DNA of 64,000 bases. Origin: Allorhodopirellula heiligendammensis. GTDB lineage: Bacteria; Planctomycetota; Planctomycetia; Pirellulales; Pirellulaceae. The position numbers and the translations under genes were made by a program. How positions within the stretch are numbered: position 1 is the stretch's first letter; every line of letters begins with the position of its first letter. This document shows positions 1-64,000 of the stretch, one piece after another. The stretch spans positions 1,663,739 to 1,727,738 of the forward strand of contig NZ_SJPU01000002.1 of the NCBI RefSeq assembly GCF_007860105.1. The letters are read 5' to 3'. The notes under the pieces were generated by a model. It was not told the DNA's origin. It searched no databases and was given only the letters and a program-made list of their open reading frames with translations.

Positions 1-1926
1 GGTCCCTCGATCCGCCTGCTCGAAGGCGTCGAAGATCCGCAATTGATTCTCCGGAGCAATCCCGATTCCGGTGTCCGTGATGACCAGCTCAAAGGTACAT
101 TTCTTTCTCGGGGGGCGGGAGTCATCTGTCGCAGCTCCCCCGGGGTTCGGTTCTGCCATCGCCAGTCTTAGGCTGACAAGACCACGGGGGGTGAATTTGA
201 TGGCGTTGCCGACCAAGTTGACGATGATCTGACGGATGCGTTTGGCGTCGGCCACCACGCGGCGGGGAAGTCGCGGGTCAATCGACAGGTTCAACCGGAC
301 GGGTTTATCCGCCACGCGTACGGCGAGGCACCCGAAGGCGTCTCCGACGGTTTCATGCAGATCAATCAGGTGCGGGTCGATGGCAACTCGCCCGGCCTCA
401 ATGGCTGAGAAGTCGAGAATGTCTTCGATCGCATCGTGCAGCAGCTCAGTGTTTTGCGATATCAGGTTGACATATCTACGGGAGAGTGCCGACAGAGACT
501 GCCCGGCGAGCAATTCGGTAAGCCCGCGAATCCCACCCAGTGGAGTGCGTAGTTCGTGTGAGATGCCCGCCATGAACTGCGTTTTTGTGCGGTTGGCTTG
601 CTCCGCGACCGCTTTGGCTTCACGCATGGCGTCGAAGGCTTGCTGCTGCAGTGTCACGTCGCGAATGATGACGGCCCGGCCATCGCGTTCGCCTAGCGGG
701 ATGGCGTGCATGGAGACCTCGCTATCGAAAGCGACGCCGTCACCTCGACGCAGTCGAAGTTGATGTCGCTGAGCAAATGACAGCGTATCCCATGTGGCGG
801 TCTCTTGCCGAAACGTCGCGGTGGTGAACTGAGGCTGCTCGTTTGTGGCTACCGGCATGATCAGGTCACCGAGCGGGCGGCCCACCAGGCGACCGCCCCC
901 GGCCTGGAGCAGCTGCATCGCGGCTGGGTTTGCCTCCATAATCACATTGCGGTCATCTACCAGCAACACGGCGTCGGCAGCCGCTTCAAACAGAGCACGC
1001 TTGCGTGCCTCGCTGTTCTGCAACGCCATCGCCCCGCGATGCTTTTCGGTTACGTCCCAAAAAATGGCTTGAATCCCGATGCAGTGGCCGTGCTGGTCAT
1101 ACTCCGGGGCTTTGAACACCTGGACGAAGCCGGGGCGCCCGTCCGCACCGGGATGCTCCGCTACGCGGTCCACGTGCACCCCGGTTTCCATCACGCTCAA
1201 ATCATCAGCCCGATATCGCGCCGCCAGCTCGGGGGCGTACAGGTCCTCATCCGTACTGCCGATCACGTCGATGGGTAGCAGGCCCAGTTCGGCGCAGAAC
1301 GGATCGTTGGCGTACGTGAACACACCCGCAGCGTTCTTGCGAGCGACCTGCAGATGCATTCGATCCATGATCGACTGATACGTCGTCTCGCTTTGATCGA
1401 GGCGGTGCTGGGTGGCCTGTCTGCGAGCAACCTCCTCGCGGAGAGCGTGGTTGACACGAGCAACCTCTTGCGAGCGACGCCGCACCCCTTGCTGCAACAA
1501 GTGCTGGTGCTTCAGCCGCAGTCTCAGCCTGCCTCGCAGGAACACATGGAAATAGACCGCGGCCATCAACGCGACAAATGTCCACAGTCGAACAGGATCA
1601 AAATAGAGTGTTCTTCTGTGATTGACGGTGTCAATAATCGCTTCCACCAACCAATGAGTGCTGGGTAGAAAAACGACAATCGCGGGTCCGTAGATCGCAT
1701 GCCACAGACCAGCCAATGCAACCGCTGCGGCCTGGATGACTGTGATCTTCGTAATCACACGGCGATGCAAAAATCGCCATGCCAAGGGTAGGAGCACGAG
1801 ATGAAGCACGCACAGTCCCCATCGAGTCGGGGATGCAATGTCGGCTAACATCAGCAAGATAATTACCAACGTCCACCAAAATGAACGCCAGGGATGCCCG
1901 ATATTCGATTCAGGGAAGCTTTTCAT
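1..1926 (-). CDS. Membrane-bound PAS sensor histidine kinase (C-terminus outside window)
   Basis: Open from an ATG at 1926 to the window edge, giving 642 residues without a stop. About four hydrophobic segments lie in the first 130 residues, followed by a basic coiled stretch (about 130-180), two PAS-like regions (about 185-300 and 310-430) and a HisKA domain with the H-box SHELRTPLGG around residue 456. The HATPase N-box (IIVNLVGNAIKF, about 565-577) and G1 box (DTGIGIAPE, about 620) are present; the rest of the ATPase domain and anything after it lie outside the window. Family knowledge: such proteins autophosphorylate on the H-box histidine in response to a membrane or cytoplasmic signal. 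The signal and the partner regulator are not visible here. A C-terminal receiver would not be surprising but cannot be checked. Confidence 0.88.
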   Translation of the reverse strand, partial: MKSFPESNIGHPWRSFWWTLVIILLMLADIASPTRWGLCVLHLVLLPLAWRFLHRRVITKITVIQAAAVALAGLWHAIYGPAIVVFLPSTHWLVEAIIDTVNHRRTLYFDPVRLWTFVALMAAVYFHVFLRGRLRLRLKHQHLLQQGVRRRSQEVARVNHALREEVARRQATQHRLDQSETTYQSIMDRMHLQVARKNAAGVFTYANDPFCAELGLLPIDVIGSTDEDLYAPELAARYRADDLSVMETGVHVDRVAEHPGADGRPGFVQVFKAPEYDQHGHCIGIQAIFWDVTEKHRGAMALQNSEARKRALFEAAADAVLLVDDRNVIMEANPAAMQLLQAGGGRLVGRPLGDLIMPVATNEQPQFTTATFRQETATWDTLSFAQRHQLRLRRGDGVAFDSEVSMHAIPLGERDGRAVIIRDVTLQQQAFDAMREAKAVAEQANRTKTQFMAGISHELRTPLGGIRGLTELLAGQSLSALSRRYVNLISQNTELLHDAIEDILDFSAIEAGRVAIDPHLIDLHETVGDAFGCLAVRVADKPVRLNLSIDPRLPRRVVADAKRIRQIIVNLVGNAIKFTPRGLVSLRLAMAEPNPGGAATDDSRPPRKKCTFELVITDTGIGIAPENQLRIFDAFEQADRGT

Positions 1927-2080
1927 CAGTTTGATCGTCGCGATTTCGCATCAAAGACGGCTGCGCCAGAGCATCGACCGCCCAGGCATGTAGGACACTG
2001 AGTCTACCAAACGGATGCCAAGCTATCGCACGATTTGCCACCTGGATGCTGGCGTGGCGATGTTCATAGCGGCGAGATCT

Positions 2081-2737
2081 TCAGGGTACTTGCTTCCGTG
2101 CTCGCCAGCGGTGTCGAGTTGTCGCCAAACCCGCTATCGATAGGCCGACGCCCAGGACGGCCAGCGACGAAGGCTCGGGAACAGCGGACACTTCGCTGTA
2201 TTGAAGAGTTCCATTCCAAACCCTAGGAGCAAACAGAGTTCCGGTGAACGGCGTTTGCGTGGCGGCTCCCAGGGATATTGACAGATCGCCGTTGCTGTAA
2301 AACTGGTTAGTGCCCGTACCGATTGTGTAAGCATGTCCCCACACGCCCGACTGCGATTCGATGGCGATACCTGTCACGCCAGGTCCAAGTATAAAATCAG
2401 TGACATCAAACATTGAGGGCTGGTACAGACCTGCGGAGTTACCGAAACCGGAGCTGGCGAGTGTCCATCCCGCAGTGCTGCCTGTGGATCCCACGTAGGT
2501 CCCTGGCCGGGTGTAGATGTTCATGCGGCCAGCAGTGAACGTTTCGCTGGTATTGGTGGCAATTCTCTCGATTCTTATCCCAGTGGGGCTAAGGATATTG
2601 AGATCAAAATACACATTCCCGCCATTGAAGCCTCCGGTGTTACTGGAGAATAACGTTGTGATCAGCTCAGCTTGGCCTTGTCCCGCTGTGGCCGCCCATG
2701 CGGTGACGCAAATCACTACCAGTTGAATCGTTCGCAT
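2081..2737 (-). CDS. PEP-CTERM sorted exported protein
   Basis: 218 residues. An N-terminal signal peptide (hydrophobic residues about 5-18, ending near GQGQA) is followed by a beta-rich, Gly/Ser/Thr-rich exported domain. The C-terminus has the PEP-CTERM arrangement: VPEPSSL at about 187-193, a hydrophobic helix of about 17 residues and a basic tail (RHRWRARK). Family knowledge: this tail sends the protein to exosortase-dependent processing at the envelope. The passenger domain has no catalytic motif I recognise. It resembles the 'choice-of-anchor' exported domains common in planctomycetes. It stands alone between a sensor kinase and the ribosomal operon terminator. Confidence 0.85.
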   Translation of the reverse strand: MRTIQLVVICVTAWAATAGQGQAELITTLFSSNTGGFNGGNVYFDLNILSPTGIRIERIATNTSETFTAGRMNIYTRPGTYVGSTGSTAGWTLASSGFGNSAGLYQPSMFDVTDFILGPGVTGIAIESQSGVWGHAYTIGTGTNQFYSNGDLSISLGAATQTPFTGTLFAPRVWNGTLQYSEVSAVPEPSSLAVLGVGLSIAGLATTRHRWRARKQVP

Positions 2738-2830
2738 ACGTTTTCTGAATTTCTTGCCGACGACTCTGCGCCGTTAAATAGAGGCTCTACCGCGAAACAT
2801 ATACTAGCCTCCGGAAGGCGAGTAACAAGC

Positions 2831-2860
2831 AAAAAAAACGCCCTGACGAATCAGGGCGTT
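2831..2860 (-). terminator. Intrinsic terminator of the rpsM-rpsK-rpoA-rplQ operon
   Basis: Read on the minus strand, a perfect 10-bp stem (AACGCCCTGA paired with TCAGGGCGTT) closes a 4-nt loop and is followed directly by eight T. It begins about 45 nt after the rplQ stop. This is a textbook rho-independent terminator in the orientation of the ribosomal operon. Confidence 0.92.
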
Positions 2861-2904
2861 TGCTGTATTTGAGATTTTGGCGATATCGCCAGCTCGAAGT
2901 AGCC

Positions 2905-3528
2905 TCAGTTTGCAGCCGCTTCTTCGGTAGCTGCGTTTTCGGCGGGAGCCTCGTCCTCAGGTGTCGCTTCGAAAGCTGGCTTGGAGGAGCTGCGCTTGAC
3001 CTTGTCGTTGGAACCGCCCACCAATTCGAATACGGCACGGGTGCCGCCGTCACCAAGTCGTGGTGTCGCCAGACGCATGATCCGAGTATAGCCACCGGGG
3101 CGATCAACGTACCGTTCGGCAATGGTGTCAAACAGAATCGCAACGGCTTCGCGATCACCGACCAGTTGGAGGACACGGCGTTGAGCATTGACGTAGGGAG
3201 CACGGGCATTGGCCCATTGCTGCCATTGGTCGCTTTTACGCCACTTTTTGTACTCGTCGCTGCCGCGTTCTGCTGTGGTCGCGAACTGTTCTGCGTTCTC
3301 TTTGGCGACGAGAGCTTTCTTGGCCAACGTGATGCACTTCTCGACGTTCGGGCGAACTTCTTTCGCCTTTTGCAGAGTTGTGATGATCCGACCCTTCACC
3401 TTGGGGGCATTGTCGTCGAGGCTGGCGTCACGCTCAGTCAAAAACAAGGCGGCGGTGAGATTCTTGAACATCGCTTTACGGTGCGATGGGGAGCGACCGA
3501 GAACACGGCCTTTGCGACGATGACGCAT
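2905..3528 (-). CDS. rplQ: 50S ribosomal protein bL17
   Basis: 207 residues. The N-terminus (MRHRRKGRVLGRSPSHRKAM) is diagnostic for L17, a large-subunit protein near the exit tunnel. The protein is far longer than the usual 115-130 residues: there is an extra Lys/Trp-rich helical stretch at about 60-110, and a C-terminal acidic, Ala-rich tail (about 178-207) after the normal GGTRAVFELVG end. It is the last gene of a minus-strand operon after rpoA, with a 165-bp gap before it and an intrinsic terminator after it. Long L17 tails are seen in planctomycetes as far as I know; their role is unknown. Confidence 0.95.
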   Translation of the reverse strand: MRHRRKGRVLGRSPSHRKAMFKNLTAALFLTERDASLDDNAPKVKGRIITTLQKAKEVRPNVEKCITLAKKALVAKENAEQFATTAERGSDEYKKWRKSDQWQQWANARAPYVNAQRRVLQLVGDREAVAILFDTIAERYVDRPGGYTRIMRLATPRLGDGGTRAVFELVGGSNDKVKRSSSKPAFEATPEDEAPAENAATEEAAAN

Positions 3529-3621
3529 AACGGAGGTCTATTGAGCTAAATGTGTGAACTGGATCAGTGAAGGGAGTCCGCTCGCCCGAGCGAACGCATC
3601 CATTGGTTGAGTTTCATCGAA

Positions 3622-3679
3622 TGAGTAGATGAGTCTCGTGGAGGCTCGATCGCAAGTCTCGGTGAGGCTTGCCTACTCA
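3622..3679 (-). other. Possible stem-loop between rpoA and rplQ
   Basis: TGAGTAG at 3622-3628 pairs with CTACTCA at 3673-3679, enclosing two related GTCTCG-GAGGCT-type blocks that could extend the fold. It lies in the unusually long rpoA-rplQ gap and could tune rplQ expression. Only the pairing is visible; function is inference. Confidence 0.3.
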
Positions 3680-3693
3680 CTTTTGACTGTTAG

Positions 3694-4689
3694 TTAAAAA
3701 AGCGGTTGGTTCGGCACTCGCATGCCCAGGTGCAGACCATACTGCGAAAGTTTCTCACGAACTTCGTTGAGTGTGGTGTCACCGAAATTTCGAACTTCTA
3801 GCAGTCCGTCTTCGTTGCGTTGCACCAGATCGCGAACGGTCATGATGTTTTCGCTCTCCAGGCAATTGTTGGCTCGCACCGACAGTCGCAGATCGGCCAG
3901 CGTCATGTTCAGCTTGGCTTCAAGCTGTGCTTCGGGAGATCCTGCACCACCGCGTGCAGCGGAGAAAATGCTGGGGCCGAGCTCACGGTACTGGACAAAC
4001 GGGTTGAGGTGCTTGCGGAAAATCTTGGCGGCTTCGGTCAATGCCATTTCTGGATTGATCGTGCCGTCGGTCCAGATTTCCAAGTTGAGTCGGTCGTAGT
4101 TCGTTTTCTGGCCGACGCGGGTTGCTTCGACTTCGTACCGAACTCGCGTGATGGGGCTGAAGACCGCGTCGATCGGAATGATGCCGATTTCGTGGTCGAC
4201 ACTGCTGTGTTCGGTGCTGGGGACGTAGCCGCGGCCGCTTTCGACAACCATTTCCATCATGAACGGCTTGTCGTCGGTCAGCGTTGCGATCACGTGGTCT
4301 TTGTTGATCACCTCGACGTCGGCATCGGTTTCAATGTCGCCGCCGGTGATTACGCCCGCCGAGTTGCTTTCGACGGTAATCACGCGGGTAGCGTCACTGT
4401 TGTTGCGAACGACCAGCGATTTCACATTCAGAACAATGTCAGTAACGTCTTCGAGCACACCTGGGATCGAGGTGAACTCGTGCTGTGCACCGCGGATTTT
4501 GATCTGCGTGACGGCACTGCCGACGAGGCTGCTCAACAGCACGCGTCGCATGCTGTTGCCAATACTCGCACCGAATCCTCGTTCGAATGGTTCGGCAGAG
4601 AATTTGCCATAGGTCTGAGTCAGTGTGTTTCGATCGACTTCGAGCGTACTGGGCAATTCCATGCCACGCCATCGGATATGCATCGACAT
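3694..4689 (-). CDS. rpoA: DNA-directed RNA polymerase subunit alpha
   Basis: 331 residues, the usual length. The N-terminal dimerisation domain contains [19 protein letters not shown] (about 36-54), the conserved assembly region. The C-terminal domain, which contacts UP elements and activators, begins near 265 and contains [16 protein letters not shown] and the helix-hairpin-helix-like [16 protein letters not shown]. Two Met codons (residues 1 and 3) are equally plausible starts. It lies third in rpsM-rpsK-rpoA-rplQ; rpsD, which sits between rpsK and rpoA in many bacteria, is absent here. Confidence 0.97.
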
Positions 4690-4810
4690 CTGAGAGGTGC
4701 TTTCGGCGTATTGAGGTTGCGAAATGAGGAGCCCGGCCGCTCATCAAAGAGGGGCCAAGGCTACTGTGCGGGTTGAGAGACTGAACGGGACGACCGCATC
4801 ACTCGATGAT

Positions 4811-5194
4811 TTAGACGCGTCGTTTCTTGCGAGGACGGCATCCGTTGTGAGGGATCGGCGTCACTTCTTCGATCAACTTGACGTTCAATCCAGCCGCTTG
4901 CAGCGAAGTGATCGCACTCTCGCGTCCCGATCCAGGACCTTTGACGCGAACTTCGACGTCTCGCATCCCGAACTTGGTCGCTTTCTCAGCGGCTTGTTGG
5001 GCAGCACATTGCCCAGCAAAAGGGGTGCTCTTGCGACTGCCCTTGAAGCCACTCGTTCCCGCGCTGGCCCAGCACAGCGTGTCGCCTTTGGTGTCGGTAA
5101 TGGTAACCGTCGTGTTGTTGAACGTCGCGTGAATGTGAGCAACGCCATTGCTGACGTTGCGGCGGACACGTTTTTTCTTGTTGGTCTTTGCCAC
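4811..5194 (-). CDS. rpsK: 30S ribosomal protein uS11
   Basis: 127 residues, the normal length. [15 protein letters not shown] (about 21-35), [12 protein letters not shown], and the C-terminal [15 protein letters not shown] are diagnostic of S11, a platform protein of the small subunit. It is 59 bp downstream of rpsM and followed by a 121-bp gap to rpoA. Confidence 0.97.
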
Positions 5195-5253
5195 CGGTGG
5201 GTCTCAAACAAACATAAGTGAAAGTGGAATGGGAGAGGAGATTGCGAGCGAAA

Positions 5254-5637
5254 CTATCGCAAGTCCTTGACGCCCTTCTTACCAGCGACCGTCTTGCGAG
5301 GGCCTTTGCGGGTGCGAGCGTTGGTTTTTGTGCGTTGGCCGCGAACCGGCAGTCCCACACGGTGCCGGATGCCGCGATAGGATTTCACCTCACGCAGCCG
5401 GCTGATGTTTTGGGTGACTTGGCGACGAAGTGGTCCTTCGACCAAGTAGTCTCGCTCGAGCAATGCTGCGATCTGACCGACTTCTTCGTCGCTGATTTCA
5501 CTCGCCGGAGTGACTGGATCGATACCGAGCTTTTGGCAGACCTCACGAGCACGGAACAAGCCGAGCCCATAAAGGTATGTCAGGGAATACTGGATCTGTT
5601 TGTCGTTGGGGATGTCAACGCCCATCAAGCGGGGCAT
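5254..5637 (-). CDS. rpsM: 30S ribosomal protein uS13
   Basis: 127 residues, the normal length. MPRLMGVDIPNDKQI, the helix-two-turn-helix YLYGLG, and the C-terminal SYRGIRHRVGLPVRGQRTKTNARTRKG motif (here in its usual position near 85-110) identify S13, the subunit-head protein that contacts P-site tRNA. It is the first gene of the operon. The common upstream neighbours rpmJ, infA or map are not present. Confidence 0.97.
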   Translation of the reverse strand: MPRLMGVDIPNDKQIQYSLTYLYGLGLFRAREVCQKLGIDPVTPASEISDEEVGQIAALLERDYLVEGPLRRQVTQNISRLREVKSYRGIRHRVGLPVRGQRTKTNARTRKGPRKTVAGKKGVKDLR

Positions 5638-5983
5638 GGCAAAAACTCCGGAAGCAACTGCGTGTTATTAATTTGATTTTTTTCGTGCGGATGACGCACA
5701 TTTGGATACCCGAGAGGGCATCGCGGAGCCGATCCGCATAACTTGCACGCAAACGGGGCGGCGCATTTCAACGCCTCGCCCGCCATTGCGAATCGCGAAC
5801 TATAGCAGCCGATTGCCGTTTTGCTCAAGTGGAAGGATTGCCAGGAAATAGATTTTTTTTCTGACACCTGCAAATACGCTGCCGGATGTTGACGAAACCC
5901 GCGGCGTATGTTTATCCTTCGCGGCTTGCGCGATTCACCCGCTGCCAAATTTTTTCCAACCATCTCCCCCTCGGACCCCTCCC
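5638..5983. promoter_or_regulatory. Divergent promoter region rpsM / rpmF
   Basis: A 346-bp stretch without a credible gene separates the minus-strand ribosomal operon from the plus-strand rpmF-fab cluster, so both promoters should lie here. There are AT-rich blocks at about 5668-5685 and 5845-5860 (a T8 run), but I cannot assign -35/-10 boxes with confidence. I searched for rpmJ, whose short product would fit, and did not find it. Confidence 0.5.
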
Positions 5984-6166
5984 ATGGCCGTCCCCAAACG
6001 AAAACACTCCAACAGCCGTACCGGCAAACGCCGTAGCCACGACGCATTGAAGAAGCGATCGGTCGGATACTGCCCGCAGTGCAGTTCTGCCGTTCCGACC
6101 CATCATATCTGCCCCAAGTGCGGTTACTATCAAGGTCGTACGGTCGTCCAGCACGAAGAGTCCTGA
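5984..6166 (+). CDS. rpmF: 50S ribosomal protein bL32
   Basis: 60 residues. It starts MAVPKRKHSNSRTGKRRSHD and carries a zinc-ribbon with CPQC (about 30-33) and CPKC (about 44-47), the four-cysteine form of L32. It leads the fatty acid synthesis cluster, as in many bacteria, and the next gene starts one base after its stop. The start follows a C/T-rich leader with no obvious Shine-Dalgarno sequence. Confidence 0.96.
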   Translation: MAVPKRKHSNSRTGKRRSHDALKKRSVGYCPQCSSAVPTHHICPKCGYYQGRTVVQHEES

Positions 6167-6167
6167 A

Positions 6168-7097
6168 TTGTCTCTCGACGTTTCCAGCCCCGGGATTCTG
6201 TTCCCCGGCCAAGGAGCACAAGCACCCGGCATGGGTGCTTGGCTGTGTGAAAATTATCCGCTTGCCAACGAGCTGTTCGCGCGAGCGGGTGATGTCCTCG
6301 GCTACGATCTCAAACAGCTCTGTAGCGATGGTCCGGCGGAGAAACTCAATGAGACCGTCCATAGCCAGCCGGCACTATTTGTTGCCGGCATCGCGGCTGC
6401 GGAAGTGTTTTCTGAGTTGCACCCAGATACCGCGAGCAGAATTAAAGCGACTGCGGGGCTCAGCCTTGGCGAATACACCGCTGTCTGCTTTGCTGGTGGG
6501 TTGAGTTTTGAGGACGGCCTGCGATTGGTCCAACAGCGTGGCGAGGCAATGCAGGCCTGCGCCGACGCCGCCGAGTCTGGCATGTCCAGTGTGCTCGGGC
6601 TGAGTCTGGATAATCTCAGTGAGGTTTGTGAGGAGTGCCGGCAAGACGGCGAAGTCCTGCAGCCGGCAAACTTGCTGTGCCCTGGCAATATCGCTGTTTC
6701 CGGTCATCTCGCAGCACTCGGTCGCCTGGAGCCCTTGGCCCTGGCAGCGGGCGCCATGAAAGTGGTCCCGCTCAGTGTGGCGGGCGCTTTCCACACGCCC
6801 CTGATGCAAGACGCGGTCGCCAAACTCACGGCTGCCTTGGCTGATGTTGAGATCCGCTCCACCCGCATTCCTGTCTACAGCAACGTCGACGCGGCACCGC
6901 ACAGCGATCCTGCGGAGATTCGCGAATTGCTGGCCAAGCAGGTCGTTAATCCAGTGTTGTGGGAGGCATCGATTTCTCGCATGCTCGGCGACGGTATCGA
7001 CGGTTTTCTCGAAGTGGGCACCGGACGTGTCCTGCGTGGCACGATTAAACGCATCGCCCGCAAAACGCCGACCGATGGTTTTGGCGATCAGCCCTGA
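6168..7097 (+). CDS. fabD: Malonyl-CoA:ACP transacylase
   Basis: 309 residues. It transfers malonyl from CoA to ACP for fatty acid elongation in the cytoplasm. FPGQGAQ lies at about 13-19. The nucleophile motif GLSLGEYTA is at about 98-106, with Leu where His is common before the Ser. AFHTPLM near 205 carries the catalytic His. No ATG precedes FPGQGAQ in this frame; the TTG at 6168, one base past the rpmF stop, is the only start that keeps the N-terminus, so translation is probably coupled to rpmF. plsX and fabH, which often lie between rpmF and fabD, are missing. Confidence 0.95.
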   Translation: MSLDVSSPGILFPGQGAQAPGMGAWLCENYPLANELFARAGDVLGYDLKQLCSDGPAEKLNETVHSQPALFVAGIAAAEVFSELHPDTASRIKATAGLSLGEYTAVCFAGGLSFEDGLRLVQQRGEAMQACADAAESGMSSVLGLSLDNLSEVCEECRQDGEVLQPANLLCPGNIAVSGHLAALGRLEPLALAAGAMKVVPLSVAGAFHTPLMQDAVAKLTAALADVEIRSTRIPVYSNVDAAPHSDPAEIRELLAKQVVNPVLWEASISRMLGDGIDGFLEVGTGRVLRGTIKRIARKTPTDGFGDQP

Positions 7098-7153
7098 GAC
7101 GTCACGCTGACGGAACTCTGAATCCTCTTTCATCCTGAACCCTTCTTGTTTCT

Positions 7154-7912
7154 ATGAATCTATCTCTATCGGTCGACCTCAAAGACCAAGTCGCGATCGT
7201 TACCGGTGCTAGCCAGGGCTTGGGCCGCGCTGTTGCAGTTGCCTTGGCGCAGAACGGGGCTCACGTGGTTTGTGTTGCCCGTAACGCTGAAAAGCTGGCC
7301 GAGACGGTGGCCGAAATTGAAGCGGCGGGCGGCAAGGGCGAAGCCCTGGCCTGCGATGTGACGGATCGTGCCGCGGCCGCGGATGCCATTGAGCAGACCA
7401 ATAAAAATCACGGTCGCCTCGATATTCTCGTCAACAATGCCGGGATCACTCGCGACAAGCTGATGCGTGGCATGTCTGACGAAGAGTGGGACTCCGTGAT
7501 CGCGACGAACCTGACAAGTTGTTTTGTCTGCTGCCGAGCCGCAGCGGGAGTGATGCGGCGGAAAAAATACGGGCGGATCATCAACATGGCCAGTATTTCG
7601 GGGCTGATTGGAAATCCTGGTCAAGCCAACTATTCGGCCAGTAAGGCCGGGATGATCGGCATGACTCGCACCATGAGCAAAGAACTGATCGCTCGGGGCG
7701 TGACCGTCAATGCTGTCGCGCCGGGCTTCATTGCCAGTGAAATGACTGCGGAACTTGGCGAGGTGGTGTTGGAAGAGGTGAAGAAACGAATTCCTGCTAA
7801 ACGGGTCGGGACGCCTGAAGACGTTGCCGCCGCAGTGTTGTTCCTCGCCAGTAAAGACGCCAGTTATATTTCCGGCCAGACCATCGTTGTCGATGGCGGG
7901 ATGGTGGGCTAG
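7154..7912 (+). CDS. fabG: 3-oxoacyl-[ACP] reductase
   Basis: 252 residues of the classical short-chain dehydrogenase fold. It reduces beta-ketoacyl-ACP with NADPH. Visible motifs are TGASQGLG (cofactor, about 17-24), NNAG (about 92-95), the catalytic Ser in SISG (about 147) and YSASKAG (Tyr about 159, Lys about 163), and a C-terminal GQTIVVDGGMVG. It is 56 bp after fabD and upstream of acpP, fitting a fab operon. Other short-chain reductases look similar, but the context supports FabG. Confidence 0.95.
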   Translation: MNLSLSVDLKDQVAIVTGASQGLGRAVAVALAQNGAHVVCVARNAEKLAETVAEIEAAGGKGEALACDVTDRAAAADAIEQTNKNHGRLDILVNNAGITRDKLMRGMSDEEWDSVIATNLTSCFVCCRAAAGVMRRKKYGRIINMASISGLIGNPGQANYSASKAGMIGMTRTMSKELIARGVTVNAVAPGFIASEMTAELGEVVLEEVKKRIPAKRVGTPEDVAAAVLFLASKDASYISGQTIVVDGGMVG

Positions 7913-8227
7913 CTTTCCGCGGCTGCTTAGCGTTCGGGTGAGAATCGGCCCTACGGCTGGTTCGGCCCGTTAGCGAGCGACTCGCTCTCGAACCCGACTT
8001 GCGAGTAGGACTCGCAAATCAAAAGCAAAAAAACAACGGGATATTGACGGGTTTTAGCCGTTTCCCCTATCTTCACGGCCCCGCGAGAAAAAAGTCTCGG
8101 TGGTGCTCGTAAAGCGGGCTATCCAGGACTGGGTAATCCCGCTTCAGCGGCAGACGATCAAGCCATTTTCATTCTGGCGTTTCCAATCACCTTTCCCCCA
8201 TCCCCACCCATTTTTGGAGTTACGCCC
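7913..8227 (+). promoter_or_regulatory. fabG-acpP intergenic region
   Basis: A 315-bp gap with no credible gene. It contains a perfect 8-bp hairpin (TTGCGAGT/ACTCGCAA, 7999-8017) preceded by a GAGCGA/TCGCTC palindrome near 7975, which may end part of the fabG transcript. An A-rich stretch follows at about 8018-8036. A separate promoter for acpP is likely, because acpP normally needs far more product than its neighbours. This is inference from layout. Confidence 0.4.
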
Positions 8228-8473
8228 GTGGCGTCTATTGAAGAACGCGTTATCGACATTGTGTCCGAACAGCTCGGTGTTGACAAAGATAAAATCACAC
8301 GCGAAACATCGTTCGTCAACGATCTTGGTGCCGATTCACTCGACACTGTCGAATTGGTGATGGAGCTCGAAGAGGAGTTCGACATTAGCATCCCCGACGA
8401 TTCCGCTGAGAAGATCCAAAAGGTCGGCGAAGCGGTCGATTTCATCGAGAAGGAAAAGGGCGAAGACGCCTGA
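8228..8473 (+). CDS. acpP: Acyl carrier protein
   Basis: 81 residues, acidic and helical. The phosphopantetheine attachment motif [18 protein letters not shown] has its Ser near residue 37. This is the carrier of growing acyl chains. The start is GTG at 8228, chosen because GGAG at 8216-8219 sits 8 nt upstream and the next residues (ASIEERV) match ACP N-termini. It lies between fabG and fabF in the standard order. Confidence 0.97.
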
Positions 8474-8512
8474 GGCGTTCACCGTTCACAGTCCTTTTAT
8501 TTTTTACCAATC

Positions 8513-8553
8513 ATCAACCACCCGTGGCGTTCTGGTCACTTTGGGTGGTTGAT
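8513..8553 (+). other. 11-bp stem-loop between acpP and fabF
   Basis: ATCAACCACCC (8513-8523) pairs perfectly with GGGTGGTTGAT (8543-8553) around a 19-nt loop. No T-run follows on either strand, so it is not a standard intrinsic terminator. It may stabilise the acpP transcript 3' end or reduce read-through into fabF. Confidence 0.5.
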
Positions 8554-8586
8554 TGACATATTAGCGATCGACACTGCGGCTCTCAC

Positions 8587-9867
8587 ATGACGGTTTCAAC
8601 GGAACCTTTTCGATTTGTTCCCAATAATGGAAGTCCACGCCGCGTCGTGATTACCGGAGTGGGCGTGGTCACTTCGCTGGCCCAGGACGTGGATTCCTTC
8701 TGGCAGCGGCTGACCGCTGGCGAGAGTGGAATCCACGCACTCTCGATCATGGACACGAGCCGTTACAAGGTCCATTTTGGCGGCGATATTCCTGATTTTG
8801 ACGCGACCGAGCATGTCGCCGCGAAGGAAGTAAAACGCCTCGATCGTTTCACTCAGTTTGCCGTCCACGCGGGTGCACAAGCCGTTGCTGATAGCGGTGT
8901 TGACTTCTCCGCATTGGATCCGACGCGCTGTGGAGTCATTCTGGGCTCCGGCATCGGTGGTCTCAATGAGATTGAGGACCAGATCGAGCGGATGCTCAGC
9001 AAGGGGCCTGATCGGGTGAGTCCGTTCACGGTACCAAAGATGATGCTCAATGCCGCCGGCGGCAACATCTCGATCCGGTACGGTCTGAAGGGCCCGAACT
9101 ACGCGGTTGCCACTGCCTGTGCGAGTGCAACGAACGCGATGGGTGATGCTGTCCGCAGTATCCGCAGCGGCGAAACGGATCTCATGATCACCGGAGGCTG
9201 TGAGGCCGCGATCACCCGGATGGGCTTAGCCGCGTTTCAGAACATGAAGGCCCTCTCGACTCGCAATGACGAGCCAGAGCGAGCGAGCCGCCCGTTTGAT
9301 GCCGATCGCGATGGTTTCGTGCTCGCCGAAGGCGCGGGGCTGTTGATCTTCGAAGAATACGAACAAGCCAAAGCACGCGGAGCAAAGATCTATGCGGAGG
9401 TGCTCGGCTATGGAACGACGAGCGACGCCGGTCACATTACCGCGCCTGATCCTGAAGGCTCCGGTGCCGCCGAGGCCATGCGACTCGCTATTCTCGATTC
9501 TGGGCGGAGCGTGGATCAAATCGATTACATCAATGCACACGGCACCAGCACGCCGTTAGGTGATAAGGCGGAAACCCGCGCCATCAAGTCCGTTCTGGGC
9601 GAGCACGCGAGCAAGGTCGCAATCAGCAGCACGAAGGGCGCTCTGGGTCACTCGCTCGGCGCCAGCGGCGGAATCGAAGCGGTGATTTTATGCAAGACGA
9701 TCGAAACGAATAAGATTGCTCCTACGATCAATCTCGAAACGCCTGACCCGGCCTGCGATCTTGACTATGTGCCGCTGCAGGCCCGCGACCGACAGGTCGA
9801 TGTCGCGATGAGCAATAGCTTCGGCTTCGGCGGCCATAACGCATGCATTGTTGTGGGGCGGGTGTAG
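8587..9867 (+). CDS. fabF: 3-oxoacyl-[ACP] synthase II
   Basis: 426 residues. This is the condensing enzyme that elongates acyl-ACP with malonyl-ACP. The catalytic triad is visible as Cys in ATACASATNAMGDA (about 176), His in INAHGTSTPLGD (about 317) and His in KGALGHSLGASG (about 354). The C-terminus NSFGFGGHNACIVV is typical. It closes the rpmF-fabD-fabG-acpP-fabF cluster. The N-terminal ten residues before the VVITG core are slightly longer than usual. Confidence 0.96.
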   Translation: MTVSTEPFRFVPNNGSPRRVVITGVGVVTSLAQDVDSFWQRLTAGESGIHALSIMDTSRYKVHFGGDIPDFDATEHVAAKEVKRLDRFTQFAVHAGAQAVADSGVDFSALDPTRCGVILGSGIGGLNEIEDQIERMLSKGPDRVSPFTVPKMMLNAAGGNISIRYGLKGPNYAVATACASATNAMGDAVRSIRSGETDLMITGGCEAAITRMGLAAFQNMKALSTRNDEPERASRPFDADRDGFVLAEGAGLLIFEEYEQAKARGAKIYAEVLGYGTTSDAGHITAPDPEGSGAAEAMRLAILDSGRSVDQIDYINAHGTSTPLGDKAETRAIKSVLGEHASKVAISSTKGALGHSLGASGGIEAVILCKTIETNKIAPTINLETPDPACDLDYVPLQARDRQVDVAMSNSFGFGGHNACIVVGRV

Positions 9868-9966
9868 CCGTTTAGGCATCACCGGACCTGATCAACTGTG
9901 GCCCGCACCGGCATGGACGTGCGCGGTGCCCCATTCTCGTGGTGACGAAGTCACGGCACGCCATAT

Positions 9967-10020
9967 CCCCGGATTCAAGTCCGGGGACCCGGTTCATAAC
10001 AACGATCGCTTCGCGATCGT
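9967..10020. terminator. Two hairpins between convergent fabF and argH
   Basis: CCCCGGA/TCCGGGG (9967-9986) and ACGATCGC/GCGATCGT (10002-10020) are perfect short stems in the 256-bp gap between two genes that converge. No T-tract follows, so they could act as a two-way transcript end that needs Rho, or only protect 3' ends. Confidence 0.35.
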
Positions 10021-10123
10021 CAAATGCCTGAGCCGTCTCGCTCTCGGACGGACGTTCGGGCTGATCGCATGTCATTTCGTTGCGGTCACGGAGCGGTACC
10101 GCTGCAACATACGCCGCTAGAGC

Positions 10124-11500
10124 CTACCCCAACCGATGTTTCCACGCGGCGATCTGCTCACGGACTCGGTGCGGCGCAGTCGAGCCTTCGCTGCAGAATG
10201 CCGCGACAGCGTTTTCAGTCCCAAGCACCTCGTAGACGCTCTCGTCGATCTCGCTGCTGAGTTCTTTGAGGGTCTCGATCGGTAGTTCGGCCAACGCTAC
10301 GCCACGCTTCATCGCTTCGCCAACGATTGCGCCGACGAGGTGGTGGGCCGTCCGTTGAGGCATGCCTTTGCGAATCATCCATTCCATCAATGTCGTCGCG
10401 TCGAGATACCCCTTCTCAATCCGAGCGGCGATGGATTTTCGTTTCAACGTCGCACCCGCCACGATGGGAACGGCTAATTCCAGCATTGCACGGGTGGTGT
10501 CGAATGAGTCGAATAGTGGCGGTTTGTCCTCTTGCAAGTCACGGTTGTAGGCCAGCGGTAGATTCTTCACCAACAGCATCAGCGTTTGCAAGCTGCCCAT
10601 CACACGAGCTGACTTGCCGCGGGTCAGTTCGAGCGTATCGGGGTTCACCTTTTGTGGCATGATGCTGCTGCCGGTGCAGAACTCTTGGCCGATCGCAATG
10701 AAATCGAACTCGACGGTGCTCCATAAGATCCATTCCTCCGCCCACCCGCTCAGGTGCGAGGCAATCATCGACAGGACGAACGACGACTCCAGGACGAAGT
10801 CCCGGTCGCTACTGGTGTCGAGGCTGTTGGCGGTGATGCCTTCGAATTCCAACGCTTCGGCGGTTTGTTGGCGGTCAATCGGCAGCGTGGTGCCGGCAAC
10901 CGCAGCGATGCCGAGCGGGCACTGGTTAACCCGGCGGCGGCAATCGGCCAAACGAGCCCGATCTCGCTCGAATTTTTCCATATAGGCCAGCCAGTAGTGC
11001 GGCGCGAGCACGGGCTGGGCACGCTGCAGGTGGGTATATGCGGGCAGGATGACATCGAAGTCATCATCGCAGCGGCTCAGGAAGGCTCGCTGCAGGTCCA
11101 GCAGCAAGGCATCGACCGCATCGAGCGATTCGCGAATCCACATTCGGACATCGGTGCTAACCTGATCGTTGCGACTGCGGGCGGTGTGGAGTTTGCGACC
11201 GACGTCGCCGGTGGCGTCGATTAACGCCTGCTCGACGTGCATGTGGATGTCTTCGAGTTCGAAACGCAGCGGAAGTTCGTTGCGATCGAGCCGGCCACGA
11301 ATGTTTTCTAGTTCGTCGCGAATCTGGGTGAATTCGGTATCGCTGATCAATCCCACCGTGCGGAGCATCTCCGCATGTGCGATCGAGCCGCGAATGTCCT
11401 GCCGGTACAGTCGCGAATCAAAAGTAATGCTTTCGGCGTAAGCTTCGAGTCGTTGATCGGTTTGCGCGGCGAAAACACCGCTGCGGGAAGGGCTAGCCAC
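10124..11500 (-). CDS. argH: Argininosuccinate lyase
   Basis: 458 residues, the normal length for this fumarase/aspartase superfamily enzyme, which splits argininosuccinate into arginine and fumarate. Motifs: DIHMHVEQAL (about 84-93), TARSRNDQVSTD (about 107-118), YTHLQRAQPV (catalytic His about 159) and the superfamily signature GSSIMPQKVNPD (about 277-288). The region FEGITANSLDTSSDRDF is also typical. It stands alone on the minus strand between fabF and a large secreted protein, with no other arg gene nearby. Confidence 0.96.
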   Translation of the reverse strand: MASPSRSGVFAAQTDQRLEAYAESITFDSRLYRQDIRGSIAHAEMLRTVGLISDTEFTQIRDELENIRGRLDRNELPLRFELEDIHMHVEQALIDATGDVGRKLHTARSRNDQVSTDVRMWIRESLDAVDALLLDLQRAFLSRCDDDFDVILPAYTHLQRAQPVLAPHYWLAYMEKFERDRARLADCRRRVNQCPLGIAAVAGTTLPIDRQQTAEALEFEGITANSLDTSSDRDFVLESSFVLSMIASHLSGWAEEWILWSTVEFDFIAIGQEFCTGSSIMPQKVNPDTLELTRGKSARVMGSLQTLMLLVKNLPLAYNRDLQEDKPPLFDSFDTTRAMLELAVPIVAGATLKRKSIAARIEKGYLDATTLMEWMIRKGMPQRTAHHLVGAIVGEAMKRGVALAELPIETLKELSSEIDESVYEVLGTENAVAAFCSEGSTAPHRVREQIAAWKHRLG

Positions 11501-11667
11501 GGTTGACTTTCAAGCGGATGTGGGCGAAATAGGGAGAGTGTGAGCCGTACGCGGCCGTCCCCGAACTTTCAGGCATTCTTAGTAGGATGCCCCAAACGCT
11601 GCTGGCTGAAAACCGGTCACCGCAGTGGAAATTTCTGATTTCCTTCACTCCACCTACTCAAATCCCG

Positions 11668-14505
11668 ATGTCGAACCGTTTTTGGATGACTGTTGCAGCC
11701 TGGCTCTGCTGGTTTGGTTTGTCGCAAAATCAAGCGGCTTCCCAGCCTCCTGTGCCCGGCTCGCCGATGCCTGAGCAGGGATTGGTCGTGGTGGCCTCCG
11801 GGGTTCCGTATGGCGTCGCCACAATCGAAATTCCGCTGCGGAACCCTGTGTTCGGTGACGGGCCGCCGCCATTGCGACTGAGCGGACCGCCAGCCCGAGT
11901 TTTTTTTGCTGTCAGCGAGAATGTGCAGGTGCGTGGCGTGGAACTGCCCTCCGAACGCCCGATGCCGCGCGTCGGGCAGGGGCGTTTGCTCGGCCGGGTC
12001 AGCAACTTGATCCGTGAAGTCGCCGGCGGCGATGCGGTTCAAAACGAGACGGTTGCACAGCGGATTTCGTTCCTGTTTGCGGGCGAGCAGCCCTTTACGG
12101 TCAAGGTCGACGATCGGGAGGGAGCAGCGGGCTCGTTTGAGATTCGCCCTGCCGCGAATCCCCGCGGGCGACAGCAACTCTTGACGGACTGGTGGTCCAG
12201 CTTCACTGATGAGAGCAAGCGACAGGTCGATCGCCTCGACACCCCACCGTGGGTGCAAACATATGTAGTGGGTATGCTCTCGGGGCGTCTAGGCTTGCCC
12301 TTGCCCGCCTGGTATGGCAATACCAGTGGTGAGACTCAGCAGGACTCGCTCCTGATGACACTGGAGTGGATCAGTGGTGCCGCCAGCGTCTCCAATCGTG
12401 TCTTCGCGTCCGCGGCAGCCGGCCGTGACCTCGACTCACCCAATTTGCCCGTCACGACAGAGGTCGCCGCCGAACCGTTGCCAGCACCGATCCAGTGGCA
12501 AGCGACCTCCCCGCCGAGTGATCTCGCTCCCAATCCAGTTGATCCTGAGATTGAAGCGATTGCCGACCAGGTACCGCCGGAGTGTTTTTACATCCGCTAC
12601 GGCAAATTCGAGAACTATCTTTGGTATCAAGATCTCACTGATGAATATGGCGGTGATATTTCGCGGATGATCACATTGAGTGGGTTGGCCAATGATGGCG
12701 CCGCTCGTCTGACGCGTCAGCTCGGTCTGCAAACAACCATCATGGGGCGGATGCTCGGTCCCACCATCATTGCCGATCAAGCCATCATTGGCCGCGATCT
12801 GTTTTTGCAAGACGGTGCTGCGATGGGGGTGCTGTTTCAGCCCACGAACGCCTATCTGTTGCGATCGAGCATCAACAGCGATCGAAAAAAATTAGCCAGC
12901 GGGGCCGATGCGATCACGCTCCAAGACGTGCATCTGAAAAACGGGCGTGGCTCATTGCTGCGTTCGAGCGACAACAGTGTTCGCTCCTACATGGTCGAAA
13001 GTAAGGGATTTATCTGTGTCACCAACAGTCTCGCGATCGCCGAACGCTTTCTTGAAGTCGGACAGACCGGCGAGTCACTTGGCAAGACCGAGGCATTCCG
13101 CATCGCTCGTACACTGCATCCGCTCAGCATCGACGATACGATTTTCGCGTACTTTTCGCCCGACATGCTGCAGGGACTGCTGACGCCTCAGTACCTGATC
13201 GAGCTGCGGCGCCGGATGCAGTCCGAAGCGGATATCGCGTTGGTGCACCTGGCTCGGCTGGCGGCGGCAGATCAAACACCACCGGGCCTGCAGCCCATCC
13301 GGGAAATCGACCCGCTTGTCGACGCCGGATTTCTTCCCGTTGGATTCGGCGAGCGACCCGATGGGAGTGGCGTGTTCGCTCTCGGAGATCGCGTGCTTGA
13401 CTCCGCCCGGGGTGCCCGTGGCACGTTCCTGCCCATACCGGACAACCCTATCGAGACGGTCACGTCGACCGAGGCGGCATGGTACAACGAGATCGCTGCC
13501 GCGTATTCGCAGCAGTTCCGCAGCCTCGATCCGATCTTCTTGGGGGTGAAACGCGAATGGGTTGCTGGCTCCCAAGCTGCTGACGGGGCGACGGAAAATG
13601 TTAAGCTGCCACGCCGGGAACGGTTGAACTTGCATCTGGAGGTCGCCCCCTGGCAGCCAGAGAATTACGGGACTTGGGCCCAGCAACTTGGGCCTCCCAC
13701 CCCCGTATCAATTCGGTTCGCACCCGATGACATTGTCGCTGTTCAGGCGCATGTCGTTAGCGATGTGCTGGGGCCGCCGACGCACATGTTCGCAGGGATC
13801 AAGGACTCCAATCCACCTCAACCGGAGGCGTTCAATGGCATCCTCGGCAGCTACCAGGCGCTGCAGAGCTTGCCTGGCTATCTCGGTGCATGGCCCCTGC
13901 CCGGCATGCTCGATCGACTCCCGCTCGGCATCGGCCGGGGGCAACCGGTTGGACCCAACATGACTCGCTTGCTCGGCGGGGTTTACCGCTATACAGGAGG
14001 CGAGTTCAGTATTCTGTCGTTCGATCCCGCTCTGTTGACGAGCACGGTGTCGCAACTTGCCGCCATGGAAGTCAGTGATTCTGCCCAAGTGCGGGCACAT
14101 ATTGGTGATATCCACGACAGCCAAATCGCTGGCTGGGTCAATGAATTCCTATATCGTCGGGCGGCGACGAGCAGTGCCGCCGAAGCCGATTTCCTGAGTT
14201 CACTTAGCGGGCAGCTGGGCGTTGCACCGGAACAAGCCCTCGAGCAAGCACGTTTGATTCTCGGTGGTGAGGTGCAATGCGTGTTGGGGGGAGACTTCCA
14301 AGCTGACTCGGCCGATTCCGCCGCGCCGCAATGGCGCAGCACTGCATGGGGTGTGGGTAACGACGACCCGCCGGCGTATCCGCCGGCGACCTATGAAGCG
14401 CCGATTTTAAATTGGTTTCGTGGTGCCGATGGAACGTTGACGCAGTACCCCAACCGGGTCGTCGCCGACTTGGTGATTGAGGTAGAACGGGGCCGAACAA
14501 AATAG
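11668..14505 (+). CDS. Large secreted protein of unknown function, planctomycete type
   Basis: About 945 residues from the ATG at 11668. An ATG at 11587 is in frame, but the later one gives a clean signal peptide (FWMTVAAWLCWFGLS, cleavage near QAAS). The mature protein has no catalytic motif I recognise. Residues about 310-500 (PECFYIRYGKFENYLWYQDL onward) look like proteins that load numeric columns of conserved beta-strands, and Pro-rich spacers occur at about 280-305. The C-terminal third ends LVIEVERGRTK. Probably periplasmic or surface-located. Transcribed alone, converging with tadA. Confidence 0.75.
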   Translation: MSNRFWMTVAAWLCWFGLSQNQAASQPPVPGSPMPEQGLVVVASGVPYGVATIEIPLRNPVFGDGPPPLRLSGPPARVFFAVSENVQVRGVELPSERPMPRVGQGRLLGRVSNLIREVAGGDAVQNETVAQRISFLFAGEQPFTVKVDDREGAAGSFEIRPAANPRGRQQLLTDWWSSFTDESKRQVDRLDTPPWVQTYVVGMLSGRLGLPLPAWYGNTSGETQQDSLLMTLEWISGAASVSNRVFASAAAGRDLDSPNLPVTTEVAAEPLPAPIQWQATSPPSDLAPNPVDPEIEAIADQVPPECFYIRYGKFENYLWYQDLTDEYGGDISRMITLSGLANDGAARLTRQLGLQTTIMGRMLGPTIIADQAIIGRDLFLQDGAAMGVLFQPTNAYLLRSSINSDRKKLASGADAITLQDVHLKNGRGSLLRSSDNSVRSYMVESKGFICVTNSLAIAERFLEVGQTGESLGKTEAFRIARTLHPLSIDDTIFAYFSPDMLQGLLTPQYLIELRRRMQSEADIALVHLARLAAADQTPPGLQPIREIDPLVDAGFLPVGFGERPDGSGVFALGDRVLDSARGARGTFLPIPDNPIETVTSTEAAWYNEIAAAYSQQFRSLDPIFLGVKREWVAGSQAADGATENVKLPRRERLNLHLEVAPWQPENYGTWAQQLGPPTPVSIRFAPDDIVAVQAHVVSDVLGPPTHMFAGIKDSNPPQPEAFNGILGSYQALQSLPGYLGAWPLPGMLDRLPLGIGRGQPVGPNMTRLLGGVYRYTGGEFSILSFDPALLTSTVSQLAAMEVSDSAQVRAHIGDIHDSQIAGWVNEFLYRRAATSSAAEADFLSSLSGQLGVAPEQALEQARLILGGEVQCVLGGDFQADSADSAAPQWRSTAWGVGNDDPPAYPPATYEAPILNWFRGADGTLTQYPNRVVADLVIEVERGRTK

Positions 14506-14529
14506 TAGGCGTTGGGCTCTGCCGAGCTA

Positions 14530-14564
14530 GGGGAGGGCCGAGTAGGGGGGGGGCGAGCTTGGGG
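14530..14564 (+). other. Possible G-quadruplex between convergent genes
   Basis: Four G-runs (G4 at 14530, G3 at 14535, G9 at 14545, G4 at 14561) separated by loops of 1, 7 and 7 nt lie on the plus strand in the 109-bp gap downstream of the 945-residue protein. This meets the usual sequence pattern for a G-quadruplex; folding is not shown. Confidence 0.35.
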
Positions 14565-14614
14565 TGGTCCGGCCGCTCGCTTGGGACGATGGTCCCCAGT
14601 TACTTTTCCCCCGG

Positions 14615-15130
14615 CTACTTTTTCCCCAGCGCCCGTTTGGCCGCAAAGAACTCCGTGAGCATACGGCCGCAGCGGTCCGCCATCACGCCGGAGGTAACGT
14701 CGCACTGATGATTCAATCTGGCGTCGCCGAGTACTTGGTACAAACTCGTCACCGCGCCAGCTTTGGCATCAGCGGCGCCAAAGACCACCCGCGGGACACG
14801 AGCCTGCAGGATCGCGCCGGCACACATCAAGCATGGCTCGAGCGTGACGTACAAGGTGGCCTCCTCAAGTCGCCAGTCCTCGATGGCGGCGGCCGCCTGC
14901 GTGATCGCAATCATTTCCGCATGAGCGGTGGGATCATGCAACGATTCACGTTGATTTGCTGCTCCGCCGATCATGCGGCCATCCCGGACGATCACGGCTC
15001 CGACGGGGACCTCGTCCGCAATCGCCGCGGCTTGGGCGAGTTCGATCGCGCGCCCCATCCAGTGCATGTCAAAGTCGATGAGATCCTGATCAACCATTCC
15101 TAGTGAGTGCTGCTCCGCATTTCCATTCAC
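14615..15130 (-). CDS. tadA: tRNA-specific adenosine deaminase
   Basis: 171 residues. It converts A34 to inosine in the tRNA-Arg anticodon. The deaminase core shows HAEM (Zn-binding His and catalytic Glu, about 89-92) and EPCLMCAGA (two Zn-binding Cys, about 118-121), preceded by [12 protein letters not shown]. The start is a GTG at 15130 that overlaps the upstream stop (GTGA), implying coupled translation; a Met at residue 11 or 22 is an alternative. Cytidine deaminase-type relatives are possible, but the motif spacing and [11 protein letters not shown] fit TadA. Confidence 0.93.
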
Positions 15131-15960
15131 TGCGGGGCCTCCGCGTCGATGACGTTTTTAGCCGGCGATGGAGCGGGTGACTCCTTGGTATTCGCTTTGT
15201 TTCGGGGTGCCTTGGCGGCCGCACCGATGCGTCGCAGTGAAATGCTTTTGATTTCACTGCGGGTCATGTAGTTAGCGATCCCCATCGGCAGGCAGGGGTC
15301 CATTTCGAGACGAACGGTCAGTTCATCTTCACCTCGGGGGACGTTAGCGTATTCGTCCTCGTCGATCCAACAACGGACCGCTTTGTCGTCCACGCGGATA
15401 CGGATGGTGTACCACTGATTGGTTTCAAATTCCTTGTACCGGGTTGTTTGGTTGGTAGACGCGTCATTGCCGTCGATGCTGCTGATCCCAACCAATCCAC
15501 CACCCCATCCGCCGAGCACGAACGAACAGTGCTCTTTGCCAACAGGGAAGGTCACAGCCGCAAAAAAGTCGAACCCTTCGACGCGTCGCGCCTGCATCCG
15601 CAATTCATAATTCTCTGTCGGAAACTCACCCGCCCACCGGATTCCGGTGAGGGGATCGCCGGACAACATCTCGATCAGTTCGTCGTTCTTACCGGTCTTG
15701 CTGAAATGAACCGCACCTTCGCCGCCGAAGACCGCTTTCTCCCACGATCCTTGCAACGGCGTGGAATCCTGCATTCGGTTGGTCTTGGGGGAGATTTGAG
15801 TGCCGGTTTCGGCCGGTTCCTGCAGCGTTTCTTGGCAGTCCGCTACATTCTCACAGACGGGGGAAAACGCCGCGATTGCAGTCAGCAGGGCGATGGATCG
15901 AAAACGTCGTACCACGGGATTGGGCCTGTTCTGAGGATTGGGTTGATAGCAGTGCGGCAA
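15127..15960 (-). CDS. Secreted DUF1080-like (3-keto-disaccharide hydrolase fold) protein
   Basis: 277 residues. Basic N-terminus and hydrophobic stretch (about 18-40) suggest export. The core from about 65 to 245 has the concanavalin-like pattern of DUF1080: [16 protein letters not shown], a middle [18 protein letters not shown] and the closing strand [11 protein letters not shown]. Family knowledge: such domains bind or cleave sugars in planctomycetes. The usual Trp/His-rich active-site motifs are not obvious, so activity is uncertain. It overlaps tadA by 4 bp and probably shares its mRNA. Confidence 0.65.
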
Positions 15961-16010
15961 ATGAACGATAGAAACAAATGTAGAGAGTCACATTCTTCAA
16001 CAGAGCATGG

Positions 16011-16436
16011 TTGATGCGATCAGTTTCAGGAATTCGACTATTTGGGTTCCGCTTAGGGATTTTAGTCCTGGCGGTTTATTGGTGTGCGATTTTTACTGGC
16101 ACTCACCTACCAACGCTGCCCAGCGGGATGTCGCAGGTCAGTGACAAGTCGATGCATTTTACGGCATTTTTCATCCTCGCCACACTCCTCTGCTACTGCA
16201 CGAGTTCCCAGCGTGTGTGGGGCCGAGCCGGCTGGATCATCCTGACGTGCCTGGGGTATGCCGTCATCGATGAGATGACGCAGGCTTTCGTTCGCGGTCG
16301 CACCCCCGATGTGCGAGATTTCGCCGCTGACGCCTTCGGGTCAATTTTAGCTGTCGCCCTCTATTTTAGTGTGCGCGCTTTGTGGCAAAAATACCGGGAC
16401 GTGCTGCATCGCAAACGCTCGGCTGTAACTCGCTAA
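16011..16436 (+). CDS. VanZ-like membrane protein
   Basis: 141 residues, four hydrophobic segments. The VanZ pattern is present: DKSMHFTAFFILA (about 45-57), the helix containing DEMTQAFVRGRTPDVRDFAADAFGS (about 86-110, given here only as context for the Glu-Gln pair and the Arg-Asp pair). VanZ proteins confer low-level teicoplanin resistance in enterococci, but in most bacteria their role is unknown. It is divergent from the DUF1080-like gene; the start could also be the second Met (16014). Confidence 0.8.
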   Translation: MMRSVSGIRLFGFRLGILVLAVYWCAIFTGTHLPTLPSGMSQVSDKSMHFTAFFILATLLCYCTSSQRVWGRAGWIILTCLGYAVIDEMTQAFVRGRTPDVRDFAADAFGSILAVALYFSVRALWQKYRDVLHRKRSAVTR

Positions 16437-16446
16437 GGGCAACCCG

Positions 16447-16932
16447 CTACGCAGTGAGGGACTTGCGGGCTCGACCGGCTCGCGCTGCTGCTGCATGGTA
16501 GGCAGCGGCTTGGGGATCATCGCCGAGCTTCTCAAGTCGAGCGAGCGTGGGATCCGCCGCAGCGGCAGCGGCCCCAATCCGTCCCAACATGGTGGCGGTC
16601 CAATACATTTGGTCCGCCAATTCGGAGGCGTCCAGATCCGCAGTCGATTCCCGGGCAGCGACCGCTTGTCGATCGATCAGCTCGTCGAGCCAAGCCACTA
16701 GCGAGGTGGCCTCGGCGGGTTCCGGCTGCACGACCGACTCCAGAGCCTCACTGGCCCATAAACGGACTTCCGAATCGTCATGGCCCAACAATTCGAGACA
16801 ACGTCGTGTTACTCCTGATACGCTCTCTTGCAGAGCAAGTTCTTGAAGATCGGCGGAGATTTCACTGGCGCTGCGGTCGGAAGTGAGTCGGCTTGCCCAA
16901 TCATTCTGGGGCGACGGGTCAGGAGTCGGCAT
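16447..16932 (-). CDS. Small helical protein, HEAT-like
   Basis: 161 residues, no signal peptide, largely Ala/Leu/Glu helices. Residues about 30-70 (LELLGHDDSEVRLWASEALE) match one HEAT-like repeat unit, and a similar helix pair follows at 110-150 (RIGAAAAAADPTLARLEKLGDD). Such repeats are protein-protein scaffolds. Function unknown. It ends 10 bp from the convergent VanZ-like gene. Confidence 0.65.
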   Translation of the reverse strand: MPTPDPSPQNDWASRLTSDRSASEISADLQELALQESVSGVTRRCLELLGHDDSEVRLWASEALESVVQPEPAEATSLVAWLDELIDRQAVAARESTADLDASELADQMYWTATMLGRIGAAAAAADPTLARLEKLGDDPQAAAYHAAAARAGRARKSLTA

Positions 16933-17083
16933 GAGGCTGAGGCTGGAGGTCGAGAGAGGAATGCCAGGGGGAATCGTTCGGTCAGGCGTGAGCAGTTAGA
17001 TTAGAGCAATTCACCGTCGCGATGATCAGTGGACTTGGCTATCGCGCCGTTTCCGAAGTTTGCATACCCTAGATCGATCACGC

Positions 17084-17854
17084 ATGATCCCCCTTCGCGA
17101 CGATATTCCCAGCCGCACCATTCCCTGGGTCAATTACGTAGTAATCGCGTTGTGCGCCCTTGCTTTCATGGCTCAAGAAACATCCTCTGATCACAGCGAG
17201 GGGATTGTCGCAAAGTTTGCCATGGTCCCAATGCGCCTGAGCGACCCCACCGCCGTGCCAGTCATCAATGAAGAGCGAGCGGTGCAGACCCCCCACGGTG
17301 TCGAAATCGTTCGCGTTCAGCAGACGATCGGCCCCTCGCCGCTGCCGCCTTGGATGACGTTGGTCACGTGTATGTTCCTGCACGGTGGATGGATGCATTT
17401 TCTGGGCAATATGTGGTTCCTGTACATCTTTGGCGATAACGTCGAAGATCGCTTCGGGCACTTCGGCTTTGCGGCGCTGTATCTAGGCACCGGAGTTCTG
17501 GCTGGCTTGTCGCACTACGTTACTCAGCCGCACAGTCCTATTCCAACCCTCGGTGCCAGCGGCGCGATTGCTGGCGTGATGGGGGCCTACGCCTTTCTGT
17601 ATCCGCACGCGCGCGTGTTGACGCTGTTGCCGCTGATTATCATTTTTACGACCATCGTGGTGCCGGCACCGATCTTCCTAGGATTTTGGTTCCTGATGCA
17701 ACTCTACAGCGGTGTCGGGTCGTTGGTCGGTGAACCCGTTTCGGGAGTCGCGTGGTGGGCCCATGCGGGCGGCTTTGTGGCGGGAGGCCTCGCGGCGTTC
17801 GCTGTGAGTCGACTCCCGATCGGGAGTCCTCCTGTCAAAGAGCGACGTTTCTAA
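17084..17854 (+). CDS. Rhomboid family intramembrane serine protease
   Basis: About 256 residues from the ATG at 17084 (MIPLRDDIPSR, a typical start for this subfamily; a TTG at 17060 adds eight residues). Six or more membrane helices. Catalytic motifs: HGGWMHFLGNMWFLYIFG in the second helix, the nucleophile GASGAIAGVMGAY (Ser about 161), and the His of WWAHAGGFVAGG (about 223). Family knowledge: cleaves transmembrane substrates inside the bilayer. Substrate unknown. Single gene with hisN following 121 bp later on the same strand. Confidence 0.92.
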   Translation: MIPLRDDIPSRTIPWVNYVVIALCALAFMAQETSSDHSEGIVAKFAMVPMRLSDPTAVPVINEERAVQTPHGVEIVRVQQTIGPSPLPPWMTLVTCMFLHGGWMHFLGNMWFLYIFGDNVEDRFGHFGFAALYLGTGVLAGLSHYVTQPHSPIPTLGASGAIAGVMGAYAFLYPHARVLTLLPLIIIFTTIVVPAPIFLGFWFLMQLYSGVGSLVGEPVSGVAWWAHAGGFVAGGLAAFAVSRLPIGSPPVKERRF

Positions 17855-17975
17855 TTTGTGAGATAGGCACCCTCACCGGCCGGCCATCGCTCGACAAATC
17901 AAGCTCATCCGTTACTCACCCACGCTCTGGCGAGCGTAGTTATTTATCCACTCCGACCTCATTCGAACAATTGCA

Positions 17976-18821
17976 ATGCGAACTCATCAAGCCTTACTCG
18001 CCGATTGGCAGCCTCTCCACGACGAACGTCTTTCGGCGTTGATCGAAGTCGGCCTAGCCGCTGGCAATCGCACCCTGGAGCACTTCCAGAACCGCTCGCT
18101 CGCTGTCGATCGTAAAGGTGACAATTCGCCAGTCACGATCGCAGATCGGGAGGCCGAAACGCTCACTCGCGAACTTCTCGCGGAAAGGTTTCCGCAGGAT
18201 ACGATCGCAGGAGAGGAGTTCGCTGAACGATCTGGCAGTAGCGAGTACCGTTGGACCGTCGATCCCATCGACGGTACGAAATCGTTCATCTGTGGCGTGC
18301 CTCTCTATTCAACGTTGCTGGCCCTTGAGCATGCTGGGCAACCGCTCGGCGGGATGATCTTGATTCCTGCGCTCGGCCAAGCCGCCGTAGCGGCAATTGG
18401 CCACGGGTGTTTTTATACAGGCAATCTTGCGGGTGCGGATTTGACGAAGCCTGATCACGCGACTTGGTCTCCGGCCCAGGTGTCTGATTGTGATCAGCTC
18501 GCCGATGCTGTGTTCGTCACCAGCGAAGTCGGATCATTTGCCAAACGCGATAGTGCGGCAGCGTACAGCCGACTCGAACAGGCCTGTTTTCTCAGTCGTA
18601 CCTGGGGCGACGGTTATGGCTACATGATGGTAGCGACCGGACGTGCCGACCTCATGGTCGATCCGATCTGCAATGCCTGGGACGTCGCTGCGATTCTGCC
18701 TATCCTTATCGAGGCAGGCGGGCGATTTTCCGCGTGGAGCGGGCAAGAGTCTGTCCGGAGCGGCGACGGTGTCGGTAGCAACGGCAAGCTCCATGACCAA
18801 GTGCTCGAACTGTTGACGTAG
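17976..18821 (+). CDS. hisN: Inositol monophosphatase-family phosphatase, probably histidinol-phosphatase
   Basis: 281 residues. Metal-binding motifs of the IMPase fold are clear: GDNSPVTIADREAE (about 47-60), GEEF (about 74-77), WTVDPIDGTKSF (about 89-100) and the closing WDVAAILPILIEAGG (about 230-244). The PVTIADRE form and length are those of the HisN subgroup, which removes phosphate from histidinol phosphate. Substrate cannot be fixed from sequence alone; 3'-phosphoadenosine or inositol phosphate are alternatives. No other his gene is nearby. Confidence 0.8.
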   Translation: MRTHQALLADWQPLHDERLSALIEVGLAAGNRTLEHFQNRSLAVDRKGDNSPVTIADREAETLTRELLAERFPQDTIAGEEFAERSGSSEYRWTVDPIDGTKSFICGVPLYSTLLALEHAGQPLGGMILIPALGQAAVAAIGHGCFYTGNLAGADLTKPDHATWSPAQVSDCDQLADAVFVTSEVGSFAKRDSAAAYSRLEQACFLSRTWGDGYGYMMVATGRADLMVDPICNAWDVAAILPILIEAGGRFSAWSGQESVRSGDGVGSNGKLHDQVLELLT

Positions 18822-18871
18822 CCCTTTTCCAACGACGTCTGCATAGCCCAGCCAAGCGATGTCAAGAGCCC

Positions 18872-20560
18872 TCAGCGCTGCAGTGTCTGTAGGATCGCGT
18901 AGATACGTAAACCGGCGTCTTGGTGTGCAAAGTGCGCGACCACGTTTCCCATTTCCGCGACGCCGCGTGCTTGAGTGGTCAATCCGATGCGAGCGACTAG
19001 CATGGGGACGGCTTCGCCTACCGAACCGGCGTAGCGAAACAATCGACCGCGCCACCACTTGGCGTAGGCTTGCATTGTCCATTTCTGCTGCTGTTGGAGC
19101 ATCTTCGGACGCAAGTATCTGGGGTACAGCCAACGACGGAAGCTTAGGTAAAGAGCGATGAACAACACAGCGCACTCGAGTAGAACCAGCCATAGACTGA
19201 GTTGACCGGCGCTGTCGGTCGCCATAACAGTGACAACCAATATGGGCATCAGGCCGATCGTCATGCCACTGACCATCCAAGCCACCAAGGGCCAAAACTG
19301 ATATCGAGATTCCGCGCGGCCGAAGGGGGCATATACCTTTTGAGCTGGCACCGCCAAGTCGCTGACCAGCCGCTGGGTCTGAACGGTGAGTCGCTCTTGA
19401 GGGATCTCGCCGGGCTCATCGAGAGCGAGTTGCAACTGTTCAACGAGTGCGTAAATCAGCATCACCCACGCGTTGTCGTCGAGTGCCGTGGTCATCGGAA
19501 AGGCCTGTTGCAGGCTCGTCGAGTCCCGCGCGATTTCATGGAGCGTTTTTAACATCGCGGCGGTTGATGATGCGTCCTCCCTGCGGCAGGACAATCGCAG
19601 CACGCCTAATAGTTTTCGCCGCACGGGATGGTTCGACGAATGGTTCGCTTCGAGTTGCAAGACCTCTTGAATGCGTGAAATAAAATCGAGCTCCGCTTCT
19701 GCATTAAGATTCAACGCCGCCGTTTCCATCTCAATTTCTCCCAACACACGATTGCTCCACGCCGGTGGTGCCGTCCAAACCGCTGAACGCAGAATCCGTA
19801 AATGGAAAGTGGTGTTAACGGAGGGCTCGGTTTGCCGCACGCTGCGCTCGCATTCGGCGAGCAGTGAGGCGAATGTGGCGAATGGCACCTGTTCGATCAA
19901 GCGCAGCCATAGCGATTCGGTGAGCAGGTAAAACAACGGTGAACGCAGTTTTTCGGCGATATATCGTACGATCTTTTCCAGCATCGCGTCGGATACTTCC
20001 GTGCGCAGATACTCAGTCGTCAGATTCAACAGTCCAGGATCGGCGGGATAAGCTGTCAGTCCCTCGATGAGGTGCGCCAGATATTTCGTGCTCGGTCGCC
20101 CCGCAGTGACGTCTGACAAAATCGCGGCTAGAAAGTAGTCGGGAGGAGTTCGTCTCGGTTGGGTCTGCAACTGCCGCAGCGCCGCACCTGGATCGACGAC
20201 TGCGAGTTGCCGCAGCGACAACGGAGTCGATTGGGGCAGTTGGCGTGATTGTTCGCTTGGTGGCGCAGAATCATGCGTGCCCGTCGCCTGCGCTGCGTCA
20301 ATGTCCGCCGAGGGAACTCCGGTGCTGTCCTTCCAAGCGTCTGCTGCGCTGACGAGTTGCTGCTGTTGTTTGCCATAGCGCAGCATCTTCTCTAGTCGCT
20401 CGTACGCCTCCCGTACCCGGCCAAACTCAGCCGCATGCGTTTCAGGCTTGTAGATCCGGATCGCTTTGCCATAGGCACGCTTCAAGTCCCGGCGGTCGAA
20501 TCCTTCCGGTAGTCCAAAGAACGATACGGGATCGCTCGTCAACAGCGACAAGTCGTTCAT
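18872..20560 (-). CDS. Membrane-anchored J-domain-like protein with degenerate HPD
   Basis: 562 residues. Residues about 10-60 have the J-domain helix pattern: DPVSFFGLPEGFDRRDLKRA, then a helix II, a short loop and helix III (EFGRVREAYERLEKML). The loop that normally holds His-Pro-Asp reads KPE (IYKPETH), so the triad that stimulates Hsp70 ATPase is lost or altered. A long helical middle follows, then two membrane helices at about 430-490 and a basic C-terminus. Its start overlaps the stop of the preceding gene (ATGA). It is third in an operon behind an HscC-type Hsp70, which argues that it is the dedicated co-chaperone, but this is inference. Confidence 0.78.
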   Translation of the reverse strand: MNDLSLLTSDPVSFFGLPEGFDRRDLKRAYGKAIRIYKPETHAAEFGRVREAYERLEKMLRYGKQQQQLVSAADAWKDSTGVPSADIDAAQATGTHDSAPPSEQSRQLPQSTPLSLRQLAVVDPGAALRQLQTQPRRTPPDYFLAAILSDVTAGRPSTKYLAHLIEGLTAYPADPGLLNLTTEYLRTEVSDAMLEKIVRYIAEKLRSPLFYLLTESLWLRLIEQVPFATFASLLAECERSVRQTEPSVNTTFHLRILRSAVWTAPPAWSNRVLGEIEMETAALNLNAEAELDFISRIQEVLQLEANHSSNHPVRRKLLGVLRLSCRREDASSTAAMLKTLHEIARDSTSLQQAFPMTTALDDNAWVMLIYALVEQLQLALDEPGEIPQERLTVQTQRLVSDLAVPAQKVYAPFGRAESRYQFWPLVAWMVSGMTIGLMPILVVTVMATDSAGQLSLWLVLLECAVLFIALYLSFRRWLYPRYLRPKMLQQQQKWTMQAYAKWWRGRLFRYAGSVGEAVPMLVARIGLTTQARGVAEMGNVVAHFAHQDAGLRIYAILQTLQR

Positions 20561-21831
20561 GGATACCCGCCGGATCTCGGCATGGGGGATCTCGGCATTG
20601 GGAGGCTCGGCATCTGGGATCTCGGGAACGGGTGGCTCGGCATTTGAGGAAATCGGGTTTGCGGCCGGGAGGGAGTCGGAGGGACGTCACTCGAACGCAT
20701 TCCATCGAGGTCGTCGGGATTGCGAGCACGCCAGTCTTGCAGTATCTGTCGCGTTGCCTCACGCCTCTGTTGGAGAGTTCGATTTCGCTGTGAATCGTTC
20801 TGGAATTCGTGAGCGGGTTGGGGTGGGTTCGATCGGCCCGTGCCTGATTGGGGCGTTTCCCACGGCGATATTGCATCAGCGCTGAAATTGCGTTCCCATC
20901 CCTGAGGGTGTGCTAAGCCGTTGACGTCAGGACCCAAGTCATGGGGCGGATTTCCTCCCAGACTTGGGGTGCGGAAACCACGCGGGTGAGGCGGTATATA
21001 CGATGGCTCGGCTGGCGCATTGTACGAGGGCGAACTGTAAGAAGGCGAACTGTAAGAAGGTGAACTGTACGAGGGCGAACTGGAGGACGAGTCGCGGGAG
21101 ACCATGGACGATAGCCGCGCGACAGAGGATAGAACAATTAACGCAACGAACACCCACTTTCCGCTGCCACCTAGAGTCAACCGTCCGGTGTGGTTGCGCG
21201 AGGGATGACTCGCCGCCCACGCGTTCTGATTGGTGGGATCCAACAGCATGTCAAACCAATTTCGCTCAAGGGCATAGACCTCCGGATGATCGCTCACATA
21301 TTGGTGCACCATTGCGCAGGCAGGCTTGACGCGTCGTTCGTCGCAGATTGCTTCGATGTACTGCTCGCGGAGTGCTGCGCCTTCGGCGGCGGGGCGTACC
21401 ACACTCTGTTGAAGCGAGTAGGCAAATTTAGGGTCACCGGTTTCAGCATTGACCTTCAGTAATGTGTCGCGCAATTCGGTGGCCGCCTGCAATCGCGCGG
21501 CGATGGCGGCATACTCTGGCAACCGATCGCTGTGCAAGGTCCGCAGGTACTGTCGGAGTTTTGCGTCGGGCAATTGGTAGAACTCTTCTTGAACCTTATC
21601 CAGGCATTGTCTCGCCCGATCTCGCAGTCGCTGCTGGGCACTGGGCGCTGCAGTGCCTACTCCTTGTGAGGTGGCGATACTGGGGTCACCACCCCAGATC
21701 TCACGCCGCCTCTGTATGATCTGCTGAGAGTCCCACATTGGGTTGAAATCAAGCATCTCATGTACGTAGGCTTTCGCCACACTCGTCGGGACGTCGCCTC
21801 CAGAGTCACTGTCGCGGTCACGCTGGGTCAC
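20557..21831 (-). CDS. Membrane protein of unknown function in the Hsp70 operon
   Basis: 424 residues from a GTG at 21831 that overlaps the hsp70 stop (GTGA); an in-frame ATG upstream lies inside hsp70 and is less likely. The first 200 residues are a soluble helical domain (for example RARQCLDKVQEEFYQLP). One membrane helix at about 215-232 (WVFVALIVLSSVARL) is followed by a low-complexity tail: four tandem YSSPS units (15-bp DNA repeats near 21025-21085) and Pro/Met/Arg repeats at the end. No known domain. Position between an Hsp70 and a J-like protein, coupled at both ends, suggests a structural or adaptor part of that chaperone system. Confidence 0.75.
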   Translation of the reverse strand: MTQRDRDSDSGGDVPTSVAKAYVHEMLDFNPMWDSQQIIQRRREIWGGDPSIATSQGVGTAAPSAQQRLRDRARQCLDKVQEEFYQLPDAKLRQYLRTLHSDRLPEYAAIAARLQAATELRDTLLKVNAETGDPKFAYSLQQSVVRPAAEGAALREQYIEAICDERRVKPACAMVHQYVSDHPEVYALERNWFDMLLDPTNQNAWAASHPSRNHTGRLTLGGSGKWVFVALIVLSSVARLSSMVSRDSSSSSPSYSSPSYSSPSYSSPSYNAPAEPSYIPPHPRGFRTPSLGGNPPHDLGPDVNGLAHPQGWERNFSADAISPWETPQSGTGRSNPPQPAHEFQNDSQRNRTLQQRREATRQILQDWRARNPDDLDGMRSSDVPPTPSRPQTRFPQMPSHPFPRSQMPSLPMPRSPMPRSGGYP

Positions 21832-23603
21832 TGATCCGCTCCATCGGGATGAATTCCCAGTGAAGACAAGCAAATCATTAGCATCTCACGGGTCGCAGTG
21901 AATTCGGCTCGATCGGCTCGATTCATCGCGGCCTCGTACGTATCCAACGCCGCATCGAGCTGTTCTCGCTGGCTCGGATGCAGTTCCCCGAGCATGCGCT
22001 CGGCGTACCTGGCGAGCTGTTGATTGGCCAGATCGTCGCGAGGATAGAACTTCATTTCACCAATTCGTCGACGGGCCGCATCAATCGACTTTGGCGACAA
22101 CCCTTTGACATGATTTGTCAGGATGGTGCGAAATTTCTGCCCACCCGATGCGTACGCTTCGACTTCGAGCACGCCGCTGACGTCATAGGTGAAGCGGATG
22201 AAGAAGGGGCTGCCCGCGGGGCCTGGAGGCAGCGGGCTGACCTCGAGTTCACCGAGCAACACGTTATCACTGACCTTGCGCGCATCACCCTGATACACCT
22301 TCACTGTTACGGATGTTTGATTCGCCGACATCGTGCTGTAAATCTCCTCTTTGGAGATCGGAATGGTGCAATTGCGATGCAGCACCGGCGAAAAGTACCC
22401 GCTGTGAACTTGTCCGCCAAGCTCTTTGGCAACCTCCACGCCCAGTGTGAACGGGCATACGTCGGTCATGACCATGTCATCGACGGCGGCATCGTCACCG
22501 ATCAAGGCGGCTTGGATCGCGGCTCCAAGCGCTACGACTTCATCGGGATTGTGACGCATCACGGGCGGTTTCCCGAAGTAGTCTTCGACAAATTTTCGTA
22601 GCGCATCCATGCGTGTTGCTCCACCGACCAGGATGACCTCGTCAATCTCATCGGGTTGCATCTCTGCGTCTCGAAGCGCCCGCGCGATCGGCCCAGCGAT
22701 CCGCTGCATCAGGGGGTCGCACAAGCGGGCAAACACTGTTCGATCGATCCGGAATTTTTTAGGGTTTTCCGTAAACCGCCCGTCCTCGCCAGGCACGCGA
22801 ATCGATGCATGTTCTGCGGTCGCGAGCGTCCTTTTGGCGGTTTCACATTCACTCCGCAGACGAGCCACACGCAGTGGATCGTTCAGCTCCGCAATCTCCA
22901 ATCGAGCATTCTCTGCGTTAAGGACTTCGGACACGATGCGGTCAGTGAAATCCTCCCCGCCCAGCAAACTCTCGCCGGCACTGGCGCGGATCTCCAACGT
23001 TCCTTCGAAAACCTCCATCACCGTGACGTCAAACGTACCACCCCCGAGATCGATAACGACGATATTCTTTTCATCATCACGGTCGTGAAACCCGTACACG
23101 AGCGCCGCCGCAGTCGGTTCATTGATCATCCGCCGGACATTCAATCCAGCCATCTCACCGGCCAGTCGGGTCGCTTGGCGAGCGTGATCGTTGAAGTAGG
23201 CGGGGACAGTGATCACCGCATCGGTCACGTTCATGCCCAACGCCGCAGATGCATCTTCCCGCAACGATCGTAGTACCAGACTGCTCAGTTCGTGAGGCGT
23301 GAATTCCTTTGTGCCAAGTCTCAAGCGGCGGTCCTGACCCATATACCGTTTGAAGCACCACGCACACGCATCGGGGTCCGTGACCCGTAACTCTTTGGCC
23401 GTTTGTCCGACGACGATTTCACCACTGCTCAACACACCGATCACTGATGGTGTTAAGACTCCTCCATGGGCTGTCGGCAGCAGCGTTGGCTTGCCGTCGC
23501 GAAAGATGCTCGCCAATGAATGGGTGGTGCCGAGGTCGATGCCGATGCACGGTGCGGCATCGTGGGGAGTGTGTGAGTCGCGAGAGTCGGGATTTTCGGA
23601 CAT
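21828..23603 (-). CDS. hscC: HscC-type Hsp70 chaperone
   Basis: 591 residues, shorter than DnaK (about 640). ATPase motifs: GIDLGTTHSLASI (about 21-33), the VPAYFNDHARQATRLAG phosphate region (about 150), VIDLGGGTFDVTVMEV (about 185-200) and VGGATRMDALRKFV (about 325). Substrate-binding domain is present (about 385-500), with a reduced lid. The Ser after GTTH and the short lid are HscC-like; E. coli HscC works with the neighbouring J proteins DjlB and DjlC. Here the two downstream genes overlap by 4 bp each, so all three are probably made together. A specialised, not general, chaperone. It is transcribed away from the DUF1549 gene. Confidence 0.88.
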   Translation of the reverse strand: MSENPDSRDSHTPHDAAPCIGIDLGTTHSLASIFRDGKPTLLPTAHGGVLTPSVIGVLSSGEIVVGQTAKELRVTDPDACAWCFKRYMGQDRRLRLGTKEFTPHELSSLVLRSLREDASAALGMNVTDAVITVPAYFNDHARQATRLAGEMAGLNVRRMINEPTAAALVYGFHDRDDEKNIVVIDLGGGTFDVTVMEVFEGTLEIRASAGESLLGGEDFTDRIVSEVLNAENARLEIAELNDPLRVARLRSECETAKRTLATAEHASIRVPGEDGRFTENPKKFRIDRTVFARLCDPLMQRIAGPIARALRDAEMQPDEIDEVILVGGATRMDALRKFVEDYFGKPPVMRHNPDEVVALGAAIQAALIGDDAAVDDMVMTDVCPFTLGVEVAKELGGQVHSGYFSPVLHRNCTIPISKEEIYSTMSANQTSVTVKVYQGDARKVSDNVLLGELEVSPLPPGPAGSPFFIRFTYDVSGVLEVEAYASGGQKFRTILTNHVKGLSPKSIDAARRRIGEMKFYPRDDLANQQLARYAERMLGELHPSQREQLDAALDTYEAAMNRADRAEFTATREMLMICLSSLGIHPDGADQ

Positions 23604-23935
23604 GGGGGTTTCGCGGGCATGCGATTTGGAAATCGCCTCAGTCTATCAAACCCGCTCTCGCTCTGCGTCTAAGAAATCGAGGACACGCTTGTGGGCTTGT
23701 TGGGCACAGGTGGGCTTGCTCGGGACGGGTAAGATCGCAGTGATTTATTATTGGCGAGGCGGCGTGAACCCCGAATCGATCTGATTCTGCGCTCGACACC
23801 TATGCGCACACGAATCGTGCGTTGCCTGTTCTGAACGGTTACAATGGGGAAATGCACTGCTAAGAAAGCGTGCCTCCCCCCGCCTTGAATGCCCACCTCT
23901 GAATCCCACCTGTTCACGGAAACCATGGATCTCCC
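23604..23935. promoter_or_regulatory. Divergent region hscC / DUF1549 cytochrome gene
   Basis: 332 bp without a credible gene. It should hold promoters for both flanking units. I see no CIRCE-type inverted repeat (TTAGCACTC-N9-GAGTGCTAA) that would mark heat-shock control by HrcA, and no other strong operator. Confidence 0.45.
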
Positions 23936-26900
23936 ATGATGATTACGAACCTATTGCCTGTGAGGTCTGCTGGGTTAGCCTGCGCCCTGATTGTTGTGCT
24001 TGGCCTCATTGGTGGTGCTGATGCAGCGGACCGCGGGGCAGTGGAGAAGCTAAAGTACTTTGAGTCGCATGTCCGCCCGCTACTGGCGCGTCACTGTTTG
24101 GGGTGTCACGGTGACGAACAGCAAGAGGGAGAATTGCGACTCGACTCACTCGCGGCCATTCTGAAAGGGGGCGAGTCCGAAGAGACGGTGATCGTGCCAG
24201 GCAATCCCGCAGAGAGCGTGCTGATTTCCGCTGTCCGCTACGAGTCTTATGAAATGCCACCGCAGGGGCAACTCGCTGAAAGTGACATTGAGGTACTCGA
24301 GAATTGGATTGAAATGGGAGCACCTTGGCCGGGCGACGACGACACGATGATCGTTCGGCGCGATAGCGATCGGTTGACCGAGGACGATCGTCAGTGGTGG
24401 GCGATTCAGCCTGTTGTTGATCCTGAGGTGCCTGAGGCGGGTGATCCATGGGCGCGTAACGAAATCGACCGATTTGTTGCTGCCAAATTGGAATTGGCTG
24501 GTCTCGCGCCATCGCGGCCTGCGGATCGATATGAATTAGTGCGGCGAGCGTATTATGATTTGCACGGTTTACCCCCATCGCCCGAGCAGGTTGATGCGTT
24601 TGTCAACGATGACCGCGAGGATGCGTGGCCCCGACTCATCGAAGATTTGCTGGACAGCCCACGCTACGGTGAACGTTGGGCGCAGCATTGGCTCGACGTG
24701 GTCCGTTATGCCGAGAGCGATGGTTACAACGAAGACGCCTTTCGGCCCGAGGCGAGCGAGTTTCGTGACTATGTCGTGCGTTCGATCAACAATGACAAGC
24801 CCTATGATCAATTCGTGCGCGAACAGTTGGCTGGTGACGAAATCAATCCCGACGACCCCAATGTCTTCATCGCGACGGCATTTCTGCGTCTGGGGGTTTA
24901 CGAATGGAATCAGCGCAACGCGACGATGCACTGGGATTTGATCATTAACGAGATCACACGCGTTACCGGCGAAGCATTTCTGGGTATTGGCATTGGCTGT
25001 GCCCAGTGTCACGACCACAAGTTCGATCCGATTTTGCAGAAGGATTATTTTGCGTTGCAGGCATTTTTCTCGTCTGTGGCTTGGCCGATGGATCGGCCAC
25101 TGGCGACCGGCGACGAGATCGCCGAGTTCCAAGCGAGGCAACAAGCGTGGGAGCAGGCGACCGATGAAATTCGAGGAGAAATGAGCTCGCTCACGCAAGC
25201 GGCATTCGACAAGGACCAGCAGTACATTGTTGAGCAGTTTCCAGCGGACATTCAAGCGATTTACTACAAGCCAAAATCCGAGCAGACGACCTACGAGAAA
25301 CAGCTGGCATACCTCGTCGAGCGTCAAGCGGATCGCGCGGGATCGCGGTTCAACTTTCTTGGGGCACTGCAGCAGGAGCCCGAGAAACTCGCCCGATATC
25401 AGGAACTTCAGGAGGAGTTAAAGAAATTTGATGCAATGAAGCCGCAGCCGTTGCCCACCGCATTTGTGGCGAATGACATGGGGCCTGATCCGGCCCCGAC
25501 GTATCTGCGGACACGCACCAGCGAGCGAATCATCGAACCAGCCTTCCTGACCCTGCTCGGCCAACAGCCGGATATCGAACCGACACCGACCAGTACCGGT
25601 CGCCGCACAGCGTTAGCGAATTGGATCACCGACGAGCGCAATCCACTGTCGACGCGAGTCATCGTCAACCGCGTCTGGCAACGTCATTTCGGTACCGGCA
25701 TCGTACCCACGCCCAACGACTTCGGAACACTCGGAGAATCGCCGAGTCATCCGGAGTTGCTCGACTGGTTAACACAGCGGTTTCTTGATGGCGACTGGAA
25801 GCTCAAACCGCTGCACCGATTAATCATGACGAGCGCTGTCTACCAGCAGACTTCAAAACGCGAACCCACGCCCGTTGCCAGTCAGGTCGATCCGACGAAC
25901 CGATTGCTATGGCGATTTTCACCGCAGCGACTTGATGCCGAGCAGGTGCGAGATGCCATGCTGGCAATTTCGGGCGAGCTGCAGCCGCGTGATGGCGGCG
26001 TTGCAGTCAGCGGTTCAACGCCTTATCGCAGCGTGTACGTGAAGAAATTGCGGAATCGTCCCGATGAGATGCTATGTGGATTTGACGCGCCACTTGGATT
26101 TGAGTCGGCTCCCAACCGCATCGCGACGACGACGCCCATTCAATCGCTGCTCTTAGTCAATGGTGAGTGGACGTTGCAGCGTTCCCAAGCCTTTGCAAAG
26201 CGGTTGCTCGCTCGCAAACAGCATTTGGACGAGAGCGATATCCGCACCGCATATCGTTTGGTGTTTAACCGCGAGGCAAACGCGGAGGAGGTGGACGCGG
26301 CGTTGGCATTTCTCCGAGAGCAGCCCACTGCGATTGCTGCTCCCACTGTGGAAAATAAGTATCCTGATGAAACGGGATTGCGTCCGATCACTCAGCATTT
26401 TGCAGAGGTGCGTGACCTTGGGCTGGGGACCAAAGCGTTGTGGATTCAACCGGGAAGTCGGTTTGAGCGGCTACAGCCCACCATTACCGATGACTTGGCA
26501 GATGAATTCACTATCGAAGCGGTCACGACGCTGGATCGATTCTACTCCGACGCGAGCGTCAGCACGTTGCTCTCACGTTGGAATGGCAGTACGAAAACAG
26601 CTGGCTGGAACTTGGGAGTCACTAGTGAAAAGTCCGCCTATCAACCTGGGAATTTGATCGTCCAGCTCATCGGCAGGAACTTTCAAGACGAGCCCACCTA
26701 CGAAGTCGTCGCGTCCGGCCTGCGTTTTCCGCGAGATAAACCGGTCTACATCGCGGCGGTCATTTCCGCAACCACGTCGGTAGACAATCCGACCAGCGGT
26801 TCGGTGACGTTTTACATGCAAGACCTATCCGACCCTGCCGCGGAGTTGCAAACCGCCACGGTGGAGACATCGGTCGTCGGCGAAATTCAGAATCCTGCGT

Positions 26901-27208
26901 TGAAGTTTGTCGCAGGAGGCCGCGATGCCAGTGGTCACCTGTGGGATGGGCAACTCGCTCGACTAAGTCTCCACCGCGGTGCCTTGTCTCGGGCTCAGTT
27001 GTTGGTAGGCAATTCGCCTGAGGCAACAGGTCACGTGCTTGACTGGACGTTTTGCGGTGACGACGGGGACCGTCCTGTACCGCATGCCGCATGGCTGCAG
27101 AGTAAGACGAAGGAAGTTCCTGTGAGCGTGTCCACCCCAGCATTTAGAGCCGTCACGGACTTCTGCCAAGCCCTCTTCAATTCCAACGAATTCCTTTATC
27201 TACACTGA
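23936..27208 (+). CDS. PSCyt1/DUF1549/DUF1553 cytochrome c-like protein with LamG-type insert
   Basis: 1090 residues with a signal peptide (about 1-31). Order: a cytochrome c-like domain with one CLGCHG heme motif (about 54-59) and distal MPPQGQL; DUF1549 (about 165-370, with RYGERWAQHWLDVVRYAESDG-type core and AQCHDHKFDPI); DUF1553 (about 555-800, VNRVWQRHFGTGIV and LMTSAVYQQTS). Between the last two pieces of DUF1553 lies a beta-rich LamG/concanavalin-like stretch (about 820-1060). The protein is exported. These proteins are abundant in planctomycetes, are often coupled to DUF1501 partners and are linked to polysaccharide breakdown, but no reaction is proven. Confidence 0.9.
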   Translation: MMITNLLPVRSAGLACALIVVLGLIGGADAADRGAVEKLKYFESHVRPLLARHCLGCHGDEQQEGELRLDSLAAILKGGESEETVIVPGNPAESVLISAVRYESYEMPPQGQLAESDIEVLENWIEMGAPWPGDDDTMIVRRDSDRLTEDDRQWWAIQPVVDPEVPEAGDPWARNEIDRFVAAKLELAGLAPSRPADRYELVRRAYYDLHGLPPSPEQVDAFVNDDREDAWPRLIEDLLDSPRYGERWAQHWLDVVRYAESDGYNEDAFRPEASEFRDYVVRSINNDKPYDQFVREQLAGDEINPDDPNVFIATAFLRLGVYEWNQRNATMHWDLIINEITRVTGEAFLGIGIGCAQCHDHKFDPILQKDYFALQAFFSSVAWPMDRPLATGDEIAEFQARQQAWEQATDEIRGEMSSLTQAAFDKDQQYIVEQFPADIQAIYYKPKSEQTTYEKQLAYLVERQADRAGSRFNFLGALQQEPEKLARYQELQEELKKFDAMKPQPLPTAFVANDMGPDPAPTYLRTRTSERIIEPAFLTLLGQQPDIEPTPTSTGRRTALANWITDERNPLSTRVIVNRVWQRHFGTGIVPTPNDFGTLGESPSHPELLDWLTQRFLDGDWKLKPLHRLIMTSAVYQQTSKREPTPVASQVDPTNRLLWRFSPQRLDAEQVRDAMLAISGELQPRDGGVAVSGSTPYRSVYVKKLRNRPDEMLCGFDAPLGFESAPNRIATTTPIQSLLLVNGEWTLQRSQAFAKRLLARKQHLDESDIRTAYRLVFNREANAEEVDAALAFLREQPTAIAAPTVENKYPDETGLRPITQHFAEVRDLGLGTKALWIQPGSRFERLQPTITDDLADEFTIEAVTTLDRFYSDASVSTLLSRWNGSTKTAGWNLGVTSEKSAYQPGNLIVQLIGRNFQDEPTYEVVASGLRFPRDKPVYIAAVISATTSVDNPTSGSVTFYMQDLSDPAAELQTATVETSVVGEIQNPALKFVAGGRDASGHLWDGQLARLSLHRGALSRAQLLVGNSPEATGHVLDWTFCGDDGDRPVPHAAWLQSKTKEVPVSVSTPAFRAVTDFCQALFNSNEFLYLH

Positions 27209-27215
27209 GCCAGAG

Positions 27216-28643
27216 ATGTCTTGTAATCAAGTAGATTATCCCAACTCACGACGCGACTTTCTGTGCCATACCGGAGGCGGATGTGGGGCGTTGGCGTTCG
27301 CAGCGATGAGCGGGCAATCTCTGATCGCCGGTGACGCCTCCAATCCGGCTGCTACCAAAATTCACGACGGGCTCGGTCGGGCCAAGAACGTCATCTGGTT
27401 GTTCATGGAAGGTGGACCCAGTCATTTGGATTTGTTTGATCGGAAGCCGGCTGTCAACGAGCTGGCGGGTCAGTCGTTGCCAGAGAGTTTTCCACGCCCA
27501 GTCACCGCGATGGGTGAAGCCGATTCACCGATTCTGGAATGCAAGCGGAAATGGGCTCAGCACGGTGAAAGTGGGTTGTGGATTTCCGATTGGTTACCGC
27601 ATCACAGCAGCATCGCTGATGAGCTCTGTGTGATTCACTCATGCGTGTCCGATGGTATCAATCACGCCGGCGGCGTCTGTCAGATGAACACGGGTGCCGT
27701 TTTCGGTGGGCGACCTTCGCTGGGATCGTGGGTTTCGTATGGTCTGGGGGAAGCGAACGAGAACCTACCGGGCTTCGTGGTGATGAAGGATAGCAATTCG
27801 ATGGTCGTCAATGGAGCCCGCGCCTGGGGCGCAGGGTTCATGCCAGCGACCTATCAAGGGGTACTGCTGGAGACTGGCGTTGAACCTATACGCAATCTCA
27901 ATAACCCCAAGAATGTCTCCGCCGCAGAGCAGCAAGGCAAACTGGATTTTATCAATCAACTCAACCGGCGGCACTACGTCGGTCGAGAATCAAGCAGTGA
28001 CTTGGAAGCACGTATTCGCAGCTACGAACTAGCCGCACGCATGCAAACGACTGCCCCCGACGCTGTGGACATTGATCAGGAGCCTGCGCACATTCGCCAG
28101 ATGTACGGACTCGACCAACAAGAGACAGAGGTCTACGGGCGGCAATGCCTGCTCGCGCGGCGAATGGTCGAGCGTGGGGTGCGGTTCATCCAGTTGTATT
28201 CTGGAGCGGGCAGCAAGTGGGACAGCCACAGCAATATCGAAGGGAACCATTCCCGACTGTGCCGGGGCGTCGACCAACCCATCTCCGCGTTGATTACCGA
28301 TCTGAAACAACGGGGGTTGCTCGAGGATACCTTAGTGATTTGGGGCGGTGAATTTGGGCGGACGCCGATGAGCGAAAAAGGATCCGGCCGTGATCACAAC
28401 CCCACCGGTTTCACGATGTGGATGGCGGGCGGCGGCGTCAAAGGTGGTCAAACGATTGGCGCAACGGATGAACTGGGGCTGTACGCAGTCGAGGATAAAT
28501 TGCACGTTCATGATATCCACGCCACCACGCTCGCCCTCTTGGGGCTCGATCATACGAAGGTCGTCTACATGAACAAAGGACGCCCTGAGCGAGTCGACTT
28601 GAACGAAGGCCACGTGCACACTGGAATTGTTTCGGGGGCCTAA
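27216..28643 (+). CDS. DUF1501 protein, Tat-exported, sulfatase-like fold
   Basis: 475 residues. The N-terminus has a twin-arginine motif (SRRDFLCHTGGG) before a weak hydrophobic stretch. The core has MEGGPSHLDLFDRKP (about 65-79), the GQSLPESF region and GGEFGRTPMSEKGSGRDHNP (about 375-394), the pattern of DUF1501, a member of the alkaline phosphatase-like superfamily. It follows the DUF1549 gene by 7 bp and is very probably co-transcribed; the two are a standing pair in planctomycetes. Confidence 0.93.
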   Translation: MSCNQVDYPNSRRDFLCHTGGGCGALAFAAMSGQSLIAGDASNPAATKIHDGLGRAKNVIWLFMEGGPSHLDLFDRKPAVNELAGQSLPESFPRPVTAMGEADSPILECKRKWAQHGESGLWISDWLPHHSSIADELCVIHSCVSDGINHAGGVCQMNTGAVFGGRPSLGSWVSYGLGEANENLPGFVVMKDSNSMVVNGARAWGAGFMPATYQGVLLETGVEPIRNLNNPKNVSAAEQQGKLDFINQLNRRHYVGRESSSDLEARIRSYELAARMQTTAPDAVDIDQEPAHIRQMYGLDQQETEVYGRQCLLARRMVERGVRFIQLYSGAGSKWDSHSNIEGNHSRLCRGVDQPISALITDLKQRGLLEDTLVIWGGEFGRTPMSEKGSGRDHNPTGFTMWMAGGGVKGGQTIGATDELGLYAVEDKLHVHDIHATTLALLGLDHTKVVYMNKGRPERVDLNEGHVHTGIVSGA

Positions 28644-28657
28644 CGCGAACCGCCTAT

Positions 28658-28676
28658 GCGTCGAGCTGATCGACGC
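28658..28676. terminator. Short hairpin between convergent DUF1501 and secreted protein genes
   Basis: GCGTCGA/TCGACGC, a perfect 7-bp stem with a 5-nt loop, lies in the 65-bp gap between two convergent genes. No T-tract is present, so the terminator role is a guess from position. Confidence 0.35.
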
Positions 28677-28708
28677 GGGGAACTCCGATTAGTCGCGATG
28701 ACAGAATA

Positions 28709-30190
28709 CTAGAACTGGATCTGGTACTTCTCAGTCATGGCTCGACGGATATCCGCCGTCATTTTGTCGATCTGGGAAAGCACATTTTTGTAGCTGGCGT
28801 AGTTATTACCACGTGCGTTCGCATCTGTGATGGCTTGATAGTCTGATGTCGAATTAGGATTGTAGTATCCACTGCTGGAGTATCCTACGCCGCCGCCATA
28901 GAAGCCACCGCTGTAGCCGCCGACATTGTAGGAGGTGCCACTTTGGAGGGACTCGTTCGCCTTGATCTGGCCAGCTTGGATGTTGGTCTGCCGTACCGAC
29001 AGGGCATTCCCTCGCAGCAGGTTGGCGACGTCGCTGCCGAACTGCACCATCACAGGATCGACATTGAGTGTTCCCATCTCGTCGAGTTGGCGGGCTTGTT
29101 GGTCGTTCCATTTTGCCATGCCGCCGGTGGTTTTGGATTTATGTTTGCGAACCTGTTCGATCCGTTTGTTAACGTTGTCGAAGTAGTGTTTCGTCGTGTA
29201 GGCGACCCGGTCGGCTTCACTTCCGGGAGAATCGCTGAGGGTGATGAGTTTCTCCGAGACGTTGTCGGCTGCACCGAGCAGGCTAAAGATATTCAGGAGA
29301 CCGGTTAGCGAGGCTTCGGAGATGGGGCCTTGGAAAGATAGTCGATTGCCTTTGACAGTCGCTTCCCATGTCAGGACTTCGGGGGCGGCGGTACCGCTGC
29401 GTTCGAGAATCTCGGCGAGCAAATCACCGGCGATCGGCTTGAGGCTGGCCGGGGACCGTTCAAAATCGACAGCAAGGATGCACTGCGATAGGCTTTCGCG
29501 GCCAATGATCACGCTAACGCCCCGCACGCTGGCGAGGATACCGGCAACCGTCTTGGGCTGCTGCGCTTGGAGCGAATCAAACTTTTCAAGTTTTGCTTCG
29601 AGGGGCACAGCGGACACGATATTGCTCAGTTCAGCGGCGAGCATCATCGAAAGATATGACTCCGGTTGGGCCGATACGGTGGCCAAGTAACTGGAAGCAT
29701 TGAGCGTGCCCGTTGGGGTGATCCAACGACCTAGCAACGAACGGTCGGCCGGTCGCAAGAATCCCAGGCGGTTATCTTTCATGGGAACAAAATAGGTCTG
29801 CCGGGGCGACCAGACGACGTCGTGCCCCACGATCGTATCGATGTAGCCGGAAACGGTCGACGCAAGTTTCGTGGCATCCGTGGGCGATTTGATCATCGCA
29901 TAGCCCGCCTCCCAACGAGGGTGCAAACTAACGAAATCGAGGTCGGAGATCATCCAAAGTTCTTCAATGTTGTCCGTCACGCGCGTGGACAGATCGGCGT
30001 CCTTAGTGAGTTGGTTCAAAGCGGGAACGTTGACGTACAGCACCGCATTGGCCGGGGCCGGTGAGCGTTCGAGCAGCGTGGCTAGTTTCCGTTCCTGGGC
30101 CCAGGCGGGCAGACCGGTGAGGGTCGCGACCGCCAGCGATAGCGAGAGAACGCAGGTTTGAATCGATTTCATGAGCAGGGCCAACTTCAA
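28709..30190 (-). CDS. Secreted protein of unknown function
   Basis: 493 residues with a signal peptide (Met at 30190 or 30169; cleavage near PAWAQ). The mature part starts APANAVLYVNVPALNQL, a pattern of planctomycete exported proteins that evaluate 'value at risk' style beta-alpha domains, distantly like the 945-residue protein at 11668. A Gly/Tyr/Ser-rich run (GGYSGGFYGGGVGYSSSGYY, about 425-445) precedes a helical C-terminus (KMTADIRRAMTEKYQIQF). No enzymatic motif. It stands alone, convergent with DUF1501 and divergent from the SnoaL-like gene. Confidence 0.7.
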   Translation of the reverse strand: MKLALLMKSIQTCVLSLSLAVATLTGLPAWAQERKLATLLERSPAPANAVLYVNVPALNQLTKDADLSTRVTDNIEELWMISDLDFVSLHPRWEAGYAMIKSPTDATKLASTVSGYIDTIVGHDVVWSPRQTYFVPMKDNRLGFLRPADRSLLGRWITPTGTLNASSYLATVSAQPESYLSMMLAAELSNIVSAVPLEAKLEKFDSLQAQQPKTVAGILASVRGVSVIIGRESLSQCILAVDFERSPASLKPIAGDLLAEILERSGTAAPEVLTWEATVKGNRLSFQGPISEASLTGLLNIFSLLGAADNVSEKLITLSDSPGSEADRVAYTTKHYFDNVNKRIEQVRKHKSKTTGGMAKWNDQQARQLDEMGTLNVDPVMVQFGSDVANLLRGNALSVRQTNIQAGQIKANESLQSGTSYNVGGYSGGFYGGGVGYSSSGYYNPNSTSDYQAITDANARGNNYASYKNVLSQIDKMTADIRRAMTEKYQIQF

Positions 30191-30562
30191 GGGCGGATGA
30201 TGTCAGGGTGAGAATTCCGGTGATTGAGCAGGCTCTACCACACCGCAGTGCGGCAGACGCCAATGCGACTAATCTAATCGAAAAGGTAGCTCGTCGCGCC
30301 ATCTACATTCCAGATTTCGACTATCCTGACTCTCTGCGAGGCATGATGCAAATTCGCCAGGTGAACGTCGATTTGTCCAATCGGGAGGCATGGGAAATCG
30401 GAATTGGCAGCCAGGTGCCGGAAAGTCCCCTGGGCCATGGCGACGCGGGTGATTGCTCAAATCGAGGCTGCGGGATTTCTGAGAATGTTTTTGATTCGGG
30501 CCCAGAGTTGGTTACGATATTTGCTCTGAGAATTGGCTTGTGTTTCTGCAAAGGGTTTTGTA
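30191..30562. promoter_or_regulatory. Divergent region upstream of two exported-protein genes
   Basis: 372 bp. Small open frames exist but none has a start, a ribosome site and a plausible protein together. It should hold the promoters for the secreted protein (minus) and the SnoaL-like protein (plus). I see no strong repeat or operator. Confidence 0.4.
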
Positions 30563-31447
30563 ATGCGATTTCGAATGGTACGGCACTGGGTCGCCGCAAC
30601 AATGTTGTTGGGAATGTGCACACCGACCCAGGCGGCCGAAGAGGACTCAAGCGTACGTGATGTGATCAAGGAGTATGTCGCCGCATTCAATGCGAAAGAC
30701 GCCGACAAACTTGCCACGATGTGGGCCGAAGATGCCTCCCACGTCGATCACGAATTGATGCAAACGACCACCGGCCGCGATCAAATCATGGCGGATATTG
30801 AAGTCGTTTTTTCTGAGCCCGATGACATTAAACTCTTTGGAAGTATCGCGTCGGTACGGATGATTACGGGAGAGGTTGCGAGTATCACGGGCGAGGTCGG
30901 CGTGTCGATTAGCGATCAGGATCCCTCGCTGAATCGATTTTCGGCGATCGTCGTGAAAAATGACGACGGTTGGCAAATTGATTCTATGGAAGAAATGCCC
31001 GTGCCCCAGCCATTGTCGAGCGCCGCGGCTCTCGCGCCGCTAGATTGGTTGATCGGCGATTGGCAGGACGCGACCGAGGAGGACCCCGTCCATACTCACG
31101 TGCACCCAGCAGTCGGCGGTGCGTTCCTCCTCCGTTCGTGCACGAGTGAGGCCGCCCAATCTACTCAGATCATTGGGTGGGACGCGCGGGCAAGAGAGAT
31201 TCAATCATGGACCTTTAACAGCGACGGGTCACACGGCCATGCCACCTGGGCCCAAAATGGCGGCGACAGGCTGCTCCGCACCGTGCAGACGCTCGCCGAT
31301 GGTCGCATAGCCTCAGGGACCTATGTGATCCACCGCGAGAATGATGATGAGTTCACGATTAAATTGATGGGGCGAGAAATTGACGGGCAACCCCAGCTGC
31401 CGACCGAACCGGTGACCGTGCGACGCATGCCAGCGGTCAGCAACTAA
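30563..31447 (+). CDS. Secreted SnoaL/DUF4440-like protein (NTF2 fold)
   Basis: About 294 residues from ATG 30563, picked because AAGGG sits about 9 nt upstream and it gives a proper signal peptide (MRFRMVRHWVAATMLLGMC, cleavage near TQAA); a TTG at 30533 is possible but adds ten poor residues. Residues about 30-145 match the NTF2-like pattern (VIKEYVAAFNAKDADKLATM, then TGRDQIMADIEVVF). The second half (about 155-290) looks like a lipocalin-like beta domain that begins LDWLIGDWQDATEED. Function unknown; exported. Confidence 0.8.
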   Translation: MRFRMVRHWVAATMLLGMCTPTQAAEEDSSVRDVIKEYVAAFNAKDADKLATMWAEDASHVDHELMQTTTGRDQIMADIEVVFSEPDDIKLFGSIASVRMITGEVASITGEVGVSISDQDPSLNRFSAIVVKNDDGWQIDSMEEMPVPQPLSSAAALAPLDWLIGDWQDATEEDPVHTHVHPAVGGAFLLRSCTSEAAQSTQIIGWDARAREIQSWTFNSDGSHGHATWAQNGGDRLLRTVQTLADGRIASGTYVIHRENDDEFTIKLMGREIDGQPQLPTEPVTVRRMPAVSN

Positions 31448-31519
31448 CCATGCAGACGTCTCTCGGCGAACCCTTCCCGAAAAGCCTACGCGTTCAAAAC
31501 TGACCCAGAGGATCAATCG

Positions 31520-31942
31520 ATGCGACACAGCAATTGGTATTTTATCGTGGCGATGGCCATCGCGTGGTCATCGGTCAGCGCCAACGACGTCGCTGCCCGA
31601 GGGTTTAAAGGCGGAGGCGGAGGCGGAGGCGCCCGCCCGGGCGGCGGGGGGGCGCGACACGCCAGTATGCCGAATATGAGCGGTGGCGGAGCGCGAGCGT
31701 CGGCGGCTCATCGTCCCAGCGTTAGTCGGCCCAGCGTCAGCCGCCCAACTCCAAGTCGCCCTAGCGTCAGCCGTCCCAGCGTTAGCCGCCCTAGTGTCAG
31801 CCGTCCTAGTGTTAGCGGCCCTAGTGTCAGCCGTCAAGTGTTGACCGCCCCAGCGTCAGTCGTCCCAGCGTTAGTCGCCCAAGTGTCAACAGGCCCAGCA
31901 CGGGTCGGCCGAATATCAGCCGACCAGGAGGTCCCCAGTTAG
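31520..31942 (+). pseudogene. 5' part of a frameshifted low-complexity secreted protein
   Basis: 140 residues: a signal peptide (YFIVAMAIAWSSVSA), a Gly-rich run, then tandem five-residue units RPSVS (15-bp DNA repeats). At about 31835 the repeat pattern jumps to the -1-shifted frame: the PSVSR units stop and a non-repetitive tail (QVLTAPASVV onward) follows, while the other frame resumes SVDRPSVSRPSVSRPSVNRP without a break and runs on into the next entry. One missing C in a CGTCCAAG-type unit explains it. This is the front half of a single gene spanning 31520-33549, either mutated, phase-variable or a sequencing error. Confidence 0.8.
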
Positions 31943-31953
31943 ATCGTCCAAAT

Positions 31954-33549
31954 TTGGGTGGTTCGATCTCAGGCGGGCTCAAGCCTTCGACACGTCCGGG
32001 GCAACGCCCCACGACGCTGCCCGGTCAGAAACCGAACTTGCCCACCACACTGCCGGGCAATAGGCCAAATTTGCCGACGACCCTCCCAGGGACAAAACCG
32101 AACTTACCCACCACACTTCCAGGCAACAAACCAAACCTACCGACAACGCTGCCAGGCACCAGACCTGGTTTGCCCGGCAATCGGCCGAATCGCCCCAGTC
32201 TTCCCAATCTGGGCGGCGGCGGTTCCGACCGCTTTCCTGGCGGTAACCATGAGCGACCCTCGGCGGGTGATCTCGGTGACTTTCTCGGCATCGGCGGCGG
32301 TGTTCGTCCAACGCCGCTGCCAGGCCGACTTCCCAACAATCCTGATAATGCCAATCGCCCCAACCGACCTGGAAATGACCGACCGGGCGATCGTCTGCCA
32401 GGGAATAACCGGCCTGGAATCGACCGACCGGGCAACGACCGACCGGGCAACGATCGCCCCGGCAACAATCGGCCTGGAATCGACCGACCCGGCAACAATC
32501 GACCGGGTAACAACCGACCCGGAATTGACCGACCTGGCAACAATCGACCGGGTAATGACCGACCGATCGTCAATCGGCCCGATAACCGACCTATCAATAT
32601 CGGCGATTTGAATGTGGGCAACACGGTCATCAACAACCGGCCATCCTGGAGCAATATTAATCGAACTTCGGTCAATCGGATCCAGGGGCGATGGGGTAAC
32701 CAAATCGGTGGATTGCATGGCTGGGCTGCGGCACAGCCAAACCGTCTCAATCACTGGCATTCATGGGGCAACGACGTGCGGTTCCGCTGGAATGGCTATC
32801 ACCATCACAACAACTGGTTTGCGGGCAACTGGTGGTACAGTCATCCGGGCGGCCTGTGCCCATATCACTATTACCATAGCTTCAATCGCTACCCGTGGAA
32901 CTACTGGTGGCGCCGTCCGACATGGGCCGCGACGATGGGGTGGTTTACCTGGTCGGCGCCCGCGACGGTGTGGTCGCAACCGATCTACTACGATTATGGC
33001 TCGGGCGGGAACGTGACCTATGAAAACAACAATGTGTATATCAATGGCGAACAAGTCGCGACCGCTGACGAGTTTGCGGAGAGCGCCGCGGCCCTAGCGA
33101 CTGTCACTCCGCCGGCGACCGAGGTTGCGCCAGACGCGGGGCAGCAGGATGCAGCGGAGAGCGATGACTGGATGCCACTGGGCACCTTTGCTCTGTCGAC
33201 TGGTGAGGACGATGTCGAGCCATCGCGCATCGTGCAACTCGCGGTCGATAAATCCGGGATCATTTCGGGAACCGTCTATAATCGCGAAACCGATCAAGCT
33301 GATGCGATTCAAGGACGCGTCGACAAAGACACGCAGCGCGTAGCAATGCGGCTAGGATCGACCGATGAAGTGGTTGCCGAAACGGGCCTGTACAACTTGA
33401 CTCAGGACGAAGCTCCGCTGCTGGTTCATTTCGGAAAAGACCGCGTCGAGAACTATGTGCTCGTTCGATTGGAAGAACCTGAAGACTCCGGTGAAGCCGA
33501 CAGTGATACGGATGACGCGAGCAGCGACAGTGCGGTCGACAGCCTGTGA
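31954..33549 (+). pseudogene. 3' part of the same frameshifted repeat protein
   Basis: 531 residues from a nominal TTG, but the frame is open upstream to the shift at about 31836 and clearly belongs with the preceding fragment. Repeat blocks: LPTTLPGNRPN-type 10-residue units (about 15-85), NRPGIDRPGN-type units (about 140-215, very GC-rich Asn-Arg-Pro-Gly repeats), then a Trp/His/Tyr-rich non-repetitive region (about 235-345) and an acidic C-terminal domain (about 385-531). Probably a surface or cell-envelope protein. The long C-terminal domain has no known match that I can name. Confidence 0.75.
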
Positions 33550-33660
33550 GCGCGTGAGTGCCGGCGTCCCGGTTTGGTTACATTCACCCAACCTGACGCC
33601 GAAATTGGCAGGCAGTGGAGCAACGCGAACGCCGTCCGAAGGTGCTGTTTTGAGAGGCTA

Positions 33661-34575
33661 CTAGCGTGGAGCCTGCCACTGCACCGGTCGATTCGCGGTG
33701 GACATGGATGGTTGGTTGGCTGCAGGCGAAGCATCGACGTAGCCTCCACCCGATGTGGGAGCGGAGGGGGTGGCTGGATTCATGGGAGGTGCTGGTGGGC
33801 TGGGGTTAAGTGGCGCCCATCCGCCTGTATCCGTGCTCGGCAATGGCACTAAGGAGGTGGCAGGATATTGTCCCGGTTGCGGCGAGCTGTTTGCCTGCTG
33901 TTGCGGATAGCTGGGTTGGGGCATGTAACCTGGCGCAGGGGCGGCCTGCACGTTGGTCGCTCCGGCGGGAGGCGTATAGCCCACCGGCGCGGAGTATCCT
34001 GGCGGCGGCGGCGCTCCGGTCAGATCGTTGATGGGCATACCACCGCTGCGGACGCTGCTCACCGGATCGCGAGACAGATCCATGTTTGGATTGTAGGGCG
34101 CTGTGGGATAGGCACTGGTTTCCTGCCATGGTGAACCCGCAGCATTTGCGGCCGCGGCGTTGTTTGGGGGAGCGGCGAAACCGCCTGCTGCCGCGACGTT
34201 ATTGCCACCCGCAGAGTCGTTGTACGCCATCGGGGCAATATTGGGCGGTGCGTAATTGGCGGGCATGGCATTGGTCCCTCCCAGGGCCTGGCCATTGGGA
34301 TTTCCGTACGACCCGGTGGCTGGCGGCGGTACGCGGGCGGAGGCACCAAAGGGGCCTAGCGCGGGCAGTGTCGGGCCCGTCATGGGGGCTTGGCCGGGCA
34401 TGCCGCTGATCGGAGCCATCCCCGCCGTCCCCGTTGGCGCACCGGCTTGTCGACATCCCGATGCGATCATCAGCACCGACGCGCACCCCACAACAAAACC
34501 GCACGTCTTTCCGAACGGGAGGCGGGCAGCGGCGGTCAGGAGCGGGCGGTTCGCGTTCTGGGATTTCAACATCAT
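33661..34575 (-). CDS. Pro/Gly-rich putative lipoprotein
   Basis: 304 residues. Signal peptide with a lipobox (VLMIASGC, Cys about 41) suggests lipid anchoring. The remainder is low complexity: Pro, Ala, Gly, Gln and Asn (PPPGYSAPVGYTPPAG; YMPQPSYPQQQAN), with no catalytic motif. Possibly an envelope spacer. Transcribed on its own, convergent with the repeat protein gene. Confidence 0.7.
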   Translation of the reverse strand: MMLKSQNANRPLLTAAARLPFGKTCGFVVGCASVLMIASGCRQAGAPTGTAGMAPISGMPGQAPMTGPTLPALGPFGASARVPPPATGSYGNPNGQALGGTNAMPANYAPPNIAPMAYNDSAGGNNVAAAGGFAAPPNNAAAANAAGSPWQETSAYPTAPYNPNMDLSRDPVSSVRSGGMPINDLTGAPPPPGYSAPVGYTPPAGATNVQAAPAPGYMPQPSYPQQQANSSPQPGQYPATSLVPLPSTDTGGWAPLNPSPPAPPMNPATPSAPTSGGGYVDASPAANQPSMSTANRPVQWQAPR

Positions 34576-34840
34576 AGGGATGTTTCCGATCGATCAATCG
34601 AGTGGGCTCGAGCGGCACGAAACATCTTCGTATTCGCTTGGATTACCCGGCTTTAACAAAACTTGACATTTTGTCGAAAGACCAGAATGGGTGGTGAACA
34701 GCCGCTCTTTCTTTTCCGCTATCCGCCGAGCATCGTCGCAGGCTATGGTGAAAGTAGCCGACGAGAAATTAGGACGACGGATAAGTAGGTTGACAGGTAT
34801 TGGTCGGTGGATTTGCCGTTTTTTTAACGAGGTACCGCAC

Positions 34841-37837
34841 ATGATGCGTTCCGCGATTATTGTATTGTGCTTGTATTGCAGCCCACTCCTCGCCATCCGC
34901 TGTGTGGCACAAGTCGCTCCGGCTGCAACTGCGGCACCAGTGGCGGCTTCCGCCCCCGCAACACCGGCGACGAAACCGCGATTTTGGTCGACCCAGTGGA
35001 CCTTTGACGGCATTGATGTGGCCAAACTTGCGGCTCGATTGTCCCGCATCGGCATCCGCCTGGGGTTGCCGTTGGAGGGGAAGGTATCGGTGCGGTTTGA
35101 GGTCGGTGTGCCCTGGACATCGCTCACCGATGCCGCTGCGTATCGGTTCGATGGCACGCTGACCAGTCCCTCGCTGCGAGTTGACAACCTTCAATTTGAC
35201 AATTTAGCGGCACGCGTGACTTATCGTGACGGCCAGGTCGCATTGAACAGATTGCGTGCGAATCTCATCACAGCTCAGGTTGGTACGCCCGGTGTGATCG
35301 AAGGCTCTGCAACCGCTGCGCTCGTGCCCCGTGGTGATCTGACGGCGAGTCTGAACATCGAAGACATCGCCCTGAGGCCGATCATGGACTTGGTGATGAA
35401 AGTCGGTGCAAGTTCCACCAACACCCTCGTTCAAGGCGGCAAGGTATCGGGCAATGTTCAGTTCGCCGTGCCACTCGATTCAATCTCGCAAATCGAAACC
35501 TACCGGTTGAGTGGAGACGTCGCGGGCGACGCATTGGCGCTCCGAGGTCTGCCGCCTGCGTCGCTGAATATCAACGATATTTCAATTCGAACGCGTATCC
35601 TGAATTTGGGACGGCTCGATCTCACCGCCGGCGAGTCCGCAGCCGAATCGATTCGCCTGGAGGGGAATGCGACGCTGCCGTTGGACGGCAGCGGACCGTT
35701 TCACTTCAACGTTCAAGGCGATGATATTCCCACGCAGAGCGTTGCCGCGTTGCTGCAATCGGCCAGCGGTGACACGTCTCCCAGCGATGGGTTTACATGG
35801 GTGCAAGGCAAGCTCGATTTTCAGAGCACCGGCAGCGGGCGATTTTCCAAATCGCTTCAGGAGAGTCAGTGGGATATTCACGCCGCTGTGGCATCGCCAG
35901 GACTACGAGTCGCTGGCGTCGACCTCGGGGTGTTGGAGCATGATATTCAGCTGACACCGAGCAGTCTGCGGATTCGACCTCGACGCTCCGTTGCGACGCT
36001 TCCAAACACAGTTAAAATTCGTGAGCTCAGCTGTGACTATCGGATCCAGCCCAACGCGGTACAGATCGACTCGCTGGATGCGCAGATGTTTGGCGGTCGG
36101 CTGCAAGGTTCGGCGACGATACCCTCTGACGGGGCAGACATGCTGCTAGCCGATGTGCACTTCTCGCAGCTCCGCCCGACGATTCGAATACCGGTTGCCA
36201 TGACGACGGCTCCCGATTTCAATGCCTCCATCTCAGGTGAAGTTAAGTGGCAGGTGCCAATGGCGTCACTAGCCCAGCCAGCAGCACACCTGGGAACCGC
36301 TGAGCTGAACGTTGCCGACATGCGGTTAGGTGACGAGGAATTGGGCCAGTTTCATCTCGCGCTATCTGCTCAGGCGGGTGAGATTGATCTGCGCGGCGAA
36401 GGTGAAATACTCGATGGTACCATGCGGGTTAATATGGTGGCGGAGGCGACGGCGGAGGATCGATGGTCCGACGTGCTCAGACGCTTGCGCAAATACGAAA
36501 TACAACTCAGTGATCTCTCGATTAGATCAGTGATGTTTTTTGCTGGCACGGACCGGTCCGACATCAGTGGGAAGATCTCCGGCGCAATCAATGGCACGAC
36601 TACCCCTAGTCTTGGCAGTGACGGAGCTCAAACGCAGCTCGAGCTCAGGGTCACCGATCTGCGATATCGGGATATGCTTGTTTCCAGGCAGACGTCGGCA
36701 AGCAGCGTTTTCGATGGTCGCATATTGACGATCGACTCGCTTGTGGGCGACTATGCTGGCGGGACGGCACGAGCCAACGGGCGAGTGGAATTGGATCGGC
36801 AGAATGGTGCATTTCAGCTGCGTACAGATATGACCGCCCGAGTCGACCGAATTGATTTACGTCGGGGATTGTTTTTTGTGCCGATGGTCAGCGAACAGGT
36901 TGATGGAAAAGGGTCTGGCACGATTCGACTGAGTGGCACCAATTACGCGATACGAGTTCGTGGCAATGTTGTCGGTCGACAACTCGTACTTGCAAACGTC
37001 GCATTGGGTACCGCGCACAGCGGAATTCTTGTCGATGCCGATGCTATGACCCAACGCTGGAAACTGCGATTGCCGACCATTGTGGCGAGTGTGGGCGGGG
37101 GGTCGCTTGAAGGGGAGTTATCTGTCTCGTCCTCACATCGAGGTACTCGTGGGGTGGACTTGTCGAGTCGTTGGAAGACACGACGTGTCGACTTTTTTCG
37201 CTTAAGCGACCAGCTCGGCCAAGCCACCAGTCTCGCCACAGGAGAAATCACGGGAGAGATGACTCTCGGCGGCAAATCGGTGCGTGGTATCGACGATCTC
37301 GCGGGGCGGTTCCGATTCCGCTTGGGTGAGACTCGCGGTGGTGCGGTCCCCGGGCTGGTCGGTGTCGGGCAATGGCTCGGACCAGTATCGTTGGCAACTG
37401 AAAAATTTGACGTGGGTGAGGCGCACGGTGTGATCGGCAACGGCGTGCTCACAATGGACGAGTTTTGGTTGGGATCTGATGCGGCGTTGATCCGAGCTGA
37501 TGGGCAGATTTTCCTGCGGAGCCAGCGCATGGACATCGAGGCGCTGATCGCAACGGGCGACTACCGCGATCTTGCATTCGACTTGCAGCGGTTGGCTCAG
37601 CGGTATCTGCTGCGTACGTTGCTGCCCAGTTCGGTGATTCTAGATGTATCAGAATTGCTTCGAGATCGTACCCTGGTGGTTCGGATTCTCGGTCGGATCG
37701 ACCACCCCATCGTGCGGCTGCAAACTGCCGAAACGTTCCGAGAGGAAGCCGCTCGGTTCCTCATTCGGGAGAGCGGACGCTTGATCTTCACAGGCGCTGG
37801 CGTGGGCGTCGTCGGTGGTATTAGTGACGGGTTCTGA
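34841..37837 (+). CDS. Large exported AsmA/TamB-like protein
   Basis: About 998 residues from the ATG at 34841 (the second of two adjacent Met is at 34844); GAGG about 9-13 nt upstream supports it, while an upstream TTG/GTG frame at 34691 would place 50 non-signal residues in front. Signal peptide MMRSAIIVLCLYCSPLLAIRC. The rest is long beta-strand repeats (GDLTASLNIEDIALRPIMD; LDGTMRVNMVAEATAEDRW) as in AsmA/TamB-type proteins that bridge the periplasm and help lipid or protein transport. The C-terminal ILGRIDHPIVRLQTAETFREEAARFL matches that family's end. No operon partner. Confidence 0.72.
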   Translation: MMRSAIIVLCLYCSPLLAIRCVAQVAPAATAAPVAASAPATPATKPRFWSTQWTFDGIDVAKLAARLSRIGIRLGLPLEGKVSVRFEVGVPWTSLTDAAAYRFDGTLTSPSLRVDNLQFDNLAARVTYRDGQVALNRLRANLITAQVGTPGVIEGSATAALVPRGDLTASLNIEDIALRPIMDLVMKVGASSTNTLVQGGKVSGNVQFAVPLDSISQIETYRLSGDVAGDALALRGLPPASLNINDISIRTRILNLGRLDLTAGESAAESIRLEGNATLPLDGSGPFHFNVQGDDIPTQSVAALLQSASGDTSPSDGFTWVQGKLDFQSTGSGRFSKSLQESQWDIHAAVASPGLRVAGVDLGVLEHDIQLTPSSLRIRPRRSVATLPNTVKIRELSCDYRIQPNAVQIDSLDAQMFGGRLQGSATIPSDGADMLLADVHFSQLRPTIRIPVAMTTAPDFNASISGEVKWQVPMASLAQPAAHLGTAELNVADMRLGDEELGQFHLALSAQAGEIDLRGEGEILDGTMRVNMVAEATAEDRWSDVLRRLRKYEIQLSDLSIRSVMFFAGTDRSDISGKISGAINGTTTPSLGSDGAQTQLELRVTDLRYRDMLVSRQTSASSVFDGRILTIDSLVGDYAGGTARANGRVELDRQNGAFQLRTDMTARVDRIDLRRGLFFVPMVSEQVDGKGSGTIRLSGTNYAIRVRGNVVGRQLVLANVALGTAHSGILVDADAMTQRWKLRLPTIVASVGGGSLEGELSVSSSHRGTRGVDLSSRWKTRRVDFFRLSDQLGQATSLATGEITGEMTLGGKSVRGIDDLAGRFRFRLGETRGGAVPGLVGVGQWLGPVSLATEKFDVGEAHGVIGNGVLTMDEFWLGSDAALIRADGQIFLRSQRMDIEALIATGDYRDLAFDLQRLAQRYLLRTLLPSSVILDVSELLRDRTLVVRILGRIDHPIVRLQTAETFREEAARFLIRESGRLIFTGAGVGVVGGISDGF

Positions 37838-37888
37838 ACCTGGACTCGTCGACATTGCCGCAGCCATTGTTCCGAGCAGCGGTCCGAT

Positions 37889-40800
37889 TCACTCACCATC
37901 CACACGGTCTGCAAATACTTGCAACTCTTTGGTCGCGAGTTCGGCAGCAGTTTCCAGCTCGGTGAGCTGATCGCGTGCGTTGGCAAGATTGTTTTCGCGT
38001 GCGGCCTGTTCGATGATCTTCAGTGGCTCGATAATCGACGTCACGTCGAACAGACTCGCGGCTCCTTTCAGTGCATGGGCGGATCGGCCCGCCGCGTCAA
38101 TATCGTCCGCGTCAACGGCGGCGCGAATCTCACCGGTCCGCGTCTCGCATTCCGATGCCAGCACCTTGGCTAATTCGGACAACACGGCGTCAGTGCAGCC
38201 GCCCATCTGTTCACGAGCTGCTTCGATGTTGATGGACGAATCGGCCGGGCAGCTCTCGGCCGCATCTGAAACTGGTTGCGGGGCCACCGCCGTGGGCGAT
38301 GGTTTCTCGACCTGATCTGCTGAACCTTTAATCTTCGCCAGCGTTGCCGTCAATATTTTGGGGTCAATGGGCTTGCTAATATACCCATCCATCCCCGCCT
38401 CAAGGCAACTTTCACGGTCGCCCTTCATCGCAGCGGCCGTCATCGCGATAATAGGAATATGTCCACCCGTGGATGCTTCTTGTTGGCGGATGACTTTGGC
38501 CGCCTCGGTGCCATCCATCACCGGCATCTGCCAGTCCATTAGAATCAAGTCGAAACGGCCTCTCTGCCAAGCTTCGATGGCCAGTTTTCCGTTCTCTGCG
38601 ATTTCGACACGGTGTCCCATCCGGGTGAGCAATCCGGAAGCCACACGTTGGTTGATGACGTTGTCTTCCACTAACAGAACGTGGAGTTCGTCACCGGTCG
38701 GAGCGATCGCCGGCGTCTCGCCGACCTCGTGTTCAGGTGGCGCATCACTCAGCTCCTGCAGGATCGTCTCGAGCAATTCGGATTGCACGACCGGCTTAAT
38801 CAAGTATCGGGAAATACCTAGTTTGCGACAACGCTTGGTATCGCTACTGTCTGCTGCCGATGACACCATGATGACTTTGGTATCGGCAAAGCTCGGATCG
38901 GCCTGTAATTGCTCAGCCACACCGAAACCGTCCAATCCCGGCATCATGCAGTCGAGCAACATCATCGGGTACGGCGTTCCCATATCCTTGGCCCGTCCCA
39001 GTTCGGCGATCGCCTGGTAGCCGTCATCGACACAGACCGGTTTCAACTTCCACGCCTTCAGCAATTCGCGAAAGATTCGTTGGTTGGTGGGATGATCGTC
39101 GACCACGAGGATCGACGTTCCTGCCCACCGGCTGAGTTCGTCAGGTGGTGGTGGCGGTAACGTGTCGCACTTGCCGAGTTGCACTTGGAAATGAAATGTG
39201 GTGCCCACGCCCAGCTCGCTTTCGACCCAGATTTTCCCACCCATCAGCTCGACGAGTTGGTTCGAGATGGCGAGGCCCAAACCCGTTCCGCCATACTTTC
39301 GTGTTGTGGAGGCATCGACTTGGGAGAACGAATCGAAAACCTTTGACAGCTTGTCCGGCGGAATCCCGATACCGGTATCGCGGACGGAGAAATGCAGCAT
39401 CACATGTTGTTCGGTCTGATCGTCCATCTCAACCGCGACCACCACTTCGCCCTCTTCGGTAAACTTCATCGCGTTACCGCACAGGTTGATAATGATTTGT
39501 CGCAGTCGTCCCGGATCGCCGAGCAAGCGATACGGAATCGCTGGGGCGACCCGGCATGCCATTTCGAGGCCTTGGTCAGCGGCGCGTAGACTGAGCGAGC
39601 GAGCCGTCGTTTCGACGCAGTCCCGCAAGTCGAACGGGATGATCTCAAGCTCCATTTTACCGGCTTCGATTTTCGAAAAATCGAGAATGTCATTGATCAG
39701 ACGTAGCAATGAGTCCGCGGATCCACGAACCATGCCGAGATACTCACGCTGTTCCGGTGCCAATGAAGTATCGGCGAGCAACTCGCTCATTCCGATAATC
39801 CCATTCATGGGGGTGCGAATTTCATGACTCATGTTGGCCAAAAATGCACTCTTGGCCGCGTTGGCTTCACGGGCTTCATCTCGGGCAGCGACCAATTCGG
39901 CCTGAGACTGCTGCAGTCGCTTACTCATCAAGTTGAAGTGCTTGGCCAGTTTCGTGATCTCGTCATGGCCTCGGTCCACCACGCGAGTCGCTAGGTTACC
40001 GCCTGCCAATGCCATCGTGGCACGCGTCAAATGACTGATCCGATGGGAGAGTGACCATGCAATCAAACCACCGATAATCATGGCCATCAGCGTTGCGATC
40101 AGCGAAAACCACAACAGGCGTGACCGTAGTTCGGTGACAGGAGCAAACGCCAGTGACTCTTGAGTCTCGTTGATGAGTACCCACCCTAACCCTGCGAAGT
40201 CACCGTAGCCTTTGCTCTTGGCTATCGCCACAAGATAATTCTCACCCGTATCGGGGTGAGGGAAATAGATCGTTGCGTAAGGCGACGCGGCGTCTAACTG
40301 CTCCTGATTGAGGTATCGTACATTGTCGCCTTTCATGGTCATCGAGTGGTTGCTGATGTGGATAATGTTGCCCTCCCGGTCAAGCAGTAGCAACCGTTCT
40401 CCGGACCCGGATTGATCCGCTCGCCGATCGATCACACTGAACACTTCGCGGATGTTCAGAATAGCCTTCATGACCCCCAACAGCTCACCTTTGCTGTCGT
40501 CGACACGCAGGGAAATGTCGATGGAGTAGATGCCAGCACTATCGTCAAAAATAATATCGCTGATGTCGACGCCATGGGCGACCGCATCGGTCCACCAGGA
40601 CTCATCATTTTGACGATAGTCCGACGTTCGCCCGGTCTGGGCGGCGTTGGCACCGTAGCGATTGGTGAAAAACACTTCACCAAAAACGTCGTAGTCGCCG
40701 CTCTCGTTGAGCTTGCCCACCAGGCTACGGAGATCCCGTGACAAGCGGTTGTTGGTCAACGAAGTCATTAACGGAATTGTTTCGTCGGCCGGGGTTTGCC

Positions 40801-41104
40801 GCCACTGACGCTCCCGCTCGTCGATGACAGACTCGACATCATCGAACTCACTGAACTCCTGGTTGGAGTTAGCAAGCGTTTGTTGGACGACTTCACTGCG
40901 ATCGTAAGCTTCGCTCTGAGCCACACGTGTTTGGACCACGCGATCGATTTCGTCGATCACCGCGCTGGCGCGAGTTAACGAAGTTTTCTCGATCGCGGCG
41001 CGTAAACTCTGTTGCCCCACGCTGGCGGCATAATTTCCTACGGTCCAAATCAATACCGCGGGCAAGAGGGTTGCCAGGAGCAGTTTGTAGATAATTCGCA
41101 CCAT
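37889..41104 (-). CDS. Hybrid sensor histidine kinase with two receivers and HPt
   Basis: About 1071 residues from the ATG at 41104, the start giving a clean first membrane helix ([20 protein letters not shown]); an upstream ATG at 41185 would overlap recQ. Order: membrane helix, dCache-like sensor (about 30-310), second helix (about 330-350), HAMP, HisKA with [10 protein letters not shown] (about residue 425), HATPase ([20 protein letters not shown]), receiver 1 ([11 protein letters not shown]), receiver 2 ([11 protein letters not shown]) and HPt ([12 protein letters not shown], about 995). It should carry its own phosphorelay to the HPt and an external regulator. The signal is unknown. Confidence 0.93.
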
Positions 41105-41118
41105 CGAAACCTTATAAT

Positions 41119-44100
41119 TTAGCCTATCGCGCGGCTCAGCTTCGCAACACGCTCGGGAGAACCACCCCAGTTCGCGTCCACGCAATGACCGGCCCGCGCC
41201 GCAGCGACGAGATGTGCCAGCAACCCCTCCACGCTAACTCCACGGATCTCGCTGATCTGATCAATCGTATATCCGTCGCGACAGAGTCGCCATGTCCAAT
41301 AGTCGGTCCGCCACGATTCTGGGTCCGCGGGAATTGATTGGTCTGTGGGAATTGATTGGTCTGTGGGAATTGATTGGTTGACGTGGGGCATACCCTGCTC
41401 CACGGAGCTAGAGTTTGCATGAGGGGCTGTCTCGGCGGGTACTTTTTCTGTGGTTTTTTTTTCGGCCGGTGCCTGCCGATCACTTTGTGCTGGCTGCGCG
41501 AGCTCGTGTTGGGACAGAGTGGTCGTGATCAGATCCAATAGATCATGTCCGTAAGCGTCGATGAAGTCGCTGCTGATTCCTGGCACATTCTCCAGTTCCG
41601 TGGCATTGGCAGGACGAGTTTCGGCGAGTCGCTCGATGGTGGAGCCTGAGAGAATTTGATGGGGTGCCAAACCGAGAGCGGCGGCTCGCTTGCGGCGAAA
41701 TCTCTTAATCCGATCACTGAGCTCTCGCAGCAGCTCTTCATGCGGGTCCGTCATGGTGGCCGAACCGCTCGGCCGGTCCGAACGGCCAGCGTCCGCCACC
41801 GTTGTCGGACCGCTCGGCCGATCTGAACGATCGGTCTCACCTGCCGACGAACTGCGCGGTCGCTCAGCCGACTTCGCTTCCGACGGGCGGACCTGCCGGT
41901 CGACAATCACCTCGTCACCTTCGACATCACCCGACTGGATCGAGGCCGACACCTTTGCGAGTTTCTTGGCCACCCGGTGTTTGAATTGCAAGGCTGCTGG
42001 CAGCGGATCGGTGCAGTTCATGACCCGCCGGCCGGCATCGGTCATGTGCACGGTGGGGCGCCGCTCGCTCACCTCTTTCTGTTCGAGCAGCCCGGCGGCC
42101 AGCAACGAGTCCAACACGTCGGCCACGTCTGTCTGAGTTATTCCAGTGAGCATCCCGTACGTGCTCAGCCGATCCAGCCGCATCTGCGTCACCCGTTTGT
42201 TTTTGGATCCCACCAACATTTGTGCGATCAGGTTTTTTCCGAGTCTCCCGTGGGTGCGTACCACGCCCGACAGCACCACGCGAATTCCCGTCAGCAATTG
42301 ACGCTCATCGATATCGGGATGGGCAATGGCGGTGGATACGGCGTCCAGAGAGTTCGCCTCGGTGGTTGGAACGCTGCCGCTCCAGTCCCCGTCACGTACC
42401 AATTTGCCGCCAACCGGGTCGCAGCGGTCACAATGGGAACAGTCAGCAGCGTTCGGGTCACCAAAGTAGTCCAAGATGACACGTTGGCGGCACGACGCTG
42501 CCCGGGCGAATGCGATTACCGCCTCCAGCTTTTCATACTCGGCCGCTTTACGCCGATCGAGTTCATCGAAGTCAATGCTCAGTTGATGGAACGGTAGGTC
42601 GCGGCGGGTGATGTGGACCGCTCGTCCGCGAAAGGGAGGTACGTAGTCGAACGCGCGCAGCTTCGTCAGTTCACGCAACTGATTTGTCAATTTCGTCCGA
42701 TCCATGTCGGCGAGTTTGGCCAGCGTGTCGGGGCGAACATAGACGTCTTCACCGCGTCGCTTGCCGATGACTTTTTCAACCGCCGCCATGACACGCCGTT
42801 TGATTTTCGATTCCGGGGGCAGGAAGTCGAGCATCGTGGCCGCATCGCTATCGATTCGCACGACGGCTTGGTTTGAACCGGCATCGAGTCGCTTGAGCAC
42901 ACCGGCCCGCGCCAGCAGGGTTTCGGATGTACTGATCGCCTCGGTGCCATCGCGGACATCGATCGAGGCGCGGACTTGGTCGAGCGTCAGTTCAATCGGA
43001 TCCTCATCGCGTGAGAGGAGGAACTCATAGACTTTCTTGACCGTTGCCCGCGAGGGGTAGCGGTTTTCGATAAAGAATTCTTGGATCTGTCGATCGAAAT
43101 ACGCGAACAGCAATAGGCAGTCGCTCATTTTGCCATCGCGACCGGCCCGGCCCGCCTCTTGATAGTAGGCTTCGAGCGAACCGGGCATGTTGAAGTGCAC
43201 GACAAACCGAATGTCGGACTTGTCGATCCCCATCCCGAAGGCGTTAGTCGCCACGATCACAGAAAGATCGCCTTTCATGAACGCTTCCTGGACTCGGCGG
43301 CGTTCGTCAGGATGCAGTCCCGCATGGTACACGCCAACCTTGCGTCCCGTTTTTTCGGGCAGCCACTCGGCGATCTCTTCACAACGCTTACGGGTGGCGG
43401 CGTAAATGATTCCCGTGCCATCACGGCCGCGCAGGTACTTCTCAAGGGTCGCGCGTTTGGCCGCGTCGTTATTACAAGACTCGACTGCGAACCTCAGATT
43501 GGTACGTGCAAACCCGGTGACGAAGATACTCGGGTCTTTCAGCTTTAAGAGCTCACTGATGTCATCGCGAACCGTTGGCGTTGCCGTCGCCGTGAGCGCG
43601 ATCGTCTGCACGCCGCCCAAATAGCGATCACGGAATCCACCCAGTCGCGAGTAGTCGGGACGAAAGTCGTGCCCCCACTCGCTCACGCAGTGCGCCTCGT
43701 CCACCGCTAGCAACGAAATATCAGCTTTCGCGACTGCTTCCAGGAATCGACCATTGCGGAGTCTTTCGGGGGCGACATAGATCATGTCAAGCTCGCCCCT
43801 GGCCATCGACTCCATCACCGATTCTTGCTGGCCATGAGACAACGAACTATTGATCAACTTGGCCCGAATGCCGCGCGAGACGAGTGTGTCGACCTGGTCC
43901 TTCATCAGTGCAATCAGCGGCGATACAACGATGGTTGTGCCTTCTCGTGCCAACGCGGGTAACTGATAACACAGGCTCTTGCCGCCCCCGGTAGGCATCA
44001 CGCACAAACAATCTTCACCCGAGGCCAATGCATCGACGACGCCGCGTTGACCTGGCCGAAAGGAATGAAGTCCAAATCGTGGCAGTAATGACTCGGGATC

Positions 44101-44190
44101 GTCCGTGGTCAGTCGCACATTCCGCGGTGGGGTCGAAGCAGCGGCCATTGTCGACGTGGAGGGGGGCGACGAACTCGCGGGCGGTGTCAT
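41119..44190 (-). CDS. recQ: ATP-dependent DNA helicase RecQ
   Basis: 1023 residues, long for RecQ (about 610). A 3'-5' helicase of the superfamily 2 type for recombination and fork repair. Walker A is [15 protein letters not shown] (about 68), DEAH at about 167 ([15 protein letters not shown]), and [10 protein letters not shown] motif VI near 345. The RQC zinc site is CSHCDRC (about 590). A HRDC-like helical domain (about 805-885) is separated by a long Ser/Pro/Asp linker, and the C-terminus ([22 protein letters not shown]) is a helix-turn-helix RecQ C-domain. Start could be Met15. The hybrid kinase begins 15 bp after its stop. Confidence 0.9.
41330..41379 (-). repeat. Three tandem 18-bp units in recQ
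   Basis: An 18-bp unit (GGAATTGATTGGTCTGTG) repeats at 41330, 41348 and 41366 (the last partial). It encodes QSIPTD three times in the linker before the C-terminal HTH. Copies are perfect, suggesting recent slippage. Confidence 0.85.
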
Positions 44191-44449
44191 CCGGAACGCC
44201 TTGATGCGAAAAGAAGAGGAGAAACAGTCACGGTCAGTACGAAACCGACGTGTGCGCGGGCCAATCCAGCAGCCCCCCTTGGAATTGTAGCAAATTGCAG
44301 CCCGGCAGCGTAGCGATCAGCTCTGATACGCTCCATGCCATTCGTATTTCGCGACCAAAATTCGCTTTCCCCAGCAGGAGTTTTTAGGATACACTGGGGG
44401 GCCCGCCTCAGCCATGTAATGCTGCTGTATTTCACCTACTGGGATTTTC

Positions 44450-46930
44450 ATGTTTCACATGACGCCGTTCGTCTGTCGCTGGATCATCCTGACATCACTC
44501 GCCCAAGCGGTTTGGATGGGGTTGGTTTGCGCCGACGAGCGGCTGACCGCAGGCGACGGGACGCGTCCCGTGGAAGCGTTCGTGGACCGGTATTGTATGG
44601 ACTGCCATAACGCTGCCGATGCGGTTTCCGATCTCGATTTGGAAACGACTTTACTTTCGCAAGTGCAATGGCCAGCCGATCACGAACTGAGCCGTGTCGG
44701 TGCCCGCAACCCATTGGCCGAGTGGGAAGCGGTGTTGCGGCGGGTTGCCTCGCGTCAGATGCCGCCGCTGGACGCCGAACGACCAACCGAACAGGAATAC
44801 CGCGAGCTCGTGGCGAACCTCGCTCAGACGCTTGACCGAGTTGCCGCCCAAGCCCCCGTCATTGCTCCGGTTGACTCTCTCCGACGTCTCACTCGAACCG
44901 AGTATCAAAACAGCGTCCGCGACTTACTGGGTATCGAATTGGACATCACCTCGTGGTTGCCCAAGGACGAATCCAGCGGCGGGTTTGACAATATCACGGT
45001 AGGCGATCTATCGCCGTCATTGATGAGTCGCTACCTGACCGCTGCGGAGCAAATCGCCAGAATCGCAGTGGCCCGCTCCACCCAAACACCTATGGGACTG
45101 AATGTTCGATTGCCTGCTGACCTAACGCAAGAAAGCCACGTTGCGGGACTGCCCTTGGGAACACGGGGCGGGACCAACATTGAGCACACATTTGCTGAAT
45201 CAGGGGTCTACGAGATCGCCGTGCGTTTGACTCGCGACCGTGACGAAATGATCGAGGGGCTGTCGCGTCCACATGACCTCGATGTGCTCGTCGATCGCGA
45301 ACCGAAGCATCGTTGGACGATCAAACCCCCGCCGCGCGGGCGTGATGATACGCTGATCGACGCCAATCTGAAGGTGCGAATTCCGATTACTGCTGGGCCG
45401 CACGACATCGCGGTGACATTCGTTAGCCAGGGCGATTCGCTCATCGAGATCAAACGTCAGCCGTTCGAGGCGGCGTACAATCGCCATCGCCACCCTCGAC
45501 AGCAACCTGCCTTGCTAGAGGTGTCCATTGTCGGCCCGTTTGCTGATGAGGGTGGATCTTCCGCAGAAATTGCCAGTACGGCCGACACGCCGAGTCGTTC
45601 GCTGATTTTCACGGCATGGCCCGCATCGTCGTCCCAGGAGGATCAGCGTGACGCCGCCGAGCAGATTCTTGGGCGTCTCGCTCGCGTTGCCTTTCGTCGC
45701 GACGTGACGGCGGCAGACCTCGCCACGCCACTGGCTTTTTTTGAAGATGTCTTAGCCAGCGAACCCACGGATGCTTGGCAACCTGCATTTGAGCTCGGTA
45801 TCGAGCGGGCGATCGCTGCGATCCTGGTCAATCCGAATTTTCTTTTTCATGTCGAGCAGATAGCCGACTCCGACGCGAGCGGACCAATCGCTCGTATCAG
45901 CGACTTTGAATTGGCCTCGCGACTGGCGGCGTTCTTATGGAGCAGCTTGCCCGATGATGAATTGCTCGATCTCGCCGCTGCTGACGCCCTGAGTGATCCG
46001 GAGGTCCTGCGTAATCAAGTCACTCGTATGCTAGCTGACGACCGCTCACACAGTCTCGTTAATCACTTTGCCGCCCAGTGGCTGTATCTTCGCAATCTTG
46101 ATGCCGTTACACCCGATCTGCGTTTATTCCCCGACTACGACGAGAACTTGAAGCTCGCGATGCGGCGTGAGACCGAGTTGCTGTTTGAGCATGTACTGCG
46201 CAGCGACGCCAGTGTCCTGGACTTGATCGATAGCGACTTCACGTTCCTCAACGAGCGACTGGCTCGGCACTACAGCATCCCCGGTGTACTCGGTGACGAG
46301 TTTCGTGCCGTTTCCTTGCCTGCAGACTCACATCGCGGCGGGTTGCTGCGACACGGCAGTATTTTGAGCGTGACGTCGTACGCCACGCGAACCTCACCTA
46401 CGGTACGCGGAAATTGGGTGCTGGAAAACATCATCGGAAACCCGCCACCTCCGCCACCGCCGGACATTCCGGCACTCACAGAAAAAACCACGCTGGTGGC
46501 GACCACATTGCGTGAGCGACTTGCCATCCACCGGGCCAACGACGCTTGCGCCTCCTGCCATGATCTGATCGATCCCATCGGCTTTGCCCTCGACCACTAC
46601 GATGCCCTCGGTCAATACCGGGAAAAGGAAGGCGAGAGCCCGATCGACGCCTCCGGCACACTGCCCGATGGAGCTAACGTCGATGGGGTGGCTGATCTGG
46701 AGGCCAATCTGCTATCGCGTCCCGAAATGTTCGTCAGCTGCTTGAGTGAAAAGATGATGACGTTCGCTTTGGGACGCGTCGTTGACTACCACGATGCCGC
46801 GGCGATTCGAAGCATCGTCCGCAGTGCAGCAGAAAAGAACTACCGTCTTTCGTCGATTGTCCAGGGCATCGTCGCTAGCCAACCGTTTCAATATCGCAGC
46901 GTCCGTTCGTCCGCCAACGTTGAAAACTAA
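44450..46930 (+). CDS. Cytochrome-like protein with DUF1587/DUF1592/DUF1588/DUF1585
   Basis: 826 residues with an export signal (start Met 44450 or 44459). The first heme-type motif CMDCHN (about 45-50) begins a planctomycete cytochrome region. Then DUF1587 (LTRTEYQNSVRDLLGIELD, about 143-161), DUF1595 (ILGRLARVAFRRDVT), DUF1592, DUF1588 (HGSILSVTSYATRTSPTVRG, about 622-641) with a run of seven prolines, a second CASCHD (about 702), and DUF1585 (EKMMTFALGRVVDYHD). All are known only as modules in this family. It starts the three-gene operon with DUF1552 and an ankyrin protein. Confidence 0.92.
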   Translation: MFHMTPFVCRWIILTSLAQAVWMGLVCADERLTAGDGTRPVEAFVDRYCMDCHNAADAVSDLDLETTLLSQVQWPADHELSRVGARNPLAEWEAVLRRVASRQMPPLDAERPTEQEYRELVANLAQTLDRVAAQAPVIAPVDSLRRLTRTEYQNSVRDLLGIELDITSWLPKDESSGGFDNITVGDLSPSLMSRYLTAAEQIARIAVARSTQTPMGLNVRLPADLTQESHVAGLPLGTRGGTNIEHTFAESGVYEIAVRLTRDRDEMIEGLSRPHDLDVLVDREPKHRWTIKPPPRGRDDTLIDANLKVRIPITAGPHDIAVTFVSQGDSLIEIKRQPFEAAYNRHRHPRQQPALLEVSIVGPFADEGGSSAEIASTADTPSRSLIFTAWPASSSQEDQRDAAEQILGRLARVAFRRDVTAADLATPLAFFEDVLASEPTDAWQPAFELGIERAIAAILVNPNFLFHVEQIADSDASGPIARISDFELASRLAAFLWSSLPDDELLDLAAADALSDPEVLRNQVTRMLADDRSHSLVNHFAAQWLYLRNLDAVTPDLRLFPDYDENLKLAMRRETELLFEHVLRSDASVLDLIDSDFTFLNERLARHYSIPGVLGDEFRAVSLPADSHRGGLLRHGSILSVTSYATRTSPTVRGNWVLENIIGNPPPPPPPDIPALTEKTTLVATTLRERLAIHRANDACASCHDLIDPIGFALDHYDALGQYREKEGESPIDASGTLPDGANVDGVADLEANLLSRPEMFVSCLSEKMMTFALGRVVDYHDAAAIRSIVRSAAEKNYRLSSIVQGIVASQPFQYRSVRSSANVEN

Positions 46931-46932
46931 GA

Positions 46933-48273
46933 ATGATGTTCATTACAAAGAATGCGTTACCTCGTCGCACATTGCTTCGCGGCCTCGGCACAGCTCTCTC
47001 ATTGCCGTTACTCGACGCCATGATTCCCTCATTGACGGCGGCGGAAGCGACACCCGCGTCTGATGAGAATCTACGCCGGATCGGTTACATCTACACGCCG
47101 ATGGGATTCAATCCTGCGGAATGGACGCCCGGTGGTGAATCGCTCGATGAGCTGCCATCGAGTCTCTCGCCGCTGCAATCGGTGCAAGATCAGCTGTGTG
47201 TGATCACCGGCATGGATCTGCAAAATGCCTACCCAGGCTCTCATGCAACGTCCAATGCCGCGTTCCTCAGTGCCGCGCAAGCGAAGCTTACCGAAAGCAG
47301 CGATTACTATCTCGGCACAACTGCCGATCAAATCGCGGCCAAGCATTTCGGCAATCAGACTCAATTGCCTTCCCTCGAACTTGCCATGGATTTACTGTCT
47401 ACCGTCGGGCAGTGTGACAATGGCTACGCATGCGTCTATCAAAACAATTTGTCGTGGTCGTCGCCGACCACTCCATTGCCATCCGAAGCACACCCACGCA
47501 TCGTTTTCGAACAGCTTTTTGGTGATGGAGGCACTCCCGCGCAGCGGGCCGCTGCATTGCACAGGCGAGCGAGTTTGCTCGATAGCGTCACGCTGGAGAT
47601 CAAACGGTTGCAGCAGCGGCTGGGCGGGAGTGATCGCAACAAAATTGAACAATATGTGGAGAGCATCCGTGAAGTCGAACGTCGTATCGAGCATGCGATG
47701 CAGACGACACAGGACAACCCACTGCCCGACCTGGATCGCCCCGTTGGCGTTCCCGCCGCTTACGCTGATCACGCGAGGTTGATGTTCGATCTGCAACTAC
47801 TCGCTTTCCAAGGCGATATCACGCGGATCGTCACGTTCCAATTGGCACGGGAAGCCAGCACGCGAACCTATCCCGAGATTGGCGTCCCCGAGCCGCATCA
47901 TCCTGTGACCCACCACGGTGGAAATCCCGAGAAGCTCGCCAAAATTGCCAAAATCAATCAGTTTCATGTCTCACTGTTTGCGGAGTTTTTGCAGAAGATG
48001 GACGCGATCCCCGAGGGCAATGGAACGCTGCTGGATCACTCGCTGTATCTGTACGGCAGCGGCATGGGGGACTCGGACGCTCACGATCATAAGAACCTGC
48101 CCATCCTCGTCGCCGGGGGCGCAGCGGGTAACATGCGGGGCGGCCGTCACATTCGCTACGAGCATCCCGAACCACTGTCGAACTTGCACTTAACCTTGCT
48201 CAACAAAGTCGGTGTGCCGCTGGAGAAATTCGCCGATAGCACCGGACACGTTAACGCTCTTTTTGATGTCTGA
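46933..48273 (+). CDS. DUF1552 protein, Tat-exported
   Basis: 446 residues. The N-terminus (LPRRTLLRGLGTALSLPLLDAM) is a twin-arginine signal. Core motifs of DUF1552: RIGYIYTPMGFNPAEWTP, ITGMDLQNAYPGSHATSNAAFL, and LDHSLYLYGSGMGDSDAHDH (about 370-389), related to the DUF1501/alkaline phosphatase-like fold. It begins 2 bp after the preceding stop, so the two are surely on one mRNA. Function unproven; likely secreted degradation. Confidence 0.93.
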   Translation: MMFITKNALPRRTLLRGLGTALSLPLLDAMIPSLTAAEATPASDENLRRIGYIYTPMGFNPAEWTPGGESLDELPSSLSPLQSVQDQLCVITGMDLQNAYPGSHATSNAAFLSAAQAKLTESSDYYLGTTADQIAAKHFGNQTQLPSLELAMDLLSTVGQCDNGYACVYQNNLSWSSPTTPLPSEAHPRIVFEQLFGDGGTPAQRAAALHRRASLLDSVTLEIKRLQQRLGGSDRNKIEQYVESIREVERRIEHAMQTTQDNPLPDLDRPVGVPAAYADHARLMFDLQLLAFQGDITRIVTFQLAREASTRTYPEIGVPEPHHPVTHHGGNPEKLAKIAKINQFHVSLFAEFLQKMDAIPEGNGTLLDHSLYLYGSGMGDSDAHDHKNLPILVAGGAAGNMRGGRHIRYEHPEPLSNLHLTLLNKVGVPLEKFADSTGHVNALFDV

Positions 48274-48276
48274 TCT

Positions 48277-49719
48277 ATGAACCATTTGCTGCACTTGATG
48301 GTCCTGCTTGCCACGTCACTGACGTGGGGACTGAGTTGCTCGGCCGCATCACCGCACCGATTCGTCGACGCGATGGAGGGGCAGCAATGGGACCTTGCTG
48401 GCGAACTGTTCTCAGCCGACCGTGACGACGTTCGGCCCGCTGAGCAAACCCAGCCGGATGGCATGACGCCGCTGCATTGGGCAGTCTTTCACCAAAGCCA
48501 GGAGTGGACCCGCCGGCTGTTGCAGGCCGGTGCCGATCCCAATGCCAAGACGTTGTATGACATCACCCCACTTGCGATTGCCTGCCAACGCTCCGCGGTC
48601 GAAGTTGCCGCCGAGTTGCTGAGGCATCACGCCGATGCCAATGAGCAACTGCCGGGAAAGTTCACTCCTTTGATGATGGCGGCACGCGCTGGCAGCGCCG
48701 AGCTCTGCAGTATGCTGATTCAGTATGATGCTGACGTGGACGCCGCCCAGCGAAATGGTCAAACTGCACTGATGTTCGCCTCCGCTGAAGGGCATGCTGA
48801 CGTCATCGAAACATTGCTCGATGCCGGTGCGGACCTGCACCGCTCTCTGCCTTCAGGGTTCACGCCGCTTTGTTTTGCCGCACGTCAGGGGCATGCCGCG
48901 GCGGTGACGAAGCTGCTCGATCGGGGTGCTTCGGTCAGTGAAACGATGCAGCCCAAACAAACGTCGGGACGCAACCCGCGCAAGGGGATGAGCCCGTTGA
49001 TGCTCGCCGTCGAAAGTGCCCACTACGAACTCGCCATGGAACTGGTCCGGCGGGGAGCCGATCCCAATGAACAGACCAGCGGATTTACGCCGCTGCATGC
49101 CCTCAGCTGGGTCCGTCGTCCAGGCAAGGGTGATAACCCAGCGGGCGACCCACCACCACGCGGCAGCGGTGATCTGTCCGCCCTCGAGTTCGTGCGTGAG
49201 ATTGTCGACGCCGGGGCGGATGTGAATCTCAAACTCCGACGCGGTCGGGCCGCCAAGGGACTAATTAATCCCAACGGAGCCACGCCGTTTCTGCTGGCCA
49301 GTCAAACGGTGGATCTACCGTATATGCAGCTGCTCTTGGAGCTCGGCGCCGATCCTACGATTGTGAATGCAGACGGCTGCTCCGCCCTGATGGCCGCCGC
49401 GGGTGTCGGCACCGATCATGTCGGCGAGCATGAGGGGACACCGGAGGAAGTTGAGCAAGCCATCCGGTTGCTCGTTGACAGTGGACTCGACATCAATGCC
49501 GTCGCTAAGAATGACGAGACCGCGATGCACGGTGCCGCATATCGGTGTTTTCCCGACACGGTACGGTTGCTCGTCCAGCTCGGTGCGAAAACCGAAAACT
49601 GGAACCACAAAAACAAATATGGCTGGACGCCGCTGGATATCGCCCTCGGCCACCGCCCCGGCTCATTCAAGCCCGACCCCGCCACGATCGCCGCCATCGA
49701 AGAGCTTCTGCCCGAGTGA
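48277..49719 (+). CDS. Exported ankyrin-repeat protein
   Basis: 480 residues. A signal peptide (LLHLMVLLATSLTWGLSCSA) precedes at least nine ankyrin units with the form GMTPLHWAVFHQSQEWTRRLLQAGADPN. The last part keeps the repeat pattern to the end (NKYGWTPLDIALGHRPG). Ankyrin stacks bind other proteins; here it is exported, so a partner at the cell surface or periplasm is expected, and the operon points to the DUF1552/cytochrome pair. It starts 3 bp after DUF1552. Confidence 0.9.
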   Translation: MNHLLHLMVLLATSLTWGLSCSAASPHRFVDAMEGQQWDLAGELFSADRDDVRPAEQTQPDGMTPLHWAVFHQSQEWTRRLLQAGADPNAKTLYDITPLAIACQRSAVEVAAELLRHHADANEQLPGKFTPLMMAARAGSAELCSMLIQYDADVDAAQRNGQTALMFASAEGHADVIETLLDAGADLHRSLPSGFTPLCFAARQGHAAAVTKLLDRGASVSETMQPKQTSGRNPRKGMSPLMLAVESAHYELAMELVRRGADPNEQTSGFTPLHALSWVRRPGKGDNPAGDPPPRGSGDLSALEFVREIVDAGADVNLKLRRGRAAKGLINPNGATPFLLASQTVDLPYMQLLLELGADPTIVNADGCSALMAAAGVGTDHVGEHEGTPEEVEQAIRLLVDSGLDINAVAKNDETAMHGAAYRCFPDTVRLLVQLGAKTENWNHKNKYGWTPLDIALGHRPGSFKPDPATIAAIEELLPE

Positions 49720-49914
49720 ATCATCGTCGACCGAAGGCTCCGCCCGTCGCGAGAATAATCGCTTTCATCAGCTCAGATGGGTGACATTTGTCCGCGTGAT
49801 CCGCAACGATCTATCGATGAAACTCATGATCGTGCGGTTTGACGAGCACGGTCCGACAGCGTAACAGTTTAGTCCCCGGCCATCTAGCTTCGCATTTACC
49901 AGTGATCTTCGAGA

Positions 49915-49933
49915 TGACCGCACAAGCATTCAA
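49915..49933 (+). repeat. 19-bp direct repeat, copy 1
   Basis: TGACCGCACAAGCATTCAA, matching 50118-50136 at 17 of 19 bases in the same orientation. Possible end of an IS66-type element or of a former inserted copy. Confidence 0.5.
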
Positions 49934-50051
49934 ATTTGGAAGATCCCATGGTTTGTTGCAATGGGATCATTCAAACTGACTTCCGTCGCATAGGAGAAAT
50001 CGGTTGCGGTAGTCGGGTTCGGAAAAGTAGAGATCGCACAGCATCCAAACC

Positions 50052-50080
50052 AAAGCAATTCAATCAAGTTGAATTGCTTT
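50052..50080. terminator. Perfect 12-bp hairpin
   Basis: AAAGCAATTCAA and TTGAATTGCTTT pair perfectly around a 5-nt loop, with short A- and T-rich flanks, so it could act as a terminator in either direction. It lies between the two 19-bp repeats. Confidence 0.45.
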
Positions 50081-50117
50081 TGCAGTAGTCCGTCGTGCAG
50101 CGTTGTGCGGCGGAAGG

Positions 50118-50136
50118 TGACCGCATAAGCATTGAA
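50118..50136 (+). repeat. 19-bp direct repeat, copy 2
   Basis: TGACCGCATAAGCATTGAA, 33 bp from the end of the IS66 remnant, so it may be that element's terminal sequence. Direct copy of 49915-49933. Confidence 0.5.
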
Positions 50137-50168
50137 CAAAATCGTTTGACGCCAACGCATCCCTCCGC

Positions 50169-50476
50169 TTAAGCAACCGGTTTGGCGTAGAGCCGCTTCA
50201 ATGCTGCATCGGGTGGACGTGTCAGCAACTCGAAGTAGATGTCGCTCGCCCGATGTCCATGACGCCGCGCAGTCTCGGCGACGCTCATTAGTTTCGCCAT
50301 CTGATCCGCTCCCGCTTCACTACGATGACCAAACGTGATCTTGCGAAGGATCACCAACGGACGTAACGCCCGCTCGGCAAGGTTGTTTGTCGGTGGTACG
50401 CGAGCGTCATCAACGAAGATTAACCACTCGGTGTAATGACGGTTGATCCTGCCTTGAAGCTTTACCGCCTTTTCAT
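50169..50476 (-). pseudogene. IS66-family transposase, C-terminal remnant
   Basis: About 100 codons of IS66 transposase C-terminus: VDDARVPPTNNLAERALRPL, LVILRKITFGHRSEAGA and AETARRHGHRASDIYFELL, the part after the catalytic core with the conserved NNLAER motif. The rest of the gene is absent; at 50477 the sequence changes to the inverted repeat that bounds the first RAYT element. The open frame can be read on to a Met at 50510 inside the repeat, but that N-terminus is not IS66. Confidence 0.8.
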
Positions 50477-50505
50477 GGGAAGAAAACGGGACGGGGGTCG
50501 AATCG
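50477..50505 (+). repeat. Inverted repeat, left end of RAYT element 1
   Basis: 29 bp with the core AACGGGACGGGGGTCGAATC. Pairs with 51262-51290, and recurs exactly at 52664-52692 in the truncated copy. Confidence 0.75.
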
Positions 50506-50506
50506 T

Positions 50507-51202
50507 TCATTTGATGTCCTTTTGTGGCCGGGGACGCTTGCGTGGACGGCCTGCCGGACGTAGCGTGTGCCACAAGCCCTGACGTTCGGCGATCTCTTCG
50601 ACCCACTCCTCGCTGCCATAGGGGCGAGAGCGATCGACGCATGTTCGCAGCGACTTAAGTTCTCCAGCAGTTAACGCCGTATCGACTCGCTTGTTCCAGC
50701 CCCGAAGTCGAGGTATCGGCCATCGCGATAGAATTGCCGGATCGGGCTCCTTCGGCTGATTCCACCGATGGAGCGATCCATGCTGCCAATCTTTTGCGGA
50801 ATCGACAAGCTTGGCACGCAAGGGATTCCGCTCCACATAGCGACAAGCGACGTAGAAGTGCTCATCGTCGGCGATCGGAAAACTCTTGAATCTGCCCTGA
50901 TAGAGGTGCCCGCCGCCGCGACTATGGTAATGACCGCGGTAGCGAAGGGTGTGAGTCGCCGTGACCCATCGCAGCAATCGTCCCATCTGCCCATCCTTGA
51001 CCGGGCGAAGAACCAGATGCCAGTGGTTGGGCATCAACGTAAAACTAAACAGTTCGACGGAGTATTTCTGAAGTCCCTCGGCCAGCACCCGAATGAAGGC
51101 CTGGAAGTCTTCCGGCTTGTGAAAAATTTCCTGTCGTTGATTACCCCGATTCAGAGCATGATAGATTTGACCGGCACGGTCATCTCGATTTTGACGTGGC
51201 AT
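50507..51202 (-). CDS. REP-associated tyrosine transposase (Y1_Tnp/RAYT) 1
   Basis: 231 residues of the IS200/IS605-like single-strand transposase fold. HUH-type motif as HWH (MPNHWHLVLRP, about 57-67) and the catalytic-Tyr helix around FYVACRYVERNPLRAKLV (Tyr about 118 or 121). N-terminus IYHALNRGNQRQEIFH and later GSLHRW are diagnostic of the RAYT subgroup. It probably nicks single-stranded DNA at its own flanking repeats. The frame is intact, so it may still be active. Its stop overlaps the start-like Met of the IS66 tail by chance. Confidence 0.88.
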   Translation of the reverse strand: MPRQNRDDRAGQIYHALNRGNQRQEIFHKPEDFQAFIRVLAEGLQKYSVELFSFTLMPNHWHLVLRPVKDGQMGRLLRWVTATHTLRYRGHYHSRGGGHLYQGRFKSFPIADDEHFYVACRYVERNPLRAKLVDSAKDWQHGSLHRWNQPKEPDPAILSRWPIPRLRGWNKRVDTALTAGELKSLRTCVDRSRPYGSEEWVEEIAERQGLWHTLRPAGRPRKRPRPQKDIK

Positions 51203-51261
51203 TGATATGACTCGATAGCAGCTCGCGAACTAGTCCCCAGAATAGGGAGGTGGACGAGTCG

Positions 51262-51290
51262 ATTCAACCCCCGTCCCGTTATCTTCTCTG
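51262..51290 (+). repeat. Inverted repeat, right end of RAYT element 1
   Basis: 29 bp, the reverse complement of 50477-50505 with three mismatches. It ends CGTTATCTTCTC. Confidence 0.75.
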
Positions 51291-51416
51291 AGGTCGCGTT
51301 GGTATTGGTCAAGTCAGTTGCTCAGGATGTCGACCGATGACAAGAAGTCGTGGCCCTGCGCCATCATCAGGTGTTACCGATCGAATTACGGTCGTGGTTG
51401 TTGTCAAACCACCCAG

Positions 51417-52229
51417 TCAATTTGCTTGCGTAGACTTGGCCGCATATCGTTTGATCCACACCATGTACTCGGTTTTGCCAATCCCATAAGGGTTAGGGAA
51501 ATACGATGTCAGTTCCAAACCTCGTTGTTGCAGCAAATCGACGAACATGTCTCGCGGCAACACGACTGGATAATCATGGCCAGAGTGAACCCATTTCGCC
51601 AGTGTTTCTTCGTCGAAACAATTCTCAAAGTAAGCGTCAAACGCAAACCGCCCACCAGGCTTCAAAACACGAGCGACTTCGTCGAGGTACCGACAGGTTG
51701 TTAAGAACGGCAAGTACACGAATACGCCATAGGCCACGACTACATCAATGCTGCCGTCAGGAGTGGCATTTAAGCGGCTACCATCACACGGCTGGGAAAT
51801 GATCGGATATTTTCCGCCGAGCCACTGCGCCCAGTCTTTCGAGAGTTCATAGCTCTCGTAGCGAGAAATTTCGTGTCGTTCCAAAGTCTTTTCCAAGAAC
51901 CTTCCGGTCCCAGCCCCGATTTCCAGTACTGTTTCAATCGGCTCCGCAAAAACGCCTCGCTGCTCCAACTGATTTAGGATGTTGTCGGTGAGTCCGACAA
52001 TGTCCCACAACTTTTCCACATAGTCGCAAACCGTTTCTCCGTTCCGCTCGGCGGCTTCAACCGTCTCGCGTGCACCGATGTACAACCCCTGGGTAGAGGG
52101 CAGTCTCCGCCCGGTAGCGACAGCAATTCGGTCGAGAGCGCGTTTGGCGATGTGCTTGATTTTTACGATCACGAGGTGAGTCTCGACGGTGCGGATGCGA
52201 TGTATGCTGGTGGATTTGAGGCGATACAT
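51417..52229 (-). CDS. SAM-dependent methyltransferase (class I)
   Basis: 270 residues. The SAM-binding motif I is VLEIGAGTGRFLEKTL (about 99-114), with motif II/III region DVVVAYGVFVYLP and post-motif RVLKPGGRFAFDAYF (about 187-201). Substrate unknown. Start may be a GTG at 52172 (residue 20 of the longer form), which puts the reading frame fully behind the msrB remnant. It is the only intact gene of ordinary metabolism in the mobile region and may be cargo. Confidence 0.8.
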   Translation of the reverse strand: MYRLKSTSIHRIRTVETHLVIVKIKHIAKRALDRIAVATGRRLPSTQGLYIGARETVEAAERNGETVCDYVEKLWDIVGLTDNILNQLEQRGVFAEPIETVLEIGAGTGRFLEKTLERHEISRYESYELSKDWAQWLGGKYPIISQPCDGSRLNATPDGSIDVVVAYGVFVYLPFLTTCRYLDEVARVLKPGGRFAFDAYFENCFDEETLAKWVHSGHDYPVVLPRDMFVDLLQQRGLELTSYFPNPYGIGKTEYMVWIKRYAAKSTQAN

Positions 52230-52269
52230 CGCCCGAGTTTATTGTCTCTGGAAACGTCTCGCCTGTGCG

Positions 52270-52485
52270 GATCAACCGTGTCGAAATGCTGTTTACGCAG
52301 TGATGGGCGGTTTTGTCGATCAAATGTTCAACCCGGAACACGTGACCAAGACGCCCACCACAATTGTCGCACATAAATTCACGTCCCGTCGAAAAAATCG
52401 GACGATCCACTGAATCGGTTATTTTCGTTCCACTAACGACCAAATTAGCCGTAAAATCCTGGGGAGGGAACCAGGGTGAGCGCAT
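52270..52485 (-). pseudogene. msrB: Remnant of methionine sulfoxide reductase B
   Basis: The stretch CDNCGGRLGHVF (about codons 39-50 of the open frame) followed 20 residues later by HHCVNSIS matches the MsrB C-terminal signature (CxxC-x-HLGHVF ... RYCINS) with the resolving or catalytic Cys. The N-terminal half, with the other zinc CxxC, is missing, and the C-terminus runs into unrelated sequence that overlaps the methyltransferase start. A broken gene. Confidence 0.55.
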
Positions 52486-52663
52486 TTAATCTGCGACGGG
52501 TACAGAGTTGAGAATCTCGAGCAGGAACTCGAAGTCGTACCCCGCTCGCAGCCGCTTTTGGCGGATGCTCGCCTTGAGTGTATCGTTGTGCTTGATCAAG
52601 GTCACGGCCAAGCGGCGAAGCCAGCTGACGTTCTCACCGCCGTAGTCCTTACGGATGCGGACG
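52486..52663 (-). pseudogene. ISAs1-family transposase, C-terminal remnant
   Basis: About 58 codons: GGENVSWLRRLAVTLIKHND and IRQKRLRAGYDFEFLLEIL, the conserved end of ISAs1 (DDE) transposases. The upstream part is absent, and the sequence changes at 52664 to the same 29-bp repeat that bounds RAYT element 1. Confidence 0.75.
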
Positions 52664-52845
52664 GGGAAGAAAACGGGACGGGGGTCGAATCGTTCATTTG
52701 ATGTCCTTTTCTGGCCTGGGACGCTTGCGTGGACGGCCTGCCGGACGTAGCGTGTGCCACAAGCCCTGACGTTCAGCGATCTCTTCGACCCACTCCTCGC
52801 TGCCATAGGGGCGAGAGCGATCGACGCATGTTCGCAGCGACTTAA
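52664..52845 (-). repeat. 182-bp direct copy of the end of RAYT element 1
   Basis: Matches 50477-50658 in the same orientation with three visible substitutions and no gap (offset 2187). It contains the left inverted repeat and the last about 50 codons of RAYT 1, then stops where the RAYT element 2 repeats begin. This is a truncated second copy of the element. Confidence 0.9.
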
Positions 52846-52920
52846 ACGAGCCAAATGGGTCAGGCCTCTTTGATTCGCTCAGAACGAGCCAAATGGGTCA
52901 GGCCTCTTTGATTCGCTCAG
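52845..52920 (+). repeat. Two tandem 38-bp units, left end of RAYT element 2
   Basis: Identical 38-bp copies starting AACGAGCCAAATGGGTCAGG. Their 23-bp core (52850-52872 and 52888-52910) is the exact reverse complement of 53652-53674. Confidence 0.9.
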
Positions 52921-53599
52921 GCAGGTCGACTCGGACTTTCTGTCTTCCTCGGGGGCGCATGGTGGATTCCAGATTGAGCCTTCTTGCTGTCGTTTCCACC
53001 CACCCTTCCTCTCCGAACGGACGTCCGCGCTGGGCTGACAACTGCACCGCTGCGAGTTCGTGCTGATCGAGAGGTTCGTTGACTCGCTGAACCCACCGCG
53101 GACGTCTCGGTATGGGCCATGCCGAAAGTAATTGAGGGTTGGGTTCTGGACTCTGCAGCCATCGCCATAATGAACCCCATCGCCAGTTCTCCGCGTGTGT
53201 GACCAAACCAGCTCGCAGTGCATTGCGTTCGACGTATCGACAAACAATGAAGAAGTGATCGTCATCTTGGATCGGAAAGCTCTTGTATCGTTGCTGGTAC
53301 ACATGTCCCAGGCCGCTCGTGTGATAGTGAGCGTGATACCGCATCGTATGAGTGCCGCCCACCCAACCCATGAATCGACTCATCTCCCCATCGATGAGCG
53401 GTCTCAGAACAAGATGATAGTGATTGTGCATCAGTTGGTAGCAAAAAAGCTCAACTTTGAAAATTTGCAAAGCTTCGTGCAGTACTCTCTCAAATGCGGC
53501 AAAATCAGCATCTTTGTGAAAGATATCATTCCTCAGATTCCCACGATTCAGTGCGTGGTAGAGTCCGTTAGCTTCATCCGCGCGAGGTGGTCTGGGCAT
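52898..53599 (-). CDS. REP-associated tyrosine transposase (Y1_Tnp/RAYT) 2
   Basis: 233 residues, about half-identical by eye to RAYT 1. The HUH motif is HYH (MHNHYHLVLRPL, about 57-68) and the Tyr helix is FFIVCRYVERNALRAGLV. N-terminus GLYHALNRGNLRNDIFHKD and C-terminus RPRGRQKVRVDLPERIKEA. The stop is inside the left repeat unit. Intact frame. It is distinct enough from RAYT 1 to have come from a different lineage rather than recent duplication. Confidence 0.88.
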   Translation of the reverse strand: MPRPPRADEANGLYHALNRGNLRNDIFHKDADFAAFERVLHEALQIFKVELFCYQLMHNHYHLVLRPLIDGEMSRFMGWVGGTHTMRYHAHYHTSGLGHVYQQRYKSFPIQDDDHFFIVCRYVERNALRAGLVTHAENWRWGSLWRWLQSPEPNPQLLSAWPIPRRPRWVQRVNEPLDQHELAAVQLSAQRGRPFGEEGWVETTARRLNLESTMRPRGRQKVRVDLPERIKEA

Positions 53600-53651
53600 G
53601 AATTACTCCGGTTTTGACGGTACCACATCGTATCATGCCCGCACGCTGAAA

Positions 53652-53720
53652 CAAAGAGGCCTGACCCATTTGGCCGCTTTTGACCCATTTGGCCGCTTTC
53701 TGACCCATTTGGCCGCTTTC
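53652..53720 (+). repeat. Inverted repeat and three tandem units, right end of RAYT element 2
   Basis: A perfect copy of the 23-bp element core in inverted orientation (53652-53674) leads into three units of TGACCCATTTGGCCGCTTT (53662, 53681 and 53701; 19, 20 and 20 bp). Read in the minus frame they encode AKWVR-like runs that are artefacts of the repeat. Confidence 0.9.
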
Positions 53721-54228
53721 CGCCAACAGGCGCGCGCGTCTCGCCATTCGTATTGAGGTAGTTGATAATCTGAAGGGCGTCGATTGCTGCTACGTAGGAG
53801 TCGTCGTTGACATCCAGGGGACGGGTCGGGTTTTGTCCCAAGGAAGCATTTTGCTTCCACTGCATCTGGGTGACCCGGCCCGCAGCATCCACCTGTTGGA
53901 GATAATTGTTTCCGGTTGCATCGGTCGACGAGGTCATCACGTCGAACGTGTCATCCCAGGTCCATGATGCCGTCGTGCTTTCCGGCATCAACGAACTGAC
54001 AGGATTGTTATTGCTATAGGTGGTCGAGGTAGATTGTCGCCCCGCCGGTCCGTTGCTTTGTAAAACGCCGCTGATCAAGACCTTGTCGGGATCAGGCGAA
54101 AGTTGCTGGGTGATTTCACCCCAATCATTTCCGGTGACATTGCCAAAGTCGTCCCAGTCGGTTGGTTCGATGCCAAGAAATTCGATCAGGTTGTCCACAA
54201 TGGGCTTGGGATTATCCGTCAGGTCCAC
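53721..54228 (-). pseudogene. YD-repeat/dockerin protein remnant fused to a sulfotransferase tail
   Basis: Read in one frame from 54228: about 25 residues that belong to the next gene's true C-terminus (VDLTDNPKPIVDNLIEFLGI), then an RHS/YD-like part (TSSTDATGNNYLQQVDAAGR), then a type I dockerin-like unit (LDVNDDSYVAAIDALQIINY). The dockerin is cut at about 53721 by the RAYT element 2 repeats; the nominal frame runs on to 53548 through repeats and is not real. Such RHS/dockerin proteins are large surface proteins in planctomycetes; this is only a scrap. Confidence 0.6.
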
Positions 54229-54800
54229 GAAATTGATGCGAAAACCGGAACATTGGGGTGCAATTCGATGAATCGATCGCGGTGCTCGATAAGGCTGGTC
54301 TGGACACGTTCACAATCCGTGTCTGTTGCAGCGAACCATCGGCCTCGATGCTTATGAGACCGGGTCTTCAAACTGCGGATTGACGCATTGATATCACGGT
54401 CGACTGCGATGATGCGAAGTGAATCGCCGATGGCCTCATGCAAATGGTTTGCGAATCGACAGAGGTGCGGATACTTTCCACCGGCCACCGTGCACCGGCG
54501 ACTGGCTTCTGCCTGCCACTGCAAGATCCAACTCCGGAGCTTATGCGAGATCAGCTGATCTGGCCAATGGGGGTCGGTCGCGGGGAACCGCATCGCCTCT
54601 TCGCACAGTTGTGCCAACCCGATCGCTTCGCCGCCACCGGTTGGTTCATAACCTGAAAGCCGGTTGCCCATATGGACTCCGAGGTGATGCAATACCATGG
54701 CGACGCATGATGTTCCCGATCGATGCGGTCCGAGCACGGCAAAGAACGGTGTAGCGGAGTGATCTGCGCTACCGGCGCGAGGGAAGAGGTGTGATCGCAT
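54219..54800 (-). pseudogene. Frameshifted sulfotransferase-like gene
   Basis: 193 residues with a 5'-PAPS-binding-like N-terminus (FFAVLGPHRSGTSCVAMVL, about 19-37) and the region AVDRDINASIRSLKTR typical of the 3'-phosphate site. The frame ends ELHPNVPVFASISWT, but one base away the other frame continues FRINFVDLTDNPKPIVDNLI, a sulfotransferase-like C-terminus. The loss of one C at about 54238-54242 (GTTTTCGCATC for GTTTTCCGCATC) explains both, so this is a broken gene. The true tail runs to about 54150. Confidence 0.7.
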
Positions 54801-54924
54801 GTCAGCAGTATAGCGAATGTCACCAGCATCGAAGTACCTGGGGTGCTTTCAGGACTTCGCGATCACACGTCGCAACCCAGTCGATTTGACCCCTCCGGCC
54901 TCTCCGCTCGCTAGCGACAGACTC

Positions 54925-55041
54925 AAAAAAAATCGGTGATGGACCCGTCCCGGCTGGGTCGACGGATGCGCTGGCTCGTGATGCACGTGCGGGCGTGCGA
55001 GTGAGTCAGGGCATCCGTCCCAGGAGGAGTCCATCACCGAT
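54925..55041 (-). terminator. Very long terminator-like stem-loop after htrA
   Basis: Read on the minus strand, the sequence folds as nested stems: the outer 13 bp (54932-54944 with 55029-55041, ATCGGTGATGGAC paired with GTCCATCACCGAT), an inner GACGGATGC/GCATCCGTC pair, and a GCACG/CGTGC apex, and is followed by eight T (54925-54932). It begins about 25 nt past the htrA stop. The T-tract and position make it a terminator; its length of about 110 nt is unusual. Confidence 0.75.
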
Positions 55042-55065
55042 GAGCGATGACGTGCCGGTCTTTGA

Positions 55066-56544
55066 CTAGCGGCGCGTTGCGGGCGGTTGAGCCGCCAATT
55101 GCATGTGCCCGTAGAGTGTTTGATCTCGGCGAACGATATAGAACTTCGCGTTCGGGCCTTGGCGGATTTCCGGTTGCTGGAGGATCTCGGCGAGATCGCC
55201 GAGACTGGACGTTTGCCAGGAGTGAATTCCCAGCAGCACGTCGCCGCTACGAAGTCCCTGTTGATCGGCGGCCGATCCAGTGCGGACATCCGTAATCATC
55301 AGCCCCCCGCGGTAGTTGGTTTGCAGTTGCATGTTCATTCGCCGTGTGAAGGCGTCGCCAGCGGGACGAACCGAGACGCCGATGACTTGCCATGCGAGGT
55401 CCGCGAGCGGATCGCCTGAGGCTGAGGTCGCTGGCAAGGTGGCCACGAAGGTTTCGTATGTCTCATCGCCACGCTGAAATTCCATGCGGAGCTTTTCGCC
55501 AGGAGCCGCGTCGAGCACCGCGAGGGCGTACTGCAGGTCGGTGTCAATGGTGTCCTCGTCGATCTTGACGATGCGATCGCCCGGTTGGAGACCGCCACGC
55601 TGGGCCGCTCCACCCTTGCTCAACTCCACAATCCGAATTCCCCCATTCTGTTCGAGCGTACCGTGCAGTCCGATGACAAAGCGTCGGTCGTTATGACGAT
55701 TGATCATCTCGGTGACGGTGTCGAGTACTTGGTCGATTGGGATGGCAAAGGCGATTTGCTGAGCACCAACCCGCACGGCAACGTTCACGCCAATGATCTC
55801 GCCATCGATATTCAGCAACGGGCCACCTGAGTTTCCCGGGTTGATCCCGGCACTGGTTTGGATCAAGTCGCGATAGCTTTGAGTCTCGTTGACCGGGATA
55901 TCGCGGTGCAACGCACTGATGATGCCCACCGTGCTGGTGTGCACATATCCGAACGCATTTCCGATCGCGATCACAGGTTCCCCGACCATCAGATCGCTAC
56001 TATGCCCGCGTGGGATTGTTTGGAAAGGTCCTTGCCCGCGCAACTTTACCAGGGCCAAGTCACTAGCGGGATCCGAGACGATCAGGTCGGCGGTGGTCGT
56101 TGAACCATCCTGTAGAGTCACATTAATCTCGAAGACATCTTCGACGACGTGGAAGTTTGTCACCACATAGCCACGCGGGTCGATCACCACGCCCGTTCCC
56201 ATCCCGTTGACCTGGCGGGCCACATCCGGGGTGACGCCACCGATCGAGGACACCGTTTGATGAACAGTTTTGTGGCCGTGAAGGTTTACGACAGACGGAG
56301 ATGCTCGGCGAATGGCCGTGACCGTCGGAGTCTCACGGTTGGAGTGACGGCGGCTCGACGCGGACTCGGATTGCAAATCCGCTGCTGCGACGCCGTGGGT
56401 ACTCCCCGCCCAGGTGACCGTACCCAAGGCAGCGACACCGCACAGGACGATCGCACGCACAGACCGCATTCGCGAAGGTGTGCGATCAAACCCTGTCACC
56501 GATCTGGTCAGGCGGGAACGGGTAATGAGTCGATAAAAATTCAT
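55066..56544 (-). CDS. HtrA/DegP-type periplasmic serine protease
   Basis: About 492 residues from ATG 56544 (another Met, at 56616, would add 24; one at 56469 is also possible). A signal-anchor helix (VRAIVLCGVAALGTVTWAG) is followed by the trypsin-like domain with triad His in TNFHVVEDVFE, Asp in DPASDLALVKL and Ser in GINPGNSGGPLLN. Two PDZ domains follow (GGAAQRGGLQPGDRIVKIDE and SAADQQGLRSGDVLLGIHSW). Handles misfolded envelope proteins. Ends in a long hairpin terminator. Confidence 0.9.
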   Translation of the reverse strand: MNFYRLITRSRLTRSVTGFDRTPSRMRSVRAIVLCGVAALGTVTWAGSTHGVAAADLQSESASSRRHSNRETPTVTAIRRASPSVVNLHGHKTVHQTVSSIGGVTPDVARQVNGMGTGVVIDPRGYVVTNFHVVEDVFEINVTLQDGSTTTADLIVSDPASDLALVKLRGQGPFQTIPRGHSSDLMVGEPVIAIGNAFGYVHTSTVGIISALHRDIPVNETQSYRDLIQTSAGINPGNSGGPLLNIDGEIIGVNVAVRVGAQQIAFAIPIDQVLDTVTEMINRHNDRRFVIGLHGTLEQNGGIRIVELSKGGAAQRGGLQPGDRIVKIDEDTIDTDLQYALAVLDAAPGEKLRMEFQRGDETYETFVATLPATSASGDPLADLAWQVIGVSVRPAGDAFTRRMNMQLQTNYRGGLMITDVRTGSAADQQGLRSGDVLLGIHSWQTSSLGDLAEILQQPEIRQGPNAKFYIVRRDQTLYGHMQLAAQPPATRR

Positions 56545-56954
56545 GCAATCCCCGCATCCGAACCGAGCCGACCGAAACAACCGGAAGCCATGTGCCAGCC
56601 GGAGTGACCGGCACAAGGGTTAGCATCGGACATCCGCTTCTGATCGCTTGATCACGCATGATCCGCCCCGCAAGGTTTACCAGGCTCCACACTCAGGTTT
56701 GCTTAGGGGTATTGGAGCGGTCGGTTAAGCTGTATCGATTGCGGCGACAGCGGATTGGGAAATGGATTGCGTCATCGCGCATCTCGGGCGATGCCGTTTA
56801 GGCAAAATGCCTTCGATCCTCGGAATCCGGCTCTGCCCTACAGGAAACACCGTTCCTCGGTTACAACATGCGATTCCACGCGGGTACATCGTCGGCCACT
56901 GCTCGCATGATGTCCTGCACATAGCAATCGTTCTGAGTACCCCAGTTCAACGTG
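56545..56954. promoter_or_regulatory. Region upstream of htrA and of the membrane protein gene
   Basis: 410 bp with divergent genes on both sides and no gene of its own that I can support. Both promoters should lie here. I see no clear operator, repeat or sigma-factor box. Confidence 0.4.
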
Positions 56955-57497
56955 ATGGCGAGAATCGGAATCGTTTTCGGACTGGTGCTGTTCGGATTGA
57001 CCATTGCGGCCCTCAGCGCAACCACCCAAAAGAGTTATACTCAGTTTTTGCCGATGATGTTCGGCATCCCACTGCTCTTCTTTGGAGTGGTGGCATTGAA
57101 CCCCCATCGTCGGGGAGACTCCGTGTTTGCGGCGTTGATATTGGCGTTGGTAGGAATGGTGATCGCGACGGTCCGGACAATCGTGCTCGCGGTTTCCTGG
57201 GTGCGGGGCGGTGACATTAATTCGCTGTCGTTCCAGCTCGTTGCATCGATGTCAGTGGTCTGTTGTGTTTTTGTGGTCATTGCCGGGCTTTGGCGTCGAC
57301 GACGTAAAGCGGAAGAAGAGCGGGTGGAAGACGCACGCCGTCGATCCGCCGCGCTGCTTCGCAATCCTTTAGCTGTGAACCCGCCGGTCGCTGACCCAGT
57401 CATACCGGCCCACATCGACCCTGAAAATCCTTACCAGACACCCGCGATCCTGAACGAGTCCTCCTCCACTCCACCGACCGACGACCCCGCGAAATGA
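56955..57497 (+). CDS. Small membrane protein of unknown function
   Basis: 180 residues from ATG 56955 (a GTG at 56952 is in frame). Four membrane helices at about 4-20, 31-47, 57-80 and 90-110 (SFQLVASMSVVCCVFVVIAGLW), then a basic-acidic tail (KAEEERVEDARRRSAALL). No known family. Its stop overlaps the cimA start (ATGA), so the two are translated together, which may mean a role linked to isoleucine synthesis or only shared control. Confidence 0.7.
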   Translation: MARIGIVFGLVLFGLTIAALSATTQKSYTQFLPMMFGIPLLFFGVVALNPHRRGDSVFAALILALVGMVIATVRTIVLAVSWVRGGDINSLSFQLVASMSVVCCVFVVIAGLWRRRRKAEEERVEDARRRSAALLRNPLAVNPPVADPVIPAHIDPENPYQTPAILNESSSTPPTDDPAK

Positions 57498-59116
57498 CTT
57501 CTTTGCCTACAAACAACTCGCCGTCGCCTGCTGCCGCTGCGTCCAGTCGCACCCCCATTGCCATTTATGACACGACACTCCGCGACGGATCGCAGGGAGA
57601 GGGAGTGAGTTTTTCCCTGCAGGATAAGCTCAACATTGCCCAGCGGCTCGCTGAAATTGGGATTGATTTTGTCGAGGGGGGCTACCCGCTGTCGAATGAG
57701 AAAGACGTCGCATTTTTTGAGCAGGCGAGGCATCTCGATCTCGGTAAAACGCAGCTATGTGCCTTTGGGATGACGAGACGGCGGAGAATGAAAGCTGCTG
57801 ACGATCCGGGGATGCGGGCCCTCGTCGCCGCCGAAACCCCCTGCTGCACGATGGTAGGCAAAACCTGGGATTATCACGCCACGGAAGTGCTTGGGGCGAC
57901 ACTCGACGAGAATCTCGCCATGATTGGCGAGAGTGTCGAGTATTTGGCCGCCCACCGTGACGTCTTATACGACGCTGAACATTTCTTTGACGGATACAAA
58001 GCCAATCCGCAATATGCCCTTGAGACGCTCCGCGCCGCCGCCTCGGCGGGGGCGCACTGGTTGGTGATGTGCGACACCAACGGGGGGACCTTACCGGAAG
58101 AGATCACGGCAATTTCCCAGGCAGCTCGCGAAGCCCTCGCGGACTACGACGTCCAGTTTGGAATTCACTGCCACAACGATTGCGAACTCGCGGTGGCCAA
58201 CTCGCTCGCGGCCGTCGACGCGGGGGCCCTGCAGGTCCAAGGCACGATCAATGGCATTGGCGAACGCTGCGGCAACGTTGACCTCATCGCGATCATTGCC
58301 AATTTGGGATTGAAGAAGTCAGGATATGAAGTTCTAGGCGGCCGAGCGTTGACCTCGCTGACAGAATTAAGTCGGTTTGTGTACGAAACCGCGAACCTGC
58401 AGTGGCGTGGCGGCCAGCCGTTCGTGGGCCAGAGTGCGTTCGCCCATAAAGGCGGCATGCATGTCCACGCGATCAACAAGGCCGCCAAGACCTATGAACA
58501 CATCGATCCGGAACTCGTCGGCAATGAACGACGAATTCTCGTCAGTGAACTGTCCGGCCGCAGCAATATCGAAGCCGTTGCGGGCAAACACAATCTCGGC
58601 GACGACAAAGAGCTGATGAACCAGATCCTGGCGGAAGTCGTGCGGCTAGAGAACCAAGGTTATCAATTTGAGTCGGCCACCGCGTCATTCGATTTGCTAA
58701 TCAAGCGGGTCAGCGGTAAGTTCCATCCGCATTTTGAAACAATAAAATACCGCGTCGTGGCGGGTGATCGTGATGTGGGGCATCATGTGGCGTTTGCCGA
58801 AGCGGTTATCAAGCTGAAGGTGGGCGACACGCTGTGGTTCGATGCTGCCGAGGGCCATGGCCCCGTCAATGCACTCGATGCGGGATTGCGCAAGGCGCTC
58901 ACGGGTGCCTATCCACAACTGAGTGAGATCAGTCTGATTGACTACAAAGTCCGCGTGGTGGATTCGGCTTCTGGCACCGCCGCTTCGATTCGTGTGAACA
59001 TTGAGAGCACCGATGGCAAGGAAACATGGGGCACCATCGGCGTCAGTGATAATATCATCGAAGCCAGCTGGCAGGCCCTCGTCGACAGCGTCGAATACAA
59101 ACTGCATAAAGATTAG
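57494..59116 (+). CDS. cimA: (R)-citramalate synthase
   Basis: 540 residues. It condenses pyruvate with acetyl-CoA to citramalate, the first step of the threonine-independent isoleucine route. The DRE-TIM barrel shows YDTTLRDGSQGEGVSFSLQDK (metal and substrate Asp, about 25-45), GGYPLSNEKD, HCHNDCELAVANSLAAVDAG (about 218-237) and GGMHVHAINK (about 322), then an allosteric LeuA-type regulatory domain (about 400-540). The short SLQDK motif and long GYPLSNEKD loop favour CimA over LeuA/HisM types. Homocitrate-like family members are alternatives. Confidence 0.9.
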   Translation: MTSLPTNNSPSPAAAASSRTPIAIYDTTLRDGSQGEGVSFSLQDKLNIAQRLAEIGIDFVEGGYPLSNEKDVAFFEQARHLDLGKTQLCAFGMTRRRRMKAADDPGMRALVAAETPCCTMVGKTWDYHATEVLGATLDENLAMIGESVEYLAAHRDVLYDAEHFFDGYKANPQYALETLRAAASAGAHWLVMCDTNGGTLPEEITAISQAAREALADYDVQFGIHCHNDCELAVANSLAAVDAGALQVQGTINGIGERCGNVDLIAIIANLGLKKSGYEVLGGRALTSLTELSRFVYETANLQWRGGQPFVGQSAFAHKGGMHVHAINKAAKTYEHIDPELVGNERRILVSELSGRSNIEAVAGKHNLGDDKELMNQILAEVVRLENQGYQFESATASFDLLIKRVSGKFHPHFETIKYRVVAGDRDVGHHVAFAEAVIKLKVGDTLWFDAAEGHGPVNALDAGLRKALTGAYPQLSEISLIDYKVRVVDSASGTAASIRVNIESTDGKETWGTIGVSDNIIEASWQALVDSVEYKLHKD

Positions 59117-59310
59117 CGAAGACCATGACGCCTGGAAGCCTGTCCTACGTTTCCAAATACCTCACCACCCCAATCGGCGCCCCGACGCTTCACAACCATC
59201 GAGCAGGTGGTTTGGTGGAGCGAACTCCGCCGGATCACCGATCGTTGCTCTGCTATCAGAGCTGAGCGACATTCACCTTCTTTCTGAACCCCGAACACCC
59301 CCTTCTTTCC

Positions 59311-62300
59311 ATGATTCCAATTCGATTCGATCACGCTGAGGCCGCCGCTGGAATCCTGCAGCAGTGGGAGGCGGCTGGATGTTCTCGCGCCGACGCCAGC
59401 AGCGACAAACCGCCGTTCTCCATCGTAATTCCCCCGCCGAACGTGACTGGCGCATTGCACCTCGGCCACGGACTCAACAACACACTACAGGACATCGTCG
59501 TGCGGCGCAAACGCATGCAGGGATTCGAGACCCTGTGGATGCCCGGGACGGACCACGCGGGGATCGCGACGCAAGCGGTTGTAGAGAAACGCCTCAAGGA
59601 GATCGAGAATCAGACGAGGCACGACCTCGGTCGCGAAATGCTGGTGGAGCGGATTTGGCAGTGGAAGGACCAGTACGAAACCCGCATTCTCGATCAGCTC
59701 AAACGGATGGGTTGTAGCTGCGATTGGGAACGTCTGCGATTCACTCTCGATCCGGTCTGCGCCGCTGCGGTGCGGGCAACCTTCTTTGATCTGTTTGAGA
59801 AACAGCGGATCTATCGCGGTAAGCGACTGGTCAATTGGGATACGTTTTTACAGACGGCGGTCTCCGATGATGAGGTTTTTAACGAGACCAAGAAAGGGCA
59901 CTTCTATCATCTGCGGTATCCGGTGATCGACCCCCAGCCGGGTGAGCCAGAATCGCTGGAAATTGCCACGACCCGGCCCGAGACGATGCTGGGTGACACT
60001 GCGGTGGCGGTTCATCCCAACCCAGCGGCAGCATTCGATCAAGTTGCTGCAGGGCTGCAAGAGAAACTGGCTGAGGCGACCGCGAAGGAAAAACCTGCGA
60101 TCGAGAAACAAATCGTTGCGTTGGAGAAACGCCGCACCCAGATGTTGCCGCAGCTTATCCAGCTGCGTGACATGGCGTCCGCTGGGCGGACGCTCCGTTT
60201 GCCATTGCTCGATCGGGAGATTCCCATCGTGGCCGACGAGTGGGCCAAGCCCGAGTTGGGGACGGGTTGCGTGAAGATCACGCCAGCGCACGATCCGAAC
60301 GACTACGAGGTGGGGCTGCGTGGCGGGCTGCCCATGATCAATGTGCTCAACCCTGACGGTACGATCAATGCCGAAGGCGGCAAGTACCAAGGACTGACCA
60401 TTCCAGCGGCACGGAAGGCGGTCGTGGCAGACCTCGATGAACTCGGTTTGCTCGGCAAGGTCGAAGATCGCGAGATTGAATTGCCGATCAGCGACCGCAG
60501 CAAAACGCCGATCGAACCGTACCTGGCCGATCAGTGGTTTGTCGCCATGAACGAACTTGCGCAGTCAGCGATGGATGCGGTGTCCGACGATCGTGTGCAA
60601 ATTTTTCCGGAGCGGTACCGTCGCGGCTATCTCGATTGGCTCAGTGAAAAACGCGACTGGCCGGTCAGTCGCCAGCTTTGGTGGGGGCACCGAATTCCGA
60701 TCTGGTCGACCGGCGGACTGTCGCAGCATGAGGCGAACGAACTCAGCGATCAGCTCGAAAAACTCGCTCAGCAACATCTCGATCAGATCAGTCACCGGAT
60801 CGACGCCGATAGTGAGGACACCGTGGCGGTGTTCGTCTGTGTGCGTGATGAAGATGTGACAGTCGAGTCCGACGTGCAAGCGTTGGGCCTCGTGCAAGAT
60901 CCCGACGTGCTCGACACGTGGTTTTCGTCCGCACTCTGGCCCCACAGCACGTTGGGCTGGCCCGCTGAGACCGCCGAGCTCGCCAAGTTTTACCCTACGT
61001 CGACCCTGATTACCTCTCGTGACATCATCACGCTGTGGGTGGCACGGATGGTATTGATGGGGTTGAACAACACGGGCCAGGTGCCGTTTAGCGAGGTCTT
61101 CATCCATCCCAAAATTCTCGATAGTTTTGGGAAGACCATGTCCAAAACGGCGGGCAACGGCATCGATCCCAACGATGTGACCGACAAGTTCGGCCCGGAC
61201 GCGTTGCGGTTCGGCTTGGCCAGAATCGCCGGCGATACCCAAGACGTGCGGATGCCCGTGCAGTACGAGTGTCCTGCCTGTGAGAAACTGATCGATCAAA
61301 CTCGCAAGACACAGAAACTCCCGCGACTCGACTGCCCGGCCTGTGGCAAACCATTCTCCACCCAGTGGGCCGAATCCGACGAGGACAAGGCGTTGCCCAA
61401 GGGCGCCGTGGTCAGCGAGCGTTTTGAGACCGCCCGGAACTTCGTCAATAAACTCTGGAATGCGTCCCGCTTCACGCTAATGAATCTGGAAGGCTTCCAG
61501 CCTCAAAGTGTCGACATCACGTCACTGCCGATCGAGGACCGCTGGCTACTCAGCCGCTTGGCCAGTGTGACACAGCAAGTCAGCGAAGGCATCGATCGCT
61601 ATCAGTACAGCGAAGTCGCTCGCATTCTCTACGACTTTGCCTGGGACGAGTTCTGCAGTTTCTACGTTGAGATTGCCAAGCCGCGATTGAGCGATCCTGA
61701 GCAGCAGACCGTGACTCAGAACGTGATCGCACATGGACTCGATCAGCTGCTGCGGTTGCTCCATCCGATCATGCCGTTCGTGACGGAATCGGTGTGGGGA
61801 TACCTCGGCGAACTCGCCCCGCGGCGTGGGGTCCCCGAGCCTGTCGAAGTGGGTCGGTTTGTGATGACGAGCGAGTGGCCGACCTCGCACACCGACCACC
61901 ACGACGTGCAGATCGAACGACAGTTCAGTGAGTTTCAAAAAATCGTCGCTGCGATTCGTCAAATCCGCGCGTCACAGAACATCAAACCAAGTGAAACGGT
62001 CCCTGTTGCGATCCGCTGCGACGACTCATCGCGTGAATTGCTCGAGCCCATGAAAGCGTATTTTGCTGGTTTGGCATCGGCTGACGTGGTTGCGATCGGC
62101 AGCGATGTCAAGCCGTTCGAAACCGATGCTCACCTGGGGCTGCCCGAGGTCGACGTTGATGTGCATGTGGATTTGGAAAAATTCATTGACGTTGACGCGG
62201 AACTCGGCCGCTTGGAGAAACTGCTCGGCCAGATCACCGGCCAGATTTCCGGGAAAGAGAATAAGCTCAACAACGAGAGTTTCGTCAGCCGAGCCCCGGC

Positions 62301-62400
62301 CGCGATTGTGGAAAAAGAACGCGAGTCGTTAACTGGCCTGCGTGAGCAATATGCCAGTGTCCAAGGCGACATCACTCGACTGAAGGCCAAGAAGGGCTAG
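59311..62400 (+). CDS. valS: Valyl-tRNA synthetase
   Basis: 1029 residues, about 80 longer than E. coli ValRS. HIGH motif as HLGHGLNN (about 49-56), editing domain (about 190-350) and KMSKS as TMSKTAGNGID (about 610). Two insertions: a Lys/Glu-rich helical hairpin of about 45 residues in the editing domain (about 238-285, LQEKLAEATAKEKPAIEKQI) and a four-cysteine zinc-ribbon-like piece right after KMSKS (CPAC at about 653 and again at about 674). The C-terminal arm (about 965-1029) is the coiled coil that binds tRNA. It follows cimA, and both serve branched-chain amino acid use. Confidence 0.96.
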   Translation: MIPIRFDHAEAAAGILQQWEAAGCSRADASSDKPPFSIVIPPPNVTGALHLGHGLNNTLQDIVVRRKRMQGFETLWMPGTDHAGIATQAVVEKRLKEIENQTRHDLGREMLVERIWQWKDQYETRILDQLKRMGCSCDWERLRFTLDPVCAAAVRATFFDLFEKQRIYRGKRLVNWDTFLQTAVSDDEVFNETKKGHFYHLRYPVIDPQPGEPESLEIATTRPETMLGDTAVAVHPNPAAAFDQVAAGLQEKLAEATAKEKPAIEKQIVALEKRRTQMLPQLIQLRDMASAGRTLRLPLLDREIPIVADEWAKPELGTGCVKITPAHDPNDYEVGLRGGLPMINVLNPDGTINAEGGKYQGLTIPAARKAVVADLDELGLLGKVEDREIELPISDRSKTPIEPYLADQWFVAMNELAQSAMDAVSDDRVQIFPERYRRGYLDWLSEKRDWPVSRQLWWGHRIPIWSTGGLSQHEANELSDQLEKLAQQHLDQISHRIDADSEDTVAVFVCVRDEDVTVESDVQALGLVQDPDVLDTWFSSALWPHSTLGWPAETAELAKFYPTSTLITSRDIITLWVARMVLMGLNNTGQVPFSEVFIHPKILDSFGKTMSKTAGNGIDPNDVTDKFGPDALRFGLARIAGDTQDVRMPVQYECPACEKLIDQTRKTQKLPRLDCPACGKPFSTQWAESDEDKALPKGAVVSERFETARNFVNKLWNASRFTLMNLEGFQPQSVDITSLPIEDRWLLSRLASVTQQVSEGIDRYQYSEVARILYDFAWDEFCSFYVEIAKPRLSDPEQQTVTQNVIAHGLDQLLRLLHPIMPFVTESVWGYLGELAPRRGVPEPVEVGRFVMTSEWPTSHTDHHDVQIERQFSEFQKIVAAIRQIRASQNIKPSETVPVAIRCDDSSRELLEPMKAYFAGLASADVVAIGSDVKPFETDAHLGLPEVDVDVHVDLEKFIDVDAELGRLEKLLGQITGQISGKENKLNNESFVSRAPAAIVEKERESLTGLREQYASVQGDITRLKAKKG

Positions 62401-62421
62401 TTCCGATCGCGTGGCTTTGAG

Positions 62422-62449
62422 GGTTCGCGATGGGAAGCATCGCAAACCT
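62422..62449 (+). terminator. Hairpin after valS
   Basis: GGTTCGCGATG and CATCGCAAACC form an 11-bp stem with one mismatch and a 5-nt loop, about 20 nt past the valS stop. No T-tract; role inferred from position. Confidence 0.4.
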
Positions 62450-62523
62450 GACGTCTCGCTCTTGTTGATGCAGCACCTTCATCGCCGCACACCGCGAGTC
62501 GGTCCTGCTCGATGGATCTACCG

Positions 62524-63510
62524 TCATTGTTCGTGAGGCTTTCGATCGTCCCGAAGTGTCGGATTAAGAGCATCGGGCGGTCGTTCCCAGGTTTTCAAGA
62601 TCCTTTTCAGGAACACGCGGCGGATCGCGTCGTGGCCGCGATCATTCGGGTCTTCGATATTATCGTAGAACCAATAGTGCGGATCGGCAGCATCGTAGTG
62701 AGCTCGCCAGAATTGGCGGCAATGTGAACCGTGACCCAAGAACGTTTCATAGAGATCGACGACATGCACATGATCACGGTGCGCGGCCACCTCTCGAATC
62801 ACAGCATTGTATTTCGCATGGATCGCCAGACCATCGGGCCAGTCGGGTAGGAAGATGCTCGGCGCATCTCCGACTCCATCGGTCGGGTCGTAGATGTCAC
62901 CCACATAGATCACGCACCCGCCGGGAAACCGTGACTGTATCTCGTCGAAAATTGTCCGTAGACGCGCGCGGAAGTTCTCTATCCAAGGTCCTGCTTGTTC
63001 GATCGTGGCACCGTACATGGCACCTTCAGCAGGTGGGCGGCGACCATAGGAGTGGATCAAGTCGTTGCCGCCCGTGGTCATGACGACCAGGCCAAACACG
63101 TCGTCGGGATACGTAGGGACTTGAGTTTGGAGTGTTTGCAGATGGTCGATTGAAGTCGACCCGGAAACTGCAAAGTTTTCTGCCGTTAGGTTGGGCAGCA
63201 CCACTGACAAGCACTTACCTTGCATGTCGGCAAATTCGTCAACGGGATTGTGTTGCAATCTCGCGAAATAGGTGTGGCTCTGTGATTGGGCTCCCAAGCC
63301 TCGTGTGACACTGTCGCCCAGTCCCAACAGCACGACTGGACGCTCGGTCCAAATGCGATCAAAATCGGTTGCGGGGATCATCGGCCCGGCAGGACCCTCA
63401 CCCACCGGACGGCGTAAAAAGAACTCGATGTACGCTGGGACTGAGGCGACGATGATCACACCGAGCAGCAACAACCAGCGCCGAGTTCGAGAAGGCGGTT
63501 GGGAGCTCAT
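62524..63510 (-). CDS. SGNH/GDSL-family hydrolase, membrane-anchored
   Basis: 328 residues. A signal-anchor helix (WLLLLGVIIVASVPAYIEFFL) precedes the SGNH core: block I GLGDSVTRGLG (Ser about 66), the block III GGNDL (about 133), and block V DPHYWFYDNIEDPNDRGHDA with the His about 297. The order and spacing are those of lipase/acylhydrolase or rhamnogalacturonan acetylesterase families, so it hydrolyses an ester, but the substrate is unknown. Likely periplasmic. It is transcribed with or just after fliJ, 39 bp apart. Confidence 0.85.
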   Translation of the reverse strand: MSSQPPSRTRRWLLLLGVIIVASVPAYIEFFLRRPVGEGPAGPMIPATDFDRIWTERPVVLLGLGDSVTRGLGAQSQSHTYFARLQHNPVDEFADMQGKCLSVVLPNLTAENFAVSGSTSIDHLQTLQTQVPTYPDDVFGLVVMTTGGNDLIHSYGRRPPAEGAMYGATIEQAGPWIENFRARLRTIFDEIQSRFPGGCVIYVGDIYDPTDGVGDAPSIFLPDWPDGLAIHAKYNAVIREVAAHRDHVHVVDLYETFLGHGSHCRQFWRAHYDAADPHYWFYDNIEDPNDRGHDAIRRVFLKRILKTWERPPDALNPTLRDDRKPHEQ

Positions 63511-63549
63511 GGTGATTGCAATCCAAGTTGGCGTTTTTCTCCAGTATAC

Positions 63550-64000
63550 TCAGCGCCGCGAATGGATCATCCTCGCAATCGTCCGCTCATCGGCGGTGGC
63601 CTGCTCACGCTGTAGCTGCAGTTGATTGTAAGCCACAGACTGTTTTTCACGCAGTCGTTCGAGCCGTTTGACTTCCGCTTCGGCTTCAATCAGGCGTTCC
63701 CGTCGTTGTTCGAGTTCAGCTTCGAGTTGTTTTCGAGTCGATCCAAGCGTGTCTTGATCATCGGCAAGTTGCCGATCGTAGCGGGCCTCGTGGCGTAGGC
63801 GGTCGACAGAAATATGAACATCGGTCGCGAACCGACCAGCTGCGGCAGATCGGAGTTCATCTCGCTGTTGTTGCAAGTGATCGATCTTTTCCTGAGTATC
63901 GTTGATCGCGGTGTGAGTTTCGGTGAGTTCGCGGATCAGCTCGTTGCGCTGCTGACGCTGGAGGACGAGTAGCGATTCAAAACGAAAGTGAAAGGACGTC
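63550..64000 (-). CDS. fliJ: Flagellar export protein FliJ (N-terminal end at window edge)
   Basis: 149 codons in frame to the window edge. The N-terminus reads SFHFRFESLLVLQRQQRNE, the FliJ signature (charged helix with F-RF-SLL), then a continuous coiled coil to the end (LEAELEQRRERLIEAEAEVK). FliJ is a central component of the flagellar type III export ATPase complex. It suggests that a flagellar operon continues beyond the window and that the organism is motile, as planctomycete swarmers are. The start codon lies one or two codons outside. Confidence 0.8.
   Translation of the reverse strand, partial: TSFHFRFESLLVLQRQQRNELIRELTETHTAINDTQEKIDHLQQQRDELRSAAAGRFATDVHISVDRLRHEARYDRQLADDQDTLGSTRKQLEAELEQRRERLIEAEAEVKRLERLREKQSVAYNQLQLQREQATADERTIARMIHSRR

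Follow-up and report, generated by a model that had tools for sequence, protein, structure and literature searches.

A three-gene operon of Allorhodopirellula heiligendammensis appears to encode a variant of the E. coli HscC/DjlC pair. It falls within a broad departure from the HPD motif among the J-domain partners of HscC, which was not found described in the literature searched and may have been noticed earlier. HPD is regarded as the trigger of Hsp70; the operon-linked J/HscC pairs compared here, from six phyla, keep its proline and its acid, not its histidine. Our preferred reading, to which we give a probability of about two in three, is that the operon specifies a dedicated inner-membrane HscC/J pair in which a J domain with KPE docks on and triggers its own HscC, that the HPD rule is relaxed throughout the HscC branch, and that the protein encoded between the two is an accessory. 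This reading builds on what was observed of the genes, J homology, linkage, motif statistics and docking residues. The pairs constitute matched natural sets for probing the role of each HPD residue, and the operons offer a bacterial system for studying J-domain specificity.

Layout of the operon

The window, that is the whole stretch of DNA analysed, comprises 64,000 nt (GCF_007860105.1, contig NZ_SJPU01000002.1, positions 1,663,739 to 1,727,738, forward strand). As read from the sequence, its minus strand encodes between 18872 and 23603 an HscC-type Hsp70, then a membrane protein, then a J-domain protein (Table 1). The initial annotation had described the three genes as an HscC-like Hsp70, a membrane protein of no known family and a 562-residue protein with two membrane helices and KPE at the position of HPD. 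Its coordinates, strand and 4-base overlaps (GTGA, ATGA) were right, as the open reading frames and overlaps demonstrated. The identity of the products was also borne out: that of the Hsp70 by HscC-type deletions, a tree and bit scores, that of the middle protein by one likely membrane helix and by Pfam and fold searches that gave no clear match, and that of the last protein by an AlphaFold2 (AF2) model, profile matches to PDB J domains and hydropathy. Its suggestion that the Hsp70 and the J protein form a dedicated membrane-bound pair gained support from the operon structure, the hydropathy peaks and the co-occurrence of the genes.

Table 1. Features of the operon in window positions (aa, residues of the respective protein)
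Feature	Position	Strand	Evidence
HscC-type Hsp70, 591 aa	21828..23603	-	Pfam HSP70 E 2.2e-134; tree; HscC deletions; blastp
Arg158, equivalent of DnaK R167 (contacts HPD Asp)	23130..23132	-	alignment; contact from PMC8215388 (excerpts)
Gln364, equivalent of DnaK Q378	22512..22514	-	alignment
Asp381, interdomain linker, equivalent of DnaK D393	22461..22463	-	alignment
GTGA overlap, 4 bases, Hsp70 stop / middle-gene start	21828..21831	-	sequence
Middle gene, 424 aa, GTG start	20557..21831	-	helical domain, one likely membrane helix and a long tail rich in Ser and Pro
Helical domain, aa 63-208	21208..21645	-	AF2, pLDDT >85 (block 86-98)
Likely membrane helix, aa 225-244	21100..21159	-	AF2 helix, modest pLDDT; weak hydropathy peak 1.62
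ATGA overlap, 4 bases, middle-gene stop / J-like start	20557..20560	-	sequence
J-domain protein, 562 aa, two membrane helices	18872..20560	-	ORF, hydropathy, AF2 model, profile matches
J domain, aa 11-60	20381..20530	-	AF2 helices; PDB J-domain profile matches
KPE, aa 38-40, at HPD position	20441..20449	-	sequence; alignment; PDB profile matches
Alpha-solenoid, helical-repeat-like, aa 116-403	19352..20215	-	
Two membrane helices, aa 425-443 and 454-472	19145..19288	-	hydropathy; long model helices 406-447, 452-502

The Hsp70 is of the HscC type

In blastp comparisons the Hsp70 scored 410 bits with E. coli HscC, 362 with the DnaK of its own genome and 324 with E. coli DnaK. On an HscC profile, of which the window sequence is itself a part, it reached 1046 bits against 499 and 481. 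All HscCs, including those of the window and of E. coli, were separated from both DnaKs with 100% support in a tree of 124 HscCs (at least 550 bits) and two DnaKs, in which no HscA was included and 37 of the 122 inner branches were weak. Deletion of the region of DnaK 76-101 and a loss near D211 are HscC features according to excerpts of PMC8215388; in the alignment the window Hsp70 shared the former and a deletion around 208-211. The HscC criterion of an insertion in L1,2 of the SBD with a nine-residue deletion in helix B was also compared. Ahead of the GYFSP stretch there was an insertion, and YPRD was followed by a five-column gap, with loop and length as read from the alignment. The region matching the GrpE signature (DnaK 290-295) aligned poorly, and E. 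coli HscC is described, in the same excerpts, as being without this signature (PMC8215388). Plain identity discriminates less, the window Hsp70 being almost equally near its own DnaK (40.0% over 502 aa) and E. coli HscC (41.3% over 559 aa); its identity to E. coli DnaK was 34.6%.

The residues on which a J domain would dock are present. The HPD aspartate has DnaK R167 and Q378 as partners and the HPD proline has P419 (PMC8215388, excerpts), and equivalents of R167, N170, E206, E217, Q378, D393 and P419 are retained in the window HscC as aligned. Across the HscCs scored, 124 of 127 had R or K at the R167 position, 117 of 128 kept Q378, and 128 of 128 kept D393 and P419. Another J-domain contact, DnaK D477, is replaced by T or S in HscCs, a point against the preferred reading.

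The 562-residue protein has a J domain with KPE

The check proposed for this protein was alignment and structure prediction, and a J fold was found by both. An AF2 model computed with 18 sequences contained helices at residues 11-15, 23-36 and 43-74 (block pLDDT 86-91 to residue 60), followed by a solenoid of helices and a pair of long membrane helices; hydropathy maxima fell at residues 425 and 454. The profile of the family matched J domains of the PDB (best E 6e-9) with KPE aligned under HPD. The single sequence stayed below the Pfam DnaJ threshold (13.8 bits, E 0.062; cut-off 27.8), and Pfam DnaJ matched 13 of the 14 rows of alignment A1 (the window and 13 relatives) at E up to 0.1 (best 9.7e-06). 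No J domain was among the results of whole-model fold searches of the 562-residue protein, and Pfam gave no match to the DnaJ C-terminal or zinc domain. Judged by profile matches and predicted structure, this is a genuine J domain. Taken strictly, a protein with KPE and not HPD is type IV, or J-like.

All 14 rows of A1 have KPE. Seventeen further database proteins, the window's own excluded and at least two (P0008 and P0009) apparently duplicates of A1 members, comprised 14 with KPE and one each with NPE (P0017), KPD (P0019) and SPE (P0022). Codons were mixed in the 27 KPE genes (AAG 14, AAA 13; CCG 17, CCC 5, CCT 3, CCA 2; GAA 14, GAG 13), indicating that it is the residues that are conserved and not the DNA, and selection appears to maintain KPE at the level of the protein. 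This bears on the explanation that the J domain is decaying and KPE is neutral drift. The first motif residue is indeed highly variable among HscC-linked J domains, and one relative (G042) has a decaying operon; but the invariance of KPE in A1 with mixed codons, the well-kept proline and acid columns, the persistent linkage of HscC and J genes across phyla and signs, found in part, of purifying selection on the motif make drift highly improbable.

Occurrence and gene order in relatives

Among 60 genomes, own included, 14 had both the J-like gene and HscC, 45 had neither, and one had a transposon-broken HscC. That puts the J-like gene in 15 genomes and HscC scoring at the cut-off in 14, the two sets differing only in G042, where HscC is split by an inserted DDE transposase and the J gene is disrupted by a TAG. 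The system is patchy: neither gene was present in four of the 13 genomes from the genus, and HscC reached the cut-off used in 29 of 392 genomes of a phylum sample. Wherever relatives carry the genes, the non-HPD motif and the order HscC then J, which the initial annotation proposed to follow, are retained: HscC and J were on the same strand with J downstream in 14 of 14 relatives' loci, 11 of which also showed similarity to the window middle protein.

J domains beside HscC rarely have HPD

HscC loci (HscC at least 350 bits; 133 loci) were drawn from the relatives, the phylum sample, E. coli, plasmids and genome contigs. On the profile, planctomycete HscCs scored 591-1088 bits and those of other phyla 357-808, the lowest being partial ORFs; for the lower scorers the HscC label depends on the profile together with a quick tree that contained two DnaKs but not HscA. 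A linked J domain was found in 129 of the 133 loci, giving 139 J domains in six phyla, counts that include two J genes at some loci, a broken copy (L026), partial HscCs down to 350 bits and an identical pair (L061/L080). Three of the four loci with no J match end near HscC (L043, L059, L114); L111 does not. In 126 of the 129 loci HscC and its nearest J gene shared a strand. All 126 had the J gene within 1600 bp, 85 within 100 bp or overlapping, and 121 downstream of HscC.

The motifs of the 139 domains were HPE (41), RPD (33), KPE (27), RPE (13), NPE (9), HPD, PPD, PPE and DPA (2 each) and KPH, RAE, DPQ, DQG, DIE, KPD, SPE and DPG (one each); the five commonest account for 123. A search for the pattern Y-x7-HPD recovered the same two HPD domains, plus four unrelated frames. 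Planctomycetota (48 domains) had KPE 27, RPD 9, RPE 6 and others 6; Bacillota (47) HPE 37, NPE 7, HPD 2 and SPE 1; Pseudomonadota (36) RPD 18, RPE 7, HPE 3, NPE 2 and others 6. The six domains of Verrucomicrobiota had RPD, the one of Myxococcota HPE and the one of Fibrobacterota PPE. As a control, the top Pfam J domain of each genome had HPD in 30 of 30 genomes, a score-based choice biased to the canonical form. Among the full-text matches listed, judged by titles and the beginnings of abstracts, no report of a family-wide departure from HPD beside HscC was seen.

In DnaJ numbering, P34 was kept in 136 of the 139 domains and position 35 was acidic in 133 (E 95, D 38). Position 33, that of the histidine, held R 47, H 43, K 29, N 9, D 6, P 4 and S 1, so it is free. 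The docking positions were kept: Y25 in all 139, K or R at the R22 position in 138, and R (122) or K (4) at the K51 position in 126. A53 was present in 135. The HscC tree requires at least 17 changes of the first motif residue and at least 30 of the tripeptide. Among the results listed, no covariation of HscC positions with the motif that was independent of ancestry was found, in a test that was underpowered. The rarity of HPD in related operons of other phyla suggests that the HscC branch may be switched on under different motif rules. On these comparisons the simplest reading is that a basic or polar residue, proline and an acid would be the HscC version of HPD, with KPE as its planctomycete form.

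Six of the 139 domains have no acid and their HscC still keeps the arginine, so that a Glu-Arg contact is not general. Luteibacter DPA/DPG and Eleftheria DPQ retain the proline alone, Paracoccus DIE an acid alone and Variovorax DQG nothing. In five loci that have mostly lost the motif (DPQ, DQG, DIE and two DPA), the HscCs have R167 in five of five and Q378 in four of five, with M in the DQG locus. A tentative wider proposal is that HscC represents a separate Hsp70/J branch in which the HPD histidine would be generally dispensable (R, H, K and N being accepted) and in which, in some lineages, the trigger may work with almost no HPD left, the docking arginine being kept.

Loss of HPD and the trigger of HscC

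The initial annotation had concluded from the loss of HPD that either the pair has a different trigger or the middle protein does the job. This was weakened by the comparison with E. coli and by the two HPD motifs among 139. In E. coli, DjlB and DjlC both have HPE, and stimulation of HscC is reported for DjlC, whereas DnaJ and CbpA do not stimulate it (PMC8215388, excerpts); a motif other than HPD beside HscC therefore need not mean a lost trigger. The window J family matched the DjlC family with 95.9% probability (E 6.2e-9) in the J region only, hhalign pairing residues 14-64 and nothing outside the J domain. Both systems combine an HscC-type Hsp70 with a membrane-anchored J protein encoded alongside, have related J domains, and share the proline and a Glu in place of Asp. 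The window system differs in having KPE rather than HPE, a two-helix anchor instead of a tail anchor, the J gene downstream in one operon, and an additional middle membrane protein, unrelated to YbeU/YbeR so far as seen. With DnaJ and CbpA the J protein shares the J helices and the docking positions Y25, R22 and K51; unlike them it has no HPD, is membrane anchored, and carries a solenoid in place of the DnaJ substrate domains.

A J fold with HPD replaced is also known from type IV (pseudo) J-domain proteins, among them DNAJB13 (HPL) and Pam16 (DKE/DKS) (PMC13254874, excerpts). The HscC-linked family, that of the window included, differs from them by keeping proline and acid, by having the replacement family-wide and by its own linked Hsp70. 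Pam16 is the precedent for an explanation in which the KPE domain would be a recruiting or inhibiting tether of HscC at the membrane, the trigger coming from the client or from an HPD protein encoded elsewhere. Changes of H to Q or D to N abolish stimulation in the Hsp70 systems tested (PMC8215388, excerpts). According to a 2026 review (PMC13254874), HPE seems to be the sole tolerated replacement of HPD, and it is enigmatic whether other deviations arose by accident or were selected. Both points count against a triggering KPE domain. The genome itself encodes two HPD J proteins above the Pfam cut-off, neither of them within the operon. However, Pam16 has lost the proline that HscC-linked J domains keep, the J protein reported active on HscC is the one with HPE, and only two HPD domains lie beside 129 HscC genes. 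We regard such a tether as unlikely; KPE is most likely a working variant that would trigger its own HscC at the membrane, as judged from sequence comparison.

For this working variant we infer the ATPase stimulation, the membrane topology and the role of each motif residue as follows. The J domain would sit in the cytoplasm on the helical solenoid, which a hairpin of two membrane helices would anchor, and would dock on its own HscC to trigger ATP hydrolysis. The proline of KPE would preserve the shape of the loop, the Glu would take the place of Asp in pairing with the HscC arginine (DnaK R167), and the Lys may replace His as a side-chain donor.

The middle protein

To find the middle gene, 44 planctomycete loci were examined between HscC and J, and one protein search (10 proteins) complemented this. 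An ORF of at least 200 aa was present there in 28 of the 44 loci, two of which (L055, L056) look out-of-frame. This frequency would fit an explanation in which the middle protein is the activator or exchange factor of HscC and the J domain is vestigial, and an exchange factor could be wanted if, like E. coli HscC as described in PMC8215388 (excerpts), the Hsp70 is without the GrpE signature. Outside the planctomycetes, however, 76 of 84 loci have J overlapping HscC or no more than 100 bp away from it, which leaves no room, and the middle protein is for this reason unlikely to be a general trigger. No relation to E. coli YbeU/YbeR was seen (hhalign probability 0.04%), and mean column identity was 23% against 57% for the J domain. 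These findings and the retained HPD-docking residues of the window HscC gave no support to the role of activator suggested initially, and we consider a vestigial J domain beside an activating middle protein quite improbable. Under the preferred reading of a KPE domain that triggers HscC, the middle protein would be a lineage-specific membrane accessory that recruits or holds HscC, or a client adaptor.

No Pfam family was matched at 0.1. The C-terminal tail was disordered in the AF2 model. In an alignment of 16 middle proteins many were about 220 aa long with a C-terminal hydrophobic stretch, and the hydropathy peak of the membrane helix was stronger in several relatives than in the window protein.

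Loss of the HPD tripeptide and decay of an HscC locus

The HPD tripeptide of HscC-linked J domains was mostly gone at L069, L070, L074, L139 and L148, loci from Eleftheria, Variovorax, Paracoccus and Luteibacter, where DPQ, DQG, DIE, DPA or DPG was found instead. HscC retained the docking arginine (R167 in DnaK numbering) beside J domains with these motifs.

In the related genome G042, HscC was interrupted by an insertion carrying a DDE transposase (Pfam, 4.5e-35), and the J-like gene was disrupted by a TAG codon. These two lesions indicate that, as judged from sequence, both partners are decaying together.

At L017, alignment showed altered J-docking residues in the Hsp70, with D at R167, R at E217, Y at Q378 and N at D393. 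This Hsp70 may be one that has ceased to use J domains. The Hsp70 gene overlaps the end of a 730-aa ORF, whose DnaJ match was at chance level (13.7 bits, E 0.47); a Pfam scan of the 730-aa protein gave no DnaJ match.

Locations of the features
Feature	Position	Strand	Remark
Long Ser/Pro-rich tail of middle protein	window 20560-21099	-	
Broken HscC and J-like genes, L026 (G042)	about 6170-7068 and 9582-11270		
Second Hsp70 locus, L017	G000:C1:2196000-2214000, 8267-12141 within locus	+	same genome as window operon

The tail of the middle protein, the membrane protein encoded between HscC and the J-like gene, contains SSPSY-type repeats; many shorter relatives do not have it.

Two J genes adjoin a single HscC at L040, L049, L063, L071, L081, L110, L123 and L148, as they do in E. 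coli, possibly reflecting local cochaperone duplication.
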